Origin: Paenibacillus sp. YPG26
GTDB lineage: Bacteria > Bacillota > Bacilli > Paenibacillales > Paenibacillaceae
Direction of reading: 5' to 3'
Assembly (NCBI RefSeq): GCF_023704175.1
Contig: NZ_CP084530.1
Location: 1,820,001 to 1,884,000 of the forward strand
Length of the DNA stretch: 64,000 bases
Position numbers and translations under genes: made by a program. Below are positions 1-64,000 of the stretch, piece after piece. The notes under the pieces were generated by a model. That model was not told the origin of the DNA. It saw only the letters and a program-made list of their open reading frames with translations, and did no database searches. The number at the start of each line of letters is the position of its first letter. Within the stretch, counting starts at the first letter, position 1.

Positions 1-282
1 AAGCCGCCTGTATTGGTGGACGAGCTGTATTTCTATTTCATCAATGACTGGAGAACCCCGGATCTGATCGTGGATATCACGCCGCATTACGAGACCAAGG
101 AACGCTCCCTTCGCTGCTATGAATCCCAGTTCACACCTGGTATAGACGGAGTTGCCACCCCGCTTACACAAGGTTATGTGGAACGGGTCAAGGCGCGGGA
201 CGCTCTGCTGGGGCAGCGCCGGCTCATTCCTTATGCTGAAGGCTTTGCTGTCAAGACGCCTTACAAAGTTCAACTGTTCTAA
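1..282 (+). CDS. bshB1: BshB1, bacillithiol biosynthesis deacetylase (C-terminal part)
   Basis: The reading frame is open from base 1, so only the last 93 residues are present. The tail (for example YFINDWRTPDLIVDIT and GYVERVKARDALLGQR) resembles the C-terminus of the LmbE/PIG-L-type deacetylase BshB1. This zinc enzyme removes the acetyl group from GlcNAc-malate, the second step of bacillithiol synthesis. The catalytic HPDD-type motif lies upstream of the window. The gene stops 28 bases before bshA, which makes the first intermediate, so the two are very likely co-transcribed, as in Bacillus. The assignment leans partly on this neighbour. Confidence 0.85.
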   Translation, partial: KPPVLVDELYFYFINDWRTPDLIVDITPHYETKERSLRCYESQFTPGIDGVATPLTQGYVERVKARDALLGQRRLIPYAEGFAVKTPYKVQLF

Positions 283-310
283 AGACTAACAAGAAAGAGG
301 TGCCCCTGAT

Positions 311-1471
311 ATGAGCCAACCTTTAAAAATCGGCATCACCTGCTATCCCACACTTGGTGGATCAGGGGTTGTAGCGACTGAGCTGGGTAAGCTGCTCGCC
401 GAGAAGGGACACGAAGTGCATTTCATTTCACATAGTGTTCCTTTCCGGTTAGGAGCTTTTCAGAAAAATATATTTTATCATGAAGTTGAAGTGAACGATT
501 ATTATGTGTTCCGTTATCCCCCGTATGACTTATCTCTGGCTACGAAGATGGCTCATGTAGCCAAGCGCGAGAAGCTGGACATCCTTCATGTGCACTATGC
601 TGTGCCACATGCGGTGTGTGCCTTTCTGGCCAAGCAAATGGTAGGGGACGAGCTTAAGGTTGTGACCACGCTTCACGGGACTGATATTACGGTACTAGCG
701 CAGGATGAGTCTCTGAAGGATTTGATACGTCTTGCGATTAATGAAAGTGACGCTGTGACTTCCGTCTCTGAGGATCTGATGAGAGAGACCCGGGAAGTGC
801 TCGAGATCTCGAGGGACATTGATTTAACCTATAACTTTGTCGATAAACGGATATATTATCCGCGTGAAATAGATTCATTAAGAAGTGATTTTGCGGCTCC
901 GAACGAGAAGATTCTTATGCATATCTCTAACTTCAGACCTGTCAAAAGGGTTAGTGATGTGGTTGATATTTTCTCAATGGTCAGCAAGGAGGTCCCGGCC
1001 CGCATGCTGTTTGTGGGTGAAGGACCAGAGCTGCCGAAGATTCAGTGCAAGATTAAGCAGCTGGGTCTTGAGGACCGTGTTCATTTTCTGGGTAAGCAGG
1101 ATCAGATCGCCCAGGTCATATCCATGGCAGATGTTCTGCTGCTGCCTTCCGAGAAGGAAAGCTTTGGTCTTGTTGCCCTGGAAGCTATGGCTTGCGGGGT
1201 GCCAACAATCGGCTCAGAAGCTGGAGGTATTCCTGAACTGGTATCTCACGGCCAGACCGGATTCCTGGCTCCAATTGGAGATACCCGTACCATGGCGGAC
1301 TACTGCATCAAGCTATTAACGGATAGCAAGCTCGCCGAGCAGGTTGCCGAAGCCTGCCTTGTACGGGCGAGAGACGAATTCAGCAGTGCACGGATAACCG
1401 AAGAATATGAGCAGATTTATTACCGGGTACTCGGACGCAAGGCTCCAAAGCTCAACTCGGTATGCAGTTAA
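311..1471 (+). CDS. bshA: BshA, N-acetyl-alpha-D-glucosaminyl L-malate synthase
   Basis: A 386-residue GT4-family glycosyltransferase with two Rossmann-like halves. The N-terminus has the GGSGVVATELGKLLAEKGHEV segment typical of BshA. The C-terminal half has the EKESFGLVALEAMACGVPTI nucleotide-sugar-binding motif with its conserved Glu-x7-Glu pattern. It joins UDP-GlcNAc to L-malate in the cytoplasm, the first step of bacillithiol, the main low-molecular-weight thiol of many Firmicutes. The ATG at 311 has an AGAGGTG ribosome binding site 8 bases upstream. It follows bshB1 closely and precedes cca, the same order as B. subtilis ypjG-ypjH-cca. Family and length agree well. Confidence 0.95.
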   Translation: MSQPLKIGITCYPTLGGSGVVATELGKLLAEKGHEVHFISHSVPFRLGAFQKNIFYHEVEVNDYYVFRYPPYDLSLATKMAHVAKREKLDILHVHYAVPHAVCAFLAKQMVGDELKVVTTLHGTDITVLAQDESLKDLIRLAINESDAVTSVSEDLMRETREVLEISRDIDLTYNFVDKRIYYPREIDSLRSDFAAPNEKILMHISNFRPVKRVSDVVDIFSMVSKEVPARMLFVGEGPELPKIQCKIKQLGLEDRVHFLGKQDQIAQVISMADVLLLPSEKESFGLVALEAMACGVPTIGSEAGGIPELVSHGQTGFLAPIGDTRTMADYCIKLLTDSKLAEQVAEACLVRARDEFSSARITEEYEQIYYRVLGRKAPKLNSVCS

Positions 1472-1474
1472 ACT

Positions 1475-1511
1475 ACTCCGGGTGGGAAGGGATACTCCTT
1501 CTCCCCGGAGT
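1475..1511 (+). terminator. Stem-loop between bshA and cca (weak terminator or processing hairpin)
   Basis: ACTCCGGG at the left pairs with CCCGGAGT at the right, and an inner GAAGG pairs with CCTTC around a short loop. Only a weak T-rich stretch follows (CTTGTGTGT). It could attenuate rather than end transcription, since cca starts about 30 bases later. Confidence 0.4.
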
Positions 1512-1539
1512 CTTGTGTGTGAGGAGATGATGAACCTTG

Positions 1540-2853
1540 GTGAAACAGTGGAGTCAGGTTGACGCGCGAGTGGTGTCTGCGGGTGAAGAGGTGCTGAGAC
1601 GCCTAGAAGACGCCGGCCATAAAGCATACTGGGTTGGCGGCTGTGTACGGGATGAGGTTATGGGAAGACCGGTGCATGATATGGACATTGCAACTTCTGC
1701 CAGACCTGAGATGGTTATTCAGCTGTTCGAACGCTGTATTCCTACCGGGCTTCAGCATGGAACGGTAACGGTGCTTATTAATAAGCAAGCTTTCGAGGTT
1801 ACCACATTTCGTAAAGAGACTGAATACGAGGATCACAGGCGTCCAGCTGCGGTTGAATTTGTGGATGCGGTTCTTGAAGACCTGAAAAGGCGGGATTTCA
1901 CGATGAACGCCATGGCCATGGATATCGATGGCAATCTGATTGATCCTTTCTGTGGCAGAGAAGATATCAAGGCTGGTGTAATCCGGTGTGTCGGCGAGGC
2001 GGACGAGAGATTTGAGGAAGACGCTCTGCGGATGGTCCGGGCTATCCGGTTCGCATCGGTGTTCGGATTCACACCCACGCTTAGCACATGGCGAGCCGTA
2101 ATCCGTAACCGGGACAAGATGGATTATATCGCTATAGAGCGGATCCGCGCCGAGTTCGAGAAGATTCTGTACGGCCCTGACCCTCTGCGGGGACTGGAAC
2201 TGTTAAGCCGAAGCCAGCTGCTTGAGAATTCCAAGCTTCCAACAGTACAAGTTCAGACTCAGCCTGACATGCTGAGGAAGCTTCCTCTGCTTCCCGCCGT
2301 ACCTGCAGACCTTCGCTTGTCCCTGCTTGTTCAGGGGCTCGGGATTGAGACCGAATCTATTCCCGGCCTGTTGAAGAAATGGACCTTCCCCAACCGTGAT
2401 GCCGAAGGTACGGTTAGTCTGATCCGGTTCGATCAGGAATGGATGGAGCAACTACGTGCCAGAAACAGTAGGTCGGCAGAAGAAATTGAGAAGTCGCTCC
2501 GTCCTCACTGGGTTGTATTGGAGCTGGCTTATGGCCAAGGTACGGCCGGTCTCTGGATTTCAAGAATGCAGACCCTATTGGAATCCACCAATAGGACTGA
2601 TCATCTTCTACCCATCAACCGGGAGCAGCTTAAGATTCTGGAAGACTGGCATACAGCTATTCCTGTTCATCATGTTCGTGAGCTCAAGGTCAAAGGCAAC
2701 GAGGTGCTTGAGGAGTCTGGACGGCCCGGGGGACCCTGGCTGGGGAGCTTGATGAAGCAGTTGCTTTATTCGGTTGCGGCGGGAGATGTCCCGAATACCA
2801 AGGAAGATTTGCTTAATGAAGTGAAACGGATGGTGAATCTGAGTGAAGCCTAA
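1540..2853 (+). CDS. cca: CCA-adding enzyme (tRNA nucleotidyltransferase)
   Basis: Adds or repairs the 3'-terminal CCA of tRNAs. The single tRNA gene in this window does not encode CCA, so the enzyme is needed here. Visible are the class II polymerase-beta-type head (VGGCVRDEVMGRPVHDMDIA, with the DxD metal-binding pair), the TTFRKETEYEDHRRP segment, the RRDFTMNAMA motif and the EDALRMVRAIRFA motif. Length, about 437 residues, is usual for Firmicute CCA enzymes. The start is either TTG at 1537 or GTG at 1540; GAGGAG at 1521-1526 lies 10 or 13 bases upstream. GTG is given as the more efficient codon. The 3' end overlaps birA by 11 bases, so translation is probably coupled. Confidence 0.93.
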   Translation: MKQWSQVDARVVSAGEEVLRRLEDAGHKAYWVGGCVRDEVMGRPVHDMDIATSARPEMVIQLFERCIPTGLQHGTVTVLINKQAFEVTTFRKETEYEDHRRPAAVEFVDAVLEDLKRRDFTMNAMAMDIDGNLIDPFCGREDIKAGVIRCVGEADERFEEDALRMVRAIRFASVFGFTPTLSTWRAVIRNRDKMDYIAIERIRAEFEKILYGPDPLRGLELLSRSQLLENSKLPTVQVQTQPDMLRKLPLLPAVPADLRLSLLVQGLGIETESIPGLLKKWTFPNRDAEGTVSLIRFDQEWMEQLRARNSRSAEEIEKSLRPHWVVLELAYGQGTAGLWISRMQTLLESTNRTDHLLPINREQLKILEDWHTAIPVHHVRELKVKGNEVLEESGRPGGPWLGSLMKQLLYSVAAGDVPNTKEDLLNEVKRMVNLSEA

Positions 2854-3814
2854 TACAGTTCTGGACATGCTGCTGCAGAATCCAGGAGAATATATATCCG
2901 GTGAAGAAATTAGCAAGCGGTTGTCCATCAGCCGCACTGCGGTGTGGAAGCAGATTAACAAGCTGCGCGAGGCGGGTTATGAATTTGACGCGGTCTCCCG
3001 CAGGGGATACCGATTAATACAGAAGCCGGCAAGAATGGATCCCATCAGCCTGATGAGTGCGATGAATTCTTCTACCTTCGGTAAGCAATTGAAGATCTTG
3101 GAGGTTACGACGTCTACCCAGGAGGAAGTTAGGCGGCTTGCTGAAGAGGGCGCTCCTGAAGGGACGCTGGTGATTGCAGAGGAACAGACTGGAGGGCGCG
3201 GACGCTTGGGCCGTAAGTTCTTCTCTCCTCCTGGCAAGGGAATCTGGATGAGCCTGCTCTTAAGACCTGATCGACCCTTATCCTGCGCACCTCAGTTAAC
3301 CTTGCTATTTGCCGTTGCCGTATGCAGGGCCATCAAAGCTGCAACCGGCGTTGAGAGCGGAATTAAGTGGCCGAACGATCTGCTTGTACAAGGCCGCAAA
3401 ATCAGCGGGATTCTTCTGGAGTCGGTTGCAGAAGATGATCGGATTCGTTACTGCATTGCCGGGATCGGGATAAATGCGAACATGACGATAGAAGATTATC
3501 CAGAGGAATTGCGAAGCATCGTAACTTCGCTGCAGCTGGAGAGCGGGAAGCCTGTTAACCGGCCAGCCGTAATCGGAGCGGTAATGTCGGAGCTCGAACA
3601 GCTGTATCGGCTGTATCTGGAGGAGGGATTCACCCCGATCGCTCACTTGTGGGAAGCCCTGTCTGTTACAATTAACAAGGTGGTTACCGTGCATACTTCC
3701 AGAGGGCTGGTGTCCGGATATGCTGTAGGCATCGATGGGAATGGAGCCTTGATCCTGGAAAAAGCAGGCGAAAGGTTCACAGTATTCTCAGGAGATGTGC
3801 AACTTGGCGGTTGA
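2843..3814 (+). CDS. birA: BirA, biotin-protein ligase and biotin operon repressor
   Basis: 323 residues with an N-terminal winged helix-turn-helix (about residues 1-60; ISGEEISKRLSISRTAVWKQ). The catalytic part carries the biotinoyl-AMP loop GGRGRLGRKF, followed by GIWMSLLLRP, IKWPNDLLVQGRKISGIL and a C-terminal SH3-like domain. It makes biotinoyl-5'-AMP, transfers biotin to carboxylases such as AccB, and in the adenylate-bound form represses biotin genes. No biotin gene is in the window. GTG start inside the end of cca. The stop overlaps the -35 of a likely promoter for the pan operon. Confidence 0.94.
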   Translation: MKPNTVLDMLLQNPGEYISGEEISKRLSISRTAVWKQINKLREAGYEFDAVSRRGYRLIQKPARMDPISLMSAMNSSTFGKQLKILEVTTSTQEEVRRLAEEGAPEGTLVIAEEQTGGRGRLGRKFFSPPGKGIWMSLLLRPDRPLSCAPQLTLLFAVAVCRAIKAATGVESGIKWPNDLLVQGRKISGILLESVAEDDRIRYCIAGIGINANMTIEDYPEELRSIVTSLQLESGKPVNRPAVIGAVMSELEQLYRLYLEEGFTPIAHLWEALSVTINKVVTVHTSRGLVSGYAVGIDGNGALILEKAGERFTVFSGDVQLGG

Positions 3815-3838
3815 AAAGTTGACCCGATCTGCTATACT
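3811..3838 (+). promoter_or_regulatory. Putative sigma-A promoter for panBCD
   Basis: TTGAAA (3811-3816) and TATACT (3833-3838) are separated by 16 bases, and the -35 overlaps the birA stop. A start near 3845 would give a leader of about 245 bases before panB. Confidence 0.5.
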
Positions 3839-4089
3839 GACCGTACGAGGTGGTATTGGCCTAGACCAAACTGCACTCCGAAATAAGTTGCAATAGTACA
3901 TGATGTATCATGAATCTGGTTGCGTTGGATTCTGCTCTGAGCCGAAGGGACCGAGACAGAAGGGACGAACGTATGTTACTCTTCTATGGATCTATGGACT
4001 TTTCGGACTTTTTGGTGCACAGCTGAAAGGTTCTTTTTGTTGTGTACACATACTTCTAAATTTGGGATACCCAGAGGAGATGAAGGTCC
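3839..4089 (+). promoter_or_regulatory. Long structured leader of panB, possible pan RNA motif
   Basis: No credible gene lies between birA and panB. Two hairpins sit side by side. The first, 3935-3955, has a CTC/GAG base, a short upper stem with loop GAAG and unpaired adenosines. The second, 3958-3985, pairs AGAAGGG with CTCTTCT, with an upper AAC/GTT stem. Each contains GAAGGGAC. Tandem hairpins with bulged adenosines upstream of panB are how the described pan RNA motif is characterised. I cannot confirm its consensus from memory, so this is an inference. A further perfect hairpin, CATGATGTATCATG, lies at 3899-3912. Confidence 0.4.
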
Positions 4090-4944
4090 GTGCTAAATAT
4101 TGTAAAGATTAAAAAAATGAAACAGGACGGCGAAAAACTGACCATGATTACCGCCTATGACTACCCTTCTGCGAGATTGGCAGAGGAAGCTGGTGTGGAT
4201 ATGCTGCTTGTTGGTGATTCACTTGGCAATGTTGTATTGGGATACGATTCCACGGTTCCTGTAACTATTGATGATATGGTGTATCATTCCCGGGCGGTTA
4301 GACGCGGGGCTGAGCAGACTTTTATTGTGACAGATATGCCCTTTATGACTTATCATGGCGGCCTTGACGAGACGCTTAAGAATGTTAGAAGAATTATGCA
4401 GGAGGGTCACGCCCACGCTGTCAAAATGGAAGGTGGAGTTGAGATCTGCCTGGCTGTCGAGAGCACTGTGAAATCCGGTGTGCCAGTTCTTGGACATATC
4501 GGCCTCACTCCACAGTCGGTGAACCAAATTGGAGGCTATCGCATTCAGGGTAAGGACGACAAGGATGCGCGGCGGCTGCTCGAAGATGCCAAGGCGCTGG
4601 AGAGAGCTGGGGCCTTCGGTGTCGTTCTCGAGCTGGTGACCGAAGAAGTAGCCGCGGAAATTTCCAGACAGCTCTCCATTCCGACCATCGGCATCGGGGC
4701 GGGCAGGGCATGTGATGGCCAAGTGCTTGTGTATCATGATGTACTGAAATACGATTCGGATTACCGGGAGAAGCGGTTCGTCAAGACCTTCGCGGATATC
4801 GGGAATGAAATTCGAAGCGGCATTCGCGAGTATGTGCGGGAAGTCAAATCAGGTCAGTTCCCGGGGAAAGAGCATGTGTTCCACGCTGAGGAGAACGTGG
4901 TTGATGCATTGTACGGCAAAGGAAAGGTGGACACCCGGTCATGA
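4090..4944 (+). CDS. panB: PanB, 3-methyl-2-oxobutanoate hydroxymethyltransferase
   Basis: First committed step of pantothenate synthesis: adds a hydroxymethyl group from methylene-tetrahydrofolate to 2-oxoisovalerate, giving ketopantoate. The 284-residue TIM-barrel protein shows the family landmarks: MITAYDYPSARLAEEAG, the metal-binding region LLVGDSLGNVVLGYDST, HGGL, EGGVE, GHIGLTPQ and IPTIGIGAGRACDGQVLV. The GTG start has GAGGAG ten bases upstream. The ATGA at 4941-4944 is shared with panC. Together with panC and panD this is a complete local route from ketoisovalerate and aspartate to pantothenate, apart from ketopantoate reductase (panE), which is not here. Confidence 0.95.
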   Translation: MLNIVKIKKMKQDGEKLTMITAYDYPSARLAEEAGVDMLLVGDSLGNVVLGYDSTVPVTIDDMVYHSRAVRRGAEQTFIVTDMPFMTYHGGLDETLKNVRRIMQEGHAHAVKMEGGVEICLAVESTVKSGVPVLGHIGLTPQSVNQIGGYRIQGKDDKDARRLLEDAKALERAGAFGVVLELVTEEVAAEISRQLSIPTIGIGAGRACDGQVLVYHDVLKYDSDYREKRFVKTFADIGNEIRSGIREYVREVKSGQFPGKEHVFHAEENVVDALYGKGKVDTRS

Positions 4945-5849
4945 TCGTTATAGATAAAGTAACAGATCTAAGGCAGTATGTGAAACAGCAGCGGCTCAGC
5001 GCCGTCAAGACAGCCGGACGAGAGCTGTCCGTAGGCTTTGTGCCTACGATGGGCTTTCTTCACGATGGTCATGCCAGCCTGCTGAAGCAGGCAAGGGAAC
5101 AGAATGACCTTGTGGTTTTGAGCATTTTTGTGAACCCCATTCAGTTCGGTCCGAATGAAGATCTGGATCGCTATCCCCGCGATGAGCAGCGGGATCTCGC
5201 TTTGGCAGCTCGGGAAGGCGTAGATGTTGTCTTTCTGCCAAGCGTGCAGGAGATGTACCCTCAGCCTACGAAGACGAAGATCGCTGTGTCCGAGCTTACT
5301 GAAGAGCTGTGCGGTGCTTCGCGTCCCGGCCATTTCGACGGGGTAACCACAGTGGTGGGTAAGCTGTTTCATATGGTCGCACCCGATACAGCATATTTCG
5401 GGCTCAAGGATGCCCAGCAGGTGGCGGTCATTCGTCAAATGGTGGATGATTTGAACTTTGATATTAAGATCGTTCCCTGCCCCATAGTCCGTGAGTCAGA
5501 TGGACTGGCGCTGAGCTCGCGGAATGTATATTTAAGCGAAGAAGAGCGGGAGCAGGCACTTATCCTGTCCAGATCTCTCCGTGAAGCAGAAGACTGGATT
5601 AAAAGCAATCCGGCAGTAACCACTGACGAAATTCGTGAAAGTCTGATTCGTAATATTAAGTCTCAGCCCTTGGCTGTCATTGATTATGTCGATATATTAG
5701 CTTTTCCGTCACTTACTCCAGTCCATACAGATGCCGCAATAAATGATCTGGATGTAGAAATCTTAATCGCCCTGGCGGTTAAATTCGGAACAACTCGCCT
5801 GATTGATAATATTCTTCTTACTACCAAAGGAGTGGCAACCCATGTATAG
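4941..5849 (+). CDS. panC: PanC, pantothenate synthetase
   Basis: Joins pantoate and beta-alanine with ATP through a pantoyl-adenylate. A nucleotidyltransferase of 302 residues. It contains [15 protein letters not shown] (HIGH-like), [16 protein letters not shown], the [14 protein letters not shown] pantoate-binding segment, YFGLKDAQQ and the KMSKS-like [10 protein letters not shown] stretch. It starts within the ATGA shared with panB, and its last 8 bases overlap panD, which indicates tight translational coupling of the three genes. Confidence 0.96.
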
Positions 5850-6225
5850 AACCATGATGAAATCCAAAATTCACCGCGCAACCGTAACGGAGGCGAACCT
5901 TAACTACGTGGGCAGCATTACCATCGATGAGAACCTTATGGAGCGCGCCGACCTGCTTGAGAATGAGAAAGTACAAATTGTAAACAATAATAACGGTGCC
6001 CGTCTCGAGACGTATGTCATCCCTGGACCACGCGGGAGCGGGGTAATCTGTCTTAATGGAGCGGCAGCAAGACTGGTTCAGCCGGGAGATACAGTCATTA
6101 TCATTTCCTATGCCCAGATGTCCCAGGAGGAAGTTCGTGATCATAAGCCTACAGTCCTGTTCGTGGACGGAAATAACCGCCCAGTTGAGACCGCGAGCTA
6201 CGAGGTGCATGCGACAGTCCGTTAA
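5842..6225 (+). CDS. panD: PanD, aspartate 1-decarboxylase precursor
   Basis: Makes beta-alanine from aspartate for PanC. The 127-residue pyruvoyl enzyme begins at ATG 5842 ([20 protein letters not shown]), with AAAGGAG about ten bases upstream. Upstream in-frame TTG codons lie inside panC and lack such a site. The self-cleavage site YVGSITID is present, with Gly24-Ser25; Ser25 becomes the pyruvoyl group. The [13 protein letters not shown] and [17 protein letters not shown] segments are family hallmarks. It is the last gene of the overlapping panBCD unit. Confidence 0.97.
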
Positions 6226-6329
6226 GCAGTCATCCATTATTTAAGGTGTTCCTTCAAGTATGAAAACATCCGCCTGAACAAAAAATGAACATAGGGCCGC
6301 AGCTTGCTTTCATTTTCGTTTAGGGTGGG

Positions 6330-6968
6330 ATGCAGATGATGTTTCAGCATGTATTTGCGGAAATGAATGACATGTTGGAGGAAATCGCCGAGATGTACCC
6401 AGTTGCAAAAGGTAACCAAAAGCAGGAGCTTAGCAAAAAGTGGCAGATGCTCAAAACGATGAGCGATGGCATTATCGAAGAGTGGTTATCATTTGAGGAG
6501 AAAATGAGTGATGTGCGCAAAAGCTGGGGGTTCGCGGAATCCGCTGAGACTGTGGAGCTTCCTGAGATGAAGTCGGGATCCTTCATTAAGGGCCAGGGCT
6601 ACTACAAGCTGATGATGTATTCCCATGCGGCCGAACAGTTCACGCGTACTACCGAGGAGTTTCAAGACAGTCTGCTGGCCCGGATTTACCTGGCCATGTC
6701 CTATCTGAATATGGATGATACCCGGGAGGCGGGACGTCATTTTCAGTGGGTGCTGCCACTGACCGACAATAAGCGGCTTAGATCCATCATTTATAACGCG
6801 CTGGGCTGTATTGAGGCGAAGATGAACCATATGGACAAGGCGCAGGAATATTTTACACTCGCACATCATATTGATCCTTCATTCACAGAGCCTTTGAATA
6901 ATCTGGATGTGTGTCAGCAGAAAAGGGGATCGCTGCAGTTCGGAACTCAGCTTGCTTCCTTAATGTAG
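6330..6968 (+). CDS. Tetratricopeptide-repeat protein of unknown role
   Basis: A 212-residue soluble protein, without signal peptide or membrane segment. Two helical-repeat segments near the C-terminus fit the TPR pattern: residues about 120-150 (ARIYLAMSYLNMDDTREAGRHF) and about 155-190 (IYNALGCIEAKMNHMDKAQEYFTLAHHIDP). The N-terminal half looks helical and charged. TPRs mediate protein-protein contacts; no partner can be inferred. ATG 6330 follows AGGGTGGG. It stands alone between panD (104-base gap) and a strong terminator. I do not recognise a characterised orthologue. Confidence 0.75.
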   Translation: MQMMFQHVFAEMNDMLEEIAEMYPVAKGNQKQELSKKWQMLKTMSDGIIEEWLSFEEKMSDVRKSWGFAESAETVELPEMKSGSFIKGQGYYKLMMYSHAAEQFTRTTEEFQDSLLARIYLAMSYLNMDDTREAGRHFQWVLPLTDNKRLRSIIYNALGCIEAKMNHMDKAQEYFTLAHHIDPSFTEPLNNLDVCQQKRGSLQFGTQLASLM

Positions 6969-6984
6969 TGATCTTAATTGGATG

Positions 6985-7037
6985 AACGATGCGACCTGTA
7001 CTGATGGGGGATTATTCGCATCGTTTTTTTTGTTTTT
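6985..7037 (+). terminator. Rho-independent terminator after the TPR gene
   Basis: AACGATGCGA (6985-6994) pairs perfectly with TCGCATCGTT (7016-7025), followed by a T-rich run to 7037. Confidence 0.85.
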
Positions 7038-7146
7038 TTGCCGTTGAATAAAGGGTGCGAATATTTGTTTGCATGTCTTAATTTCCAAACCGAGTTTTTT
7101 TTGTTATGCTGTTAGAGAGACTGGAATGAAAGGTAATGAGTATATA

Positions 7147-9999
7147 ATGAAATATGCCGTTCTCGATTTTGAAACGACAGGTAACCAGTCCTCTGATGAA
7201 ATTATTCAAGTTGGGCTTGCTATTATAGATCACGATCGCACGATTAGTCAGGTATATTCTTCTTATGTGAAGCCAAGTGTGCCGATCCCGCCTTTTATCT
7301 CCGGGCTAACAGGGATAACCGATGAGGATGTCCATGGCGCACCCTTACTGGATGAGGTCATGATGGAAATGGTCCCTCTGCTGGACGATGTGGTCCTCGT
7401 TGGACATAATGTAGCATTTGACTTTAATTTCTTGCAGAGTGCTTTGGACAAGACGGGCTATTTGCCCTTTACCGGCAGAATTCTGGATACGATGGATTTC
7501 CTGAAAGTGATGTTTCCTTCGCTTACCTCGTATCAGCTTGGCTTTGTGTCGGGTGAATTCGGAATAACTCATGAGAGACCGCATCAAGCGGATTCCGATG
7601 CTTTGGCAACCGCACTTATATTTATTAAATGTCTGGAAGAAATTGATGAGCTTCCTCTGCTTGCTTTGCAGCGGCTGTCTGACCTGTTCTCAGGCGAGGA
7701 CAGTGATCTGGGATGGTTCTATGATGCTGCACTGCAGGACAGAGAACGGGAGACGGATCCTTCAACCGATGGCTATACGTACTATCGTCAATTCGCGCTT
7801 CGTACTGAAGATTGGATCGATATCAAGCCTCCGCGGAGTGATGATTTCGATAATCCTCTTGAGGATAAGTCTTTCGAACAGTTCATGGATGAGGTTCGTG
7901 CCAATTTGAAGGGCAAACTTCCCGGTTACGAGGAGCGGGAAGCTCAGAATATTATGCTTGGAGACGTCATGCAGGCCTTTGATGAGGAGAAGCACCTCCT
8001 GGTTGAAGCGGGCACCGGCACAGGGAAGTCACTCGGTTACCTGCTGCCTGCAATTTATCACAGCGTTAAGTCTGAAGAGAAGGTTATGGTAAGTACACAT
8101 ACTATTAACCTGCAAGAGCAGCTTCGCGAGAGGGATATTCCTCTGCTCACGGACGTGGTTCCTTTTCCATTTCGGGCAGCCATCTTCAAAGGACGGGGGC
8201 ATTATTTGTGTCTGCGCAAATTTGAACATAAAATAAACAAGAGAGACTTCGCGACACCCAAGGAAGAGGTAATGATAGCCGCTCAGATGATCGTATGGCT
8301 GACCCAGACCGAGACGGGCGATGATGAAGAACTGAACCAGGGTAACCGGGGGGCTGATTTCTGGGAGACGGTTGCCAGCGAATCGGATTCATGCCTCGGC
8401 CGCTCATGCCCGTGGTTCCGCAAGTGCTTCTACCATAAAGCCAAACATGAGGCAGGTGTGGCTGATGTGGTAATCACGAATCACTCCAAGCTGTTCACAG
8501 ATGTGAAAGCGGGGCATCAGCTGCTTCCAAGTTATGAACGTCTTGTAATTGATGAGGCGCACCATCTGGAAGAAGTAGCAGGCAAGCATTTAGGTATGAA
8601 TATGAAGTACTTCACCGTCGTGCATACCTTGACCCGCCTCTACAAGGACAGCCGAACCGGGCAGCTCCCTAACCTGCGGGCCCAGCTTCAGACCAGTGGG
8701 TCTGAGAAAGCAAGTGAGTGGGTAAGCGTGATTGATAATCTGTACCCGGAGATTCTTGAGATCAAGGAGAGCTGGGATCGTCTCAGCGATCAATTGTTCG
8801 GACTTATGCCTGAGCGAAGCGATGCGGCTCCGGGAGATCCGGGACAGTTCGTGCTTCGTCTGCTTCCGCACAAGAAGCCTAAGAATTGGGATGCGCTTAG
8901 TGAAATCGAGAATCAGATCTATATGACCATGGGCACGGTAATCCGCAAGGGTGAACGTATGGTGAATGAGCTGAAGGATGATGACGACAACTACAGCTCC
9001 GAGAGCCTGGTGACGGATATCAGTGGACTTTTCAAGGATTTGGGAGCAGAGAGGGACAGTATTCGTTCATTTATGAAGCTTGACAATGAGGAGACCGTCT
9101 ACTGGCTTGAGGGTAACGGTCATTACCGAAGCCGGTCTCTGCAGATTTTTGCGGTGCCTGTAGAGGTAAGCGAACAGCTTAAAGCCCTGTTTTTTGACAA
9201 AAAGAAAAGTGTCATCATGACTTCTGCCACCTTATCCGTAGATAAGTCGTTCCAGTACATGATCGAACAGCTGGGTCTAACGGAAGCTTCCGAGCAGGAT
9301 AAGCTGCTCACTTCACTGCTTCCTTCCCCGTTCAAGTACAGGGAACAGGCTCTGCTTGTCATCCCCCGGGATTTCCCGAGTGTGAAGGGCAGTGTCGGGG
9401 ACGATCATTTTGTGAACACACTTGTGCAGTCTCTCGCAGACTCGGCGGTGGCTACGGAGGGTCGGATGCTCGTACTGTTCACGTCATACCGGATGCTGAG
9501 ACAGGTGTATGATCCGCTGAAGGAGGTTCTGTCCGCTCAGGGGATCACTGTCATTGGACAAGGGGTGGACAGCGGGAACCGGACCAAGCTAACCCGGAGA
9601 TTTCAGGGCCAGCAGGCCTCTGTCCTGCTCGGTACAAGCAGCTTCTGGGAAGGCGTGGATATACCCGGTGAGGCTCTAACGAGTCTGGCTATCGTGCGTC
9701 TGCCGTTCCAACCCCCGAACCATCCACTGGTGGAAGCCAAGAGCGAAAGGCTGCAGCAGCAGAAGAAGAATCCTTTTATGAAGCTGTCTGTACCGCAAGC
9801 AGTAATCCGCTTCAAGCAGGGTTTTGGACGGCTTGTGCGTTCCTCTCAGGACCGCGGTATCGTAATTGTATATGATACGCGAATTCTGGAGTCCTACTAC
9901 GGAAAGTATTTCCTGTATTCTCTGCCAGGCCCGAAGATGGAGCATATGCCCACCAATCAGATGGTGCCCCGGATTTCGGAATGGCTTCAGCACCGGTAA
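7147..9999 (+). CDS. dinG: DinG-type exonuclease/helicase (DnaQ-like 3'-5' exonuclease fused to XPD-like helicase)
   Basis: 950 residues. Residues 1-165 form a DEDDh exonuclease: DFETTG at 7-12, VGHNVAFDFNFL and HQADSDALAT. Residues about 250-950 form a superfamily 2 XPD/DinG helicase with Walker A GTGTGKS at 289-295, DEAH at 469-472 and the motif VI-type QGFGRLVRS. Four cysteines at about 355, 416, 421 and 427 follow the C-x4-C-x5-C spacing of the E. coli DinG iron-sulfur cluster, so this copy probably keeps a 4Fe-4S cluster. A DNA repair role is inferred from the family. The start is taken as ATG 7147 (MKYAVLDFETTG); ATG 7126 in frame is an alternative. Followed by rex after 33 bases. Confidence 0.92.
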   Translation: MKYAVLDFETTGNQSSDEIIQVGLAIIDHDRTISQVYSSYVKPSVPIPPFISGLTGITDEDVHGAPLLDEVMMEMVPLLDDVVLVGHNVAFDFNFLQSALDKTGYLPFTGRILDTMDFLKVMFPSLTSYQLGFVSGEFGITHERPHQADSDALATALIFIKCLEEIDELPLLALQRLSDLFSGEDSDLGWFYDAALQDRERETDPSTDGYTYYRQFALRTEDWIDIKPPRSDDFDNPLEDKSFEQFMDEVRANLKGKLPGYEEREAQNIMLGDVMQAFDEEKHLLVEAGTGTGKSLGYLLPAIYHSVKSEEKVMVSTHTINLQEQLRERDIPLLTDVVPFPFRAAIFKGRGHYLCLRKFEHKINKRDFATPKEEVMIAAQMIVWLTQTETGDDEELNQGNRGADFWETVASESDSCLGRSCPWFRKCFYHKAKHEAGVADVVITNHSKLFTDVKAGHQLLPSYERLVIDEAHHLEEVAGKHLGMNMKYFTVVHTLTRLYKDSRTGQLPNLRAQLQTSGSEKASEWVSVIDNLYPEILEIKESWDRLSDQLFGLMPERSDAAPGDPGQFVLRLLPHKKPKNWDALSEIENQIYMTMGTVIRKGERMVNELKDDDDNYSSESLVTDISGLFKDLGAERDSIRSFMKLDNEETVYWLEGNGHYRSRSLQIFAVPVEVSEQLKALFFDKKKSVIMTSATLSVDKSFQYMIEQLGLTEASEQDKLLTSLLPSPFKYREQALLVIPRDFPSVKGSVGDDHFVNTLVQSLADSAVATEGRMLVLFTSYRMLRQVYDPLKEVLSAQGITVIGQGVDSGNRTKLTRRFQGQQASVLLGTSSFWEGVDIPGEALTSLAIVRLPFQPPNHPLVEAKSERLQQQKKNPFMKLSVPQAVIRFKQGFGRLVRSSQDRGIVIVYDTRILESYYGKYFLYSLPGPKMEHMPTNQMVPRISEWLQHR

Positions 10000-10032
10000 T
10001 GACCGGACTCAATTGCATTAGGGGGAAAAGAA

Positions 10033-10683
10033 ATGAAGTCGGAGAAAATTTCAGATGCGGTGGTGCGCAGATTGCCCGTATATCTGCGCTTTCTGAATGA
10101 GCTGAGTCACCGGGAAGTCTCAACCGTCTCCTCACAGGAGCTTGGGCAGAAGCTGGATCTCAATCCGGCTCAAATCCGCAAGGATCTTGCTTACTTTGGT
10201 GATTTCGGACGAAAAGGTATTGGCTACGATGTCGCCTATCTAATAGAGAAGATACGCCAGATTCTCAATCTGGACCAGCAGATTAATGTGGCTCTGGTTG
10301 GAGCAGGGAACCTGGGTCAGGCTCTGTCCAACTACAATACTTATCTGAAGGATAACATGAAGATCGTGGCCGTGTTCGATGCTTCAGAGCAGAAAGTCGG
10401 CCAGAAAATAAATTCTCTAACTGTGCAGCCGATAGAAGATCTGGTTGCTACCGTGAAGAAGCTGGGGATCCGGATTGGAATCATCACGGTCCCTGACTTT
10501 GAGGCGCAGCGCGTTGCAGATCAGCTTATCGAAGCCGGTATTGAAGCAATTCTTAACTTTGCGCCTACAATTTTGAAGGTGCCTGCACAAGTGCGGCTGC
10601 ACGCTGCTGATTTTACAACCGATCTGCTCAGTCTGGCCTATTATTTGGGAGATGGAAAGGAAGCACTGACAAATGAGTCGTAA
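10033..10683 (+). CDS. rex: Rex, redox-sensing transcriptional repressor
   Basis: 216 residues. An N-terminal winged helix (about 1-80) contains LPVYLRFLNEL and the recognition segment LNPAQIRKDLAYFGDFGRKG. It is followed by a Rossmann domain with VALVGAGNLGQAL that binds NADH/NAD+, and a C-terminal swapped helix (AADFTTDLLSLAYYLG). Rex represses fermentation and respiration genes when the NADH/NAD+ ratio is low. hbd-ackA, 4 kb downstream, are the kind of genes it could control, but I found no clear Rex operator there. ATG follows AGGGGGAAAAGAA. Its end overlaps the next gene by 11 bases, which is an unusual pairing. Confidence 0.95.
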   Translation: MKSEKISDAVVRRLPVYLRFLNELSHREVSTVSSQELGQKLDLNPAQIRKDLAYFGDFGRKGIGYDVAYLIEKIRQILNLDQQINVALVGAGNLGQALSNYNTYLKDNMKIVAVFDASEQKVGQKINSLTVQPIEDLVATVKKLGIRIGIITVPDFEAQRVADQLIEAGIEAILNFAPTILKVPAQVRLHAADFTTDLLSLAYYLGDGKEALTNES

Positions 10684-11971
10684 ATGGTTAATCGAGAATG
10701 GAAGCTTTGCTGTGTTGGAAGAGGGACGTTCTGTTGTTAAGGGATATATGTTAATTGAGGACGATCTGATTACATATGTGGGAGAGGCCCGCCCGGAGAT
10801 TGAAGAAGGAACAGATACGTTCGATGGTAGAGGCTTGCTGTTCGCACCAGGACTGATCAATACACATGGTCATGCTGCGATGTCCCTGCTTCGTGGTTAT
10901 GGAGATGATATGCTGCTTCAGGCGTGGCTGCAGGAGAAAATGTGGCCGATGGAAGCGAAGTTCACTTCCCGTGATGTATATTGGGGAACAGCCCTGTCTG
11001 TGGTCGAGATGCTTAAAGGAGGAACAACAACCTTCCTGGACATGTATGATCATATGGATCAAGTGGCGAAGGTAGCTGACGAATCGGGTATCCGTGCTGT
11101 GTTGATGCGCGGTGCCATCGGGCTGTGCCCAGAGGACGTACAGCAGCAGAAGCTTGAGGAAGCAATACGGTTCGCTAAGGACTGGCATGGCAAAGCGGAT
11201 GGCCGGATTACGACCATGATGTCTCCGCATTCCCCATACACTTGTCCGCCTGCGTTCATTGAGAAGTTCGTACAAGCTGCACATGATCTGGATCTGCCGC
11301 TCCATACCCACATGTCCGAGACAGCTGCTGAAGTGCAGCAGAATATCGAAGAGTATGGTCTTCGTCCAACGATGCATTTGGAGAAGCTTGGTTTCTTCTC
11401 CCGGCCTTCGATCATTGCCCATGGTGTGCATCTAACTGATGAAGAAATCGGGATTCTTGCCAACCATAAAGTTGCAGTCTCGCACAATCCAGGCAGTAAT
11501 CTGAAGCTTGCAAGCGGAGTTGCCCGTGTTGTTGATCTACAGAAGGCAGGCGTGGTCGTATCCCTTGGTACAGATGGGGCTGCCAGCAATAACAATCTGG
11601 ATATGTTCGAAGAGATCAGGTTGGCAGCCTTGATCCATAAAGGTGTATCCGGTGATCCTACAGCTGTACCGGCAGAAGAAGCGCTTAAGATGGGAACGGT
11701 CTACGGGGCAGAGTCGGTATACCTTCCGAATACCGGAAGGCTGGCTGAAGGCATGAAAGCAGATTTCATTGCCTTGAACACAGACCAGGCTCATTTTATT
11801 CCGCATACGGATTTTATATCACATATTGTATACTCAGCGGGTCCTAAAGATGTAGAGCATGTCTGGGTGAACGGGAATCAGGTAGTCAAGCATGGCAGCT
11901 GTCTAACCATTGATGAAGAGCGGGTGCGCAGAGAAGCTCAGGCTTGTTTCGAAGGATTGCTCTCCCGCTAA
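10673..11971 (+). CDS. mtaD: 5-methylthioadenosine/S-adenosylhomocysteine deaminase-type amidohydrolase
   Basis: A 432-residue metal-dependent amidohydrolase. It has the metal ligands THGH (about residue 64), LHTHMSE and SLGTDGAASNN, and the family segment LLRGYGDDMLLQAWLQ. In characterised relatives the enzyme deaminates MTA, SAH and adenosine to the inosine derivatives. Other deaminases of this subfamily act on related nucleosides, so exact substrate preference is open. It overlaps rex by 11 bases, with GGAAAGGAAG as ribosome binding site. Possible link: methionine salvage genes start at 21.7 kb, and MTA is the entry compound of that route. Confidence 0.82.
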   Translation: MSRKWLIENGSFAVLEEGRSVVKGYMLIEDDLITYVGEARPEIEEGTDTFDGRGLLFAPGLINTHGHAAMSLLRGYGDDMLLQAWLQEKMWPMEAKFTSRDVYWGTALSVVEMLKGGTTTFLDMYDHMDQVAKVADESGIRAVLMRGAIGLCPEDVQQQKLEEAIRFAKDWHGKADGRITTMMSPHSPYTCPPAFIEKFVQAAHDLDLPLHTHMSETAAEVQQNIEEYGLRPTMHLEKLGFFSRPSIIAHGVHLTDEEIGILANHKVAVSHNPGSNLKLASGVARVVDLQKAGVVVSLGTDGAASNNNLDMFEEIRLAALIHKGVSGDPTAVPAEEALKMGTVYGAESVYLPNTGRLAEGMKADFIALNTDQAHFIPHTDFISHIVYSAGPKDVEHVWVNGNQVVKHGSCLTIDEERVRREAQACFEGLLSR

Positions 11972-12004
11972 GCGGAGCACTTCTGAGTGAAGGGGAGTGA
12001 TCGC

Positions 12005-12502
12005 ATGAAGAGAAAAACAAAACGGATCCTGATATCCGTATTTACTGTCTTGCTGATCCTGTTCGGTATTCAGCGCTACTATGTGTATACCATGGAAGAT
12101 TACTGGAATGAGAAGGACGCGGCGGTGATTGTAGCCAAGCAGCAGGCTAATCTGGCTTCGTTCACGCATGCCAGTAAATCTGTATGGGATACGGTATGCT
12201 GGGTTATTGAAGGGAAAAATGCAGCAGGAGAAGATATTGTAGTCTGGGTCGTGGACGGCAAGGTTGACCATCAGGAGCTGGCCAAGAACGGGGTTAGCCT
12301 GGAACAGGTTAAGAGCAGCATCAAGTCCCAGATGCCGGATATCTCCATTGTTCGTCTTGTTCCGGGTATCTTTGACCAAGGGACTGGGAAGCAATACGTA
12401 TATCAATTGTTCTATAAAGAAGGCGATCACTACAACTACAAATTCTATCGGTTCACAGATGGACAGGCATTGCCTAATACTTATACATTACCGAATCGAT
12501 AG
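12005..12502 (+). CDS. ypmB: YpmB-like membrane-anchored protein (DUF5590 type)
   Basis: 165 residues. A single membrane segment, about residues 7-23 (ILISVFTVLLILFGIQ), is followed by an outside domain with two related halves (WDTVCWVIEGKNAAGEDIVVWVVDGK and QLFYKEGDHYNYKFYRF). This resembles the B. subtilis YpmB/PepSY-like fold. Function unknown. In B. subtilis ypmB sits between dinG and asnS, and here it also lies between them. The start is taken as ATG 12005, seven bases after AGGGGAG; the frame is open upstream to GTG 11987. A strong terminator follows. Confidence 0.7.
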   Translation: MKRKTKRILISVFTVLLILFGIQRYYVYTMEDYWNEKDAAVIVAKQQANLASFTHASKSVWDTVCWVIEGKNAAGEDIVVWVVDGKVDHQELAKNGVSLEQVKSSIKSQMPDISIVRLVPGIFDQGTGKQYVYQLFYKEGDHYNYKFYRFTDGQALPNTYTLPNR

Positions 12503-12526
12503 GCTTTATTGCAGGTGTGCCTAAGC

Positions 12527-12563
12527 AAAAAGACCTTCCTAATTAAATAGGAAGGTCTTTTTT
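12527..12563 (+). terminator. Rho-independent terminator after ypmB
   Basis: AAGACCTTCCTA pairs with TAGGAAGGTCTT around a short AT loop, followed by six T. It closes the dinG/rex/mtaD/ypmB stretch. Confidence 0.9.
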
Positions 12564-12796
12564 GAATTGCGAACAATTCTTGAACTTTGAAAGAATATAT
12601 CAATAATTTCAATTATTTTCTAAAATAAGCTTAGAAAAAAGTATATATTCTATGATATACTATTGCTTGTACAAATGAATATAAAAGGGTACACAAAAAA
12701 ACGGAGAAATCCGTTAATTTTTTCGAAAGCTGCAATTCTTATGTATCTTATGTATTAATTTTATTAATGTATTGATTTTATTAAGGGGGATATCCA
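12564..12796 (+). promoter_or_regulatory. AT-rich leader with -10-like TATACT and internal terminator-like hairpin
   Basis: A possible -10 TATACT lies at 12656-12661, without a clear -35 (TTAGAA is 19 bases upstream). At 12700-12715 AACGGA pairs with TCCGTT over a GAAA tetraloop and is followed by AATTTTTT. A transcript starting near 12668 would run straight into this hairpin, so it could be an attenuator of the next two genes or end a small RNA. No gene is seen here. Confidence 0.4.
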
Positions 12797-13330
12797 TTGA
12801 AACTACGTCTTGTACCATTAATTACTAGCGCTGTTATCTCCGCTACCCTTCTTTTTGGTGGGTGGTTCGCCTATAGTCAGTTTGGGGTTGAGGCCCCGCT
12901 CAAGAAATTGGTTACCAATTATGAAGGTGTGAAGAATGCTCAATTTGATATTAACCAGAAACAGGTGGACTTGAAACTCGATTTGGAGCCAAAAACAGAT
13001 TTAAGAGGTTTGGTTAAGCAGTTGACGGTGGATGGCAAGTCAATTATCGGCACTCGCAAGTTAAGATTAACCGTGGTGGATCACTCCAACAAAGTGCTTG
13101 ATCAGTGGTGGTCAAGAGCGCTATTTCCGGTAGCGGAAGCTATGGACAACAAGAAATATACCGAGATTCCAGTTACGCTTGAAAAGCTCAAAGAAGGTAC
13201 ACCAGGACTATCAGTGAATACAGTAATGGATAATCAGAACATTTATGTATCTCTGTCTGACGGTAAAGCCAGCAAGTTCATAATACTTCCGCGTGTGCCG
13301 GGTGAGATGGGGGTATGGAATAATGTCTAA
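12797..13330 (+). CDS. Unknown membrane-anchored exported protein, partner candidate of the adjacent FtsH-like protease
   Basis: 177 residues. One hydrophobic segment at about 5-27 (LVPLITSAVISATLLFGGWF) is followed by about 150 residues predicted outside the membrane, with mixed alpha/beta character and no cysteines or recognisable motif. TTG start with AAGGGGGAT about 8 bases upstream. Its last 8 bases overlap the start of the FtsH-like gene, so the two are translationally coupled. I do not recognise the family. Because the protease lacks the extracytoplasmic domain usual in FtsH, this protein may supply that part or adapt substrates. That is inference only. Confidence 0.7.
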   Translation: MKLRLVPLITSAVISATLLFGGWFAYSQFGVEAPLKKLVTNYEGVKNAQFDINQKQVDLKLDLEPKTDLRGLVKQLTVDGKSIIGTRKLRLTVVDHSNKVLDQWWSRALFPVAEAMDNKKYTEIPVTLEKLKEGTPGLSVNTVMDNQNIYVSLSDGKASKFIILPRVPGEMGVWNNV

Positions 13331-14825
13331 GTTCATGAAAGAAATCGTTGTCGGGGTTGTCACGGTGCTGCTTGTGTTCCTTGCATATATCGGAGTTAAT
13401 ATTATTCCGATCGTGATTGGATTAGCTATGGTCGGTGCTCTCTTTGCGGTGGTTCAAATGAAAGGCGGAATTACCGTAGGTGCTTCCCAGGACCGCAAGC
13501 GGAAGAAGGCGGGTCCCGCTAAGCTGACTTTTGAAGAAATTGGTGGACAGGATAATGCGAAGCAGGAGCTTCGTGAGGCCCTTGATTTCATGGTCAGACA
13601 TGAAGAAATTCAGAAATTCGGGATTCGTCCGCTAAAAGGTATCCTGCTGACCGGTCCTCCGGGAACCGGTAAAACCTTGATGGCTAAGGCTGCGGCTCAT
13701 TATACCAAGTCCGTATTTGTGGCAGCCTCAGGTTCTGAGTTCGTGGAAATGTATGTAGGCGTGGGTGCAGGACGCATTCGGGAATTGTTCAAGGAAGCCC
13801 GTACACGTGCCGCACAGGAGAAGAAAGAGAACGCAATTATTTTCATAGATGAGATTGATGTAATCGGGGGCAAACGTGAAGGCGGCCAGCAAAGGGAGTA
13901 CGATCAGACCCTGAACCAGCTTCTTACGGAAATGGACGGTATTTATAACTCGGACGCCCCTCGCATTCTGGTCATTGCAGCAACGAACCGCAAAGAGATG
14001 CTGGACAGTGCGCTGCTGCGCCCAGGACGCTTTGACCGTCATATCCAGGTTGAATTGCCTGATAAGAAAGGGCGCAAGCACATTCTTGAGCTGCATGCCA
14101 AGAATAAGCCGCTGAATGCGGACGTTAGCCTTGATAGGCTTGCCGAGGAGACCTATGGCTTCTCAGGAGCCCAGTTGGAGAGTGTCATGAATGAAGGAGC
14201 CATCTATGCCATGAGGGAGAACCTTCAGATCATTGACCAGCGTCACTTGTCTATGGGTGTGGACAAGGTTATGCTCGGTGAGAAGACAGACAGGGAGTCA
14301 ACGGAGGAAGAGAAGCGCAGAGTAGCTGTGCATGAACTCGGACATGCTGTGCTGGCTGAGATTGTGGCTCCAGGCAGTGTGAATCAGGTTGCTCTAAGTC
14401 CTCGTGGGCAGGCCTTGGGATATGTGCGTCATAATCCACAGCAGGAGCAGTATTTATATACCAAATCATATCTTGAAGGACAGATAATGGTCGCTCTTGC
14501 AGGAGCTGCTGCCGAGGAGATCTATTATGGGGGCAGAAGTACGGGTTCCCGCAATGACTTTGAGCAGGCGCTCAAGCTTGTGCATACGATGATGACGTCA
14601 GGGCTCACCCGGCTTGGCATTGTCAATATGGATATGGTTACGAAGGAGGTTCTCATGAATGAGAACAGCCGGATCCTGGATGATCTTGCGGCACGCACCA
14701 AATCTGCTTTGATTGCGCACTCGGCGGTATTCGACAAATCTCTTGAAATTCTTATACATGAGGAACGTCTCTCCGGAGAACAATTTCGTTGTCAATTTCG
14801 TGACAGCGTTCTGTTACCAGCCTGA
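13323..14825 (+). CDS. FtsH-like membrane AAA+ metalloprotease lacking the extracytoplasmic domain
   Basis: 500 residues. Two hydrophobic stretches (about 7-28 and 29-48) are joined by only a few residues, where FtsH normally has a loop domain of roughly 70-100 residues. Then come Walker A GPPGTGKT at 111-118, the pore motif FVEMYVG, Walker B FIDEID near 175, the second region of homology LLRPGRFDRH, the zinc motif HELGH at 337-341 and a third ligand Asp near 412 (STGSRNDF). All catalytic parts are present, so it should be an active ATP-dependent protease. The C-terminus is short. Start ATG 13323 overlaps the preceding gene. It is a paralogue type distinct from housekeeping FtsH, which is not in this window. 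Confidence 0.85.
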   Translation: MSKFMKEIVVGVVTVLLVFLAYIGVNIIPIVIGLAMVGALFAVVQMKGGITVGASQDRKRKKAGPAKLTFEEIGGQDNAKQELREALDFMVRHEEIQKFGIRPLKGILLTGPPGTGKTLMAKAAAHYTKSVFVAASGSEFVEMYVGVGAGRIRELFKEARTRAAQEKKENAIIFIDEIDVIGGKREGGQQREYDQTLNQLLTEMDGIYNSDAPRILVIAATNRKEMLDSALLRPGRFDRHIQVELPDKKGRKHILELHAKNKPLNADVSLDRLAEETYGFSGAQLESVMNEGAIYAMRENLQIIDQRHLSMGVDKVMLGEKTDRESTEEEKRRVAVHELGHAVLAEIVAPGSVNQVALSPRGQALGYVRHNPQQEQYLYTKSYLEGQIMVALAGAAAEEIYYGGRSTGSRNDFEQALKLVHTMMTSGLTRLGIVNMDMVTKEVLMNENSRILDDLAARTKSALIAHSAVFDKSLEILIHEERLSGEQFRCQFRDSVLLPA

Positions 14826-14851
14826 TTTTATCAGGTTGGTAATTTTTTTTT
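14814..14851 (+). terminator. Rho-independent terminator overlapping the end of the FtsH-like gene
   Basis: TTACCAGCCTGA pairs with TCAGGTTGGTAA around TTTTA and is followed by a T run. It includes the gene's stop codon. Confidence 0.85.
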
Positions 14852-14885
14852 ACTTTTTATTCGTGCTAAGATATTATTAGATGTT

Positions 14886-14933
14886 GGGTATAAAAAGATG
14901 TATTATTCGACATCAGGGGTATAATAAGATGTA
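14886..14933 (+). repeat. Direct repeat upstream of the hbd-ackA operon
   Basis: GGGTATAAAAAGATGTA at 14886-14902 recurs as GGGTATAATAAGATGTA at 14917-14933, one mismatch in 17, offset 31 bases (about three helical turns). Each copy holds a -10-like element (TATAAA, TATAAT). They may be tandem promoters or paired operator sites. Confidence 0.6.
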
Positions 14934-14964
14934 GGGATTAATACAAAGGATGGAGAGAGACACC

Positions 14965-15837
14965 ATGTACTTTAAAAAAATAGGCGTTATCGGCGGCGGT
15001 ACGATGGGCCAGGGCATTTGTGAAATGCTTGCAGCAAAAGGATTAGATGTTCTGCTCGTTGAGGAGAATTCAGACAAATTGAACCATGCATACAGCATGA
15101 TAGAGACAAGCCTAGATAAACAGCTGGAGAAGTGGGCAATTACCCAGGCGGAGAAGAAGCTGATTCTGTCCCGCATTCAGAAAGTTACCCATTTCGCCGA
15201 ACTCGGATCCTGCGATATGGTGATCGAGACAATCTCGGAAGATTTGAATGCAAAGAGAGAAGTCTTCACCCAGCTTGACCAGGTCTGCCCGAGCAATATC
15301 ATACTTGCAAGTAATACTTCAACACTTAGCCTGACAGAGATTGCCGGAGGCACAATGTATCCGGAACGCGTCATCGGCATGCACTTCATTTATCCAGTAT
15401 CCCGTATCGACCTGGTTGAAATTATTCGCGGCTTGAAGACCTCTGATAGTACTTTCGATAATACTAAACGTTTTGTTGAAGAAGTTGTAGAGAAACGCGG
15501 CATTATGGTATATGAATCACCTGGATTCGTGACCTCCCGTATCATCTGTATTCTTATTAACGAGGCACTGCATGTGCTTGGTGAAGGCGTTGCAACGGCT
15601 GAAGATATCGATGATTCCATGCGGGTCGGATATCAGTTCCAGTACGGACCGCTTGAGATGGCAGACCGCTTCGGACTTGACTCGGTTCTTGCCGCACTTG
15701 AGCGCATGTTCCGTGAGTTCGGCGAGCTTAAATACCGTCCTTCCTTTGTACTTAAGAAGATGGTCCGTGCCGGCAATCTGGGCGTGAAGACGGGCGAAGG
15801 CTTTTTCAAATACGACAAGGATGGTGACCGGATATGA
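14965..15837 (+). CDS. 3-hydroxybutyryl-CoA (3-hydroxyacyl-CoA) dehydrogenase
   Basis: 290 residues. An N-terminal NAD-binding fold with IGVIGGGTMGQGICEMLA (GxGxxG) is followed by SNTSTLSLTEIA, the catalytic-His segment MHFIYPV, and GFVTSRI. The C-terminal helical domain contains GYQFQYGPLEMADRFGLD, typical of Hbd/PaaH/MmgB. It interconverts acetoacetyl-CoA and 3-hydroxybutyryl-CoA or similar short acyl-CoAs. ATG 14965 has GGAGAG about 8 bases upstream; an in-frame ATG at 14950 is less well placed. Its ATGA end is shared with ackA, so the two are co-translated. No thiolase, crotonase or butyryl-CoA genes are nearby, so the pathway is unclear. Confidence 0.88.
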   Translation: MYFKKIGVIGGGTMGQGICEMLAAKGLDVLLVEENSDKLNHAYSMIETSLDKQLEKWAITQAEKKLILSRIQKVTHFAELGSCDMVIETISEDLNAKREVFTQLDQVCPSNIILASNTSTLSLTEIAGGTMYPERVIGMHFIYPVSRIDLVEIIRGLKTSDSTFDNTKRFVEEVVEKRGIMVYESPGFVTSRIICILINEALHVLGEGVATAEDIDDSMRVGYQFQYGPLEMADRFGLDSVLAALERMFREFGELKYRPSFVLKKMVRAGNLGVKTGEGFFKYDKDGDRI

Positions 15838-17051
15838 AAGTTCTCGTCATAAATGCGGGCAGCTCTTCTCTAAAATATCAGCTGTACAATATGGAGGATG
15901 AGTCAGTTCTGGCGAAAGGGCTCGTTGAACGGATTGGTATGGATTCCTCTATCCTGACACACAAGCCTACTAATAAAGAAGAAGTTACCGAGGTAAGCGA
16001 GATTCTTGAGCACACTACCGCGATTCGTAAGGTGCTTGAGAAGTTGACAGACAAAGAGCATGGAGTCCTGGACTCCGTTGATGAGATTCAAGCTGTTGGG
16101 CACCGCGTCGTGCACGGCGGTGAGACATTTAAGGGATCCGCGCTTGTAACGAGTGAAGCAAAGGCAGAGATCCGGAGGCTGTTCGACTTGGCTCCGCTGC
16201 ATAATCCGCCGGCTATTATGGGAATTAATGCGGCAGAGAAGAATATGCCGAATGTTCCGCAGGTTGTTGCGTTTGATACCGCCTTCCACCAGACGATGGA
16301 GGAGAAGGTGTTCCTGTATCCTATTCCTAGAGTGTTGTACAAGAAGCATCATGTCCGTAGATACGGAGCACATGGTACATCCCACGAATACGTAAGTAAG
16401 GCAGCTGCCGCGTATCTTGAGCGCCCAATCGAGGATCTTAAGATTATTACCTGCCACATCGGTAACGGTGCCAGTCTTACGGCGGTTAAAGGCGGGGTCT
16501 CTGTAGACACTTCCATGGGGCTAACTCCTCTTGAAGGACTGATGATGGGAACACGAAGCGGGGATCTGGATCCTGCTGTTGTCACTTTTGTCATGAACAA
16601 AGAGGAGCTCTCCATTAGTGAAGTGAATTCCATGCTTAACAAACACAGCGGACTGCTTGCAATCTCCGGTGTGAGCAGTGATATGCGTGACATTACTGAC
16701 GGGATGGAGGCCGGAGAGGCCAATGCTACTCTCGCCTTCGAGATGTATGAGTATCGTCTGCGCAAGTATATCGGTGCCTATGCTGCAGCGATGAACGGGG
16801 TAGACGCAATCGTGTTCACGGCAGGTGTCGGAGAGAACTCCGTCGTTGTCCGCGAGAAGGTGTGCGAGAATCTGTCATACCTGGGCGTTGAGATTGATCC
16901 GGAGCTGAACAAGATCCGTTCAGGAGAGCCGCGCCGGATTTCGTCCGCTAATTCCAAAGTTGAGGTTCTAGTCGTGCCAACGAATGAGGAGCTTGTGATT
17001 GCACGGGATACGAACCGGATTGTTCAGGAAACCAAGCAAGCTAATAATTAA
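15834..17051 (+). CDS. ackA: Acetate kinase
   Basis: 405 residues of the ASKHA fold. It has the N-terminal [13 protein letters not shown] phosphate-binding strand, [67 protein letters not shown] and FTAGVGENS. These match acetate kinase rather than butyrate kinase. It converts acetyl phosphate and ADP to acetate and ATP in overflow metabolism. It overlaps the dehydrogenase by four bases and is followed 26 bases later by asnS, giving an unusual metabolic/translation operon. No cre-like site was found just upstream of the operon. Confidence 0.96.
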
Positions 17052-17077
17052 TGCAGCAGTTAGAGGAGCGGGATAAC

Positions 17078-18373
17078 ATGGCGGTCAAGACAGTGATTCG
17101 TCAAGTCGGTAATCATGTAGGGGAGACAGTGACCCTGGGTGCTTGGGTGAACAACAAGCGCTCAAGCGGGAAGATCCAATTCCTGCAGCTTCGTGATGGT
17201 ACTGGTTATATTCAAGGTGTGGTTGTTAAGAGTGAGGTGTCTGAAGAAATATGGGACAAGGCCAAGAGCCTGACCCAGGAGAGCTCACTCTATGTTGAAG
17301 GGGTAATCCGTGAAGAGCCCAGAAGCGCTTCGGGTTATGAGATGACGGTAACTGATATTGAGATCATCCATCTCACAGAGAATTATCCAATAACTCCTAA
17401 AGAGCACGGGGTTGATTTCTTGATGGATCACCGGCACCTGTGGCTTCGTTCTTCGAAGCAGCGTGCCATTATGGTCATCCGGGCCGAGATCATTCGCGCG
17501 ATCCAGCAGTTCTTTGATCATAACGGGTTCACGTTGGTGGATCCGCCAATTTTGACGCCTACCTCCGCAGAGGGAACAACCAATTTGTTCCACACCAAAT
17601 ATTTTGATGAGGATGCTTATCTGACCCAAAGTGGTCAGCTCTATATGGAAGCTGCGGCTATGGCTCTTGGCAAGGTGTATTCCTTCGGACCAACCTTCCG
17701 TGCTGAGAAGTCCAAGACCCGCCGGCATCTGATTGAGTTCTGGATGATCGAACCCGAGATGGCGTTCACGGATCATGAGGAGAGCCTTCAGGTTCAGGAG
17801 AACTTTATTTCTTATGTAGTCCAGTCCGTGCTCAAGAACTGCAGGGCGGAGCTTGAAGCTGTTGGGCGGGATGTCTCCAAGCTGGAGAATATAAAGGCCC
17901 CGTTCCCGCGGATTACTTACGATGAAGCGATTGAGTTCCTTCATACTAAGGAATTTGATATTCCCTGGGGTGAGGATTTCGGTGCCCCACATGAGACGGC
18001 GATTGCCGAACGTTATGATAAGCCCGTCTTTATCACCCACTATCCAAAGGATATCAAAGCTTTCTATATGAAGCCGGATCCGAACCGTCCTGATGTGGTT
18101 CTCTGTGCCGACATGATTGCTCCTGAAGGATATGGTGAGATTATTGGCGGATCACAGCGGATTGATGACCCTGAACTGATGGAAGAACGCTTCAAGGAGC
18201 ACCAACTCTCCACTGAGACCTATCAATGGTATCTGGATCTACGGAAGTATGGATCGGTTCCTCACTCAGGATTTGGTCTTGGGCTTGAGCGGACTGTGGC
18301 CTGGATATGCGGACTTGAGCATGTGCGTGAGACGATTCCATTCCCGCGTACCCTGTACCGTCTGTATCCTTAA
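17078..18373 (+). CDS. asnS: Asparaginyl-tRNA synthetase
   Basis: 431 residues. An N-terminal OB-fold anticodon-binding domain (about 1-110) is followed by a class II core with motif 2 [27 protein letters not shown] and motif 3 [16 protein letters not shown]. It charges tRNA-Asn with asparagine. Start ATG 17078 ([11 protein letters not shown]) has GAGGAG upstream; the frame is open to ATG 17051, which has no such site. It is followed by dnaD, as in B. subtilis. Confidence 0.96.
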
Positions 18374-18420
18374 GTAATAACAGCTATATGTTGTACCCGA
18401 TTTGAAGAGGTGAACGTGTA

Positions 18421-19119
18421 ATGGATTTGGGTGAGGGTTGGAAGCTTTGGGCGAATGGGATGGCCTTCGGATTGGAAAAGGGTGCAGCGAGCATCCCTTA
18501 CGCTTTGCTGGCTTATTACCGGAAGCTCAAGCTTACCGATACAGAAGCAATGCTGCTGATTCAGCTGCTTGCTTTCAGACAGATAGAGCAATCGGATTTC
18601 CCCTCTATGGAAGAGATTGAGCGGAGAATGGGGGGGACACCCTCTGTGGTAGCCAGCGGAATCCGCAAGCTGATGAAGGATGGATGGCTGTCGATTGATG
18701 AAGTTACTGATTCAGCCGGGATACGCTCAGAACGTTACAATCTGACAGGCATGTACCACAAATTAAGTGTTTGTCTTGCTGAAGAAGCGGCTGCCGAACG
18801 GCAGAAGGATCGCTTCATGATGGACGAAGAGCCTGCTTCCACATCTGCTGAAGACGAGCAGCGCAATCTGTTCTTCGTCTTCGAGAAAGAATTCGCCCGT
18901 CCGCTTTCTCCGATGGAATGTGAGACCATTTCAGGCTGGCTGGATCAAGACGGGTATGTGGATGAACTGATCCGGCTTGCTTTGAAGGAAGCCGTGTTCG
19001 CTGGAAAAGTACACTTCCGATATATTGATCGGATTCTGCTGGAGTGGGGGCGGAATGGGGTCAAGACGGCCCAGGATGCCAAAGAGTATATGAAAAGATT
19101 CCGCGGAAATAACAAATAA
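18421..19119 (+). CDS. dnaD: DnaD, replication initiation/restart protein
   Basis: 232 residues. The N-terminal winged-helix domain (about 20-115; LKLTDTEAMLLIQLLAFRQ and MEEIERRMGGTPSVVASGIRKL) and the C-terminal DnaD/DnaB2-like helical domain (about 140-220) are both present. The latter contains LSPMECETISGWLDQ and the YIDRILLEWGRNGVKT tail motif. DnaD helps load the replicative helicase with DnaB and DnaI at oriC and stalled forks in Firmicutes. ATG 18421 follows GAGGTG. In B. subtilis nth follows dnaD directly; here nth lies 23 kb downstream. Confidence 0.94.
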   Translation: MDLGEGWKLWANGMAFGLEKGAASIPYALLAYYRKLKLTDTEAMLLIQLLAFRQIEQSDFPSMEEIERRMGGTPSVVASGIRKLMKDGWLSIDEVTDSAGIRSERYNLTGMYHKLSVCLAEEAAAERQKDRFMMDEEPASTSAEDEQRNLFFVFEKEFARPLSPMECETISGWLDQDGYVDELIRLALKEAVFAGKVHFRYIDRILLEWGRNGVKTAQDAKEYMKRFRGNNK

Positions 19120-19131
19120 GGTCCTATACTG

Positions 19132-19175
19132 GAGGTTGATCCATCAGCAGAGTCTGATCGGAGCAGCCTCTTTTT
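19132..19175 (+). terminator. Rho-independent terminator after dnaD
   Basis: GAGG-TG-TCC-CAG on the left pairs with CTG-GGA-CA-CCTC on the right with small bulges, followed by TTTTT. Confidence 0.75.
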
Positions 19176-19290
19176 ACATAGCAGAAGCATTCCTTGTCAC
19201 AACTACTATAATTAATCATAGGAACATCTGAACTAAACTAATATAATCATGCAAAAAAATATGAAATTCATGCAGGGGTCAACTTCTCTC

Positions 19291-19872
19291 ATGACGTCTA
19301 TTAGTTGGAAGGAGGGGAGAGATATAGAAGAGGAACAACGGATCAGCCAGATCCTGCAAGGGAACCAGGAGGCGTTCAGACAGCTGGTGAATGACTACGG
19401 CCCTTATCTGTACCGGATGGCTTACTCGGTGCTGCATGATCAGAAGGAAGCGGAGGACACCGCGCAGGAGACGTTCATTCAGGTCTACAAGTCTCTCCCC
19501 GAGTATCGTTCTCAAGGCTTCAAGACATGGATCACGCGGATCTGCATCAACAAAGCAATTGACTGCAAGCGAAGGCGTATACGCCGCAGAGAAGATGAGT
19601 GGGAGAATGAAGAAGTACTACAGCATATTCCGGCCGCGGAGGGGGATGCGCTGGATAGCCTGGTAAGAAAGGAACGTATTCAGAGAGTGGCCAGCCGGAT
19701 TCATGAGCTTCCGGATTCTCATAAAGAGATCGTAACAGCCTTTTACTTGAATGAGATGAGCTATGAGCAGATTGCCGCCGCACAGAGCATTGCGGTGAAG
19801 ACGGTGGAATCCCGGCTCTATCGGGCAAGACACTGGATAAGGGAGCATTGGAAGGAGGAGGATTGGTCGTGA
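19291..19872 (+). CDS. ECF-type RNA polymerase sigma factor
   Basis: About 193 residues. Region 2 is GNQEAFRQLVNDYGPYLYRMAY followed by EAEDTAQETFIQVYKSL; region 4 is IHELPDSHKEIVTAFYLNEMSYEQIA and VESRLYRARHWI. It directs RNA polymerase to stress-type promoters and is presumably held inactive by the product of the overlapping next gene. The start is uncertain. In-frame ATGs are at 19249, 19261, 19270 and 19291, none with a well-spaced site. A strong GGAAGGAGGGG at 19307-19317 sits 8 bases before an in-frame ATA at 19324, which would give DIEEEQRIS as the N-terminus. No target promoters can be named. Confidence 0.88.
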   Translation: MTSISWKEGRDIEEEQRISQILQGNQEAFRQLVNDYGPYLYRMAYSVLHDQKEAEDTAQETFIQVYKSLPEYRSQGFKTWITRICINKAIDCKRRRIRRREDEWENEEVLQHIPAAEGDALDSLVRKERIQRVASRIHELPDSHKEIVTAFYLNEMSYEQIAAAQSIAVKTVESRLYRARHWIREHWKEEDWS

Positions 19873-20321
19873 CTGATGGCACGCAGCGGCAAGAAATGTG
19901 GAGACAGTACATACTTGGTGAATTAAGTCCCGGCAAGCGGGATGAGCTGGATCAATGGTTAGCTGAAGATGAGACCGCATTAGAAGAATATTTGGTTGTG
20001 TTCGAAAGTATGGAGCATCCCATTGGGGATTTGCCTGACATATATGCATTTACTGACCGGGTGATGAATGCCTTACCGGTAAATGATTCCTCAGTGAATC
20101 AGCCACTTCAGCTTCATCGTAAGTGGGCTTGGATTAAGCATCCAATCACGCATTATACGATAGCCGCGTCTATTACTCTGCTGCTTATAACCTCTGGATT
20201 CTTCGATCGGCTGGAGCAGAACGCTGATCATTTGTGGAGTGGAGATAACGGTTCTATCAGTGAGCAGTGGCTGAGCCGGACTACAAGCTGGCTGGATTCT
20301 TGGAATAGATCTGATAAGTGA
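19869..20321 (+). CDS. Putative anti-sigma factor, single-pass membrane protein
   Basis: 150 residues. The cytoplasmic N-terminal part (1-95) has the segment MWRQYILGELSPGKRDELDQWLAEDE, reminiscent of anti-sigma helices. A membrane segment follows (about 97-115; YTIAASITLLLITSGFF), then a short outer tail. No HxxxCxxC zinc motif is present. The GTG at 19869 shares the GTGA with the sigma factor stop, and AAGGAGGAGG lies about 9 bases upstream. The role is inferred from position and layout. A zinc-less anti-sigma factor of this kind fits many Firmicute ECF pairs. Confidence 0.6.
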   Translation: MTDGTQRQEMWRQYILGELSPGKRDELDQWLAEDETALEEYLVVFESMEHPIGDLPDIYAFTDRVMNALPVNDSSVNQPLQLHRKWAWIKHPITHYTIAASITLLLITSGFFDRLEQNADHLWSGDNGSISEQWLSRTTSWLDSWNRSDK

Positions 20322-20334
20322 AAGGATGAATGAA

Positions 20335-21444
20335 ATGCCGGTAATACGTAATCGGGTAACGGCTTTTTTTATGAATTTTCTGCCCGGCCTTGGCCATTTA
20401 TATTGGGGTAAAAAGATAAGATGTTTCTTCTATATGCTGTTCTTCTGCGGATTTTTGTTGGGAGGGTTCACACTAGCCCTGCTATCTAATCATGGTGAGC
20501 CATTTGTGTTCGGTATTGTCTGCGCGGCTTTGGTATGGGGAATCAGCATGTTTGACCTGTTCATTGTGCTGCTGAAGGATTACCCCAATCAGGGGTATAA
20601 CTCAGGTTATCCAAGCCCTGAGAACAGCAGCCGACTTGATGCGGAACGCTTCTTCACCATTTTGCTCTCTTTCGTGCCTGGCCTGGGACACTTCTATATG
20701 GGGCTTATGCAGAGAGGGCTATCGTTTCTCGTTGCCTTCTTCGGAACAATTACAATGCTCGTCTTTCTCGCCGGGATTACTAACGATTCAGTTCTGGTCT
20801 TCCTGTGTGTACTGCCTGTAATCTGGTTGTACTGCATGTTCGATGCGGTGCAGTGCATTCACCGCAAATTATCGGGAGAAGTATTAACAGACCGGACTCT
20901 CTTCGGCGATTGGGAGATTAGCCGGGAGAGCGGGCGGAGAAGCAAGTTCTTAGCTACCTTGTTGTCTGTAATTCCTGGTGCCGGCCAGATGTATATGGGA
21001 CTTCAAAAGCGGGGACTCCAGCTCATGGTCTTGTTCCTGGGAACATTCTATATCATTGATGTGATCCGGTTGTCCTTGTTCCTGCTCCTGCTTCCTTTGA
21101 TCTGGTTTTACAGCTTCTTCGATGGACTCCAGATCGTCAGCAGATATGGAAGAGAGCCTTTGATTGACAAGCCTCTGATAGTGGCCCTCGGGAATCATAG
21201 GCGCTTGCTTGGAACCATCTTGCTGCTCTTGGGTATGTATTATATCAGTATGAATATGATTGTGCCCTGCCTGGCAGCTCATTTTCCGGAGCTCTGGATT
21301 GAGTATCGTGTTAATAAATATTTGAAGCCTTTCATTGTATCGGTTGTGTTGATTGGCGGGGGATTGAGGCTGCTTACAGGCAGTAAGCGTAAGGTTGCCA
21401 AGAATCATGTGGAGATTAGCAACTTTGATCATGACCGATTATAG
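20335..21444 (+). CDS. Polytopic membrane protein with three TM2-like repeats
   Basis: 369 residues, mostly hydrophobic. The motif F-x-PG-x-G-x-x-Y-x-G recurs three times: FLPGLGHLYWG, FVPGLGHFYMG and VIPGAGQMYMG, near residues 12, 110 and 215. Each is followed by a KRG/QRG basic patch and two membrane helices. This suggests internal triplication of a TM2-domain-like unit; a last helical pair lies near the C-terminus. ATG 20335 is 8 bases after AAAGGA, whereas ATG 20326 would overlap it. It follows the anti-sigma gene by 13 bases and is probably in the same operon. Function unknown. Confidence 0.7.
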   Translation: MPVIRNRVTAFFMNFLPGLGHLYWGKKIRCFFYMLFFCGFLLGGFTLALLSNHGEPFVFGIVCAALVWGISMFDLFIVLLKDYPNQGYNSGYPSPENSSRLDAERFFTILLSFVPGLGHFYMGLMQRGLSFLVAFFGTITMLVFLAGITNDSVLVFLCVLPVIWLYCMFDAVQCIHRKLSGEVLTDRTLFGDWEISRESGRRSKFLATLLSVIPGAGQMYMGLQKRGLQLMVLFLGTFYIIDVIRLSLFLLLLPLIWFYSFFDGLQIVSRYGREPLIDKPLIVALGNHRRLLGTILLLLGMYYISMNMIVPCLAAHFPELWIEYRVNKYLKPFIVSVVLIGGGLRLLTGSKRKVAKNHVEISNFDHDRL

Positions 21445-21538
21445 AATCTTTGATTTGGCAGAAGTGCCTCAAGCCAGACTTTATACAAGTGTTAACTTGG
21501 GTTTGATATTATGGCAGGTGGGATAGGAACGTAAGAAG

Positions 21539-21612
21539 AGGAGACACAAGGTCCATGTCATTTGGTTAAGCTATATCAATGACATGGAGCGCTTGGTGCC
21601 TCCCCTTTTTTT
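21539..21612 (+). terminator. Large terminator between convergent genes
   Basis: AATGACATGG (after a loop) pairs with CCATGTCATT. Outer GGAG/CTCC and AAG/CTT pairs extend the stem, and it ends in seven T on the + strand. It separates the sigma operon from the minus-strand mtnB. No gene is seen in 21445-21677. Confidence 0.75.
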
Positions 21613-21677
21613 GATTGAACTATAATTGAATCACAGACGGATATGATGACCAGTGAATGGATAAGTGTTCCGTGCTA

Positions 21678-22322
21678 CTATTGACGGAGAGCTAAGCTCC
21701 GGTAAATATGCTCAAAAATAAACTCAAACGATTCCAAGTGGCGTTTGGCCTCAAACGCATTCGCTCCCCAAGCATAGATGCCATGATTGCGCAGCACGAT
21801 TCCCGGGATATCCGGATTCAGTGCAGCTGGAATCAGCTCGGCAATCCGAGGTATCTCTGCATAGTTCGGAACGACAGGAATCTCAATACGGGCATTCTCT
21901 TCCCAGATTCCCAAGCCTTTAATCAGCTCAATTCCTTGAGCAGGAATTGCTCCTTTGTCGCCATAACCTTCACTAATGATGTTGTTGTAGATGGTATGTA
22001 CGTGGAAGATCGCACCGCAACCGGTAAGGCGGTAGATCTCGGCATGGATGAGGGTCTCCGCACTAGGCTTTAAGCTGGTAGCTTCGCAGGGACGGCCTTG
22101 CTGATCCACGAACAGGAAGTCCTCGGGTGTATGGACGGATTTGTCTTTGCCGCTTGAAGTTACGGCGAAATGAAAGGTATCGGTTGAGAATTCACCTACG
22201 CGAATCGACAGATTACCGCTAGTGCCAGGGAACCAGCCGCGGGCAGCGAACTGTTCCTTCACCTTACGGAGCTCATCAAGAGCTCCAAGCTTCTCCTCGA
22301 GGGGGATATTAGTGAAACTCAT
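21678..22322 (-). CDS. mtnB: MtnB, methylthioribulose-1-phosphate dehydratase
   Basis: A 214-residue class II aldolase/fuculose-aldolase-fold protein. GWFPGTSGNLSIRV and AIFHVHTIYNN carry the zinc-binding His-x-His pair; FVDQQGRP and IVLRNHGIYAWG contribute the third His. It converts methylthioribulose-1-phosphate to 2,3-diketo-5-methylthiopentyl-1-phosphate in methionine salvage, the step before MtnW. It is the last gene of a minus-strand operon, and its start shares ATGA with the mtnX stop. No mtnD follows, unlike B. subtilis. Confidence 0.94.
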   Translation of the reverse strand: MSFTNIPLEEKLGALDELRKVKEQFAARGWFPGTSGNLSIRVGEFSTDTFHFAVTSSGKDKSVHTPEDFLFVDQQGRPCEATSLKPSAETLIHAEIYRLTGCGAIFHVHTIYNNIISEGYGDKGAIPAQGIELIKGLGIWEENARIEIPVVPNYAEIPRIAELIPAALNPDIPGIVLRNHGIYAWGANAFEAKRHLESFEFIFEHIYRSLALRQ

Positions 22323-22996
22323 CGTCTATATTCGCCTTCTCTCTTCTTGAAATCCTCAGTAATCTCTACAAATGTCTCAAAAGGGATGTGAGGTACACCG
22401 AGCTCTATACACTTCTCCGTCAGATGAGACCGGGAATAGATCCGGTCCGCCAGCTTCGCTGCTTCGAAGTCCGTTAAGCTGTCGCCGATCAGAATTCGTT
22501 CGTAGCGGTCAGCAGGGAACCTGCGCATAACCGTAGTCTTGCACATCCCGCAATCATTACTGCAATGTTCGTCACAGAGGTGCGGCCAGGTAATCTTGAT
22601 ATGGGATCCTGTGAAATCGGAACCGTTACAGTAGATATGGTCAGAAGGGATGTCAAAGGGCGCAAGAAGTGGCTGTACAAAAAAGTCAATGCCTCCGCTT
22701 GTGACATAGAAGGGGATGTCCCTGCTCCTCAGATAACCCAGGAATTCACGAAAACCTTCCCGTATACCAGCCTGGTTGAGCACGAACTCAAGAATCTCTT
22801 CACGTCTGTCAGAAGGGAGCAGCGCGAACATGGCACCGACGCCCTCATGGATCGACAGCTCTCCGGCAACCGTCCGCTCCATGATCGGTTCGTAGCCCTC
22901 AGGCTTGAAATGCTTCATAATCGCTACAATATTGTCGCTGTTCGTGATGGTTCCGTCGAAATCACAGAAGACGACGGGCTCTAAGTTAGAACTCAT
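22319..22996 (-). CDS. mtnX: MtnX, 2-hydroxy-3-keto-5-methylthiopentenyl-1-phosphate phosphatase
   Basis: 225 residues, HAD superfamily. The catalytic motif [13 protein letters not shown] lies near the N-terminus, [10 protein letters not shown] provides motif II, and [14 protein letters not shown] provides motif IV. A cysteine-rich insert ([12 protein letters not shown]) is seen in the middle. It dephosphorylates the MtnW product to the acireductone. ATG at 22996 has GGGGAGG just upstream and overlaps the mtnW stop by four bases; the frame is open further to TTG 23011. Confidence 0.92.
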
Positions 22997-24207
22997 TTCT
23001 TGCCTCCCCAAATGTTGAGAGCTCCTTGAAGCTCGGGATTGGTCGTGGCTGCCTCTTCCAGAGATATGCCCTTCAGACTAGCATCGATGGCTTGGAGGAA
23101 CGCTTGTCCGCCGGCAGCGGCGCCGCCCGGGTGACCATGGATGCCTCCACCGGCATTAACAACGACATCATTGCCGAAATCAGCAAGCAGTTGAGGTACA
23201 AGACCTGGATGAATACCCGCGGAAGGAACAGGGAAGCTGGTCTTCTGCGGTAGATCAATCCGTACAAGCTCATGGCGGATCGCCAGATTCTCTTCCCTTG
23301 GCATCACGACGGAACCATAAGGGGAAGGGAAGAGCACCAGATCCGCACCTGCCGTACGCATCAGCTTGCCAAGCAGCAGTGAAGCAGAAATCCCGTACTG
23401 GGGTGATGGATAGAGCGCTCCTGCGAGAGAAGGATGGGCAGCAATAGGAATCCGGATATCCGGGTCACCGCTCAGTTCCTGAAGAACATCCAGTCCGTAA
23501 GCAAGCGGGCTGAACAGCAGGGCAGTCGCCCCGGCGTTCATAGCTTTGAGGGCCTGGCTTCGGAGCTGCGAAGTGGGTCCGGTCAAATTCACCGCGTACA
23601 GCAGCTTCTTGCCTGTCGTCCGCTCTGCTTCTTCTGCAGCTTTCCTGCATACCTCGGCTCTTCGTTCGATCGGGGTAAGCGGGTTCTCGAACAGAATTTC
23701 ATCGTCCTTAATCAAGTCTACGCCGCCCAGCGCCTGAGCCAGGAACTGTTCCTTCAGCCCTTCAAGATCATATCCAACCACAGATTTGAAAATGCTCATC
23801 AGAAGGGGCCGTTCAGGTGCAGCAAGAAGGCTGCGAATGCCCGGAATCCCGAATTTGGGACCAGGGAAGCCTGTAAGGAAGTCATCCGAGAAGCCCAGAT
23901 CCAGAAGTTTAATCTGCCCATCCATAGAGATTTTGCCAAATGCCGTGATCAGCAAGGCTGGAAGGTCTCTGGTAAAGTTGATGTCCGGGTAAGCAATCGT
24001 CACGTCGGCATACCGTTCAGATTCTTTGGAACTTTCATGCTCCTCAATGTGAACGACATGGCCAAGGTGCTTCCGCATGCTCTCCTGCTTGAGCTGTGGA
24101 AGCTCTGTCCAGCTGCCGACTGTCATGCCTACGGCGATGGATTCTGCTTTGCGGCGGAAGTCTGCTTTGGCGTCATGAATTCTGTAAGTGGCCGTGCAAT
24201 AGCTCAT
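22993..24207 (-). CDS. mtnW: MtnW, 2,3-diketo-5-methylthiopentyl-1-phosphate enolase (RuBisCO-like)
   Basis: 404 residues, a form IV RuBisCO-like protein. The metal and carbamate site LIKDDE is present (Lys167, with Asp169 and Glu170). So are [32 protein letters not shown] and [17 protein letters not shown]. It enolises the MtnB product without carbon fixation. The order proC-mtnW-mtnX-mtnB is continuous with four-base overlaps. The ATG at 24207 overlaps the proC stop, so translation is coupled to a proline gene, which is unusual. Confidence 0.95.
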
Positions 24208-25082
24208 GATAGTGCCTCCTCTACAGCTGCACCCATCTCGCGGGAACGTTCTGCACAGCGACGTACAGCTGCTTTGACCGTCTCGGTGAAGCCGGCGCCT
24301 TCAAACACCTCAAGAGCAGCCTGAGTGGAGCCATTAGGTGAGGTGATGGCTTTGCGAAGACTGGCGGGGTCTTCACCTGTCTGTATCATCATGTTCGCAG
24401 CACCAAGAACAGTCTGCACAGTAAGCTCGCGAGCTTGCTCCGCACTTAATCCGCCTTCAATGCCTCCAGCGATCATCGCTTCCATCATGTAGTAGATGTA
24501 AGCTGGTCCGCTGCCGGATATTCCGGTTAGAATGTCCATTTGTTCTTCTGGGATTACGCTAACAAGGCCGACTGCCTTGAAGATCGAGAGGACCTGCTGG
24601 CTGTGCTCCTCAGATACCTCACTCGAGAAGGCGATGCCGGTTGCTCCAAGTCCTATGGAGCTTGAGGTGTTGGGCATGGTACGTGCAACGGGCTGTGTAC
24701 GGCCGAGCAGAGCATGAATCGTATTGATCGATAGACCTGCAATGACAGAAATGATAAGCTGGTCGTCGCGAAGGAGGGGGCCAAGCGCCTTAAGCGCTTC
24801 GCCGGCATCCTTAGGCTTCATGGCAAGCACCAGAATAGAGGCTTCCTGCAGAAGCTTCTCCTTTGTCTGGGCGTCTGAGGCAGCCCGTACCCCATAAGTA
24901 TTGTGCAGGAATTCAATCCGCTCCTGACTGCTGCGGTTGATCATGGAGATTTGGTCAGGCTTGGCGACAGCTGTATTGATAAGACCGCGGACAATTGCCT
25001 CGGCCATGGATCCCGCGCCATAGAAGCAGATGTTCAACTGATCTGTAATGGACCCGGATGACGGGTTGGATCGATCGGACAT
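24204..25082 (-). CDS. proC: ProC, pyrroline-5-carboxylate reductase
   Basis: 292 residues. The N-terminal NADPH fold has [32 protein letters not shown] and ISVIAGLSI. The C-terminal dimer domain has the signature [16 protein letters not shown] and [14 protein letters not shown]. Last step of proline synthesis. ATG 25082 ([11 protein letters not shown]) has AAAGGAGGAGA upstream; an upstream open frame inside proA is ignored. It lies 16 bases after proA and overlaps mtnW by 4 bases. Confidence 0.95.
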
Positions 25083-25098
25083 GGTAGTCTCTCCTCCT

Positions 25099-26346
25099 TT
25101 ATTGACGAATTTGGCCGCTGCCTTGAATAGTGTATTTACTCGAAGTGAGGGCTGGAAGTCCCATTGGGCCCCGTGCATGAAGCTTCTGGGTACTGATGCC
25201 GATTTCTGCTCCGAATCCGAACTCGAATCCGTCGGTGAAGCGGGTGGAGGCATTATGATAGACTGCGGCCGCATCAATCTCGTTCAAGAACCGGACCGTA
25301 TTCTCTTCATTAGCAGTGACGATACACTCAGAATGCTTGGTGCCATACTTTGAGATGTGCGCCAGAGCCTCGTCGAGGTGGGACACCACTTTGATATTGA
25401 GAATGTAATCATTATATTCAGTAGCATAATCCTGTTCAGCAGCTTCTTTGGCCCATGGTACCAGCTGAAGGGTTAACGGACATCCGCGAAGCTCTACTTT
25501 GGCTTCCTTGAAGGCTTCCGCCAGATCCATTAAATGAGCCGCCGCGAATGATTCGTGAACCAGCAAGGTCTCCATAGCGTTGCAGACAGATGGGCGCTGC
25601 ACTTTGGCATTCAGCGAGATTTCCTTGGCCATCTGCGGATCGGCTGAAGCGTCCAGATAGGTATGACAGATTCCTGCGCCAGTCTCGATTACGGGTACCG
25701 TTGCATTTTGAACTACATTCTGAATCAATGAGGCTCCTCCGCGCGGAATGACAACATCCAGAAGACCATTCAGCTTAAGCATCTCATCAACAGAAGCCCG
25801 GCTTGCATCTTCAATTAGCTGAACTGCATTAGGCGGGATTGCTGTGCCGGACAACGCGGTATGAATCAGCTCAATGATCTTGCGGTTCGAGGAGAGGGCA
25901 GCTGAGCCGCCGCGAAGCACTACGGAATTTCCAGTCTTGAGGCATAGACCCACCGCATCAACCGTAACATTAGGACGGGCCTCATAGATGATTCCAATGA
26001 CACCAAGGGGAACACGCTTCTTCACAATATGGAGACCGTTAGGGCGGTCAATCGTCTCCAGAGTCTCGCCAACCGGATCGGGGAGATGAACAATCTGCCG
26101 TAATCCCTCGGCAATACCGGAGATCCGTTCATTGTCCAGGGCGAGCCGGTCAAGCAGCGATTCAGGCGTTCCATTCTCCCGGCCTCGCTTAAGGTCCTCT
26201 TGGTTAGCTTCGATGATCTCAGATGCCCCTTTGACAAGAGCTTCCGCTACGGCAAGGAGAGCTTCGTTCTTCTGCTCTGTCGTTAATTGACTCAAGATCA
26301 AGGATCCAGAACCGGCCAGTTCTGCTTTGTTTCTCACTTCACTCAT
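25099..26346 (-). CDS. proA: ProA, glutamate-5-semialdehyde dehydrogenase (gamma-glutamyl phosphate reductase)
   Basis: 415 residues of the aldehyde dehydrogenase fold. Seen are IGIIYEARPNVTVDAVGLCLKTGN, VLRGGSAALSSNR, VIPRGGASLI, the catalytic-Cys segment KVQRPSVCNAMETLLVH and the family signature NASTRFTDGFEFGFGAEIGIST. It reduces glutamyl-5-phosphate to the semialdehyde. It lies 21 bases downstream of proB and is clearly in the same operon. Confidence 0.96.
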   Translation of the reverse strand: MSEVRNKAELAGSGSLILSQLTTEQKNEALLAVAEALVKGASEIIEANQEDLKRGRENGTPESLLDRLALDNERISGIAEGLRQIVHLPDPVGETLETIDRPNGLHIVKKRVPLGVIGIIYEARPNVTVDAVGLCLKTGNSVVLRGGSAALSSNRKIIELIHTALSGTAIPPNAVQLIEDASRASVDEMLKLNGLLDVVIPRGGASLIQNVVQNATVPVIETGAGICHTYLDASADPQMAKEISLNAKVQRPSVCNAMETLLVHESFAAAHLMDLAEAFKEAKVELRGCPLTLQLVPWAKEAAEQDYATEYNDYILNIKVVSHLDEALAHISKYGTKHSECIVTANEENTVRFLNEIDAAAVYHNASTRFTDGFEFGFGAEIGISTQKLHARGPMGLPALTSSKYTIQGSGQIRQ

Positions 26347-26367
26347 CGTAATTGCCTCCTTAAATTA

Positions 26368-27471
26368 TTATTTCAGTGAAATCCACTCATCGCGGTGAAT
26401 CACTTCCAACCTGTGGATTCCATCCATCTTCTTCATGACTTCCTGGCTCGGTAGTCCGAGCACATCAAGCAATTGGGCTTCATCATAATTCACAATCCCG
26501 CGACCAAGTATTTCCCGCTTCTCATTCATAACTTCTACGACATCACCGGTACGAAAATTCCCCTCGGCTGCACGTATACCTACAGGAAGCAGACTGCGGC
26601 CGCCATAGATTAGAGCTGTCTCCGCACCTTCATCCACAATAAGCGTGCCGAGAGGTGTTGAGAGGAAGCCCAGCCACTGCTTCTTCATGGGCAGGGAGCT
26701 TAGCCTGGTGTCGAAATAAGTTCCGCGGCCGTGTCCCTGTACAGCGCGCTGCAGTTCGCCCGGAAGACCGCCCTTGCCGATAAAGACAGGTACGCCTCCC
26801 CGTGTGGCAATCTTCGCTGCATCAATCTTCGAACGCATCCCGCCAGTTCCAACTTTGGAACCCGAGCCTCCTGCAATAGAGTAGAGTTCATCCGTGAATT
26901 CGCTCACTCTCTCAATCCGGGTAGCCGCCGGGTCGATCCGGGGATCCTTCGTATACAGTCCTTCGGTATCCGTCAGAATGATGAGGTGATCGGCCTTCAG
27001 AAGGTTAGCCACAAGTGCGGAGAGTGTGTCATTGTCCCCGAACTTCAGCTCATCGATCGAGACGGTGTCGTTCTCATTAATAATGGGCAGGACGCCCTGC
27101 TTAAGCAGTTCCTCGACAGCCATACTGGCATTGCCCATCCGCTTGCGGTTCAGGAAGTCCGTACGTGTCAGGAGTACCTGCGCAGCCGGAATTCCATGCA
27201 CCTGAAAGGCTTCACGGTACGACTGCATCAGCAAAGCTTGACCTACCGCCGCCGCGGCCTGCTTCTCATGCAGCAGCCTCGGTCTTTCGGCATAACCAAT
27301 CTCGCGAAACCCGGCCGCGACAGCCCCCGAGGTGACAAGCAGCACTTGATAACCGGCTTCCCGGAGCCCGGAGAGCTCGGCCGCGAAGAATTGCACCGCC
27401 TCCCGGTTAAGTCCGCCTTCGGGTGAGGTGAGCGAGCTGCTGCCTATTTTGACAACGACGCGTTGATGCAT
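26368..27471 (-). CDS. proB: ProB, glutamate 5-kinase with PUA domain
   Basis: 367 residues. The amino acid kinase domain (1-260) has VVKIGSSSLTSPEGGL, VTSGAVAAGFREIG, NENDTVSIDELKFGDNDTLSALVA and GTGGMRSKIDAAKIA. A C-terminal PUA domain follows (about 275-365; GTLIVDEGAETALIYGGRSLLPVGI). First step of proline synthesis. ATG at 27471 is 8 bases after AGGAG; the frame continues to GTG 27480. A T-box leader with a proline specifier lies directly upstream, so expression should rise when tRNA-Pro is uncharged. Confidence 0.96.
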   Translation of the reverse strand: MHQRVVVKIGSSSLTSPEGGLNREAVQFFAAELSGLREAGYQVLLVTSGAVAAGFREIGYAERPRLLHEKQAAAAVGQALLMQSYREAFQVHGIPAAQVLLTRTDFLNRKRMGNASMAVEELLKQGVLPIINENDTVSIDELKFGDNDTLSALVANLLKADHLIILTDTEGLYTKDPRIDPAATRIERVSEFTDELYSIAGGSGSKVGTGGMRSKIDAAKIATRGGVPVFIGKGGLPGELQRAVQGHGRGTYFDTRLSSLPMKKQWLGFLSTPLGTLIVDEGAETALIYGGRSLLPVGIRAAEGNFRTGDVVEVMNEKREILGRGIVNYDEAQLLDVLGLPSQEVMKKMDGIHRLEVIHRDEWISLK

Positions 27472-27543
27472 GACATTCACTCCTACAATAAATTAGTTCG
27501 ACTTGTGATTATAATCCTGGTCGGTCGTGTGCTCCATATAAAC

Positions 27544-27785
27544 AAAAAAACTCCCGCCTTTGCATCGCAAAGGACGAAAGTTCTGACTTCCGCGGTACCA
27601 CCTTTATTGATGAACAGGGTTCATCCAACTTACAGCCTGTTAACAGGGGCAGCTGTCCGGCTTGATTAAGCCAGCCGTTCAGGGATAGGATTCCGAAGGG
27701 CGGACGGTAAATTCTCACAGCCATTAGGAATTTACTCTCTGGAATACGCCGCGTGTCTTCGTACTGGTCCCGTCATCACGTTTCA
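27544..27785 (-). promoter_or_regulatory. T-box riboswitch, proline (CCU) specifier, upstream of proB
   Basis: On the minus strand the T-box core GGTGGTACCGCGG lies at 27602-27590. The terminator AACTTTCG(T)CCTTTGC / GCAAAGGCGGGAGTT with seven T ends at 27544. The stem I features GGGACCAGTACGAAGA (AGTA element) and GGCTGTGAGA are upstream. In the specifier region, GGAATCCTATCC places CCT (Pro) at 27689-27687 followed by the usual A. The TGGT of the antiterminator bulge would pair with the ACCA end of a tRNA with discriminator A. Uncharged tRNA-Pro should permit read-through. Confidence 0.93.
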
Positions 27786-27798
27786 TTAATATATCGAT

Positions 27799-27827
27799 AG
27801 AATAACATGGGAAAAGTGGCTTTGCAA
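27799..27827 (-). promoter_or_regulatory. Putative sigma-A promoter of the T-box/proB operon
   Basis: On the minus strand TTGCAA (27827-27822) and TATTCT (27804-27799) are separated by 17 bases, just upstream of stem I. Each hexamer matches the consensus at 4 of 6 positions. Confidence 0.45.
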
Positions 27828-27840
27828 AGGGTGAGTCTGT

Positions 27841-29031
27841 TCAGAACAGTGAGAGTCTGCCAATGCGGTGTACCGCTTCGCGCAGACGGTCCTCGCTGCT
27901 AAGCAGTCCTACCCGGACAAATCCTTCTCCGTGCTTCCCGAACCCGATCCCGGGCGCTACGGCTACTTTGGCCTGCTCAAGTATGAGCTGCGCGAAGCGG
28001 GCAGAGTCATAACCTTCCGGTACAGGAAGCCATGCGAAGAACGAGCCTCCCGGCTTGCGTGCCTTCCAGCCGATCTCATCCAGCGCACCGAACAGGGCGT
28101 TTCGTCTCGATTCATACACTGCTACAAGATCAGCGACACTCTGCTGACTGGAGGTCAGCGCCACCTGGGCTGCCTCTTGAACAGCTCCGAACAAGCTGAC
28201 ATAGATATGGTCCTGAAGCTGATTAATAAGCGAGATAATGTTCTCATTACCCACGGCAAAAGCGACACGCCAGCCTGCCATGTTGTAAGTTTTGGAGAGG
28301 GTGTAATATTCAATCCCCACTTCCTTGGCACCAGGAGCTTCCAGAAAGCTGACGGGGCGATGTCCATCAAACCCAATCGCACCATAGGCAAAGTCGCTCG
28401 CAACAACAATATTGTTCTCGGCCGCAAAGTTCACGGTATCCTCATAAAAGGACAGCGGAGCCGTTGCCGAGGTTGGATTATTAGGATAGTTCAGGAACAT
28501 CAGCTTCGCCCGTGCCTTGTCTACAGCCGATACCGCTTCGTAGTCCGGCAGGAAGTTGTTCTCCTCACGCAGGGGAAGGAAGGACATTTCGGCTCCAGCC
28601 AGTGCCACTCCAGACCAGTAATCCGGGTAACCCGGATCAGGCACCAGACACAGGTCTCCGGGGTTGAGCAGAATCTGGCTGATCTGAACGAGTCCAGTCT
28701 TGCCTCCAAAGAGAATAGCAACCTCTTTCTCAGGATCAAGGGTAACTCCGTAATCCTCAAGATAACGCTGCGCCGCAGCTTCCTTCAGGAATGAGTATCC
28801 AGTGAAGGGGGAGTACTTATGATAAAGCGGGTTCGATACCGCTTCCTTAGCTGCTTGAACTATATGTTCAGGGGTGGGCCGGTCGGGATTGCCCTGTCCC
28901 AGATTAATAACATCATGACCTGCCGAAATCTCCCGGTTCACGTTGTGCACCAGAGTGGCGAAGAACTGCTTGGGCAGACGGCCCATGACATCCGCCGCTT
29001 GTATGTTTAGGGAAGGCTTGGGTTGTTTCAT
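27841..29031 (-). CDS. mtnE: Aminotransferase class I, MtnE-like (methionine salvage)
   Basis: 396 residues, fold type I PLP enzyme. Close over its length to B. subtilis MtnE/YkrV as I recall it: LPKQFFATLVHNVNREI, HDVINLGQGNPDRPTPEHIV, ILFGGKTGLVQ, PDPGYPDYWSGV, LNYPNNPTSA, YTLSKTYNMAGWRVAFAVGN (PLP lysine) and GSFFAWLPVPEGY. It transaminates ketomethylthiobutyrate to methionine, the last salvage step. ATG 29031 has GGAG ten bases upstream. It lies directly upstream of the T-box unit and is divergent from mtnU. A more general aminotransferase role cannot be excluded. Confidence 0.85.
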   Translation of the reverse strand: MKQPKPSLNIQAADVMGRLPKQFFATLVHNVNREISAGHDVINLGQGNPDRPTPEHIVQAAKEAVSNPLYHKYSPFTGYSFLKEAAAQRYLEDYGVTLDPEKEVAILFGGKTGLVQISQILLNPGDLCLVPDPGYPDYWSGVALAGAEMSFLPLREENNFLPDYEAVSAVDKARAKLMFLNYPNNPTSATAPLSFYEDTVNFAAENNIVVASDFAYGAIGFDGHRPVSFLEAPGAKEVGIEYYTLSKTYNMAGWRVAFAVGNENIISLINQLQDHIYVSLFGAVQEAAQVALTSSQQSVADLVAVYESRRNALFGALDEIGWKARKPGGSFFAWLPVPEGYDSARFAQLILEQAKVAVAPGIGFGKHGEGFVRVGLLSSEDRLREAVHRIGRLSLF

Positions 29032-29205
29032 GTGATACACACTCCGATCAAGGTCCAGTAATGAATTTGCCTGCTTGGCTATAGTCCATCTAATTTATCA
29101 CGATTTAACCAAGCTGTATAGAATGAATTAGAGGCGGGGAGATTGCTTTTCGAGCTGCTCAAGGGATATGATTATATCTAGTTGCAAGGAAGGGAGTAGA
29201 GATTT

Positions 29206-30027
29206 ATGTCCGCAGAACAAACCCATTCTACTCAGAGTAAGTGGAATATTGCGTTGATCCAGTCCGATATTGTCCTTGGCGAACCCAAGCTGAATGCCTT
29301 TAGATTGAAGCAGCTGATGGAGCAGTCTCTCCAAGCTGAGCTCAAGCCGGATGTTATCGTTCTTCCTGAGATGTGGAACACCGGTTACGCTCTAACAGAA
29401 ATCCATGAGTTGGCTGATCTGCAGGGGCTGGAGACCAGAGCCTGGCTGTCGGATTTCGCGCGGGAGTACGGCGTTCATGTCGTCGGCGGCTCTGTCGCCC
29501 AGAAGACGGAAGGAAATGTGCGGAATACGACGTATATTTTTAACAGGCAGGGAGAACTTGCGGGTGAGTATTCCAAGATTCACTTGTTCCGGCTGATGGA
29601 GGAAGAGAAGCATTTAACAGCGGGAGACCGGAGGGTAACTTTTGAGATTGATGGAACCACCGCCGCAAGCTCGATCTGTTATGATATCCGGTTCCCCGAG
29701 CTTGCAAGGTCGCTGGCACTTAACGGAGCCAAAGCGCTCTTCGTACCGGCAGAGTGGCCGCATCCAAGAATCCATCACTGGCGTACACTGCTCACCGCAA
29801 GAGCTATAGAGAATCAAATGTTCGTCATCGCCTGCAACCGGGTCGGCGTTAGCGGGAAGGATTCCTTCTTCGGTCATTCCATGATTATTGATCCTTGGGG
29901 TGAGATTATCGCCGAGGGTGGAGAAGGGGAAGAGATTGTTACTGGACAGATCGATCTGTCTGTTGTGGATGAGGTTCGCAAGCGGATTCCTATATTTGAG
30001 GATCGCCGTCCTGAACTCTATATCTAG
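29206..30027 (+). CDS. mtnU: Carbon-nitrogen hydrolase, MtnU-like omega-amidase
   Basis: 273 residues, nitrilase superfamily, with the catalytic triad visible: Glu in VLPEMWNTGY, Lys in GEYSKIHLFRLM, Cys in SSICYDIRFPEL. B. subtilis MtnU (YkrU) sits divergently beside mtnE and is thought to hydrolyse the 2-oxoacid amide left after glutamine-dependent transamination. The same arrangement is seen here. ATG 29206 follows GAAGGGAGTAG. The 174-base divergent region to mtnE holds no recognisable SAM riboswitch. Confidence 0.85.
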   Translation: MSAEQTHSTQSKWNIALIQSDIVLGEPKLNAFRLKQLMEQSLQAELKPDVIVLPEMWNTGYALTEIHELADLQGLETRAWLSDFAREYGVHVVGGSVAQKTEGNVRNTTYIFNRQGELAGEYSKIHLFRLMEEEKHLTAGDRRVTFEIDGTTAASSICYDIRFPELARSLALNGAKALFVPAEWPHPRIHHWRTLLTARAIENQMFVIACNRVGVSGKDSFFGHSMIIDPWGEIIAEGGEGEEIVTGQIDLSVVDEVRKRIPIFEDRRPELYI

Positions 30028-30060
30028 ATCACACGGCAACCATATACATCGTACTTCGAA

Positions 30061-30101
30061 CAGAATGACTCCGAGGGCTCTAGAGCTCCGGAGTCATTCT
30101 G
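30061..30101. terminator. Stem-loop between convergent mtnU and lysR genes
   Basis: CAGAATGACTCCG pairs perfectly with CGGAGTCATTCTG around a loop holding GCTCTAGAGC. No T run follows on either strand. The lysR stop codon lies inside the loop. It may serve both directions. Confidence 0.55.
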
Positions 30102-30997
30102 TGTTCCAGCACACCTTTGAACGTGTCGATAAAAGCTTCCGCGGCTTTTGATAAATAACGGCCCTTGCGGTAGGCAATGACAAGGGTACGGCTGGGGATC
30201 GGATTCTCAATCGGTATGTATACCGGAATGAGTTCACTCCGCTTCGCCCGGGCGATAAAGCGGGGAACAAAGGTAATGCCCATCCCTGCCGCGACAAGTG
30301 ATTGAATGGTCTCTATATTATTGCTCTCAAACACTACCCCAGGCTCAAATCCTGCCTTCCGGCACATTTCAATGGTCAAAGTCCGCAGCCCCTGGCCTTT
30401 CTTGAGAACGATAAAGGATTCATCTCTCAGCAGCTTCATCTGCTCGGCGCTGTTCAGAACCGGTAAGGCGGCCAGAGGGTGATTGGGCGGAACCGCAAGG
30501 TCGATGCGCTCTTCTCCGATGGGTTCATAAGTTAACGAGCCCTCGGTCAGGGGAAGAGATAGCAGACTAAGATCTGTACCTCCGCCAGCAGTCAGCTTCT
30601 CAAGATTCAGGGAAGTATCCTCGAGTAACGAAATCTGAATCTCGGGGTAAGCTTCCTTGAAAGCAGGAAGCACATAAGGCAGCAGGTGTGAGCCGGTAAT
30701 CGGCATGCTTCCAACAACGACACGGCCTTTGCGCAGCTGGGAGATATCATCCATCTCCTGGCGAAGCTGCTCGACAGCGTCCACAATTTTGCGGGCATGG
30801 GTGATAAAGCTCTCTCCCGCATGAGTAAGCTCGACCGTGCTTGTATTCCTCTGGAACAGCAGCACGCCAAGCTCCTTCTCCAGCTTGGACAGCTGCTGGC
30901 TAAGGGATGGCTGGGCAATATGGAGCTTATCCGCAGCCCTTGAAAAGTTGCGTTCTTCGGCGATTTGAAGCGTGTACTGCAGCTGTCTGAATTCCAT
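30080..30997 (-). CDS. LysR-family transcriptional regulator
   Basis: 305 residues. The N-terminal winged helix-turn-helix (1-60) has LQYTLQIAEERNFSRAADKL and AQPSLSQQLSKLEKELGVLLFQR. A linker helix leads to the co-inducer-binding domain (about 90-295; VVVGSMPITGSHLLPYVLPAF, LAVPPNHPLA, GMGITFVPRFIA). It resembles the CysL/AlsR-like LysR proteins of Firmicutes, but the ligand cannot be read from the sequence. It diverges from leuC with about 360 bases between, so leuCD is a candidate target. Starts ATG 30997 on the minus strand. Confidence 0.92.
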   Translation of the reverse strand: MEFRQLQYTLQIAEERNFSRAADKLHIAQPSLSQQLSKLEKELGVLLFQRNTSTVELTHAGESFITHARKIVDAVEQLRQEMDDISQLRKGRVVVGSMPITGSHLLPYVLPAFKEAYPEIQISLLEDTSLNLEKLTAGGGTDLSLLSLPLTEGSLTYEPIGEERIDLAVPPNHPLAALPVLNSAEQMKLLRDESFIVLKKGQGLRTLTIEMCRKAGFEPGVVFESNNIETIQSLVAAGMGITFVPRFIARAKRSELIPVYIPIENPIPSRTLVIAYRKGRYLSKAAEAFIDTFKGVLEHRMTPEL

Positions 30998-31361
30998 CGT
31001 TATAACCTCTCATTCGCGTACATTTATAAGTAAATCCTATTAACATTATATACTTAGATAGGCTGGGAACGAAACTAATGGATAAATAAGAGTCAGGCAG
31101 GAACCTGCATTTAGATGAAGCGGGCCGCGAAAATGGCAGATGCCGAAGCGGCCCTGTGTAGCATTTGGGGGTTTAAGCTAAATATGCTATTTCTCAAATG
31201 GTCAACTTATAGGCCAAACCTATCACAATTATAGAAATCATATCTTGGAACAATTAGTTGACAAATGTTATAGTAAATCTAACGAACGAAGTGGTAGTCT
31301 TTATAGGATGAGCCGCTTCGTCAACAAGTTCGCTATTATTGCTAATTTAGAGGTGATTATG
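30998..31361. promoter_or_regulatory. Divergent lysR/leuC regulatory region with structured leader
   Basis: No gene seen. ATAAGTAAATCCTAT (31026-31040) is an imperfect dyad of the LysR T-N11-A type next to the lysR start, and the minus strand has a -10-like TATAAT just above it. Around 31120-31160 GGGCCGC pairs with GCGGCCC, with an inner GGC/GCC hairpin. Towards leuC, TTGGAA with TATAGT 18 bases on (31242-31271) or TTGACA at 31257 could be a promoter. A 10-pair hairpin (ACGAAGTGGT with GCCGCTTCGT, about 31283-31321) lies in the leader. No T-box core was found. Confidence 0.45.
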
Positions 31362-32786
31362 ATGAGTCAGAAGAAAACGATGTATGAGAAAATTTGGGAA
31401 AATCATGTTATTCATCAGGAAGAAGGCAAGCCAAGCATTCTGTATATTGACCTTCACCTTGTTCATGAGGTTACGTCTCCGCAAGCATTTGAAGGGCTTC
31501 GTCTAAGCGGACGCAAGGTGCGCAGACCCGAGCTTACTTTCGCTACTATGGACCATAACGTTCCTACCAAGGACCGGTATAATATTACAGATCCAATCTC
31601 TAAGCAGCAGATTGACACGCTCTCCCAGAACTGCCGTGACTTCGGAGTTACCTTGTTCGACCTTGATACGATTGATCAGGGCGTTGTACACGTTATGGGG
31701 CCGGAACTGGGTCTTACTCATCCGGGCAAAACGATTGTATGCGGCGACAGCCATACTTCCACGCACGGGGCGTTCGGTGCCCTCGCATTCGGTATCGGTA
31801 CAAGTGAAGTTGAACACGTTATGGCTACTCAGTGTCTGCAGCAGGCTAAAGCGAAGACGCTTGAAGTGCGCTTCGTTGGCAAGCGCAACCCGGGCGTAAC
31901 TGCAAAGGACCTTATCCTTGGAGTCATTGCCAAATACGGAACTGACTTTGCTACTGGATATGTCATCGAGTATACAGGTGAAGCGATCCGTGAATTGTCC
32001 ATGGAAGAGCGCATGACCGTCTGCAACATGTCCATCGAAGGTGGAGCAAGAGCAGGTCTGATTGCTCCGGATGAGACTACATTTGAATACCTGCGTGGTC
32101 GTCAGTATGTGCCGCAAGGGGCTGCTTTTGATGAGGCGGTTGCCCGCTGGAGAGAGCTTGCTACGGATGAAGGCGCTCAGTATGACCGTGTTGTTGAATT
32201 CGATGTGGATTCTCTTATCCCGCAAGTAACCTGGGGAACAAGTCCGGGAATGGGTACCAACATTAGCGCAGCAGTGCCGAACCCGGCAGACTTCGAGTCA
32301 GAGAACGAACGTAAAGCGGCTGAGAAAGCCCTTGAATATATGGGACTTACCCCAGGCACTCCAATGTCTGAGATCGAAATTGATTATGTGTTCATCGGTT
32401 CATGTACAAATGGACGTATTGAAGATCTTCGCGCCGCAGCAGCAGTCGCTAAAGGTCATAAAGTGTCCGATAAAGTGACGGCAATTGTTGTGCCTGGTTC
32501 CGGCCGTGTTAAGATTCAGGCGGAAGAGGAAGGGCTGGACAAGATCTTCACTGAGGCTGGATTTGAATGGCGTGAAGCAGGATGCAGTATGTGTCTCGCG
32601 ATGAACCCTGACGTTCTGCAGCCGGGACAACGCTGTGCCTCAACTTCCAACCGTAACTTTGAAGGCCGTCAAGGACGCGGAGGACGTACTCATCTGGTCT
32701 CCCCGGCTATGGCAGCGGCAGCGGCAGTTGAAGGACGCTTTGTAGATGTTCGTGATTGGAACTTCAAGACTGAAGTTGTCAGCTAA
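31362..32786 (+). CDS. leuC: LeuC, 3-isopropylmalate dehydratase large subunit
   Basis: 474 residues, aconitase family. The 4Fe-4S ligands are in [17 protein letters not shown] and in [12 protein letters not shown]. Also seen are [36 protein letters not shown] and [20 protein letters not shown]. With LeuD it isomerises 2- to 3-isopropylmalate in leucine synthesis. Start ATG 31362 is six bases after AGAGGTG; ATG 31359 is too close to that site, and the longer open frame upstream is leader. leuA and leuB are not in the window. Confidence 0.95.
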
Positions 32787-32820
32787 GATCGGGTAGCTAA
32801 ATAGAGGGGAGACAATAACC

Positions 32821-33423
32821 ATGCAAGCATTTACTAAACTTAACGGTATCGTGGGTCCTGTAGACCGTGTCAATGTAGATACCGATGCTATTATTCCTAA
32901 ACAATTCCTTAAGCGTATTGAGCGCACGGGATTCGGACAATTCCTTTTCTTCGAATGGCGTTTTGATGAAGAAGGCAATGTGAATCCTAACTTTGAACTG
33001 AACAAGCCTCGTTATGAGGGAGCTTCCGTTCTTATCTCCCGCGTTAACTTTGGCTGCGGCTCCTCCCGTGAGCATGCGCCTTGGGCGATTATGGACTATG
33101 GCTTCCGCTGTGTAATCGCACCTTCATTTGCAGATATTTTCTACAATAACTGCTTCAAGAACGGAATTCTGCCTATTGTCCTCTCCGAGGAGCAGGTTGA
33201 AGATTTGTTCCAGCGTACAGCAGCTCATGAGGGCTACAAGCTGAATGTTGATCTTGAGAACAAGACGATTACGGATGAGTACGGTCTTGTAATTAACTTC
33301 GACCTCGACGAGCACCGCCGCCAGTTCCTGCTTCAAGGATTGGATGATATCGGGCTTACGCTTAAGCATGAGGACGAGATTTCTGCCTACGAAGAGAAGA
33401 ACGCTGCCCGCTTATTCGCTTAA
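32821..33423 (+). CDS. leuD: LeuD, 3-isopropylmalate dehydratase small subunit
   Basis: 200 residues, the aconitase swivel domain. It contains [37 protein letters not shown] and [22 protein letters not shown] segments. It forms the isomerase with LeuC and lies 34 bases after it. A large terminator begins 46 bases after the stop. Confidence 0.96.
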
Positions 33424-33468
33424 TTTTTGTTATAATCCGGAACGAGTCTGATTTCAGACTATGGGATT

Positions 33469-33536
33469 GCACCTCTTGGTATAGACTTTGGACACCCTTT
33501 GGGTACAGCCAATGATATACAAGGGGTGCATTTTTT
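33469..33536 (+). terminator. Large Rho-independent terminator after leuD
   Basis: GCACCTCTTGGTATA pairs with TATACAAGGGGTGC (one bulge, one G-T pair), with an inner ACCC/GGGT hairpin, then ATTTTTT. It ends 23 bases before the next gene's likely start. A small perfect hairpin, AGTCTGATTTCAGACT, lies upstream at 33445-33460. Confidence 0.8.
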
Positions 33537-33559
33537 ATGGCGGGATAAGGATACGAAGG

Positions 33560-34348
33560 GTGGTGGGTTATTTGAGTAGTAATTATCAAGAGATCGATGA
33601 GGTACTGGAGAAAATGCAAGCCGCTGTAAGGAGAACAAGAGAGCAGGATCCGGCCTTTTACGCCAAATATCCAATGCAGCTGTACACTGTGGCTGAGGAT
33701 GAGGATCTACAAAGGGTCGCCGCTCAGTGGACGCTGCCTGATGAATACTTATACTTCCTGAAGCATTTTGTGCCCCAGGCGGTCTCCTGGAACACGGATG
33801 ACTATATCAATCTAGATATTTATGGCGCCATAGACTTGACCCAGGGTCAATCTGGCTACAGCTTTAATCCAGTTAAAGAGGAGTTCATAACAGATTGGCC
33901 GACTGATTATCTGGTCATCGCATCTGATGAAGGCGATCCTTATTGTCTCGACCTGTCGAGAGGGGACACGGCTATTTATACGGCTCCGCATGGGGCGGGA
34001 ACCTGGGATTTCCAGATAGCCTATGATAATCTGGCTGAATTTCTGAACAGCGTCCTGCTTCCCCGCAGTATGGAAGATGAGGAATCGGAGAATGACGTAG
34101 GCGGAACGTATGACTATTATAAAGTGTTCATTTGCGGACCCGGTGCCGACAGGGTGAAAACCCTTGTGTTCATCAAAAAGACGTTCTCTTGTGATTATAC
34201 ACAAGCGAAGACTTATCTGGAGGAAGTACCTCTTCTCGTATTTAAGGGCATTGAGAGCAGCGCTGCTCATATTGAAGATCAGCTAAAGAGCATCGGCGCA
34301 GATTATACAAAACAACAAATCAGTGTGGATGAATTTTTGCAACGCTGA
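33560..34348 (+). CDS. SUKH (SMI1/KNR4)-like protein with L7/L12-like C-terminal domain
   Basis: About 262 residues, cytoplasmic. Residues about 40-165 show the SMI1/KNR4 pattern: WTLPDEYLYFLKHFVP, then YINLDIYGAIDL and LVIASDEGDPYCLDLS, followed by TWDFQIAYDNLAEFL. Residues about 190-260 resemble the ribosomal L7/L12 C-terminal fold: VKTLVFIKKTFSCDYTQAKTYLEEVPLLVFKG, then a helix and a final strand. SUKH proteins are often immunity or contact-dependent-system proteins, but no toxin gene is adjacent. GTG 33560 lies 9 bases after AAGGA; TTG 33572 is an alternative. Function unassigned. Confidence 0.7.
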   Translation: MVGYLSSNYQEIDEVLEKMQAAVRRTREQDPAFYAKYPMQLYTVAEDEDLQRVAAQWTLPDEYLYFLKHFVPQAVSWNTDDYINLDIYGAIDLTQGQSGYSFNPVKEEFITDWPTDYLVIASDEGDPYCLDLSRGDTAIYTAPHGAGTWDFQIAYDNLAEFLNSVLLPRSMEDEESENDVGGTYDYYKVFICGPGADRVKTLVFIKKTFSCDYTQAKTYLEEVPLLVFKGIESSAAHIEDQLKSIGADYTKQQISVDEFLQR

Positions 34349-34577
34349 GCAATAATGTTCTTTTTCACATGCGCATATTACAAATCTGTTTCTATTTCAA
34401 CTCTATCAAATGCAATTTTTTCCTGATAAAATGGTACTAATTCGCAGCAATTAAGAGAAAGTAGCGACTAAATTGTCGCAATATGCCAGCTTTATTGTCC
34501 ATGTATCCCGTTGTTCTCAGGTGAAGATACCTGAACGTCTTTGCACACAATTTTGATTAGGATGGTAGGGGAGAAGG

Positions 34578-36089
34578 ATGAAGAAACTTGGATGGTTAGC
34601 ATTTCTAATTTTTTTCTTATTGGCATTACCTGGCCAGGGACACGCGGCACCGGGCGAAACGCACATTAAGCTGGACGGAAGAGAGATCAAGCTGGCTAAG
34701 GGCAGTCAGGTTCAGGAGATTTCAGGAAATGTATTGGTGCCGATTCGTGTTGTTGTGGAAGAATTGGGCTATAGCGTGAATTGGGACAACAAATCCAAGA
34801 AAGTGACCATTGAGCAGGGAAGCCGGGTATTGAATTTAACGGTGGATAAGAGAACGGCATATGTTAATGGAGATAAGATTGTTATGTCTACTCCTCCTAT
34901 ACAAAAAGGAAATGTGACCTACGTTCCTCTGCGATTTGTATCCGAACAGACCGGACTCAAGGTGCTTTGGGATAATAAGCTGAAGACCGCTTTTCTTACC
35001 ACGCCTGATTACCAGAGCGGGGGCGGCAGTGGTTCTAACGGTGGTTCCGGATCTGGAAATGAAAGCGTTAACCCAGGTCAAGTCCCTGTACCGGGCGGGT
35101 CTTCTGGAAATGGAACTACTAATGGGAGCAATGGAAATGCAGCAGGCGGATCTATTGGTGAGACTCAGCCAACGCAACTTTCCTCCATTAACGGGATAAG
35201 CTTTAGTGACAACAGGTTAATTGTGGCCATGGATGGGAAAGCGGCCACCAAAGTATCCAAGCTGAGCAATCCGGACCGGCTTGTACTGGATATCATCAAC
35301 GCAAAGTTCTCGGATTCCTTCTTGAGCAGCCAGCCACTGGACAAATCCAATCAAGGGAGTCTTCAAGTTACTGATTATCCAGATGTTAAGCAGATCAGGT
35401 ACTCGCAATTCAGCAATAATCCACCCACTATACGTCTTGTTCTAGATTTGAACTATACGAAAGACTATCAGCTGTTGAACGCTGGTGACGGGCTGGTTAT
35501 CGTGGATCTGAACACAAACTCATCCAATCCGGTAACTTTACCGGGAGGGAATGGCAAGAAGCTGGTGGTGATTGACGCAGGCCACGGCGGCAGTGATCCG
35601 GGCGCCATCAGCATCACGGGCAAGAACGAGAAGACACTTACCCTGGCTGTCGTCCTGAAGGTTCAAGAACTGCTGAAAAATGTGCAGGGAATTGATTTTG
35701 TGCTTACACGAAGCGGGGATACTTATCCGTCACTAAGTGACCGGGTGAAGATGGCGAATGATTTGAAAGCAGACCTCTTCATCTCGGTACATGGCAATAG
35801 TGCAGTATCGTCTGCGACTGGAACAGAGACGTATTATACCAAGCCGGACAGTGTCGAGCTGGCCAATGTCATGCATAAATATCTGGTTGAAGCAACGGGG
35901 CTTCCCGACCGGAAAGTCAGACAGAAGAGTCTTAAAGTGACCAGGGAGACAAATATGCCGGCTGTCCTGCTCGAGATTGGATACCTAAGTAATAAGAATG
36001 ATGAGCCTCTGTTGTACGATGATGCGTTTCAAGACCGGGTTGCTGAGGGTATTGTAGCAGGTATCAAAGAATATCTTGGCCAGCAGTAG
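34578..36089 (+). CDS. N-acetylmuramoyl-L-alanine amidase with stalk and AMIN domains (copy 1)
   Basis: 503 residues, secreted. A signal peptide (1-23) ends in GQGHAA. A copper-amine-oxidase-like stalk domain (about 27-142) carries two VPIRVV/VPLRFV-type motifs. A Gly/Ser/Asn-rich linker spans about 143-200, an AMIN domain about 205-305 binds cell wall, and an Amidase_3 catalytic domain covers about 320-500. Zinc ligands fit VVIDAGHGG (His336), FISVHGN and the catalytic Glu in LLEIGYLSN. It cleaves peptide stems from glycan. The next gene encodes a GerMN-like lipoprotein, and the whole pair is repeated immediately downstream. Confidence 0.92.
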   Translation: MKKLGWLAFLIFFLLALPGQGHAAPGETHIKLDGREIKLAKGSQVQEISGNVLVPIRVVVEELGYSVNWDNKSKKVTIEQGSRVLNLTVDKRTAYVNGDKIVMSTPPIQKGNVTYVPLRFVSEQTGLKVLWDNKLKTAFLTTPDYQSGGGSGSNGGSGSGNESVNPGQVPVPGGSSGNGTTNGSNGNAAGGSIGETQPTQLSSINGISFSDNRLIVAMDGKAATKVSKLSNPDRLVLDIINAKFSDSFLSSQPLDKSNQGSLQVTDYPDVKQIRYSQFSNNPPTIRLVLDLNYTKDYQLLNAGDGLVIVDLNTNSSNPVTLPGGNGKKLVVIDAGHGGSDPGAISITGKNEKTLTLAVVLKVQELLKNVQGIDFVLTRSGDTYPSLSDRVKMANDLKADLFISVHGNSAVSSATGTETYYTKPDSVELANVMHKYLVEATGLPDRKVRQKSLKVTRETNMPAVLLEIGYLSNKNDEPLLYDDAFQDRVAEGIVAGIKEYLGQQ

Positions 36090-36118
36090 ACAAGGGGCCG
36101 GTAACAGGGGGAATGAGC

Positions 36119-36733
36119 ATGAAGACAAAGAGTATGATTACAGGGCTGCTGCTCCTGCTTACATTAGTTAGTGCGGGATGCGCGCAGAAGCCACAATCTG
36201 CTCCTCCAGACAACGGGCAGACTAGTGCACCAGGAGTAACAAGGGTGAGTCAAGAGAAGGTGACTACTCCGGACACTTCACCCGACAGCACAATAGCAGC
36301 GGCTTCACCAGGCGAAACAGCGGAGCAAACTAAGGAAGCAGGCACCAAGCTAACGATTAGCTCTTATTACACGGATAGCGATATGCTGGAACTGAAAGAA
36401 GAGTCTAAGGACATTTTTTACAAGGACGGACAGGATAAATATGAGAAGGCCTTCAAGGCTCTGCAAGACAGTGGAAGTGACAAGCTGTTCGCGCTGTGGC
36501 AGAAGGTAGAATTAAAGTCCCTTGAAATCAAGAACGGAGAAGTGACCCTTGATATTCATTTGCCTGATGAAGCAAGACTGGGTGCAGGCGGGGAAGTCCT
36601 GGCCATAGAGGCATTGAAAAAGACCTTTTTCCAATTCGAAGAGGTCAAGTCAATCGAACTACTGGTTGACGGCAGCAAGGTAGATACCTTGATGGGACAT
36701 GAAGAGTTGGAGCATCCAATGACCAGATCATGA
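36119..36733 (+). CDS. GerMN-like lipoprotein (copy 1)
   Basis: 204 residues. The lipoprotein signal LLLLTLVSAGC gives an acylated Cys near residue 21, followed by a disordered Pro/Ser/Thr region. A domain at about 80-200 (LTISSYYTDSDMLELKEE, then GEVTLDIHLPDEARLGAGG and VKSIELLVDGSKVDTLMGH) resembles GerM/GerMN. Such proteins accompany wall hydrolases, for example in spore formation. ATG 36119 is seven bases after AGGGGG; ATG 36113 is too close. Probably co-transcribed with the amidase 29 bases upstream. Confidence 0.8.
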   Translation: MKTKSMITGLLLLLTLVSAGCAQKPQSAPPDNGQTSAPGVTRVSQEKVTTPDTSPDSTIAAASPGETAEQTKEAGTKLTISSYYTDSDMLELKEESKDIFYKDGQDKYEKAFKALQDSGSDKLFALWQKVELKSLEIKNGEVTLDIHLPDEARLGAGGEVLAIEALKKTFFQFEEVKSIELLVDGSKVDTLMGHEELEHPMTRS

Positions 36734-37051
36734 TCCATATAGCCTAATCAAGAATCCGCTATGGCGGGTTCTTTTTTTTGTGGAAGCAGTATCCAAATTA
36801 TACAAATAAATTTATCTGTTCAGAGGTTTGGTTAGGTCGAATCTGGAGCTAAATATAGGTTGTTCTAATGAAAATGATAGGAATGACGATAATAGAAGTA
36901 GGGTGATGAGCTGGGAAATATGTCAGGAAAGTTGGCATTTTTCGCAACTTTTAAGAGTAACTCGCGTCTAATAGTCGTTCAGGTGATGTCGAAGGATAGC
37001 ACAATGTGCAGAAATCATCTTGAACAAAAACAAGAATGGTAGGGGTGAAGG
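36734..37051. other. Intergenic segment between the two amidase/lipoprotein pairs
   Basis: Holds the terminator at 36751-36779 and then an AT-rich region with no gene. Short stretches resemble the region before copy 1 (TTTCGCAA, TTCAGGTGA, and GAATGGTAGGGG before the start), consistent with the promoter area having been duplicated along with the genes. No clear promoter hexamers stood out. Confidence 0.4.
36751..36779 (+). terminator. Rho-independent terminator after amidase pair 1
   Basis: AGAATCCGC pairs with GCGGGTTCT (one G-T) around a short loop and runs into eight T. Confidence 0.85.
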
Positions 37052-38425
37052 ATGAAGAAATTAGGTTTTTTTGCATTTTTGTTCGTCTTTTTATTGGCTT
37101 TTCCCGGATTGGGGAGTGCGGCTGAAGCAAGCACGCATATCTATCTTGACGGGAAAGAATTGAAACTGACCTCTAATAATCAGGTTCAAGAAGTCAAAGG
37201 CAGTGTGATGATTCCGATTCGTGTCGTCATGGAGGAGCTTGGTTTTAAAGTCAACTGGGAGAATAAGACAGGCACGGTAACCATAAAGAATACGGATACC
37301 TCGATTAAATTGGTTGTAGGCAGCAAGACAGCTACAGTTAATGGGACGACTGCAATCGTTCCGGTAGCTCCTTACCTTAAAGGTGACACTTCCATGATTC
37401 CTCTGCGTTTCATTAGTGAGCAGATGGGCATGAAGGTCAACTGGGATCATACAACGAAATCTGTATACCTTATTACCCCAAGCAGTAATGAAGGAAACAC
37501 TTCCCAGCCAGATGGAATTGCAACGATTAGTGGAATCAGCTTCAGTGATAACCGCCTTATTGTGGCAACAAGCGGGAAAGTGAAACCAAATGTGTTCAAG
37601 ATGACAGGACCGGACCGGATTGTCGTTGATGTGCCAAATACACGCTTTGATGATCTTTTCCCATCCGGAATCCTGGATAACAAGCAGAACGGGTCCATTC
37701 AGGTCAATGGATATCCTGACGTTTCACAGGTGCGCTTTTCTCTATTCAGCAATAATCCTTCGACAGTGCGCATTGTAATTGACCTGAATTATGCCAAAAA
37801 TTATGAATTGGTAAATGCCGGAGATGGCTTATTTATCATTGATTTGAACAAAGGTTCCTCTACGCCGGTAACCCCACCAGGGACAAGCGGGAAGAAGCTT
37901 GTGGTTCTTGATGCGGGTCACGGCGGAACAGACCCGGGCGCGATTAGCGTCAAAGGCCGCAAGGAAAAAGACTTCAATCTGGCCATTGTTCTTAAAGTGG
38001 AAGCGCTTCTTAAGAACAACAAGAATATTGATCTTGTCCTTACGCGAAGCGGTGATACTTATCCTTCTCTATCAGAACGTGTTAAGATCGCGGAAAAGCT
38101 AAAGGCAGACATATTTATCTCGGTACACGCGAATGCGGGACCAGCTGCGGCCAGCGGGGTTGAGACCTACTACACGCGCAACTCCAGTCTGGAATTGGCT
38201 AAAGTGATGCATAAGTATCTGGTTAAAGCTTCTGGAATTACCGACCGCAAGGTTCGCTACGCAAGTCTTCATGTAACACGCGAGACGACAATGCCGGCAG
38301 TTCTGCTGGAATGCGGATACCTCAGTAATGCGAAAGACGAGGCTCTTCTCTATACAGAGGCATTCCAAGACAGAGTGGCTGAAGGCATAGCGTCAGGTAT
38401 TAAGGAATATCTGAAAGTTCAATAG
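37052..38425 (+). CDS. N-acetylmuramoyl-L-alanine amidase with stalk and AMIN domains (copy 2)
   Basis: 457 residues, paralogous to the product at 34578-36089. It has the same order: signal peptide (1-24), stalk domain with MIPIRVVMEELGFKV and MIPLRFISEQMG, AMIN domain, then Amidase_3 with VVLDAGHGGTDPGA (His290), FISVHAN and LLECGYLSN. The main difference is a much shorter linker after the stalk domain, which explains the 46-residue length gap. The pair presumably arose by tandem duplication and diverged. ATG 37052 follows GTAGGGGTGAAGG. Confidence 0.92.
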   Translation: MKKLGFFAFLFVFLLAFPGLGSAAEASTHIYLDGKELKLTSNNQVQEVKGSVMIPIRVVMEELGFKVNWENKTGTVTIKNTDTSIKLVVGSKTATVNGTTAIVPVAPYLKGDTSMIPLRFISEQMGMKVNWDHTTKSVYLITPSSNEGNTSQPDGIATISGISFSDNRLIVATSGKVKPNVFKMTGPDRIVVDVPNTRFDDLFPSGILDNKQNGSIQVNGYPDVSQVRFSLFSNNPSTVRIVIDLNYAKNYELVNAGDGLFIIDLNKGSSTPVTPPGTSGKKLVVLDAGHGGTDPGAISVKGRKEKDFNLAIVLKVEALLKNNKNIDLVLTRSGDTYPSLSERVKIAEKLKADIFISVHANAGPAAASGVETYYTRNSSLELAKVMHKYLVKASGITDRKVRYASLHVTRETTMPAVLLECGYLSNAKDEALLYTEAFQDRVAEGIASGIKEYLKVQ

Positions 38426-38449
38426 GTTTCCTGAAAGGAGGAAGCGAAA

Positions 38450-39082
38450 GTGACAAGAAAAATCTGGATCACTGCGCTGTTGGTAGTAGTTGTAGGCATA
38501 AGCGCAGGCTGTGGGCAGAAGCCGCAGACAGCGGCTGCCCCGGACCCAGCTCCGAAGAACTCATCGACTGCTGGCAATACCGATAATTCCCTGAATTCTT
38601 TTAACGCTGCAGGAACTTCGAACACCTCAACTGGAGGAGCTGAGCAGCAGGGAACAGCTCAAGGTACAGTCGATTCGGCGGATCCGAAGCCAGAAACCTT
38701 GACCATCGATGCTTATTATACGGATGATCAAATGCTTGAGCTGAAGAAGGTTCAGAAAGAGATCAAGCCGGAGAGCGGTCAGGACAAATACGGAGCTGCC
38801 TTGAAGTCACTTCAGAGCAGTGGGGACAGCAAGCTGTACCCGCTGTGGGAGAAAGTGAATTTCAAGTCAGCAAGCCTCCAAGACGGAATGTTGACCGTGG
38901 ATATTCACCTTCCGGACGAAGCGAGACTTGGAGCAGGCGGTGAATCCCTGGCTCTGGATGCGCTTAAGAAGACAGTCTTTCAATTTGATGAAGTGAAAAG
39001 CCTGGAGCTGCTGATCGATGGGCAGAAGACAGATACTCTAATGGGCCATGTCGAACTGACACACCCACTGACGAGAGAATAG
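38450..39082 (+). CDS. GerMN-like lipoprotein (copy 2)
   Basis: 210 residues, paralogue of 36119-36733. Lipobox VVVGISAGC, then an Ala/Thr/Asn-rich linker. The C-terminal domain (LTIDAYYTDDQMLELKK, VDIHLPDEARLGAGG, VKSLELLIDGQKTDTLMGH) is almost superimposable on copy 1. GTG start with AAGGAGG and suitable spacing, 24 bases after the second amidase. Confidence 0.8.
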   Translation: MTRKIWITALLVVVVGISAGCGQKPQTAAAPDPAPKNSSTAGNTDNSLNSFNAAGTSNTSTGGAEQQGTAQGTVDSADPKPETLTIDAYYTDDQMLELKKVQKEIKPESGQDKYGAALKSLQSSGDSKLYPLWEKVNFKSASLQDGMLTVDIHLPDEARLGAGGESLALDALKKTVFQFDEVKSLELLIDGQKTDTLMGHVELTHPLTRE

Positions 39083-39100
39083 GAACTGGAAAAGGAATAT

Positions 39101-39144
39101 GACTGCTGTATGTCGAAATCTGAATACAGCAGTCCATTTTTTTT
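39101..39144 (+). terminator. Rho-independent terminator after amidase pair 2
   Basis: GACTGCTGTAT (39101-39111) pairs with ATACAGCAGTC (39124-39134), followed by eight T. Confidence 0.93.
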
Positions 39145-39162
39145 GTTAAAGGGGAGAATTTC

Positions 39163-41895
39163 ATGTCTAACAAAAGAAGCCGTAAACATCAATCTCGTAA
39201 AGCAGTGTCCACCATGCTTGTTACTGCTATGTGCCTAAGCGGTGGAGCTGCTGCATTTGCGGATACAACCACAACGGCTGCCACAACAACAACTTCGGTT
39301 CAATCAACAGGAACAGCTTCGATCTTCAGTGACGTAGCCAATGGCTATTGGGCTGAGAAGCATATCTATAAACTCGCATCCCAAGGCATAATTCTTGGAG
39401 ACAAGGGAAGATTTCGTCCTGGGGACAGCATTACCCAAGAAGAAGCGGTCACACTTGCCTTGAGGTTCATGAACCTGGACAGCAAGCTTCCTGCTGCACC
39501 TGTAGTTCCAGATCAGCTGAAGACCGGCAACTATTTCAAACCCTATGTCGCGCTTGCTATTCAGCACGAGTTGATTGACCAGACTGAAGAATTGGCAACC
39601 ACTGGAGCCAAAGAAACATGGGGCACCAAGAAGGCATCCCGGGAATGGATCGCCAAAATTATCGTGCGTGCACTGGGCAAAGAAGCGGATGCTAAAGCAG
39701 CAGCATCGAAAGCTACTGCATTTGCGGACAATGCCAAGATCTCTGCAGGGGCAAGGGGATTCGTAACCGTCGCGGTGGATCTTGGCCTTACCAAAGGAGT
39801 GGATGCGAACAGATTCGATCCGCGAGGTGTCGTGACCCGGGCACAGATTGCAACGTTCTTCAGCCGCGCTCAAGCTTATCTGAATCCAGCATATGCCGGC
39901 GTCTATGAGGGCGTTATCTCGGAGCTTACAGATTCCAAGCTGACTTTGTATATGAACGGGAAGACGCGCAGCTTTGTGCTTGATAACCGCAGCGTATTCT
40001 TCACAAGTGATTCAGAGACCAAGAAAGCGAAGAGCGATCTGAAGCCATACACTAAAGTAACTGTGATTGACAAGGCGGGCTCCGCAGCTTATGTGGAGGT
40101 AACGGATCCGAAGCAGCAGGTGGATAGCGCCGAAGGAACTTTTGCCAAGATTACCGGGGATAATACCATTTGGCTTAGTACGGCCAGCGGATATACTTCA
40201 TATGGTTATGACGCGGGAACCCAGTTCATTGACCAGAATGGTAAAGTCATCACAGCTGCGGCATTGACTGCTGACAGCACGATTGAAATTCAGCGTGAAA
40301 CCTACTCGCCTGACAAGAAGACGGTCATGGTCAAAGTTAAGTCAGGACTTGTAAACAAGAGTGGGACCGGAACGATTCAAGCCGTTGATCTGAACAGTAA
40401 GACCTTGACCGTTAAAGATGCTGCCGGAGGTGTTGAACAGTATAAGGTGGATGACAGTACGATTGTCCGTTATCAAAGTCAGATTATCAGCCTTTCCGAG
40501 CTCAAGCCGAATTCGGCTGTGAAGTATACAGTGAAGAACAATGTCTTCACAAGCCTTGAGGTAACTCAGAGCGTTGAGCGAACAGTTAGGGGCATGCTGG
40601 TAGATGTTAATGGAACGAGCAAGCTGGTTACATACAAAAGCTCGGGAGGCTCGCTCGAGGCTAAGTTTTTAGCTGATAAGCCGACTATTCTTGTTGACGG
40701 AATTGCCGACGCAGGATTGTCAGATCTGATTGCTGATCCTAGCGCAGGTGATCAGGTGGAGATCACCCTGGACGCTCAGGAGAAAGTTACCCGGATTCAA
40801 GTGCTGGGCCGTCAGTCCGAGCTGCTTAATGATCTGAACGTGGTCTCTTATGACAGTAAATATAAGGCGCTTACGGTCATTAATGCACAGAATAAGCTTG
40901 AAGTGTACAAGCTGGATGACAAGACAAAGCTCGATTATAATACTACCCAGCCTACGCTGTCTGGAGCGGAATATCTGCTGACCAAGGATCGTAAAATCAG
41001 CATCACTCATATTGGCAACCGCGTATTGGCTCTGCAAATTGTCTATAAGTACGAGGGAACTTATGTATCAGCTAATACATCAGCCAAGACGGTGACAATT
41101 CAGCTATCAGGCGGAAAATTGCTGACTTTGTTCTACACAGGATCAATTCCGCCAATTGAAATGTATGGAATTGCCAATCCGTCAGTGCTGGATATCAAGG
41201 CGGGCAGCAGCGTGGTTGCTCTTCTTACGCCAGGGCAGGACGCTGTGCAGACCCTGGCTGTGAAGACACCGGTCCAATTTGAAGTGGTATCGGTAGATCC
41301 GTACAATAACCGGATCCGGGTCAAATCCAAAGGAGTAACGGATGAGTTCTACGTGGACAAGGCGGTTCTTCTTGGTGAAAATGGCCAGTCCATTAAGCTT
41401 GCGGATCTAACCGCAGGGCAATTTATCAATGTGGTGTTTCATGGCAGAACAGCGGTGTCTGTGCAGGCTGTGAAGCAGGAACTGGGTAAAGTTCTGAGCA
41501 GTGACGGGACATCTGTTACGGTGAAGAATTACACAGGAGGGACTACTTCTTATTCCGTCGCAAGCGGTGTTAAGGTAGTCAGAAATGGGGTCGTGAGCAC
41601 GGGCTCAAGCACACTCACCGCATCTGATCATGTTGAGGTACGTAAGGATGAGAGCGGCCAGCTGGTGTTCACCGTTCTGAATTCTATTGTGCGTCCATTC
41701 AATTACTATAATGCTTCTACCAAAGAAGTGTATGTGAAACATGACTTTAACGATAACAATTATCGGTTCGTAATCACTTTGGAAACATATGTTCATCAAG
41801 GCGACACCACTTTAACCGTGCAATCCCTCAAAGAAAATGATAATATTGTATTATATTTCAACAATGACAAGCTGGTTGAGATCGAAAAACAATAA
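39163..41895 (+). CDS. S-layer-homology-domain surface protein with degenerate beta-repeats
   Basis: 910 residues, exported (signal peptide ending GGAAAFA near residue 33, then a Thr-rich stretch). SLH repeat 1 (IFSDVANGYWAEKHIYKLAS), a divergent repeat 2 and SLH repeat 3 (FADNAKISAGARGFVTVAVD, ending in VVTRAQIATFF) cover about 50-240 and should bind the pyruvylated secondary wall polymer. From 250 to the end, about six beta-rich units of 55-75 residues share a weak G-x-I/V-x(n)-K-T-L-T-V-K pattern. Function is unknown beyond wall attachment. It stands alone between two terminators. Confidence 0.85.
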   Translation: MSNKRSRKHQSRKAVSTMLVTAMCLSGGAAAFADTTTTAATTTTSVQSTGTASIFSDVANGYWAEKHIYKLASQGIILGDKGRFRPGDSITQEEAVTLALRFMNLDSKLPAAPVVPDQLKTGNYFKPYVALAIQHELIDQTEELATTGAKETWGTKKASREWIAKIIVRALGKEADAKAAASKATAFADNAKISAGARGFVTVAVDLGLTKGVDANRFDPRGVVTRAQIATFFSRAQAYLNPAYAGVYEGVISELTDSKLTLYMNGKTRSFVLDNRSVFFTSDSETKKAKSDLKPYTKVTVIDKAGSAAYVEVTDPKQQVDSAEGTFAKITGDNTIWLSTASGYTSYGYDAGTQFIDQNGKVITAAALTADSTIEIQRETYSPDKKTVMVKVKSGLVNKSGTGTIQAVDLNSKTLTVKDAAGGVEQYKVDDSTIVRYQSQIISLSELKPNSAVKYTVKNNVFTSLEVTQSVERTVRGMLVDVNGTSKLVTYKSSGGSLEAKFLADKPTILVDGIADAGLSDLIADPSAGDQVEITLDAQEKVTRIQVLGRQSELLNDLNVVSYDSKYKALTVINAQNKLEVYKLDDKTKLDYNTTQPTLSGAEYLLTKDRKISITHIGNRVLALQIVYKYEGTYVSANTSAKTVTIQLSGGKLLTLFYTGSIPPIEMYGIANPSVLDIKAGSSVVALLTPGQDAVQTLAVKTPVQFEVVSVDPYNNRIRVKSKGVTDEFYVDKAVLLGENGQSIKLADLTAGQFINVVFHGRTAVSVQAVKQELGKVLSSDGTSVTVKNYTGGTTSYSVASGVKVVRNGVVSTGSSTLTASDHVEVRKDESGQLVFTVLNSIVRPFNYYNASTKEVYVKHDFNDNNYRFVITLETYVHQGDTTLTVQSLKENDNIVLYFNNDKLVEIEKQ

Positions 41896-41916
41896 GTCAT
41901 TTTCCAGAGATTGACC

Positions 41917-41957
41917 GTCCTGATACGGGCTTCAGTCCCGTATCAGGACTTTTTTTT
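41917..41957 (+). terminator. Rho-independent terminator after the SLH gene
   Basis: GTCCTGATACGGG pairs perfectly with CCCGTATCAGGAC, followed by eight T. Confidence 0.95.
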
Positions 41958-41973
41958 GCCGGGAGGAATGCAC

Positions 41974-42654
41974 ATGAAGGCGGCCAGCGTCCGACACATA
42001 CTGGACAGTATCGGAGCCATGTTTCCGGATGCACACTGTGAACTAAGCCACAGCAACGCCTTTGAACTGACGATTGCCGTGCTTCTGTCAGCACAATGTA
42101 CAGATGCTACGGTCAATAAGGTGACGGCAGATTTATTCCAGAAGTACCGCACTCCGCTTGATTATGTATCTGTTCCGATTGAAGAATTGGAGCAGGATAT
42201 CCGCAGGATTGGTCTCTACCGGAATAAAGCGAAGCACATCCATAATCTGTGCCGGATTCTGATCGAACAGTATGGTGGAGAGATTCCTTCAGAGCATGAC
42301 CAGCTTGTACTGCTGCCTGGTGTAGGCAGGAAGACGGCTAATGTCGTGGTCTCTAACGCATTCGGGGTTCCTGCGATTGCGGTGGATACCCACGTGGAGC
42401 GTGTTAGCAAGCGGCTCGGGCTTGCGGGCTGGAAAGATTCTGTCTTAGAGGTCGAGAAGAAGCTGATGAAGCAGGTGCCGAGGGATGAATGGACTCTGAC
42501 CCATCACAGACTGATTTTCTTCGGACGGTATCACTGCAAGGCGCAGTCCCCGAACTGCCAGGTATGCCCACTCCTTGATGTGTGCCGGGAAGGCAAAAAG
42601 CGTATGAAAACTGCGCAGCTTAGAGAAGATAGAGAGAGCAAAACCAAAAAATGA
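41974..42654 (+). CDS. nth: Endonuclease III
   Basis: 226 residues. The helix-hairpin-helix LLPGVGRKTANVV holds the catalytic Lys, AVDTHVERVSKRLGL holds the catalytic Asp, and the 4Fe-4S ligands are C-x6-C-x2-C-x5-C in CKAQSPNCQVCPLLDVC. A DNA glycosylase/lyase for oxidised pyrimidines. Start ATG 41974 (MKAASVRHIL) lies seven bases after GGGAGG; ATG 41968 is too close to it. In B. subtilis nth follows dnaD; here 23 kb separate them. Confidence 0.95.
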   Translation: MKAASVRHILDSIGAMFPDAHCELSHSNAFELTIAVLLSAQCTDATVNKVTADLFQKYRTPLDYVSVPIEELEQDIRRIGLYRNKAKHIHNLCRILIEQYGGEIPSEHDQLVLLPGVGRKTANVVVSNAFGVPAIAVDTHVERVSKRLGLAGWKDSVLEVEKKLMKQVPRDEWTLTHHRLIFFGRYHCKAQSPNCQVCPLLDVCREGKKRMKTAQLREDRESKTKK

Positions 42655-42679
42655 TATTGATAGTAGAGGATGAGATTAC

Positions 42680-42961
42680 ATGAAATGTATTTCCGTGTAC
42701 ACAGACAATTTCGAGCTTTTCTCGGATATGTTCGAACAAGTGATTGAGATTAATCTGAATGAAAATGACGAGCGTGAGCTTGAAGGAATTACAATCAGTG
42801 ACTCAGGTGAGGTTCCTGAGCATTACTTGGAGCGTATGGCCAAGAAACCGGAAGTGGTTGTAATGAAGGACAAGAACAGAGGAATTACGATTCTTCAGCA
42901 TGGCAAAGTATTCGAAATCCTGATTCCTTCAGACGAAAGCGAAGTCGTCACAGCCGGCTAA
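42680..42961 (+). CDS. Small conserved-looking protein of unknown function
   Basis: 93 residues, acidic, soluble, no signal or membrane segment. It starts MKCISVYTDNFELFSDMFEQV and has ITISDSGEVPEHYLERMAKK and a C-terminal VFEILIPSDESEVV. It looks like a single small alpha/beta domain. The GTAGAGGATGAG upstream contains a plausible ribosome binding site, and codon use matches its neighbours. It lies 25 bases after nth and is followed by a terminator, so it is likely in the nth operon. I do not recognise the family. Confidence 0.7.
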   Translation: MKCISVYTDNFELFSDMFEQVIEINLNENDERELEGITISDSGEVPEHYLERMAKKPEVVVMKDKNRGITILQHGKVFEILIPSDESEVVTAG

Positions 42962-43009
42962 TAGGTTGGCAGACTGACGGAACAACTTCATCATGGAACG
43001 ACCAGAAAT

Positions 43010-43040
43010 GAAACCGAAGTTTTTCGGTTTTATTTTTTTT
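43010..43040 (+). terminator. Rho-independent terminator after the 93-residue gene
   Basis: AAACCGAA pairs with TTCGGTTT around a short T-rich loop, followed by ATTTTTTTT. Confidence 0.85.
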
Positions 43041-43149
43041 GCCTGAGGACGGCTTCCAAGCGCTGATCTCGAATGATAAAATAAACATATTTATATATTC
43101 AAGATCGACAGAGAACCTAGAAGAATGCGGTCAGGAGAGAGGCTTTCAA

Positions 43150-46100
43150 ATGAAAACGTTATCAGAACAGAATGAGCTCACGATAGAGCAGTTACTTCAT
43201 AGCTTGAGAACCTATCTGAGTGAGGAGGGCAATCACAGAGCCGTCAGCGATATAGATGAGCTGGGTCACAAACGGGAGTCCGGAGAGCTTACGATTGCCT
43301 TTTGCGGACACTTTTCTGCAGGAAAGTCGAGTCTGATCAACACCCTGTGCGGCAAAAGAGTGCTGCCAGCAAGCCCGCTGCCCACCAGTGCCAATGTTGT
43401 TATGATTCGTAATGGCGCACCTAAGGTGATGCTCACAAAAGCTGGTGAGGAAGAGCCGGTACTCGCACCTCTGGAGCAATTAGAAGAATACTGCCGCAAT
43501 GGGGAGGAATATACAAGGATTGCGGTATGGGATCAAATCCCACTGCTCGGGAACCAAGGCGTGCTTCTGGATACCCCGGGCGTAGATTCAAATGACGCTG
43601 GCCATGCGCTTGCGACCGAATCGGCGCTTCATTTAGCGGATGTGGTGTTCTATGTAATGGACTATAACCATGTGCAGTCTGAGACCAATTTGTCCTTTGC
43701 CAAGAGTCTATCGGACTGGGGCAAGCCGGTGTATCTAGTCGTTAATCAGATCGATAAGCATCGGGATCAGGAGCTCAGCTTCGACAGCTATCGACGCAGT
43801 GTGGAGCAGGCCTTTGAAGTATGGCAGGTGAAGCCGGCGGGTATTTTTTATTTATCCCTGAAACAGCAGGATCATCCACATACGATGCTTCCCGAGTTAG
43901 AGAGGATTCTTGCCGAATTGATAGAGCATAGGGAAGGCCTGCTCGAGTATTCGTTGTCCTGCTCTGCGTTCCACACCGCCGAGGCTCATCTGAAGCAGTG
44001 GGTCCAGGCGGAAGAGCCGGAGCGCGAACGGTTACTCCATGAGCTGGGTGGGGAAGAAGAGGCAGCGCGGGTAGAGAACGAGATGGAAGTCCTGCGGCAG
44101 CAGGCGGAGGAGAATGAGACTCTTCCTTCCAGGCTTCAAGCGGAGCTGGCTGCCGAGCTGGACAAGCTGCTTGGCAGCGCCCAGCTGATGACGCCGCCGA
44201 TCCGGGAGGCGGCGCAGCTCTATCTGGAGAGCAGAAATCCGGGCTTCAAGATAGGCTTCGTGTTCACGGCAGGCAAGACGGAAGCCGAGAAGCAGCGTCG
44301 GCAGGATGAGCTGTACCTGAAGCTGACGGAGCAGGTCTCGGCCCAGGTGGATTGGCACGTCCGGGACTTATTACGGAAGCTTGGGCAATCGCAGAACCTG
44401 TGGTTCGCCGGGTGGGAGGCCAGATTGGATGAGGAGCTGCCGAAGCCAAGTCTTGATTGGATCTCCGGCCCGGTCAAGGCCGGAGCCACGGTATCCGGCG
44501 AGTCAACGCTGCACTATGCAGCGGATGTCAAAGCCGGCATTACGGCGGCGTACCGCAGGGCCGCCATAGGTCTTGCTGCCGAGCTGCTGGCGGGCCTGGC
44601 CCCGCAGCAGGAGGCCATCCGCGGCGAGCTTGCGCAGCGCCGCGAGCTGCTCCAGACGCGCGCGAATCTTGCCGCGCGTCTGGAGGCCCTTGACCGCGGC
44701 GCCGCAGCACGCGCCGCGCACTTGCGGGCGCTGCTGGGCGCGCCCGCAGCCCTCACCCCCGGCGTACTGCCGGAGGTGAGGGAACCCGCTGCGCCGCCGC
44801 AGACGCAGGCGGCGCAGGAGGCGCCCGCAGCCGCAGCTGTGCAGGCGGCAGCTCCCGCGGTGCCCGCAGCCGCGCCGATCCGGCGGCGGCTGGACGAAGC
44901 GGCCGCGCTGCTGGAAGGCGCGGCCGGGGCGCTTGCGCCGCACCCCGCCTTCGCGGCGGGGGTGCGTGCGCTGACCGCGCGCGCCGGCGAGCTGCGCCGC
45001 GGGCGGTTCACAGTCGCGCTGTTCGGAGCCTTCAGCGCGGGCAAATCATCGTTCGCGAATGCCCTGCTGGGGCACCGCGTACTGCCAGTGTCGCCGCATC
45101 CGACCACAGCGGCGATCAACCGCATCCTGGCACCGGAGGGAGATTATGCACACGGCACAGCCGTAGTGATGCTGAAGACTCCGGAGGCGATGCGGGAGGA
45201 CTTGGCCTACTCCTTCAGCGTGCTTCAGCTCGGAGACTGGAAGGAGCAGTCCTGGCTGGAGGTGGTCAGGAAGCTGAAAGTGAAGGATATTCCAGCCTCT
45301 GGCCGATCTCATTACAGCTTCTTGCAGGCGGCAGCTATGGGCTGGGCTTCCTATGAAGGCAATCTTGGGACAAGTCTAACTGTGGATATAGTCGAATTCT
45401 CGGCTTTCGTGGCTGAAGAGGCAAGAGCCTGCTTTGTAGCCGGGATTGATTTGTACTACAGCTGCCCGCTGACAGAGCAGGGGATTGTTCTGGTGGATAC
45501 CCCCGGTGCGGATTCTATCCATGCCCGGCATACCGGTGTCACCTTTCAATATATGAAAAATTCAGATGCTTTATTGTACGTCACGTACTACAATCATGCG
45601 TTCTCACGCGCCGATCGGCAGTTCCTAGCTCAGCTAGGACGGGTAAAAGGCAGCTTTGCCCTCGATAAGATGTTCTTCATTGTTAATGCGTCAGATCTGG
45701 CGTCCTCTTCAGAGGAATTGCAGGAGGTTGTATCTCATGTGGATACAAGTCTTCGTACTGCGGGGATTGAACGCCCGCAGATTTATCCCGTGTCCAGCCT
45801 GAATGCGCTGGATGCCAAGCTTAGAGGCAATCAGGACCTGCTGTCCGCTTCCGGCTTCGAGGTATTTGAAGGCGCCTTTGATTCTTTTATAGGAAATGAT
45901 CTCAGCGGTCTGGCTGCAAGCTCGGCTGCTGACGATCTTCATCAGAGTGTGCTTCGCGTTCAGCAGAGGCTTTCTGCATTATCACAATCCGGTCTTGACC
46001 GGGAGCGGATTCTCCTACATCTGGATCAGGAGCGTTCGAATTATGAGGAGGCACTCCAAGAACTGAAGAAGCTGGACCTGAGCAGTGAAATTATACAGGA

Positions 46101-46776
46101 GGCAAATGAGCTTTTATTCCATGTTCGGCAGCGTCTGCGTCTGGCTTCCATGGATCTCTACCGTGAATTCTTCCATCCCTCCCTGCTGCAAGAGGACGGA
46201 GGGGATCTGAAGAAGAAATTCGCTGTATCCCTGCATGATTGGACTGCCCAGCTGTCTGGTGAGCTGGAACGTGAGCTTCAGGCTACATCCTTGAGGCTGG
46301 AGAACAAGGTGGATAGTTTGGTGAAGAGAGAGTGCGTCAGTTGGGCTGAGCAAGCTGGACAGCGTGAGCTTGGACCGCTATTGTATGCCAAGGATCTTGA
46401 ACCTTGGACCACTCCGGTGATCGGAGAAGGATTGCTTACAGGGAAGCTGGATTGGCGGCCTTACTGGAACTTTTTCAAGAACCCGAAATATTTCTTCGAA
46501 GGCGCAGGAAGAGAGGCGCTGCGGGCCGCTCTCGAGTCTCCACTGGAGGAGCTGGTCAAAGCTGCTGTGGATAAGATACAGGGCGAGTATGCTCAATACT
46601 ACTGTGATGGGGCGAGACTCAGGAAGGAAAGCGCAAGTGACCATTATATGAATTTGTGGCTGGAATGGGAAAAGGAAATACGCGAAATTGACGGCTCCGG
46701 CGAGGAGACAGCAGCGCTTGAAGAACTCCAAAGAAGCCTGATCACAACCGAACAACAGCTTCGGCGGATCTACTGA
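43150..46776 (+). CDS. dynA: Two-headed bacterial dynamin-like GTPase
   Basis: 1208 residues with two dynamin modules in tandem, as in B. subtilis DynA (YpbR). Head 1: P-loop GHFSAGKSS (about 53-61), LLDTPGVDS and VNQIDK. Head 2: P-loop GAFSAGKSS (about 626-634), LVDTPGADS and a VNASD-type G4. Each is followed by long helical stalks. DynA tethers and fuses membranes and protects against membrane stress. An Ala/Pro-rich linker of very high GC (about 44570-45010) precedes head 2. ATG 43150 follows CAGGAGAGAGG. Confidence 0.93.
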   Translation: MKTLSEQNELTIEQLLHSLRTYLSEEGNHRAVSDIDELGHKRESGELTIAFCGHFSAGKSSLINTLCGKRVLPASPLPTSANVVMIRNGAPKVMLTKAGEEEPVLAPLEQLEEYCRNGEEYTRIAVWDQIPLLGNQGVLLDTPGVDSNDAGHALATESALHLADVVFYVMDYNHVQSETNLSFAKSLSDWGKPVYLVVNQIDKHRDQELSFDSYRRSVEQAFEVWQVKPAGIFYLSLKQQDHPHTMLPELERILAELIEHREGLLEYSLSCSAFHTAEAHLKQWVQAEEPERERLLHELGGEEEAARVENEMEVLRQQAEENETLPSRLQAELAAELDKLLGSAQLMTPPIREAAQLYLESRNPGFKIGFVFTAGKTEAEKQRRQDELYLKLTEQVSAQVDWHVRDLLRKLGQSQNLWFAGWEARLDEELPKPSLDWISGPVKAGATVSGESTLHYAADVKAGITAAYRRAAIGLAAELLAGLAPQQEAIRGELAQRRELLQTRANLAARLEALDRGAAARAAHLRALLGAPAALTPGVLPEVREPAAPPQTQAAQEAPAAAAVQAAAPAVPAAAPIRRRLDEAAALLEGAAGALAPHPAFAAGVRALTARAGELRRGRFTVALFGAFSAGKSSFANALLGHRVLPVSPHPTTAAINRILAPEGDYAHGTAVVMLKTPEAMREDLAYSFSVLQLGDWKEQSWLEVVRKLKVKDIPASGRSHYSFLQAAAMGWASYEGNLGTSLTVDIVEFSAFVAEEARACFVAGIDLYYSCPLTEQGIVLVDTPGADSIHARHTGVTFQYMKNSDALLYVTYYNHAFSRADRQFLAQLGRVKGSFALDKMFFIVNASDLASSSEELQEVVSHVDTSLRTAGIERPQIYPVSSLNALDAKLRGNQDLLSASGFEVFEGAFDSFIGNDLSGLAASSAADDLHQSVLRVQQRLSALSQSGLDRERILLHLDQERSNYEEALQELKKLDLSSEIIQEANELLFHVRQRLRLASMDLYREFFHPSLLQEDGGDLKKKFAVSLHDWTAQLSGELERELQATSLRLENKVDSLVKRECVSWAEQAGQRELGPLLYAKDLEPWTTPVIGEGLLTGKLDWRPYWNFFKNPKYFFEGAGREALRAALESPLEELVKAAVDKIQGEYAQYYCDGARLRKESASDHYMNLWLEWEKEIREIDGSGEETAALEELQRSLITTEQQLRRIY

Positions 46777-47118
46777 GCAGATAGAGGATGGTTCGGCCCG
46801 GTTCGAATGGACTGAATCTCTCCCGGGTTATGTCAATATGGGAGGACCGGATTCCAGTGAATGGCCATGCCTGCCAGACGGGCAGGGAACCGTGACCAGC
46901 TTATGAAGCAATAGGGAATTTACCGTGAGTTAATAGAAGGGTATTTCAGATTTTTGTAACTAATTGTCGGAAATGAGTGAATTTTTAGTGGAGCACTCTT
47001 GCATTCTGGACGAGAAACCCGGAAAATAGATAAGAAGAAACTACTTATCGAATTGGATGATTAAGCAGATTTTACACTGACTTAATGGATCCATATTAAT
47101 TAGGGGGATTTCAGACGA
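46777..47118 (+). ncRNA. Structured intergenic segment before purT, possible unassigned cis-RNA
   Basis: No gene seen in 342 bases. In the first part, ACTGAATC-CTCCC pairs with GGGAG-GATTCCAGT (about 46809-46858, one bulged C) around GTTATGTCAATAT. Outer GGCC repeats flank this (46794-46866). A second hairpin, CCTGCC/GGCAGG (about 46869-46886), follows. Closer to purT, GATAAG pairs with CTTATC (about 47027-47050). I could not match this to a known riboswitch class; it could also be only a long dynA 3' end. Decisive test: covariance search over homologues. Confidence 0.3.
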
Positions 47119-48300
47119 ATGTGGGGTGCTCCTTTTTCTGATCATGCCAGAACAATGCTCCTGCTTGGCAGCGGAGAGCTAGGCAAAGAGGTCATCATTG
47201 AAGCCCAAAGATTAGGTGTCAGAACTGTAGCTGTCGATCGGTACGAACATGCGCCGGCTATGCAGGTTGCGCATGAGTCTCATGTCATTGACATGTTGGA
47301 TGCTGAGGCACTGAAGAATCTGATTCGTCAAGTCAAGCCGGATATCATTGTGCCTGAGATTGAAGCTATTGCTACTTCGGCTCTGCTGGAACTGGAAGAA
47401 GAAGGATACCATGTAGTTCCAACCGCCCGTGCTGCCCGCCTTACCATGGACCGAGAGGGAATCCGGCGGCTTGCAGCCGAGGAGCTTGGCATACCAACGG
47501 CGGCTTACAGGTTCGCGGACAGTCTGGACAGCCTTATAGAAGCCGTGAAGGAGATAGGCACACCTTGTGTGGTCAAACCGCTGATGAGTTCCTCAGGCAA
47601 GGGGCAGACCGTATGCCGGACACCGGAAGATGCTGAAGCCAGCTGGAATGCGGCGCTTGAAGGGGCACGTGCGAAGGGGGCGGCGGTGATTGTCGAAGCT
47701 TTTGTCAAATTCGACAGCGAAATCACACTGCTTACCGTTCGAAGTGCTTCCGGTACGACTTTTTGTCCGCCCATCGGCCATATTCAACAGGACGGCGATT
47801 ACATTGAATCCTGGCAGCCTCATTACATAAGCAGTCAGGCCCTCCAAGAGGCACAGGATATTGCACGCTCCATTACAGACTCGCTTGGCGGATATGGATT
47901 GTTCGGGGTGGAGCTGTTCATTACAGAGCAGGGCGTTCTGTTCAGTGAGGTGTCTCCCCGTCCGCATGATACCGGCATGGTTACCATGGTTACACAGGAC
48001 CTATCTGAATTTGCTCTGCACGTTAGGGCTATTCTCGGGTTCCCGATACCTTCGGTGCATGTGCTGACTCCGGGCGCTTCAGCTACACTGAAGGCTGACC
48101 GGGAAGGCTTGTCTTTTAAGATTAGTGGGGTCCATGAAGCACTTGAAATTCCTCGAACACAAATTAGATTATTCGGTAAGCCGCTCAGTAAGCCGGGGCG
48201 TCGGATGGCAGTAGCACTCAGTGCACATGAAGATGTGGAGACTGCGCGCATCCATGCCAAAAAGGCGGCAAGTCTATTAAAGGTGGAATGGGCTGAATGA
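47119..48300 (+). CDS. purT: PurT, formate-dependent phosphoribosylglycinamide formyltransferase
   Basis: 393 residues, ATP-grasp. LLGSGELGKEVIIEAQRLG, VPEIEAIATSALLELEEEG, PCVVKPLMSSSGKGQTV, YGLFGVELFI, LFSEVSPRPHDTGMVTM and LFGKPLSKPGRRMAVAL are family landmarks. It makes formyl-GAR from GAR, formate and ATP, a folate-independent step of purine synthesis. ATG 47119 follows AGGGGGATTTCAGACGA at a somewhat long spacing. Its end overlaps the GNAT gene by ATGA. Confidence 0.96.
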   Translation: MWGAPFSDHARTMLLLGSGELGKEVIIEAQRLGVRTVAVDRYEHAPAMQVAHESHVIDMLDAEALKNLIRQVKPDIIVPEIEAIATSALLELEEEGYHVVPTARAARLTMDREGIRRLAAEELGIPTAAYRFADSLDSLIEAVKEIGTPCVVKPLMSSSGKGQTVCRTPEDAEASWNAALEGARAKGAAVIVEAFVKFDSEITLLTVRSASGTTFCPPIGHIQQDGDYIESWQPHYISSQALQEAQDIARSITDSLGGYGLFGVELFITEQGVLFSEVSPRPHDTGMVTMVTQDLSEFALHVRAILGFPIPSVHVLTPGASATLKADREGLSFKISGVHEALEIPRTQIRLFGKPLSKPGRRMAVALSAHEDVETARIHAKKAASLLKVEWAE

Positions 48301-48752
48301 GTAATCAGGTATGTGCTCCGGCACTCTTAATCCGCAAATGTTCACGTGAAGATGCGAAGGAGATTACGTCTCTGATGAGACAGCTTCGTTATCCCACGAC
48401 GGTAAGCGTAATGGAAGAGAGGCTTACCGCACTTGAGAATCATCCGCATTATCGTAATTTTGTAGCAGAACTTGACGGTGAAGTGGTAGGTACCGTCAGC
48501 CTTAAGCAGCTGCAGACCCATGAAATGGAGCAGCCCGTTACACGTATTACCGCACTTGTTGTGGATGAGCATCACAGAGGCAAAGGCATTGGAAAGAGAC
48601 TGATTCATGAAGTTGAGTCCTGGGGTAAGCGAAAGGGCAGTCAGGAGCTTTTCCTGTCCACCGGGGATGATGAACGTATAGAAGCCAAACCGTTCTACGA
48701 ACGGATGGGGTTCGAATGCTCGGGATACCGGCTTTACAAAACATTGGAATAG
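48297..48752 (+). CDS. GNAT-family N-acetyltransferase
   Basis: 151 residues of the GNAT fold. Motif A is ALVVDEHHRGKGIGKRLIHEVE, with the acetyl-CoA-binding R/Q-x-x-G-x-G/A type loop. The last strand is KPFYERMGFECSGYRLYK. It transfers an acetyl group to an unknown amine substrate. It overlaps purT by four bases and is followed by a terminator, so purT and this gene form a two-gene unit. Confidence 0.88.
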   Translation: MSNQVCAPALLIRKCSREDAKEITSLMRQLRYPTTVSVMEERLTALENHPHYRNFVAELDGEVVGTVSLKQLQTHEMEQPVTRITALVVDEHHRGKGIGKRLIHEVESWGKRKGSQELFLSTGDDERIEAKPFYERMGFECSGYRLYKTLE

Positions 48753-48767
48753 TAACCATTTCATCCG

Positions 48768-48792
48768 TCATCCCTAAGGGATGATTTTTTTT
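48768..48792 (+). terminator. Rho-independent terminator after purT-GNAT
   Basis: TCATCCC-TAA-GGGATGA followed by eight T. Confidence 0.92.
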
Positions 48793-48846
48793 GTCTCCGG
48801 ATTACATGCCAATATCTGATCGTGAGAAATTCATTGAGGGTTTAAA

Positions 48847-48860
48847 AGTAAACGGTTACA
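48847..48860 (+). promoter_or_regulatory. cre-like site upstream of the sensor operon
   Basis: AGTAAACGGTTACA contains the dyad GTAAACGGTTAC and fits the CcpA-site pattern TGNAANCGNWNNCA at all but the first position. It lies about 80 bases before the response-regulator start and 40 before the end of a likely leader. CcpA would repress the operon when glucose is present. Confidence 0.5.
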
Positions 48861-48940
48861 ATGATTGTGCATCTTAATAATTTACGGGGTTGCACAAAGT
48901 TTATTTTAGAGGCTCATACCCTAATTCAAGGAGGGTAATC

Positions 48941-50599
48941 GTGTATAAATTAATTTTAGTCGATGATGAGTCAGATGTAAGAGAAGGGCTGCTGACTGAA
49001 ATCGATTGGCATGCATTAGGCTTTACCGTGGCGGATACGGCCGAGAATGGTCGCGAGGCTGCGGAGATGATTGAGAAGCATCAGCCCGATATTGTAGTTA
49101 CGGATATTCAGATGCCTTTTATGAACGGGCTTCAGCTGTCCGAGTGGATCAGGGAGAACTACCCGGCGACTCGAATCATCATTTTGACAGGGTACGATGA
49201 ATTTGAATACGCCCAGAAAGCGATCCGGCTGCAAATTGATGAATACGTCCTTAAGCCATTTTCCTCCCAGGAAATTATCCAGATTCTGCTTAAAGTTAAG
49301 GGGAACATGGATGAAGAGGTTGCCCAGAAAGAGAACATCCATCTATTGACCGAGCACTATCGGCGGAATCTCCCTGTGCTGCAAAGTATCTTTTTGTCTT
49401 CACTGGTAACTCGCAGACTTCCCAGGAATGAAATCCATGACAAACTGCAGTCTTACTCATTAAGCCTGGAAGGCGGCAAATATATGGTCTCGGTGATCAG
49501 GCTGGATCCCAAAGCTCATGATGAGAGGACAGAGGTCACCAATCCAGAGTCAGAAGGGCCCCATACGATAAACGAAGCCTTCGATCATGATCTGGAGTTG
49601 TTCGCTGTGCTGAATATCACATCGGAAATTGCAGGGAAGTATGAGAAGGGCCATGCTTTTATTCACCATGATGAGGTCGTGGTACTGAGTATTAGTAATA
49701 AGAGCGATCCGGAATCGCTAAGCCAGTCAACACTCAGCATGCTGGAGGAGATCCGGCATAGTATGGAGCGGTACTTGAAGCGGACCATTACGCTTGGGGC
49801 AGGAAGTGTACAAGACAGTCTCGAAAGGCTGTATATGTCTTATAAAGATGCGGTACAGGCACTTGATTACCGGTTGCTGTATGGCGGGAACAAGGTGATC
49901 TGGATCGAGGATATGGAGAATCGGACCTTGGAGCCGTTCACCTTTAGCGATTTCAACGAGCAGGAGCTTGTCCGATGTCTGAAGGTTGGCACAGAGCAGG
50001 AGATCAGTATGCTGATGGATCAGCTGTTCGACCGGATTACGGATAGTAAAATCTCATATCAGGAATTTCAAATTTATTTGCTGGAGATGCTGACAGCTGC
50101 AGTGAAGGTGGCGAAGGAGATCCAGGTGGACCTGGATCGGCTGTTAGAGAACAGGGTAACCGGACTCGGAGAGATCACGAAGTTCTCACACGCTGGGGAG
50201 GCCAAAGCATGGTTCAGAGCTCTCTGTCTGAAGTTAAGGAACTCGATTGCCTCGGACCGGGAATCCAGCTATAACCGCCTTGTGATGGATGCAAAGGAAT
50301 ATATCCGGCAGCACTACCGGGAAAGCGAGATATCGATCAACAAGGTGTGTGAACATTTGCATATCAGCACAGGTTATTTCAGTGCCATCTTCAAGAAGGA
50401 GGTCAAAATGACCTTTGTGAATTATCTTCTCGGTATAAGAATGGAAGCGGCACAGGAACTGCTTCGGAATACGGAGTTAAAAGCATTTGAGATTGCCGAA
50501 CAGGTAGGCTTTGCTGACCCGAATTACTTCAGCTTCTGCTTCCGCAAGAAGTTCGGAATCTCACCAAAAGAATATCGAGGCGGAGCCAAGGTGCAATGA
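48941..50599 (+). CDS. Response regulator, YesN type (receiver plus AraC-family DNA-binding domain)
   Basis: 552 residues. The receiver domain (1-120) has LILVDDESDVREGL, phospho-acceptor Asp55 in VVTDIQMPFMNG and YVLKPFS. A long middle region (about 150-430) is followed by two AraC helix-turn-helices (about 455-550; INKVCEHLHISTGYFSAIFKK and AFEIAEQVGFADPNYFSFCF). GTG 48941 has AAGGAGGG six bases upstream. Its end shares ATGA with the kinase gene. Together with the next two genes it forms an operon that probably controls mglBAC. Confidence 0.93.
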   Translation: MYKLILVDDESDVREGLLTEIDWHALGFTVADTAENGREAAEMIEKHQPDIVVTDIQMPFMNGLQLSEWIRENYPATRIIILTGYDEFEYAQKAIRLQIDEYVLKPFSSQEIIQILLKVKGNMDEEVAQKENIHLLTEHYRRNLPVLQSIFLSSLVTRRLPRNEIHDKLQSYSLSLEGGKYMVSVIRLDPKAHDERTEVTNPESEGPHTINEAFDHDLELFAVLNITSEIAGKYEKGHAFIHHDEVVVLSISNKSDPESLSQSTLSMLEEIRHSMERYLKRTITLGAGSVQDSLERLYMSYKDAVQALDYRLLYGGNKVIWIEDMENRTLEPFTFSDFNEQELVRCLKVGTEQEISMLMDQLFDRITDSKISYQEFQIYLLEMLTAAVKVAKEIQVDLDRLLENRVTGLGEITKFSHAGEAKAWFRALCLKLRNSIASDRESSYNRLVMDAKEYIRQHYRESEISINKVCEHLHISTGYFSAIFKKEVKMTFVNYLLGIRMEAAQELLRNTELKAFEIAEQVGFADPNYFSFCFRKKFGISPKEYRGGAKVQ

Positions 50600-52380
50600 A
50601 ACTGTGGAAGACTTTATTTCAGCGGCTTGGAAGATTTCACTACAAGAAAATCCAGGTCATGATTACCTTATCGTTCATGTTAGTTACGATAATCACCGTG
50701 CTGCTGGTCAGTGTTATGCTGTACAACAAATTCTCCAAATCCTCGGAGGAGAACACATACCTGAATATAGGCCAGATTATTGATCAGGTGAACCTTAATC
50801 TGGAATTCTACGTCTCGGGTATGAAGGATATTTTTGAGCTGGTAGAGGATCGTGTCGGTAGCGCTCCGAAGTTAATGGGGCAGCTGGAGAGCCAATTGGG
50901 AACAATCCTTAATACCCGTGAAGACCTCGTATCCATTGCCTTGTTCACCAAGGACGGAGAACTGGTACTTAACACGCCAAGCGCCGGGATGCGTTCCAAT
51001 TCCAGATTGACTAGACAGGGTTGGTTCGAAGCTGCCCAGGAGCATCCGGGACTTCTTCAATTCTCCGCGCCTCATATTCAAAATGTATTCAAGTCTCCTT
51101 ACCGCTGGGTAGTCACTATGAGTAAGGAGATCAGCTATCAGGATCGGGGAATGAAGAGAAAAGGAATTCTTGCTGTGGACATCAACTTCCGTACTATTGA
51201 TGAACTAAGTAAGCGGGTAAGCCTCGGCAAGAAAGGTTACGTCTATATCATTGATAGTCTTGGTAACATGGTCTATCATCCGCAGCAGCAGCTAATCTAC
51301 GCCGGACTTAAATATGAGAATCTGGAGCCCGTGCTGAATTACTCCTTCGGCAGCTATGCGGATGCTTCCACGGGGGAAGACCGGATAATAACCATCAAGA
51401 CTGTACACCCAACCGGCTGGAGGGTCGTGGGTGTGACCTACACGGACGAGATTATGACGACAAAGAAGGACATTAATGCGTTCATGCTGTGGTTTCTGTT
51501 CGTAATGCTGGGGATTGTTCTGCTTGTGTCTGTATTTGTCTCTTATCGTATCGCCAAGCCTCTGCGCAATCTGGAGAGGTCAGTGAAGAAGGTGGAGGAT
51601 GGCGACTTCGGCACGATTATCGATGTAAGCGGAGCTTATGAGGTGGAGCAGCTCTCCAAGAGATTCAATCTTATGATCCGTAGAATCAGAGAGCTTATGG
51701 ATCAGATTATATTGGAGCAGGAAGCGAAGCGAAAGGGGGAGCTTGAGGTTCTACAGGCTCAAATTAACCCTCACTTTCTGTACAACACACTGAATTCCGT
51801 CATAAGAATGGCGGAAGCGGGCCGAAAGGAAGAGGTGGTTACGACCATCACCTCCTTATCCAAGTTCTTCCGGATCAGTCTTAGCAAGGGCAACAACATT
51901 ATCCCGGTACTTGATGAACTGGAGCATGTGCGAAATTATCTGATTATCCAGAAAATCCGTTTTAAGAATAAGTTTCAGTATGAAATTGAGGCTCAGGACG
52001 AGGCATTGAACTGTATGACGCTTAAGCTTATTCTGCAGCCGCTGGTAGAGAATGCGATTCACCACGGCATTGAGATGATGGTAGATGAGGGCTTTATTGG
52101 CATTTACACCTGGACCCAGGACGAAACTCTCTTCATCCGGGTGACCGACAATGGCATGGGGATGTCAGAGGAGGTACTTAAAGGGATATTATCTGGACGA
52201 GCCAGGCAGGGAAGCGGATCTGGCGTGGGAGTGAGGAATGTGCATGAACGTATCTCTCTGTACTATGGCAAGTCATATGGGTTGACTTTTGAGAGTGAGC
52301 TGGAAGAAGGAACGTCAGTAACCGCAAGGCTTCCTGTAGTCACCAGAGCAGATGGCTGGAACCATGGAGGACAATCATGA
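50596..52380 (+). CDS. Sensor histidine kinase, YesM/LytS type
   Basis: 594 residues. Membrane segment about 18-40, extracytoplasmic dCache-like region about 45-290, second segment about 293-315, HAMP about 318-370. The HisK_YesM phospho-acceptor is His393 in QINPHFLYNTLNSVI, and the ATP-binding domain carries LILQPLVENAIHHGIE and VTDNGMGMSEEVL. It phosphorylates the adjacent regulator. Four-base overlaps on both sides bind it to the regulator and to a sugar-binding lipoprotein gene. The latter probably delivers the ligand signal, as in the XylFII-LytS type sensors. Confidence 0.93.
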   Translation: MKLWKTLFQRLGRFHYKKIQVMITLSFMLVTIITVLLVSVMLYNKFSKSSEENTYLNIGQIIDQVNLNLEFYVSGMKDIFELVEDRVGSAPKLMGQLESQLGTILNTREDLVSIALFTKDGELVLNTPSAGMRSNSRLTRQGWFEAAQEHPGLLQFSAPHIQNVFKSPYRWVVTMSKEISYQDRGMKRKGILAVDINFRTIDELSKRVSLGKKGYVYIIDSLGNMVYHPQQQLIYAGLKYENLEPVLNYSFGSYADASTGEDRIITIKTVHPTGWRVVGVTYTDEIMTTKKDINAFMLWFLFVMLGIVLLVSVFVSYRIAKPLRNLERSVKKVEDGDFGTIIDVSGAYEVEQLSKRFNLMIRRIRELMDQIILEQEAKRKGELEVLQAQINPHFLYNTLNSVIRMAEAGRKEEVVTTITSLSKFFRISLSKGNNIIPVLDELEHVRNYLIIQKIRFKNKFQYEIEAQDEALNCMTLKLILQPLVENAIHHGIEMMVDEGFIGIYTWTQDETLFIRVTDNGMGMSEEVLKGILSGRARQGSGSGVGVRNVHERISLYYGKSYGLTFESELEEGTSVTARLPVVTRADGWNHGGQS

Positions 52381-53357
52381 AGATCAGGCAGCTTGTTGTT
52401 CGGTTAGGCGTAATGATGATTTTGTTTATTTCAGCTGGATCGTGCTCCTTGCCTACAAGTTTCCGGGCTGAAGAAGAGTCCGTGACCCGGGTGAGCATGA
52501 TTGTCAAAATGGATCACGGTGACTACTGGAAGACCATTAAGATGGGCGCAGAGGTGGCTGCCAAGGAGTATAACGTTAAGCTGGATTTCTTGGCACCAGC
52601 TAATGAGAATGACTTCAAAGGACAGATCGGTCTGATGAAGCAATCCATCCGGAACGAGACAGATGCCATTATACTATCGGCCAGTGATTATATGGCTTTG
52701 GCTCAGGTCACTGATCAGGCGTCCTATCATGGGATACCCGTACTCTCTATGGATGCGGAAGTCGCTTCCGCCAAAGTAAAGTCCTATATCGGAGCGAATA
52801 ACTACGAAGCTGGGCAGAAGGCGGCTGAGCGTCTTGTGCAGCTTACCGGAACCGAGGGTGAGATTGGCATTGTCAATTTCGTGAAGGGAGCCCGGAATGC
52901 AGACGAGAGAGAAGAGGGCTTCATGGACTATATTGCCCGTTTTCCCGGCCTCAAGATCGCGGATGTGGAATACTGCGGGTCTGATGAGAGGCTGGCGGAG
53001 ATGCTGACCCGGACCATGATTCACAATTTTCCTGATATTAAGGGTATAGTCGCATTAAATGCCGAGGCCTCAATAGGTGCCGGCAAGGCCATTGACGAAC
53101 TGGGCTACGGAGGCAGAATCAAGTTCATTGCTTTCGATAATCCCCCTGAAATGCTGGAGAAGCTCCAGGAAGGAACGGTAGACGCTATGGTCGTTCAGAA
53201 TCCGTACAGTAACGGTTATCTTGCCGTGGCTTCAGCAGTACAGCTGGCTGAGGGCAAGAGCATTTCAGAACGTTTTGATACAGGAACGAAACTGATTGAT
53301 CTGGACAACATGCTGTGGCCGGATAATCAGAAGCTATTATTCCCCTTTATCAAATAG
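52377..53357 (+). CDS. Sugar-binding lipoprotein (periplasmic-binding-protein family 4), likely sensor accessory
   Basis: 326 residues. A lipobox-like MILFISAGSC at the N-terminus is followed by a two-lobed RbsB-type fold: VSMIVKMDHGDYWKTIKMGAE, DAIILSASDYMALAQV, GIPVLSMDAEV, SYIGANNYEAGQKAAERL, KGIVALNAEASIGAGKAI and FIAFDNPPEMLEKLQEG. Genes of this family beside YesM/LytS kinases act as extracellular ligand sensors. Here the gene shares ATGA with the kinase and has no ABC genes directly after it. mglBAC, with its own binding protein, begins 1.1 kb downstream. Confidence 0.85.
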   Translation: MKIRQLVVRLGVMMILFISAGSCSLPTSFRAEEESVTRVSMIVKMDHGDYWKTIKMGAEVAAKEYNVKLDFLAPANENDFKGQIGLMKQSIRNETDAIILSASDYMALAQVTDQASYHGIPVLSMDAEVASAKVKSYIGANNYEAGQKAAERLVQLTGTEGEIGIVNFVKGARNADEREEGFMDYIARFPGLKIADVEYCGSDERLAEMLTRTMIHNFPDIKGIVALNAEASIGAGKAIDELGYGGRIKFIAFDNPPEMLEKLQEGTVDAMVVQNPYSNGYLAVASAVQLAEGKSISERFDTGTKLIDLDNMLWPDNQKLLFPFIK

Positions 53358-53445
53358 CTGTCCTCTTGACCCAAGTAATAGATCCGCTTGTCTATGGGTA
53401 AATTATGTTATATGCAGATTACCTAAGACTTGGAGGGATTCGGCC

Positions 53446-54276
53446 ATGAATGAGAAAAGCCTGCTGAGAACGGGTACGCTCGATGTCGAGAACGTTACCG
53501 GTGATATTACCTTTGTGCGGACGCTGATCGCTAATGTATGTTTTGTAGGTGACCCGTTCCGCGGGGATTGGGTGTTAATTGACACCGGGCTTGAATCTAT
53601 GACACATCTACTAGAGAAAGAAGCGATGGAACGGTTTGGTCGACCACCTAAATCGATTATCCTTACACATGGGCATTTTGATCATGTTGGTGGGGTGATG
53701 ACTTTGTCCGACCGCTTTGAAGCTCCTGTCTATGCCCATCCACTAGAGCTGCCATTTCTGACAGGACAGCAGGACTATCCTCTCGCAGATCCGGCTGTTG
53801 GCGGTGGATTGATGGCGGAAATATCCCCGTTGTATCCGCATAAGGCTATCGATCTGAAGAACAGGGTGCATCCTCTTCCGAGTGATGGGAGCGTTCCTAA
53901 TCTGCCGGATTGGCGCTGGATTCACACCCCTGGACATAGTCCGGGCCATATTTCTTTGTACCGGGAAGCGGATGGAGCTTTAATCGCCGGGGATGCCTTT
54001 ATTACTGTTAGACAAGAATCTGCCTTAGCGGTAATATCCCAGAAGATGGAGATTAATGGGCCCCCGGCTTACTTCACCCCGGATTGGGAGCAGGCTAAGC
54101 AGTCCGTTCAGAAGCTGGCCGCGCTGAGGCCGCAGCTGGCTGTTACCGGTCACGGACAACCGGTCTCAGGTGATGAGCTGGTGCTAGGACTCAGCCGCCT
54201 AGCTGATAATTTCGATGAGCTTGCTGTGCCCGAGCAGGGCAGGTATGTTGATGAAGCTGGTCATAATGAAGAATAA
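53446..54276 (+). CDS. MBL-fold metallo-hydrolase
   Basis: 276 residues with the metallo-beta-lactamase signature THGHFDHVGG (H-x-H-x-D-H), a further HTPGHSPGHISLY histidine, the bridging Asp in LIAGDAF and the last His near VTGHGQP. It is probably a cytoplasmic hydrolase of the glyoxalase II/lactonase-like kind; the substrate is unknown. ATG 53446 follows TTGGAGGG. It sits alone between the sensor operon and mglBAC and ends at a terminator, so a link to sugar metabolism is only positional. Confidence 0.88.
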   Translation: MNEKSLLRTGTLDVENVTGDITFVRTLIANVCFVGDPFRGDWVLIDTGLESMTHLLEKEAMERFGRPPKSIILTHGHFDHVGGVMTLSDRFEAPVYAHPLELPFLTGQQDYPLADPAVGGGLMAEISPLYPHKAIDLKNRVHPLPSDGSVPNLPDWRWIHTPGHSPGHISLYREADGALIAGDAFITVRQESALAVISQKMEINGPPAYFTPDWEQAKQSVQKLAALRPQLAVTGHGQPVSGDELVLGLSRLADNFDELAVPEQGRYVDEAGHNEE

Positions 54277-54287
54277 GAATAATTATG

Positions 54288-54322
54288 AAGCGCCTCTTCC
54301 GTGTAGGAAGGGGCGCTTTTTC
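54288..54322 (+). terminator. Rho-independent terminator after the MBL-fold gene
   Basis: AAGCGCCTCTTCC pairs with GGAAGGGGCGCTT (one G-T) around GTGTA, followed by T. Confidence 0.88.
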
Positions 54323-54380
54323 TATAAGTATGCTTAAGCAGATTAGTGAGAATTTTTATATAACTCATCAGAATTTTGAA

Positions 54381-54409
54381 TTCGCAGAGGTCCGATTATC
54401 CTTCATAAT
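54381..54409 (+). promoter_or_regulatory. Putative promoter of mglBAC
   Basis: TTCGCA (54381-54386) and CATAAT (54404-54409) are separated by 17 bases. The -10 runs into the cre-like site that follows. Confidence 0.5.
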
Positions 54410-54422
54410 GAAAGCGTACACA
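54409..54422 (+). promoter_or_regulatory. cre site overlapping the mglB promoter
   Basis: TGAAAGCGTACACA fits TGNAANCGNWNNCA at every fixed position and overlaps the end of the -10. This is the expected place for CcpA repression of a sugar uptake operon. Confidence 0.65.
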
Positions 54423-54498
54423 AGTTGTTCGCAGGTGAACAGATCAGAACACACAAGAAGAGATACTTCATTTCAGATTATGGGAGGTCAACAGAAAT

Positions 54499-55521
54499 AT
54501 GAAGAAGCTAAGCATGGTGGTACTGGCGACAACGGTAATGGGAGCGGCGCTGGCAGGTTGCTCGGGGAACGGAAGCAGCGGTTCTTCCACAGAGCCGAAT
54601 GTAGGTGTGGCGATTTATAAGTTCGATGACACGTTCATGACAGGTGTTCGTAACTCAATCGAGACGAATGGAAAAGGAATCGCGAAGGTCGACATTGTAG
54701 ACAGCCAGAACTCCCAGCCGACACAGAATGATAAGGTCGATATGTTCTTGACCAAGAGCACGAAGGCGCTTGTTATTAATCCGGTTGACCGAACGGCTGC
54801 AGGAGTCATTATCGATAAAGCCAAAGCGAAAGACACACCGGTTGTATTTCTGAACCGTGAACCTCTCCCTGAGGACATGAAGAAATGGGACAAAGTCTAC
54901 TACGTTGGAGCCAAAGCTGAAGAATCCGGTGCCCTGGAGGGCGGATTGATCGTGGATTACTGGAAGGCTCATCCGGAAGCGGATAAGAATAAAGACGGCG
55001 TGCTCCAATATGTCATGCTCAAGGGTGAGCAAGGGCATCAGGATGCAGAGCTGCGTACGAAGCATTCGATCCAGGCTGTGGAAGAAGCGGGCATCAAGGT
55101 GGAGAAGCTGGCCGAAGACAATGCGAACTGGGACCGTGTAAAAGGCCAAGAGAAAATGGCTGCCTTCCTGGCCGCTCATGGCGACAAGATCGAAGCGGTC
55201 CTCGCGAACAATGATGATATGGCGCTTGGGGCTATCGAAGCCTTGAAAGCGGGCGGATACTTTACAGGTGGTAAATATGTACCGGTTGTCGGCGTAGACG
55301 CCACCGCGCCAGCGCTGCAGGCCCTCGGGGATGGAACCATGCTTGGCACCGTTCTTAACGACGCAAATAACCAGGGTAAAGCGGCAATCACACTGGCCTC
55401 CCTGCTCGGTCAGGGCAAAGAGATTACGAAAGAAAGTGTTGGCTATGACGTAACCGACAAGCAGTATATCTGGATTCCTTACAAAAAAATCACGAAAGAC
55501 AACATGAAAGACGCACAATAA
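54499..55521 (+). CDS. mglB: MglB, galactose/glucose-type ABC transporter substrate-binding lipoprotein
   Basis: 340 residues. A lipobox (ALAGC, Cys21) is followed by a two-lobed sugar-binding fold. It lines up well with E. coli MglB as I recall it: GVAIYKFDDTFM, DSQNSQPTQNDKVDMFL, VDRTAAGVIIDKAK, VYYVGAKAEESG, the calcium-site-like DKNKDGVLQ, LKGEQGHQDAELRT, LANNDDMALGAIEALK, VVGVDATAPALQAL and GTVLNDANNQGKA. It should bind galactose/glucose or methyl-galactoside. ATG 54499 follows GGGAGGTC. The ATP-binding gene begins 127 bases later. Confidence 0.93.
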   Translation: MKKLSMVVLATTVMGAALAGCSGNGSSGSSTEPNVGVAIYKFDDTFMTGVRNSIETNGKGIAKVDIVDSQNSQPTQNDKVDMFLTKSTKALVINPVDRTAAGVIIDKAKAKDTPVVFLNREPLPEDMKKWDKVYYVGAKAEESGALEGGLIVDYWKAHPEADKNKDGVLQYVMLKGEQGHQDAELRTKHSIQAVEEAGIKVEKLAEDNANWDRVKGQEKMAAFLAAHGDKIEAVLANNDDMALGAIEALKAGGYFTGGKYVPVVGVDATAPALQALGDGTMLGTVLNDANNQGKAAITLASLLGQGKEITKESVGYDVTDKQYIWIPYKKITKDNMKDAQ

Positions 55522-55648
55522 TTGAATTTGAGCTTCTTGGTACAGGGCTGAAAAGGAAGGTTGTCTGCCAAGTGCAGGTAGCCTTCCGATTCTTGTGATA
55601 AGCAAGCATATACAAAATGGATAGGAAATGCGGCAGTAAGGAGGCGAA

Positions 55649-57166
55649 ATGCAAATGGCTGAGCAAGAGTACTACCTTGAAATGAGAAATATCTCCAAAG
55701 AATTCCCTGGAGTTAAGGCGCTAGATCAAGTCACCCTGCAGGTTAGGCCGGGTACAGTGCATGCGCTTATGGGAGAGAATGGAGCAGGGAAATCGACTCT
55801 GATGAAATGTCTGTTCGGTATTTACAAGCCGGACGCGGGAGACATCTATCTAAATGGCAAGAAAAGCGAAATATTGAATTCCAGCGATGCTCTAGCCAAC
55901 GGGATCTCAATGATCCATCAAGAGCTCCATCCCATTCCGTTCCGGGATGTAATGGAGAATATATGGCTTGGACGATTCCCAATGAAGGGAATTGGTCCAT
56001 TCAAATTTGTGGATCACCGCAGAATGTACCGGGATACAGAAGAGCTTTTCAGGCAGCTGGATATTGATTTGAGGCCGGATACCCTGGTCGGTAAATTATC
56101 TGTGTCCAAAATTCAGTCGATCGAAATTGCGAAAGCGGTATCTTTTAACTCTCGAATTATCGTGATGGATGAACCTACCTCGTCGCTCACAGGTGTGGAA
56201 GTGGAACATTTATTCCGCATTATCCGTGATCTGAAAGCCAAAGGCGTCGCCATCATTTATATATCTCACAAAATGGAAGAAATCCTTCGCATCTCAGACG
56301 ATGTTACCATCATGCGTGACGGGAAGAAGATCGGCACCTGGCCTGCAGCCGAGATGACCACAGATCTTATTATCTCCAAGATGGTAGGTCGTGATCTGAC
56401 CCACCGGTTCCCGGACCGCGGCAACGTGCCTGGAGATGTTATTTTGGAAGCGCATTCATTGACTTCGCCAGTGGAGAAATCGTTCAAGAACGTTTCTTTT
56501 GAGCTTAGAAAAGGGGAGATTCTCGGTATTGGCGGACTGGTTGGTGCACAGCGGACAGAGCTCATTGAAGCCTTATTTGGTCTTCGGGACCTCGAATCGG
56601 GGAGCATCTCGATTCATGGCAAGCAGGTCAAGATCAAGTCGCCTAAAGATGCCATGAAGCATGGCCTGGCGCTGCTGACTGAAGAACGCCGGACAACCGG
56701 AATATTTCCTGTGCTATCCGTACATGAGAATGGGGCTATTGCCAACCTGGACCGGTATGTAACGCCATATATGCTGCTAAACGAGAAGAAAAAGCAGGCA
56801 GAGACTAACAAAATGATCGAGAAGCTGCGGACAAAAACACCGAATACCAAGGCACTCATTATGAATCTGTCTGGTGGGAATCAACAGAAGGTACTGCTTG
56901 CCAGATGGCTGCTGACCGAACCGGAGATTCTTCTGCTCGACGAACCAACCCGCGGTATAGATGTGGGAGCCAAATTCGAAATTTATTCCATTATTGCGGA
57001 CTTGGCGCGTCAAGGGAAGAGCATTATTATGATCTCTTCAGAAATGCCGGAGCTTCTGGGGATGTCAGATCGCATTATGGTTATGTCAGAAGGGAAATTG
57101 ACAGGGATATTAGATGGAGAAGCGGCCAGTGAAGAGACGATTATGCGGCTGGCTGCCCAGCATTAG
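55649..57166 (+). CDS. mglA: MglA, galactose/methyl galactoside ABC transporter ATP-binding protein
   Basis: 505 residues with two ABC domains. N-terminal: Walker A GENGAGKSTL, Q-loop HQE, signature LSVSKIQSIEIAKA, Walker B IIVMDEPTSSL. C-terminal: degenerate Walker A GGLVGAQRTEL, signature LSGGNQQKVLLARWL, Walker B ILLLDEPTRGIDVG. This monosaccharide-type double ATPase pattern powers uptake with MglB and MglC. RBS AAGGAGG is 4 bases before ATG 55649 and 10 before ATG 55655, so the start may be the second. Confidence 0.95.
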   Translation: MQMAEQEYYLEMRNISKEFPGVKALDQVTLQVRPGTVHALMGENGAGKSTLMKCLFGIYKPDAGDIYLNGKKSEILNSSDALANGISMIHQELHPIPFRDVMENIWLGRFPMKGIGPFKFVDHRRMYRDTEELFRQLDIDLRPDTLVGKLSVSKIQSIEIAKAVSFNSRIIVMDEPTSSLTGVEVEHLFRIIRDLKAKGVAIIYISHKMEEILRISDDVTIMRDGKKIGTWPAAEMTTDLIISKMVGRDLTHRFPDRGNVPGDVILEAHSLTSPVEKSFKNVSFELRKGEILGIGGLVGAQRTELIEALFGLRDLESGSISIHGKQVKIKSPKDAMKHGLALLTEERRTTGIFPVLSVHENGAIANLDRYVTPYMLLNEKKKQAETNKMIEKLRTKTPNTKALIMNLSGGNQQKVLLARWLLTEPEILLLDEPTRGIDVGAKFEIYSIIADLARQGKSIIMISSEMPELLGMSDRIMVMSEGKLTGILDGEAASEETIMRLAAQH

Positions 57167-57186
57167 AGGCGGGAGAGGGAGGAAGC

Positions 57187-58203
57187 ATGAACATGAGTGC
57201 TAGAAGAATACAGGATATGATTACTCAAAATGCCATCTATATTGTACTGGTGGTATTAATTATCGGGATCGCGATCTATGACCCGTCATTTATCGGGATT
57301 AATGCACTGCGTGATGTATTGAACCAATCGGCTACGCGGACCATTATAGCGCTGGGTGTTGCCTTTATCCTCATAACGGGAGGAACGGATTTATCCGCAG
57401 GACGCATGGTTGGTCTAACTGCTGTTATCTCAGCTTCCATGCTGCAGGTCCAGGACTACCCAAGAAGGTTCTTCCCAGATCTCATTGATCTGCCAGTTAT
57501 TGTTCCCGTACTTCTTGCTATAGCAGTTGGATTCTTGTTCGGTATGATCAATGGTCTGATTGTCGCCAAATTAAGGGTTCCCCCATTCATCGCTACACTG
57601 GGTACGATGGTTATCATTTATGGTGTGAACTCTCTCTATTTCGATATGGATCCGAACCATTCCCAGCCAATTGGCGGCCTGAGACCCGACTTTACAACCT
57701 GGTGGGGATCCGGTAGTATCGGTTCAGGCCCGTACTCTGTCCCTTATATCGTTATAATTGCCATTGTCGTCTCTATTCTGGTATGGGTTATCTTCAACAA
57801 AACACGGCTCGGTAAAAATATGTATGCGATTGGCGGTAACGAACAAGCCGCTAAAGTCTCAGGAATTAACGTATCCCGCAACCTGATCTGGATCTATTCT
57901 ATCGCAGGCGCATTGTATGGTCTTGCGGGGGTAATGGAAGCAGCCAGAACAGGCGGAGCAACGAATAACTACGGTAACATGTATGAGCTTGATGCGATTG
58001 CGGCATGCGTGGTTGGCGGTGTATCGACAACTGGAGGTATAGGTACAGTACCGGGGGTCCTGACCGGGGTGTTAATCTTTACAGTGATCAACTATGGATT
58101 AACCTTCATTGGAGTAAGCCCCAACTGGCAGCTCATCATTAAAGGTATGATCATCGTTGCCGCTGTAGCCTTCGATATGCGCAAATATGCGAGCAAAAAA
58201 TAA
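57187..58203 (+). CDS. mglC: MglC, galactose/methyl galactoside ABC transporter permease
   Basis: 338 residues, BPD_transp_2 family, about 8-10 membrane helices. IIALGVAFILITGGTDLSAG, GFLFGMINGLIVAKLRVPPFIATLGT, NMYAIGGNEQAAKVSGINV and ACVVGGVSTTGGIGTVPGVL carry the family features including the conserved cytoplasmic loop. ATG 57187 (or 57193) follows GGGAGAGGGAGGAAGC. Last gene of mglBAC; a weak hairpin, CCGCG/CGCGG at 58225-58244, follows without a clear T run. Confidence 0.95.
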   Translation: MNMSARRIQDMITQNAIYIVLVVLIIGIAIYDPSFIGINALRDVLNQSATRTIIALGVAFILITGGTDLSAGRMVGLTAVISASMLQVQDYPRRFFPDLIDLPVIVPVLLAIAVGFLFGMINGLIVAKLRVPPFIATLGTMVIIYGVNSLYFDMDPNHSQPIGGLRPDFTTWWGSGSIGSGPYSVPYIVIIAIVVSILVWVIFNKTRLGKNMYAIGGNEQAAKVSGINVSRNLIWIYSIAGALYGLAGVMEAARTGGATNNYGNMYELDAIAACVVGGVSTTGGIGTVPGVLTGVLIFTVINYGLTFIGVSPNWQLIIKGMIIVAAVAFDMRKYASKK

Positions 58204-58375
58204 TATAGGATAAGGATTCACCAGCCGCGGCAGAAATGTCGCGGTTATACCACATTTTGGTAATGCAAGGTCATTCTATCCATGTTAAAATGTAACATAG
58301 AACGAACTCTCTTGATCTAGATTTAAAGGTTATGGGTTGCTCGCAGTAAATTACTTCTTGGAAAGGGGGATTATC

Positions 58376-58921
58376 ATGAATCAGCCATTAATGGGGCAAC
58401 GGGCATTGCGTATGTGCTGCGCATTATTAACGGTGCTTCTGCTCGGTACGTTCTCCATTCATTCAGACGCTGCCGCTGCTTCCGCGGCGACACCAAAGTC
58501 CAGTCAATTGTCCAAGCAGGCGGAACTTGCGGCGAGGTTCGCGAAGATTCAGGCAGACCGGGCAGCCAAGGTGGTTGAGCTTGTGAACAAGGAACGGACA
58601 AGCGCGGGACTGAAGAAGCTTGTTGTGCATGACAAGCTGAGAGGTCTGGCGAAGGATAAGGCGATCGACCTGTACAAGCATAATTATTTCAGCCATACTT
58701 CACCCACCTTTGGTTCTCCGTTCGACATGATGGATGCATACCATATTACGTTTCGTTACGCGGGTGAGAACATTGCCAAGGGACAGCGTACCCCCGAGGA
58801 AGTAGTCAAGGACTGGATGAAGAGCCCGGGCCATCGCAAAAATATTCTTAACGCCCACTACACGCTGATTGGTGTCGGTTATTACAATGGACTCTGGGTC
58901 CAGGAATTTATCGGAAAATGA
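58376..58921 (+). CDS. Secreted CAP/SCP-domain protein
   Basis: 181 residues. A signal peptide at about 1-37 ends in SDAAAASAA. The CAP domain (about 65-181) shows VVELVNKERTSAGLKKL, KAIDLYKHNYFSHTSPTFG, YAGENIAKGQRTPEEVVKDWMKSPGHRKNILNAHYTLIGVG and a C-terminal WVQEF, resembling the C-terminal part of B. subtilis YkwD. The role outside the cell is unknown. ATG 58376 follows GAAAGGGGG. Confidence 0.92.
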   Translation: MNQPLMGQRALRMCCALLTVLLLGTFSIHSDAAAASAATPKSSQLSKQAELAARFAKIQADRAAKVVELVNKERTSAGLKKLVVHDKLRGLAKDKAIDLYKHNYFSHTSPTFGSPFDMMDAYHITFRYAGENIAKGQRTPEEVVKDWMKSPGHRKNILNAHYTLIGVGYYNGLWVQEFIGK

Positions 58922-58924
58922 TTC

Positions 58925-58962
58925 AAGCACTGCTTCACCCACTGGGGTAAGCAGTGCTTTTT
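58925..58962 (+). terminator. Rho-independent terminator after the CAP gene
   Basis: AAGCACTGCTT pairs perfectly with AAGCAGTGCTT, followed by TTT. Confidence 0.85.
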
Positions 58963-59044
58963 GTGTCCGTCCTTTTTCTAAAGGGATATCGGCGTGTACA
59001 GCTTATACTTGCTAATCATCGAAGATCAAGAAGCAGGGGCATAG

Positions 59045-59082
59045 AACAATAAAGAAGCAGCGGAACATGTCCGCTGCTTCTT
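59045..59082 (-). terminator. Terminator downstream of tRNA-Lys
   Basis: On the minus strand GAAGCAGCGGA pairs with TCCGCTGCTTC around CATGT, followed by TTTATT. It lies 11 bases past the tRNA 3' end. Confidence 0.8.
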
Positions 59083-59092
59083 CAATACAATA

Positions 59093-59165
59093 TGGGTTAT
59101 GCAGGGGTCGAACCTGCGACCTGCCGATTAAGAGTCGGCTGCTCTACCAACTAAGCTAATAACCC
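59093..59165 (-). tRNA. tRNA-Lys (anticodon CUU)
   Basis: 73 bases on the minus strand. Acceptor GGGTTAT/ATAACCC, D arm GCTTAGTTGGTAGAGC, anticodon stem GCCGA/TCGGC with loop CTCTTAA (anticodon CTT at 59132-59130), T arm GCAGG-TTCGACC-CCTGC and discriminator A. CCA is not encoded. It is the only tRNA in the window and the only minus-strand gene in its surroundings. Confidence 0.97.
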
Positions 59166-59332
59166 GAAATAGGTACTCGGTGAAATTTATTATACTCTTT
59201 GACCTTGCCAATGTCCAGTGTTAACTCTAGTGAATTTGCAAATTGTAAAGAGGTGATTTATGTTAATTACATATGTCTAACCTATGTATATATGATTCAG
59301 AAACACCTGACAAATAAAGCGGGAGGGTTATT

Positions 59333-60145
59333 ATGAATTCGTCGTCTTGGGCTTGGAGGACCATAGGCATTTCTTCTATTCTGGCAACGCTGCTGCTGTG
59401 TGCCGGATTTTTGTATGCCGTGAAAGATGTAATCGCACCGGAGGCCGGGAATCTGTGGGCAAGCATGCCTAGCGGGAGCTTGTCAGATGCAGCCCCGACC
59501 ACGGATGCCAAGGAATTGAATATCGTATCACTTGGAGATTCCCTGGCTAAAGGGACTGGTGATGATACCGGGCAAGGATTTGTGCGCAGAGCGGTAACCG
59601 GGCTTCAGCAAGAACAGAAGCTTCCGGTTAAGCTTGTGAATAATTTGGGTGTGAACGGCATGACTACAAAGGGGCTTCTGCCAACGCTTAGCGAAGAGGG
59701 AGTTCAGTATGTGCTTAGGAATTCCAACATTATTCTCCTGTCTATTGGAGGAAATGATCTGTTCCAGGGAGCCCAGAATGTCCAAGCCGGCAAGGCACTT
59801 CCTACTTATGAAGAGTTGTCTTCCGAGGTGGAGGAGGCTTCCGCAAGGCTGAAGCAGATTGTCGATCGAATCCACAAGATCAATCCCACTGCTCAGCTTG
59901 TGTACGTTGGACTCTATAATCCTTTCAACGACCTGAAGGAAATGCGGATTCCCGGGAACCAGGCCGTGGCGGAGTGGAACATGAGGGCTTCAGAGATACT
60001 GAACAGCTATGAGACTGGGCGAGTAGTCTCGACCTTTGATATTTTTACGGGAAATACAAAGAAATACTTGGCGGATGATCACTTTCATCCGAATGGCGAC
60101 GGATATCAATATATCGCGGAGCGGATTGTTCAGGGACTGCGTTAG
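59333..60145 (+). CDS. GDSL-family lipase/esterase, membrane anchored
   Basis: 270 residues. A membrane segment at about 12-32 (IGISSILATLLLCAGFLYAV) anchors an SGNH-hydrolase domain. Block I is VSLGDSLAKGTG, block II Gly is in NLGVNGMTT, block III GGNDLF and block V DHFHPNGDGY, so the full Ser-Gly-Asn-His set is present. It is probably active outside the cytoplasm on an acyl ester of unknown nature. ATG 59333 follows GGGAGGG. An ABC exporter begins 25 bases later and may be in the same operon. Confidence 0.9.
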   Translation: MNSSSWAWRTIGISSILATLLLCAGFLYAVKDVIAPEAGNLWASMPSGSLSDAAPTTDAKELNIVSLGDSLAKGTGDDTGQGFVRRAVTGLQQEQKLPVKLVNNLGVNGMTTKGLLPTLSEEGVQYVLRNSNIILLSIGGNDLFQGAQNVQAGKALPTYEELSSEVEEASARLKQIVDRIHKINPTAQLVYVGLYNPFNDLKEMRIPGNQAVAEWNMRASEILNSYETGRVVSTFDIFTGNTKKYLADDHFHPNGDGYQYIAERIVQGLR

Positions 60146-60170
60146 CAGATAAGGTGAGGAGTGAGAAGAA

Positions 60171-61154
60171 TTGGCCCATAACATTCAGGAAGAACGCAGC
60201 GGCTCTGAAGTCGTGCTCTCTGTGGATCATTTGCGGAAGAAGATCGGGAAGAAATGGATTATTGATGATGTCACCTTTGACGTGAGAAGCGGTGAGATCT
60301 TTGGATTTCTTGGACCCAATGGAGCGGGGAAGACAACAACTATACGGATGCTGGTCGATCTCATTAAGCCTACCGAAGGGAAGGTTCAGATCTGCGGTTA
60401 TGATGTGAACCGGGATCCTGAGCGCGCACTTGCCTTTGTAGGTTCTATTGTAGAGAATCCTGAGGTCTATCCTTACCTCACAGGGTGGGAGAATCTCCAG
60501 CACTTTGCCCGGATGCAGCCGGGGATTGATGAAGCGCGCATACAAGAAGTGGTAGAGATTGTAAGACTGGATCAACGGATTCACGATAAAGTGAAGACAT
60601 ACTCACTGGGGATGCGGCAGCGCCTCGGGATCGCCCAGGCCTTGCTTGGCCGTCCTAAGCTGCTTATTCTGGATGAGCCTACGAACGGGCTTGATCCCAA
60701 GGGGATCAAGGAGCTTAGGGCCTTCGTCCGCCGTCTGGCTGAAGAAGGAATGGCCGTGTTCGTATCCAGTCATCTATTGAGTGAGATTCAGCTGCTCTGC
60801 GATCGTGTGGCGATTATAAGCCGCGGGCGGGTTCTGGCCGTAGGTGGAGTGAATGAATTGGTCTCCGGCAATGCCAACTATGTGATCTGGCAGCTGAGTC
60901 CGAGAGCCCGTGGAGTTGAAATTCTGGAGAGTCACGGAGCTAAGCTCGTTGCCGATCCCCATGCCGTGCTGGATGATACGATTGCGGCCGGTCTAAATGA
61001 GGATTCTGTGGTTACCCAGTTCACCGGCGGTTCTATATCCGCAACTGTTCCCCTGCTAGTGGCCGCTGGGGTTGAGGTGCGGGATGTTCATAAGATAAAT
61101 CCTACTCTGGAGCAGCTGTTCCTTGAGATGACAGAAGGTGAATCGATTGAGTAG
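60171..61154 (+). CDS. ABC transporter ATP-binding protein (BcrA/CcmA type)
   Basis: 327 residues. Walker A GPNGAGKTTTIR, Q-loop VENPEVYP, signature YSLGMRQRLGIAQALL, Walker B LLILDEPTNGLDPKG, H-loop SSHLLSE. A C-terminal extension of about 100 residues is typical of bacitracin-type exporters. TTG start with AAGGTGAGGAG upstream. It overlaps the permease gene by 8 bases. The substrate is unknown; drug, peptide or lipid export are the usual roles. Confidence 0.92.
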   Translation: MAHNIQEERSGSEVVLSVDHLRKKIGKKWIIDDVTFDVRSGEIFGFLGPNGAGKTTTIRMLVDLIKPTEGKVQICGYDVNRDPERALAFVGSIVENPEVYPYLTGWENLQHFARMQPGIDEARIQEVVEIVRLDQRIHDKVKTYSLGMRQRLGIAQALLGRPKLLILDEPTNGLDPKGIKELRAFVRRLAEEGMAVFVSSHLLSEIQLLCDRVAIISRGRVLAVGGVNELVSGNANYVIWQLSPRARGVEILESHGAKLVADPHAVLDDTIAAGLNEDSVVTQFTGGSISATVPLLVAAGVEVRDVHKINPTLEQLFLEMTEGESIE

Positions 61155-62136
61155 TATCATGCCTTTAATCAAGAATGAGACCATTAAGATGATGAAGAAG
61201 AAAAGATTCTATGTTGTCATCCTGGTACTCATTGTGCTTGTGCCGATCTTTGTATATGCCCAGATGAAGATTGCCCAGAATAACCGGGAGAAATTCAACT
61301 CGGATTGGCGTCTGGCTGTGCGCCAGGCCATAACCGATAATCAGAATTCACTGCAAAGCGCCCGGGTTCCCGAGGAATGGAAGAAATACAGAATCGTCTT
61401 TATTCAGCAGATGAAATATTACCTTGAGCATGATGTCAATCCCCAGGAGCCGGGAGGGGTCGGCTTCACACGGCAGTTCATGGATAATGCGGCTACTTTG
61501 TTCATACCGTTATTGATCATGGCCATAGCATCGGATATTGTATCCTCGGAGCGGTCTTCGGGTACGATCAAGATGCTGCTTACAAGGCCTGTACGAAGGT
61601 GGAAGGTGCTGTTAAGCAAGCTGATTGCGCTGCTCATGTTCGTGTCACTGATCGTTGTCTCGGCATTTATTGTGAGCTATTTAATATCAGGACTGGTGTT
61701 CGGATATAAAGGATTCAATATACCTGTGTTCACTGGCTTCAAGCTTAACGGCTCTGATGTAGATCTGTCGGGAGTGCATGCTGTACCCCAGTGGGCATAT
61801 ATTCTGATGCAGTGCGGGCTGATCTGGTTCATGAGCATTACCGTCGCCATTCTTGCCTTCATGGTATCCGTATTAGTCCGGAGTACAGCCGCTAGTATCG
61901 TTATTATGATGGCTTCGCTGATTGCGGGCACGATTCTGACAAATATGGCCTCTGCCTGGACGAGTGCTAAATATTTGTTCATGGTGAATCTGGACCTGAC
62001 CAATTATCTGGCCGGAACTCCGGCACCTATCGAAGGCATGACATTAGGATTTTCCTTGACAGTTCTGGCGGTTTGGGCGGCCGTATCGCTCATCATTTCA
62101 TTCACTGTCTTTACGAAACAGGATATATTGAATTAA
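61147..62136 (+). CDS. ABC transporter permease (ABC-2 type)
   Basis: About 329 residues. The first membrane segment (YVVILVLIVLVPIFVYA) is followed by an outer loop of about 80 residues. A core of five helices contains LFIPLLIMAIASDIVSSERSSGTIKMLLTRPVRRWKVLLSK, the coupling region of ABC-2 exporters. The likely start is TTG 61147 with AGAAGGTG about 7 bases upstream; GTG 61138 is an alternative. It works with the preceding ATPase. Confidence 0.88.
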   Translation: MSSIMPLIKNETIKMMKKKRFYVVILVLIVLVPIFVYAQMKIAQNNREKFNSDWRLAVRQAITDNQNSLQSARVPEEWKKYRIVFIQQMKYYLEHDVNPQEPGGVGFTRQFMDNAATLFIPLLIMAIASDIVSSERSSGTIKMLLTRPVRRWKVLLSKLIALLMFVSLIVVSAFIVSYLISGLVFGYKGFNIPVFTGFKLNGSDVDLSGVHAVPQWAYILMQCGLIWFMSITVAILAFMVSVLVRSTAASIVIMMASLIAGTILTNMASAWTSAKYLFMVNLDLTNYLAGTPAPIEGMTLGFSLTVLAVWAAVSLIISFTVFTKQDILN

Positions 62137-62304
62137 AATGGACAAGGATAACAAAACATCTGTTTGCATTTTGATTGTTTTTGTTAATACAGTGTAACTC
62201 TTGAAGACTCCTCCTTGGGAAAGGTTAACGATCAAGCTAAGTCCCCGGGGGGATATTTCTTTGGATCACTGTATACATAAAGCGTAAATAAAGGAGGAGC
62301 ATGA

Positions 62305-64000
62305 ATGGTCGATCAGATCGATTTGTTTGCTGAAGAACCTGTGGGCAAAGACGGCTCAAAGGGTTACGGCGCAGACGACATTCAAGTGCTCGAAGGGCTA
62401 GTCGCAGTACGGAAGCGGCCAGGTATGTATATTGGGAGTACAAGCTCGTCGGGCCTTCACCATCTCGTATGGGAAATCGTGGATAATGCAGTGGACGAGC
62501 ATCTCGCCAAATTCTGTTCGCGAATTGATATTACTTTGCACAAGGACGGTTCCGTTACCGTATTTGATAACGGGCGGGGAATCCCGACCGGCATGCATAA
62601 GACAGGGATTCCAACCCCTCAGGTCGTCTTCACAATCCTCCATGCAGGAGGCAAGTTCGGTGGCGCAGGCTACAAGAAATCCGGCGGTCTTCACGGTGTA
62701 GGTGCGTCGGTAACGAACGCATTGTCCGAATGGCTGGAGGTTGAAATTTTCCGGGAAGGCAAAATTCACAAGCAGCGCTTTGAATATTGGGTGGACACCA
62801 AGGGAATTGAGCATGTAGGTGAACCTGTTACGGGTCTTGAGGTTCTGGGTAATACGAACCGGACAGGATCGAAGATTACGTTCAAACCGGACATTCGAGT
62901 ATTCCAGGGCGGAATAGCGCTGAATTACGATACCCTCGCGGAACGTCTGCAGGAGATTGCTTTTCTGAACTCGGGCCTGAAAGTGGTTCTGAAGGATGAG
63001 CGGTCGGATCGTTCCGACGAGTTTTTTTATGAAGGCGGGGCAAGACAATTCGTTCAGTTCCTGAATGAAGGCAAGGATGTTCTTCATGATGTCATTCACT
63101 TCCTGGGTGAAAAGGAGGATGTCGAGGTTGAGGTGGCGCTGCAGTACAATGCAGGCTATACCGAGACGCTGGCTTCCTTCGTGAACTCGATTCCAACTCG
63201 CGGCGGCGGTACGCATGAGACGGGGTTCAAGACCGCTTATACGCGGATTATGAACGATTATGCGCGCAAGAACGGCATGCTCAAGGAGAAGGACAAGAAC
63301 CTCGAAGGAACTGATCTTCGCGAGGGCATGATGGCCGTGATTAGTGTGAAGATGTCCGATGTTGAATTTGTAGGCCAGACCAAGGACCAGCTGGGCAGCG
63401 CTTCGGCACGGAGCACGGTGGATTCGATTGTCTCCGAGCGGATGCAGGTCTACCTGGAGGAGAATCCGCAGGTTGCGCAGGTGCTTATTAAGAAGGCGGT
63501 TCAGGCTTCCCGGGCGCGGGAAGCGGCTCGCAAAGCGCGGGATGAGATGCGTACGGGCAAGAAGAGAAGCGAGAGCTCGAATCTTGGCGGCAAGCTGACT
63601 CCGGCGCAGTCCAAGGATGTAACCCGGACAGAGCTGTTCATCGTAGAAGGCGACTCTGCTGGAGGATCAGCGAAGCAGGGACGCGATTCCAAGATCCAGG
63701 CGATACTTCCGCTGAAGGGCAAACCGATGAACCCAGAGAAAGCAAAGCTGGCTGATATACTAAAGAATGATGAATACCGTTATATTATTTCTGCGATTGG
63801 GGCAGGAATAGGAACTGAATTTGCAGTGGAAGACAGCAATTATTCCAAAATTATCATAATGACGGACGCCGATACAGATGGAGCACATATCCAGGTGCTC
63901 CTGCTGACATTCTTTTATCGTTATATGAAGCCGCTGATTGATGCCGGACGGGTCTATATCGCCCAGCCGCCGCTCTACAAGATTACGCGCAGGTCCGGGA
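62305..64000 (+). CDS. parE: ParE, DNA topoisomerase IV subunit B (N-terminal 565 residues)
   Basis: It runs off the window end. GHKL ATPase motifs are EIVDNAVDE, DNGRGIP, GGKFGGAGYKKSGGLHGVG and a QTKDQLG segment. The TOPRIM part has VEGDSAGGSAKQGRD and MTDADTDGAH. The stretch KLTPAQSKDVTRTELFIVEG is characteristic of ParE rather than GyrB. With ParC, expected just downstream, it decatenates chromosomes. ATG 62305 follows AAGGAGGAGC; ATG 62301 in another frame stops quickly. Confidence 0.95.
   Translation, partial: MVDQIDLFAEEPVGKDGSKGYGADDIQVLEGLVAVRKRPGMYIGSTSSSGLHHLVWEIVDNAVDEHLAKFCSRIDITLHKDGSVTVFDNGRGIPTGMHKTGIPTPQVVFTILHAGGKFGGAGYKKSGGLHGVGASVTNALSEWLEVEIFREGKIHKQRFEYWVDTKGIEHVGEPVTGLEVLGNTNRTGSKITFKPDIRVFQGGIALNYDTLAERLQEIAFLNSGLKVVLKDERSDRSDEFFYEGGARQFVQFLNEGKDVLHDVIHFLGEKEDVEVEVALQYNAGYTETLASFVNSIPTRGGGTHETGFKTAYTRIMNDYARKNGMLKEKDKNLEGTDLREGMMAVISVKMSDVEFVGQTKDQLGSASARSTVDSIVSERMQVYLEENPQVAQVLIKKAVQASRAREAARKARDEMRTGKKRSESSNLGGKLTPAQSKDVTRTELFIVEGDSAGGSAKQGRDSKIQAILPLKGKPMNPEKAKLADILKNDEYRYIISAIGAGIGTEFAVEDSNYSKIIIMTDADTDGAHIQVLLLTFFYRYMKPLIDAGRVYIAQPPLYKITRRSG

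Follow-up and report, generated by a model that had tools for sequence, protein, structure and literature searches.

Which signal governs the methionine salvage genes mtnW, mtnX and mtnB in Paenibacillus sp. YPG26, where they follow directly on three proline biosynthesis genes? We analysed a window of 64,000 nt from this genome, to which all coordinates refer (Table 1), together with loci from its order, Paenibacillales, and from relatives outside it. The initial annotation described a six-gene run, proB-proA-proC-mtnW-mtnX-mtnB, with junctions of +21, +16, -4, -4 and -4 nt and an overlap between the proC stop and the mtnW start. The coordinates on the minus strand agree, and the overlap is a shared ATGA. 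NCBIfam names agree for all six genes, and the last three form an mtnWXB methionine salvage module in the order W-X-B. Two neighbours had been overlooked: an upstream aminotransferase gene, which we take to be mtnE by reference to B. subtilis ykrV, and a divergent hydrolase gene, presumably mtnU. The former name fits the outgroup position beside mtnK/A, mtnU and mtnW, and the latter agrees with position in both order and outgroup loci. The proBAC genes thus lie inside an mtn locus.

Table 1 Features of the proBAC-mtnWXB locus (positions in the 64,000-nt window).
Feature	Position	Strand	Basis and remarks
mtnU-like carbon-nitrogen hydrolase, divergent	29206-30027	plus	amidohydrolase-type models only, all below cut-offs
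mtnE-like aminotransferase	27841-29040	minus	NF005977 'transaminase' above cut-off; upstream flank of the block, outside T-box control
Predicted leader promoter, sigma-A-type	27828-27799	minus	TTTGCA 27828-27823, 18 nt, TATTCT 27804-27799, TG before -10
T-box leader	27785-27567	minus	RF00230, 91.2 bits, E 1.7e-19, model 1-219 full length
Pro specifier CCU	27689-27687	minus	specifier columns of RF00230 model
T-box motif	from 27602 downwards	minus	within leader
T-box terminator hairpin and T run	27582-27544	minus	sequence; stem kept in 24 leaders
proB, glutamate 5-kinase	27480-26368	minus	TIGR01027 above cut-off; GTG start
proA, glutamate-5-semialdehyde dehydrogenase	26346-25099	minus	TIGR00407 above cut-off
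proC, pyrroline-5-carboxylate reductase	25082-24204	minus	TIGR00112 above cut-off; top model ProI, below its cut-off
mtnW, diketo-methylthiopentyl-phosphate enolase	24207-22993	minus	TIGR03332 above cut-off
mtnX phosphatase	22996-22319	minus	NF007103 above cut-off, TIGR03333 below; ATG at 22996, alternative TTG 23011
mtnB, methylthioribulose-1-phosphate dehydratase	22322-21678	minus	TIGR03328 above cut-off

The T-box with a CCU (Pro) specifier that had been proposed to head proB is recovered by the covariance model. The leader contains the T-box sequence, a Stem I with the specifier region and a terminator with its T run, and proB, proA and proC stand directly downstream, as in a proline-specific T-box operon. 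A default Rfam scan overlooked it because its score lies 1.8 bits below the gathering score of 93. As 14 of the 21 T-box matches in the genome fall below that score as well, including those before AlaS-, GlyQ- and ProS-like genes, the gathering score is not decisive here. When the specifier columns were read in ten other T-boxes of the genome, the codon in eight fitted the amino acid expected from the gene that follows, with gene names presumed from sequence. The ninth has GAC before a HisS-like gene and agrees only if aspS follows; the tenth, before an AlaS-like gene, reads as CAA when the columns are taken strictly and as GCA with the reading moved one base upstream.

The specifier is also stable among relatives. 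CCUA is invariant in 24 aligned leaders, in which 20 of 48 predicted pairs are changed on both sides, and CCN followed by a purine occurs in 111 of 123 leaders of the order, as read with an anchor chosen without assuming CC, which replaced two earlier automatic readings in which some leaders (e.g. L139) were mis-anchored. The other 12 leaders comprise five with wrong or doubtful anchors (L024, L091, L107 and L108, with CCU or CCC in other readings of the leader, and L142, which gave no clear specifier reading), five that are frame-ambiguous with CCN among the options (L076, L079, L092, L150 and L161) and two without a usable anchor (L078 and L138), both CCU or CCC in an earlier automatic reading. 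With CCU at the model columns and this pattern across the order, a non-proline specifier is rejected. Folding the YPG26 leader alone was uninformative (z -1.46), and a genome pattern search for tRNA-Pro gave no match, the pattern being wrong or too strict.

The arrangement extends across the order. All 131 unique complete loci, drawn from eight families, keep the order and strand of the six genes, and the linkage is therefore more than chance and not a quirk of one genome. The T-box motif is present in 123 of these loci. In seven of the 131 the T-box is lost or decayed with gene order kept (six absent by motif, one decayed); five of these seven group on the mtnW tree, which suggests about three losses. 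In three of them (L106, L132 and L135) the mtnE and proB matches are only 12-26 nt apart, so that the gene order persists there without T-box control. A prolyl-tRNA-synthetase gene lies between proB and proA in 16 loci, as expected if the operon responds to tRNA-Pro.

A SAM riboswitch driving mtnW, which the initial annotation had named as a finding that would count against it, was sought by sequence. No S-box was found in the window at the gathering score, relaxing the limit to E 5 for 20800-28600 brought out none either, and the two S-boxes of the genome precede metA- and metN-like genes more than 1 Mb away; neither mtnW nor mtnE is thus headed by the riboswitch of an S-box (SAM-I) regulon. 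Among the 32 S-box loci of the order that were examined, 29 have the S-box beside metA or metN, and in none does it adjoin a tested mtn gene. For the 24 of 40 genomes of the order in which the place of mtnW is known, no S-box match lies nearby among those listed, part of the candidates having been scored. An S-box pattern that recovers 28 of 30 known S-boxes gave only two matches on 135 loci, both inside proB. With no S-box at the locus by model or pattern search, a SAM riboswitch for mtnW is rejected.

Outside the order the same slot looks different. None of 32 loci has proBAC in it, and in 21 an S-box lies at most 400 nt ahead of mtnW; the S-box is absent there in 11, including 5 of the 16 with mtnE adjoining mtnW. 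On the mtnW tree the order is monophyletic (0.963), and in its sister clade (1.0) an S-box stands upstream of mtnW in 9 of 9 loci. The f29 pair, with mtnE beside mtnW and no S-box, attaches beside the order at low support (0.464). Eight of ten separate proBA(C) loci of the outgroups have a T-box motif before proB, away from mtnW.

Based on the anatomy of the locus, its conservation, the S-box that was not found here but occupies the slot in relatives, and the placement on the tree, all of which can be read from sequence, we consider it probable that a block of T-box(Pro) and proBAC came to occupy the slot of the S-box and that mtnWXB are now under tRNA-Pro. On the branch leading to the order, an existing block would have landed in the interval from mtnE to mtnW, the site of the S-box in relatives, moving mtnWXB from SAM to tRNA-Pro control. 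Transcription would start at the conserved sigma-A promoter just after mtnE; with charged tRNA-Pro the leader terminator would fold, and with uncharged tRNA-Pro the antiterminator would be held. We infer that read-through then yields a single mRNA from proB to mtnB, probably the dominant transcript, on which translation of mtnW, mtnX and mtnB would begin via the overlaps. The basal level of MtnW, MtnX and MtnB, the lower branch of methylthioadenosine salvage, would correspond to T-box leakage. Such an operon predicts that the three proteins rise on proline starvation and not on low SAM. The earlier statement that methylthioadenosine recycling as such rises is too strong for the whole pathway, since mtnK-mtnA and mtnD lie elsewhere in the genome, with no T-box or S-box match adjoining them, and mtnE, upstream of the T-box, is outside its control.

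Whether this coupling is of use to the cell is evenly balanced, in our judgement, with the reading of the locus as a frozen accident, a conserved neighbourhood without regulatory benefit in which T-box leakage suffices for salvage and mtnWXB would stay in place because their own promoter was lost. The frozen accident and the preferred explanation share one mechanism and part on benefit. Some lineages lost the T-box while the gene order stayed, which leaves the benefit of coupling unproven; the other steps of salvage do not share this control, and we know of no established link between proline and methylthioadenosine. Against an accident speaks the retention of the arrangement over the eight sampled families. 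That the block displaced the SAM riboswitch, so that gene insertion alone turned half of a sulfur-salvage pathway from SAM sensing to the sensing of tRNA-Pro charging, and that this was kept because a link between salvage and proline supply is useful, for example by joining the methylthioadenosine load derived from polyamines to ornithine/proline metabolism, seems to us the more doubtful proposition.

It is rather unlikely that mtnWXB have their own promoter, in proC or at the junction, and that the T-box matters for the proline genes only. Within the 300 nt that precede mtnW, promoter scores of at least 12 occur in 5% of 134 loci, compared with 1-10% in nine coding controls and 76% of 131 loci in the T-box promoter zone. 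At a score of 14 the figure before mtnW is 2%, which could be taken in favour of such a promoter, against 0-3% in the coding controls. No hit of T-box-promoter strength was found before mtnW in the 134 loci, nor before mtnE or in any coding control; because this strict threshold is blank in every control, the softer scan carries the argument. In 121 of 123 T-box leaders the best site carries TG at the extended -10, a frequency that is in part selection, as the search gave TG a bonus. The strong separate mtnW promoter that had been named as a possible refutation, including one inside proC, is thus rejected, sites before mtnW being no commoner than in coding controls; the test detects sigma-A-like sites, and a weak promoter or one for another sigma factor in proC would escape it. 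We found no peak of synonymous conservation inside proC, and proC ends in NTGA in 82 of 134 loci, as expected of a start-stop overlap; by a loose definition, 77 of the 82 also carry a Shine-Dalgarno-like sequence within proC. In favour of a separate promoter, the proC-mtnW gap exceeds 70 nt in 5 of 134 loci, and the T-box-less L135 shows a reasonable promoter-like site close to the end of proC, scoring 12.2 on the scale of the strict scan.

Terminators point in the same direction as the scarcity of promoters. A generic scan of the window gave 13 terminator-like sites with stems of 5-9 pairs, against 7.1 +/- 3.0 expected, without the T-box terminator among them; a locus-by-locus hairpin scan was therefore used instead. 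Terminator-like hairpins occur in the leader at 122 of 124 loci and after mtnB at 101 of 140, compared with 2 of 139 at the proC-mtnW junction and 0 of 140 between mtnW and mtnX. This bears out the absence of a visible internal terminator that had been noted, and a strong one at the proC-mtnW junction is rejected.

That mtnE-proBAC-mtnWXB form one operon from an mtnE promoter with the T-box as an internal attenuator is the least probable alternative. In its favour, all 126 complete loci with an mtnE have it upstream and in the same direction, a promoter-like element, TATACA-N17-TAAATT, precedes mtnE (seen with a loose pattern in 68 of up to 125 loci), and the spacing of mtnE to proB is very short in the three T-box-less loci above. 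Against it, the stretch from mtnE to the T-box contains a stronger promoter-like site, and mtnE is separated by kilobases in L109 and was not detected in the sequence fetched for L066, L114, L119, L158 and L159. Since T-box gating of mtnWXB is kept, only the start would differ and the main claim would be unchanged.

Both halves of the arrangement have known counterparts. As far as the available part of PMC3858371 goes, the proBA and proI leaders of B. licheniformis both have CCU T-box specifiers. The Bacillus proBA unit is likewise headed by a CCU-specifier T-box; there it controls proline genes, whereas in YPG26 the unit continues from proA into proC and on to three salvage genes. The excerpted text of PMC2743287 lists ykrWXYZ and ykrTS among S-box-regulated units. 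Compared with B. subtilis mtnWXBD (ykrWXYZ), the order W-X-B is the same, whereas in Paenibacillales T-box-proBAC fills the slot, no S-box was found at the locus, and mtnD lies elsewhere in the YPG26 genome. In the accessible portion of PMC8882085, B. subtilis mtnKA shows no significant induction on methionine starvation, its riboswitch perhaps being inactive or translational, so that the S-box may exert only weak control over mtn genes in the first place. The S. aureus T-box over methionine metabolism, according to the sections available of PMC3771891, responds to initiator tRNA, in contrast to tRNA-Pro here. Titles and the beginnings of abstracts, mostly of papers outside subscription, did not mention control of mtn genes by a T-box for proline; a search combining T-box, proline biosynthesis and Paenibacillus found none, and the portions available of the main texts of PMC2494555, PMC8002221 and PMC6302742 (supplements aside) held no relevant passage.

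The locus seems to be a clear example from nature of a pathway that changed riboswitch class when another regulated gene block was inserted, a change that is placed on one branch and is directly testable. Lineages that have the gene order without the T-box offer a ready comparison. Should the read-through transcript predominate, methionine salvage expression in the order should track proline supply, and regulon predictions carried over from Bacillus would then be wrong for its salvage genes.

The initial annotation had placed a T-box with a CCU (Pro) specifier ahead of proB. A full-length match to the T-box model RF00230 (91.2 bits, E 1.7e-19) confirms this leader, which the default scan missed because its score lies 1.8 bits below the T-box gathering score; 14 of the 21 T-box matches in this genome are below that score. 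CCU stands at the specifier columns. Reading these columns in ten other T-boxes of the genome served as a control, and eight leaders fit: CUC, CUC, AUG, UAC, GUC, GGC, UGC and CCC, preceding genes that we take to be LeuA-, LeuS-, MetS-, TyrS-, ValS-, GlyQ-, CysE- and ProS-like, respectively. For a presumably HisS-like gene the codon is GAC, which would match only with aspS as the next gene; for a presumably AlaS-like gene it is CAA in the strict columns, and GCA (Ala) when the reading is shifted back by one base.

NCBIfam names confirm that the leader is followed by the run proB, proA, proC, mtnW, mtnX and mtnB, with junctions of +21, +16, -4, -4 and -4 as originally described. The flanking mtnE-like and mtnU-like genes (see table), which the initial annotation had overlooked, therefore place T-box-proBAC inside an mtn locus. 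The remaining pathway genes lie elsewhere in the genome (mtnK-mtnA near 2.952-2.954 Mb, mtnD at 1.935 Mb), and neither site has a T-box or S-box (SAM-I riboswitch) beside it among the matches in this genome.

Features of the operon, the window and the genome (window positions, except the last row, in genome positions)
Feature	Position	Strand	Remarks
T-box leader	27785-27567	minus	~220 nt
Promoter-like site before T-box	27828-27799	minus	TTTGCA-N18-TATTCT
Aminotransferase, presumably mtnE	27841-29040	minus	directly before T-box; NCBIfam 'transaminase'
Element upstream of mtnE	~29090-29121	minus	TATACA-N17-TAAATT; loose pattern, matched 68 loci; probably mtnE promoter or regulator site
Hydrolase, presumably mtnU-like	29206-30027	divergent	NCBIfam amidohydrolase-type matches, below cut-off
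pan motif RF01749	3847-3963	plus	36.4 vs cut-off 36.2 bits, barely above
Two tandem T-box matches upstream of one gene, presumably 2-isopropylmalate synthase	2016603-2017185 (G000:C1; loci L018, L008)		

Conservation was assessed across Paenibacillales. A scan of genome contigs confirmed 480 relatives, of which the 80 best were taken as loci, a set consequently biased to close kin, in which Paenibacillus zeisoli is the closest named relative by mtnW (93%). mtnW is present in 216 of 296 genomes of the order, and 59 further regions from these 216, covering families f1, f2, f3, f4, f6, f7, f8 and f10, were hand-picked for genus breadth, partly among the matches listed. Together with the window this gave 140 loci, 135 of them unique by mtnW DNA; four (L034, L112, L118, L137) are cut or rearranged, leaving 131 complete unique loci.

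All 131 share the six-gene order and strand, and mtnE lies upstream and co-directional in all 126 complete loci having it. The exact T-box motif precedes proB in 123 of the 131; it carries one mismatch in L077, is decayed in L115, and is absent even at up to two mismatches from L106, L120, L123, L124, L132 and L135. Gene order is kept in these seven loci with a lost or decayed T-box, five of which group together on the mtnW tree, and L115, L120 and L123 retain the promoter-like site. The specifier reads CCN then purine in 111 of 123 leaders (68 CCU-A, 4 CCU-G, 25 CCC-G, 14 CCC-A), the other 12 being mis-anchored, frame-ambiguous or unanchored in this reading. Across 24 aligned leaders CCUA is invariant, and of the 48 pairs predicted 20 have changed on both sides.

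Between proB and proA, 16 loci (L073, L080, L087, L089, L090, L093-L097, L101, L119, L122, L129, L136, L139) carry a proS-like gene with 51-69% identity to ProS of this genome. These operons thus read T-box-proB-proS-proA-proC-mtnWXB, so that an enzyme that charges tRNA-Pro would itself be under a switch sensing that charging. L141 has an insert of similar size there, with no proS match.

The initial annotation saw no internal terminator and a proC/mtnW stop-start overlap, and both features were examined across the order. Terminator-like hairpins occur in the leader (122/124 loci) and after mtnB (101/140), at proC-mtnW in two of 139 (L094 weak, L129 strong) and at mtnW-mtnX in none of 140; these counts include the five duplicate loci, and long gene bodies also gave chance matches (for instance proB, 46/136). 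The proC end is NTGA, permitting the overlap, in 82 of 134 loci, 77 of which have a Shine-Dalgarno-like sequence inside proC under a loose definition with no control for looseness. In 121 of 123 leaders the top-scoring promoter-like site ahead of the T-box carries a TG-extended -10, TG having been given a bonus in the search. A promoter score of 12 is reached in the 300 nt before mtnW in 5% of 134 loci, compared with 1 to 10% in nine coding controls and 76% of 131 T-box promoter zones, which disfavours a strong sigma-A-type promoter before mtnW, and synonymous conservation shows no peak along proC. An S-box pattern recalling 28 of 30 known S-boxes matched only two of 135 loci between 400 nt before mtnE and the mtnB end, both within proB and none at mtnW. 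Among 32 examined S-box loci of the order and this genome, 29 lie by metA or metN and none beside the tested mtn genes.

A different arrangement is found in other orders of the class, represented by 32 loci, one or two per family, from 147 matches. None has proBAC beside mtnW; in 21, Rfam finds an S-box no more than 400 nt ahead of mtnW, and where mtnE adjoins mtnW (16 loci) an S-box occupies the gap in 11 and is absent in five. proA was found in nine of 13 outgroup genomes searched. Of ten fetched proA loci, eight carry a T-box motif ahead of proB, and these T-box-proB loci are on contigs other than that of mtnW or at least tens of kilobases away from it. In a single-gene mtnW tree (32 sequences each from the order and the outgroups, rooted at the midpoint, SH-like support) the order is monophyletic (0.963); its sister clade (1.0) has an S-box in 9/9, and a pair from family f29, with no S-box before mtnW, joins next (0.464).

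proB was also sought in 26 genomes of the order without an mtnW match, 23 of which lack mtnA. All 20 proB loci obtained keep proBAC, and 19 have the T-box motif before proB (none within the fetched stretch of L243); an mtnB-like gene is left at the operon end in nine and mtnX in one. The mtnB-like genes, downstream of proC in L227-L233, L235 and L246, are 29-68% identical, and an mtnA match is missing in eight of these nine genomes; for such an orphaned MtnB-like enzyme under a proline T-box, no substrate is obvious. L227 carries a second T-box motif between proB and proA (5170, oriented coordinates), besides the one before proB.

The initial observation is thus right, and understated. Its interpretation, that read-through from the proline T-box would carry on into mtnWXB, is well supported as a sequence-based reading, the physiology being unproven. 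We consider it probable that a T-box(Pro)-proBAC block took the S-box slot between mtnE and mtnW and so would have moved mtnWXB from SAM to tRNA-Pro control. Whether the order gains by this is a question of benefit, not of mechanism: a beneficial coupling seems rather doubtful, and we lean, with evenly divided confidence, towards a coupling that may be frozen, the neighbourhood being conserved without regulatory benefit.
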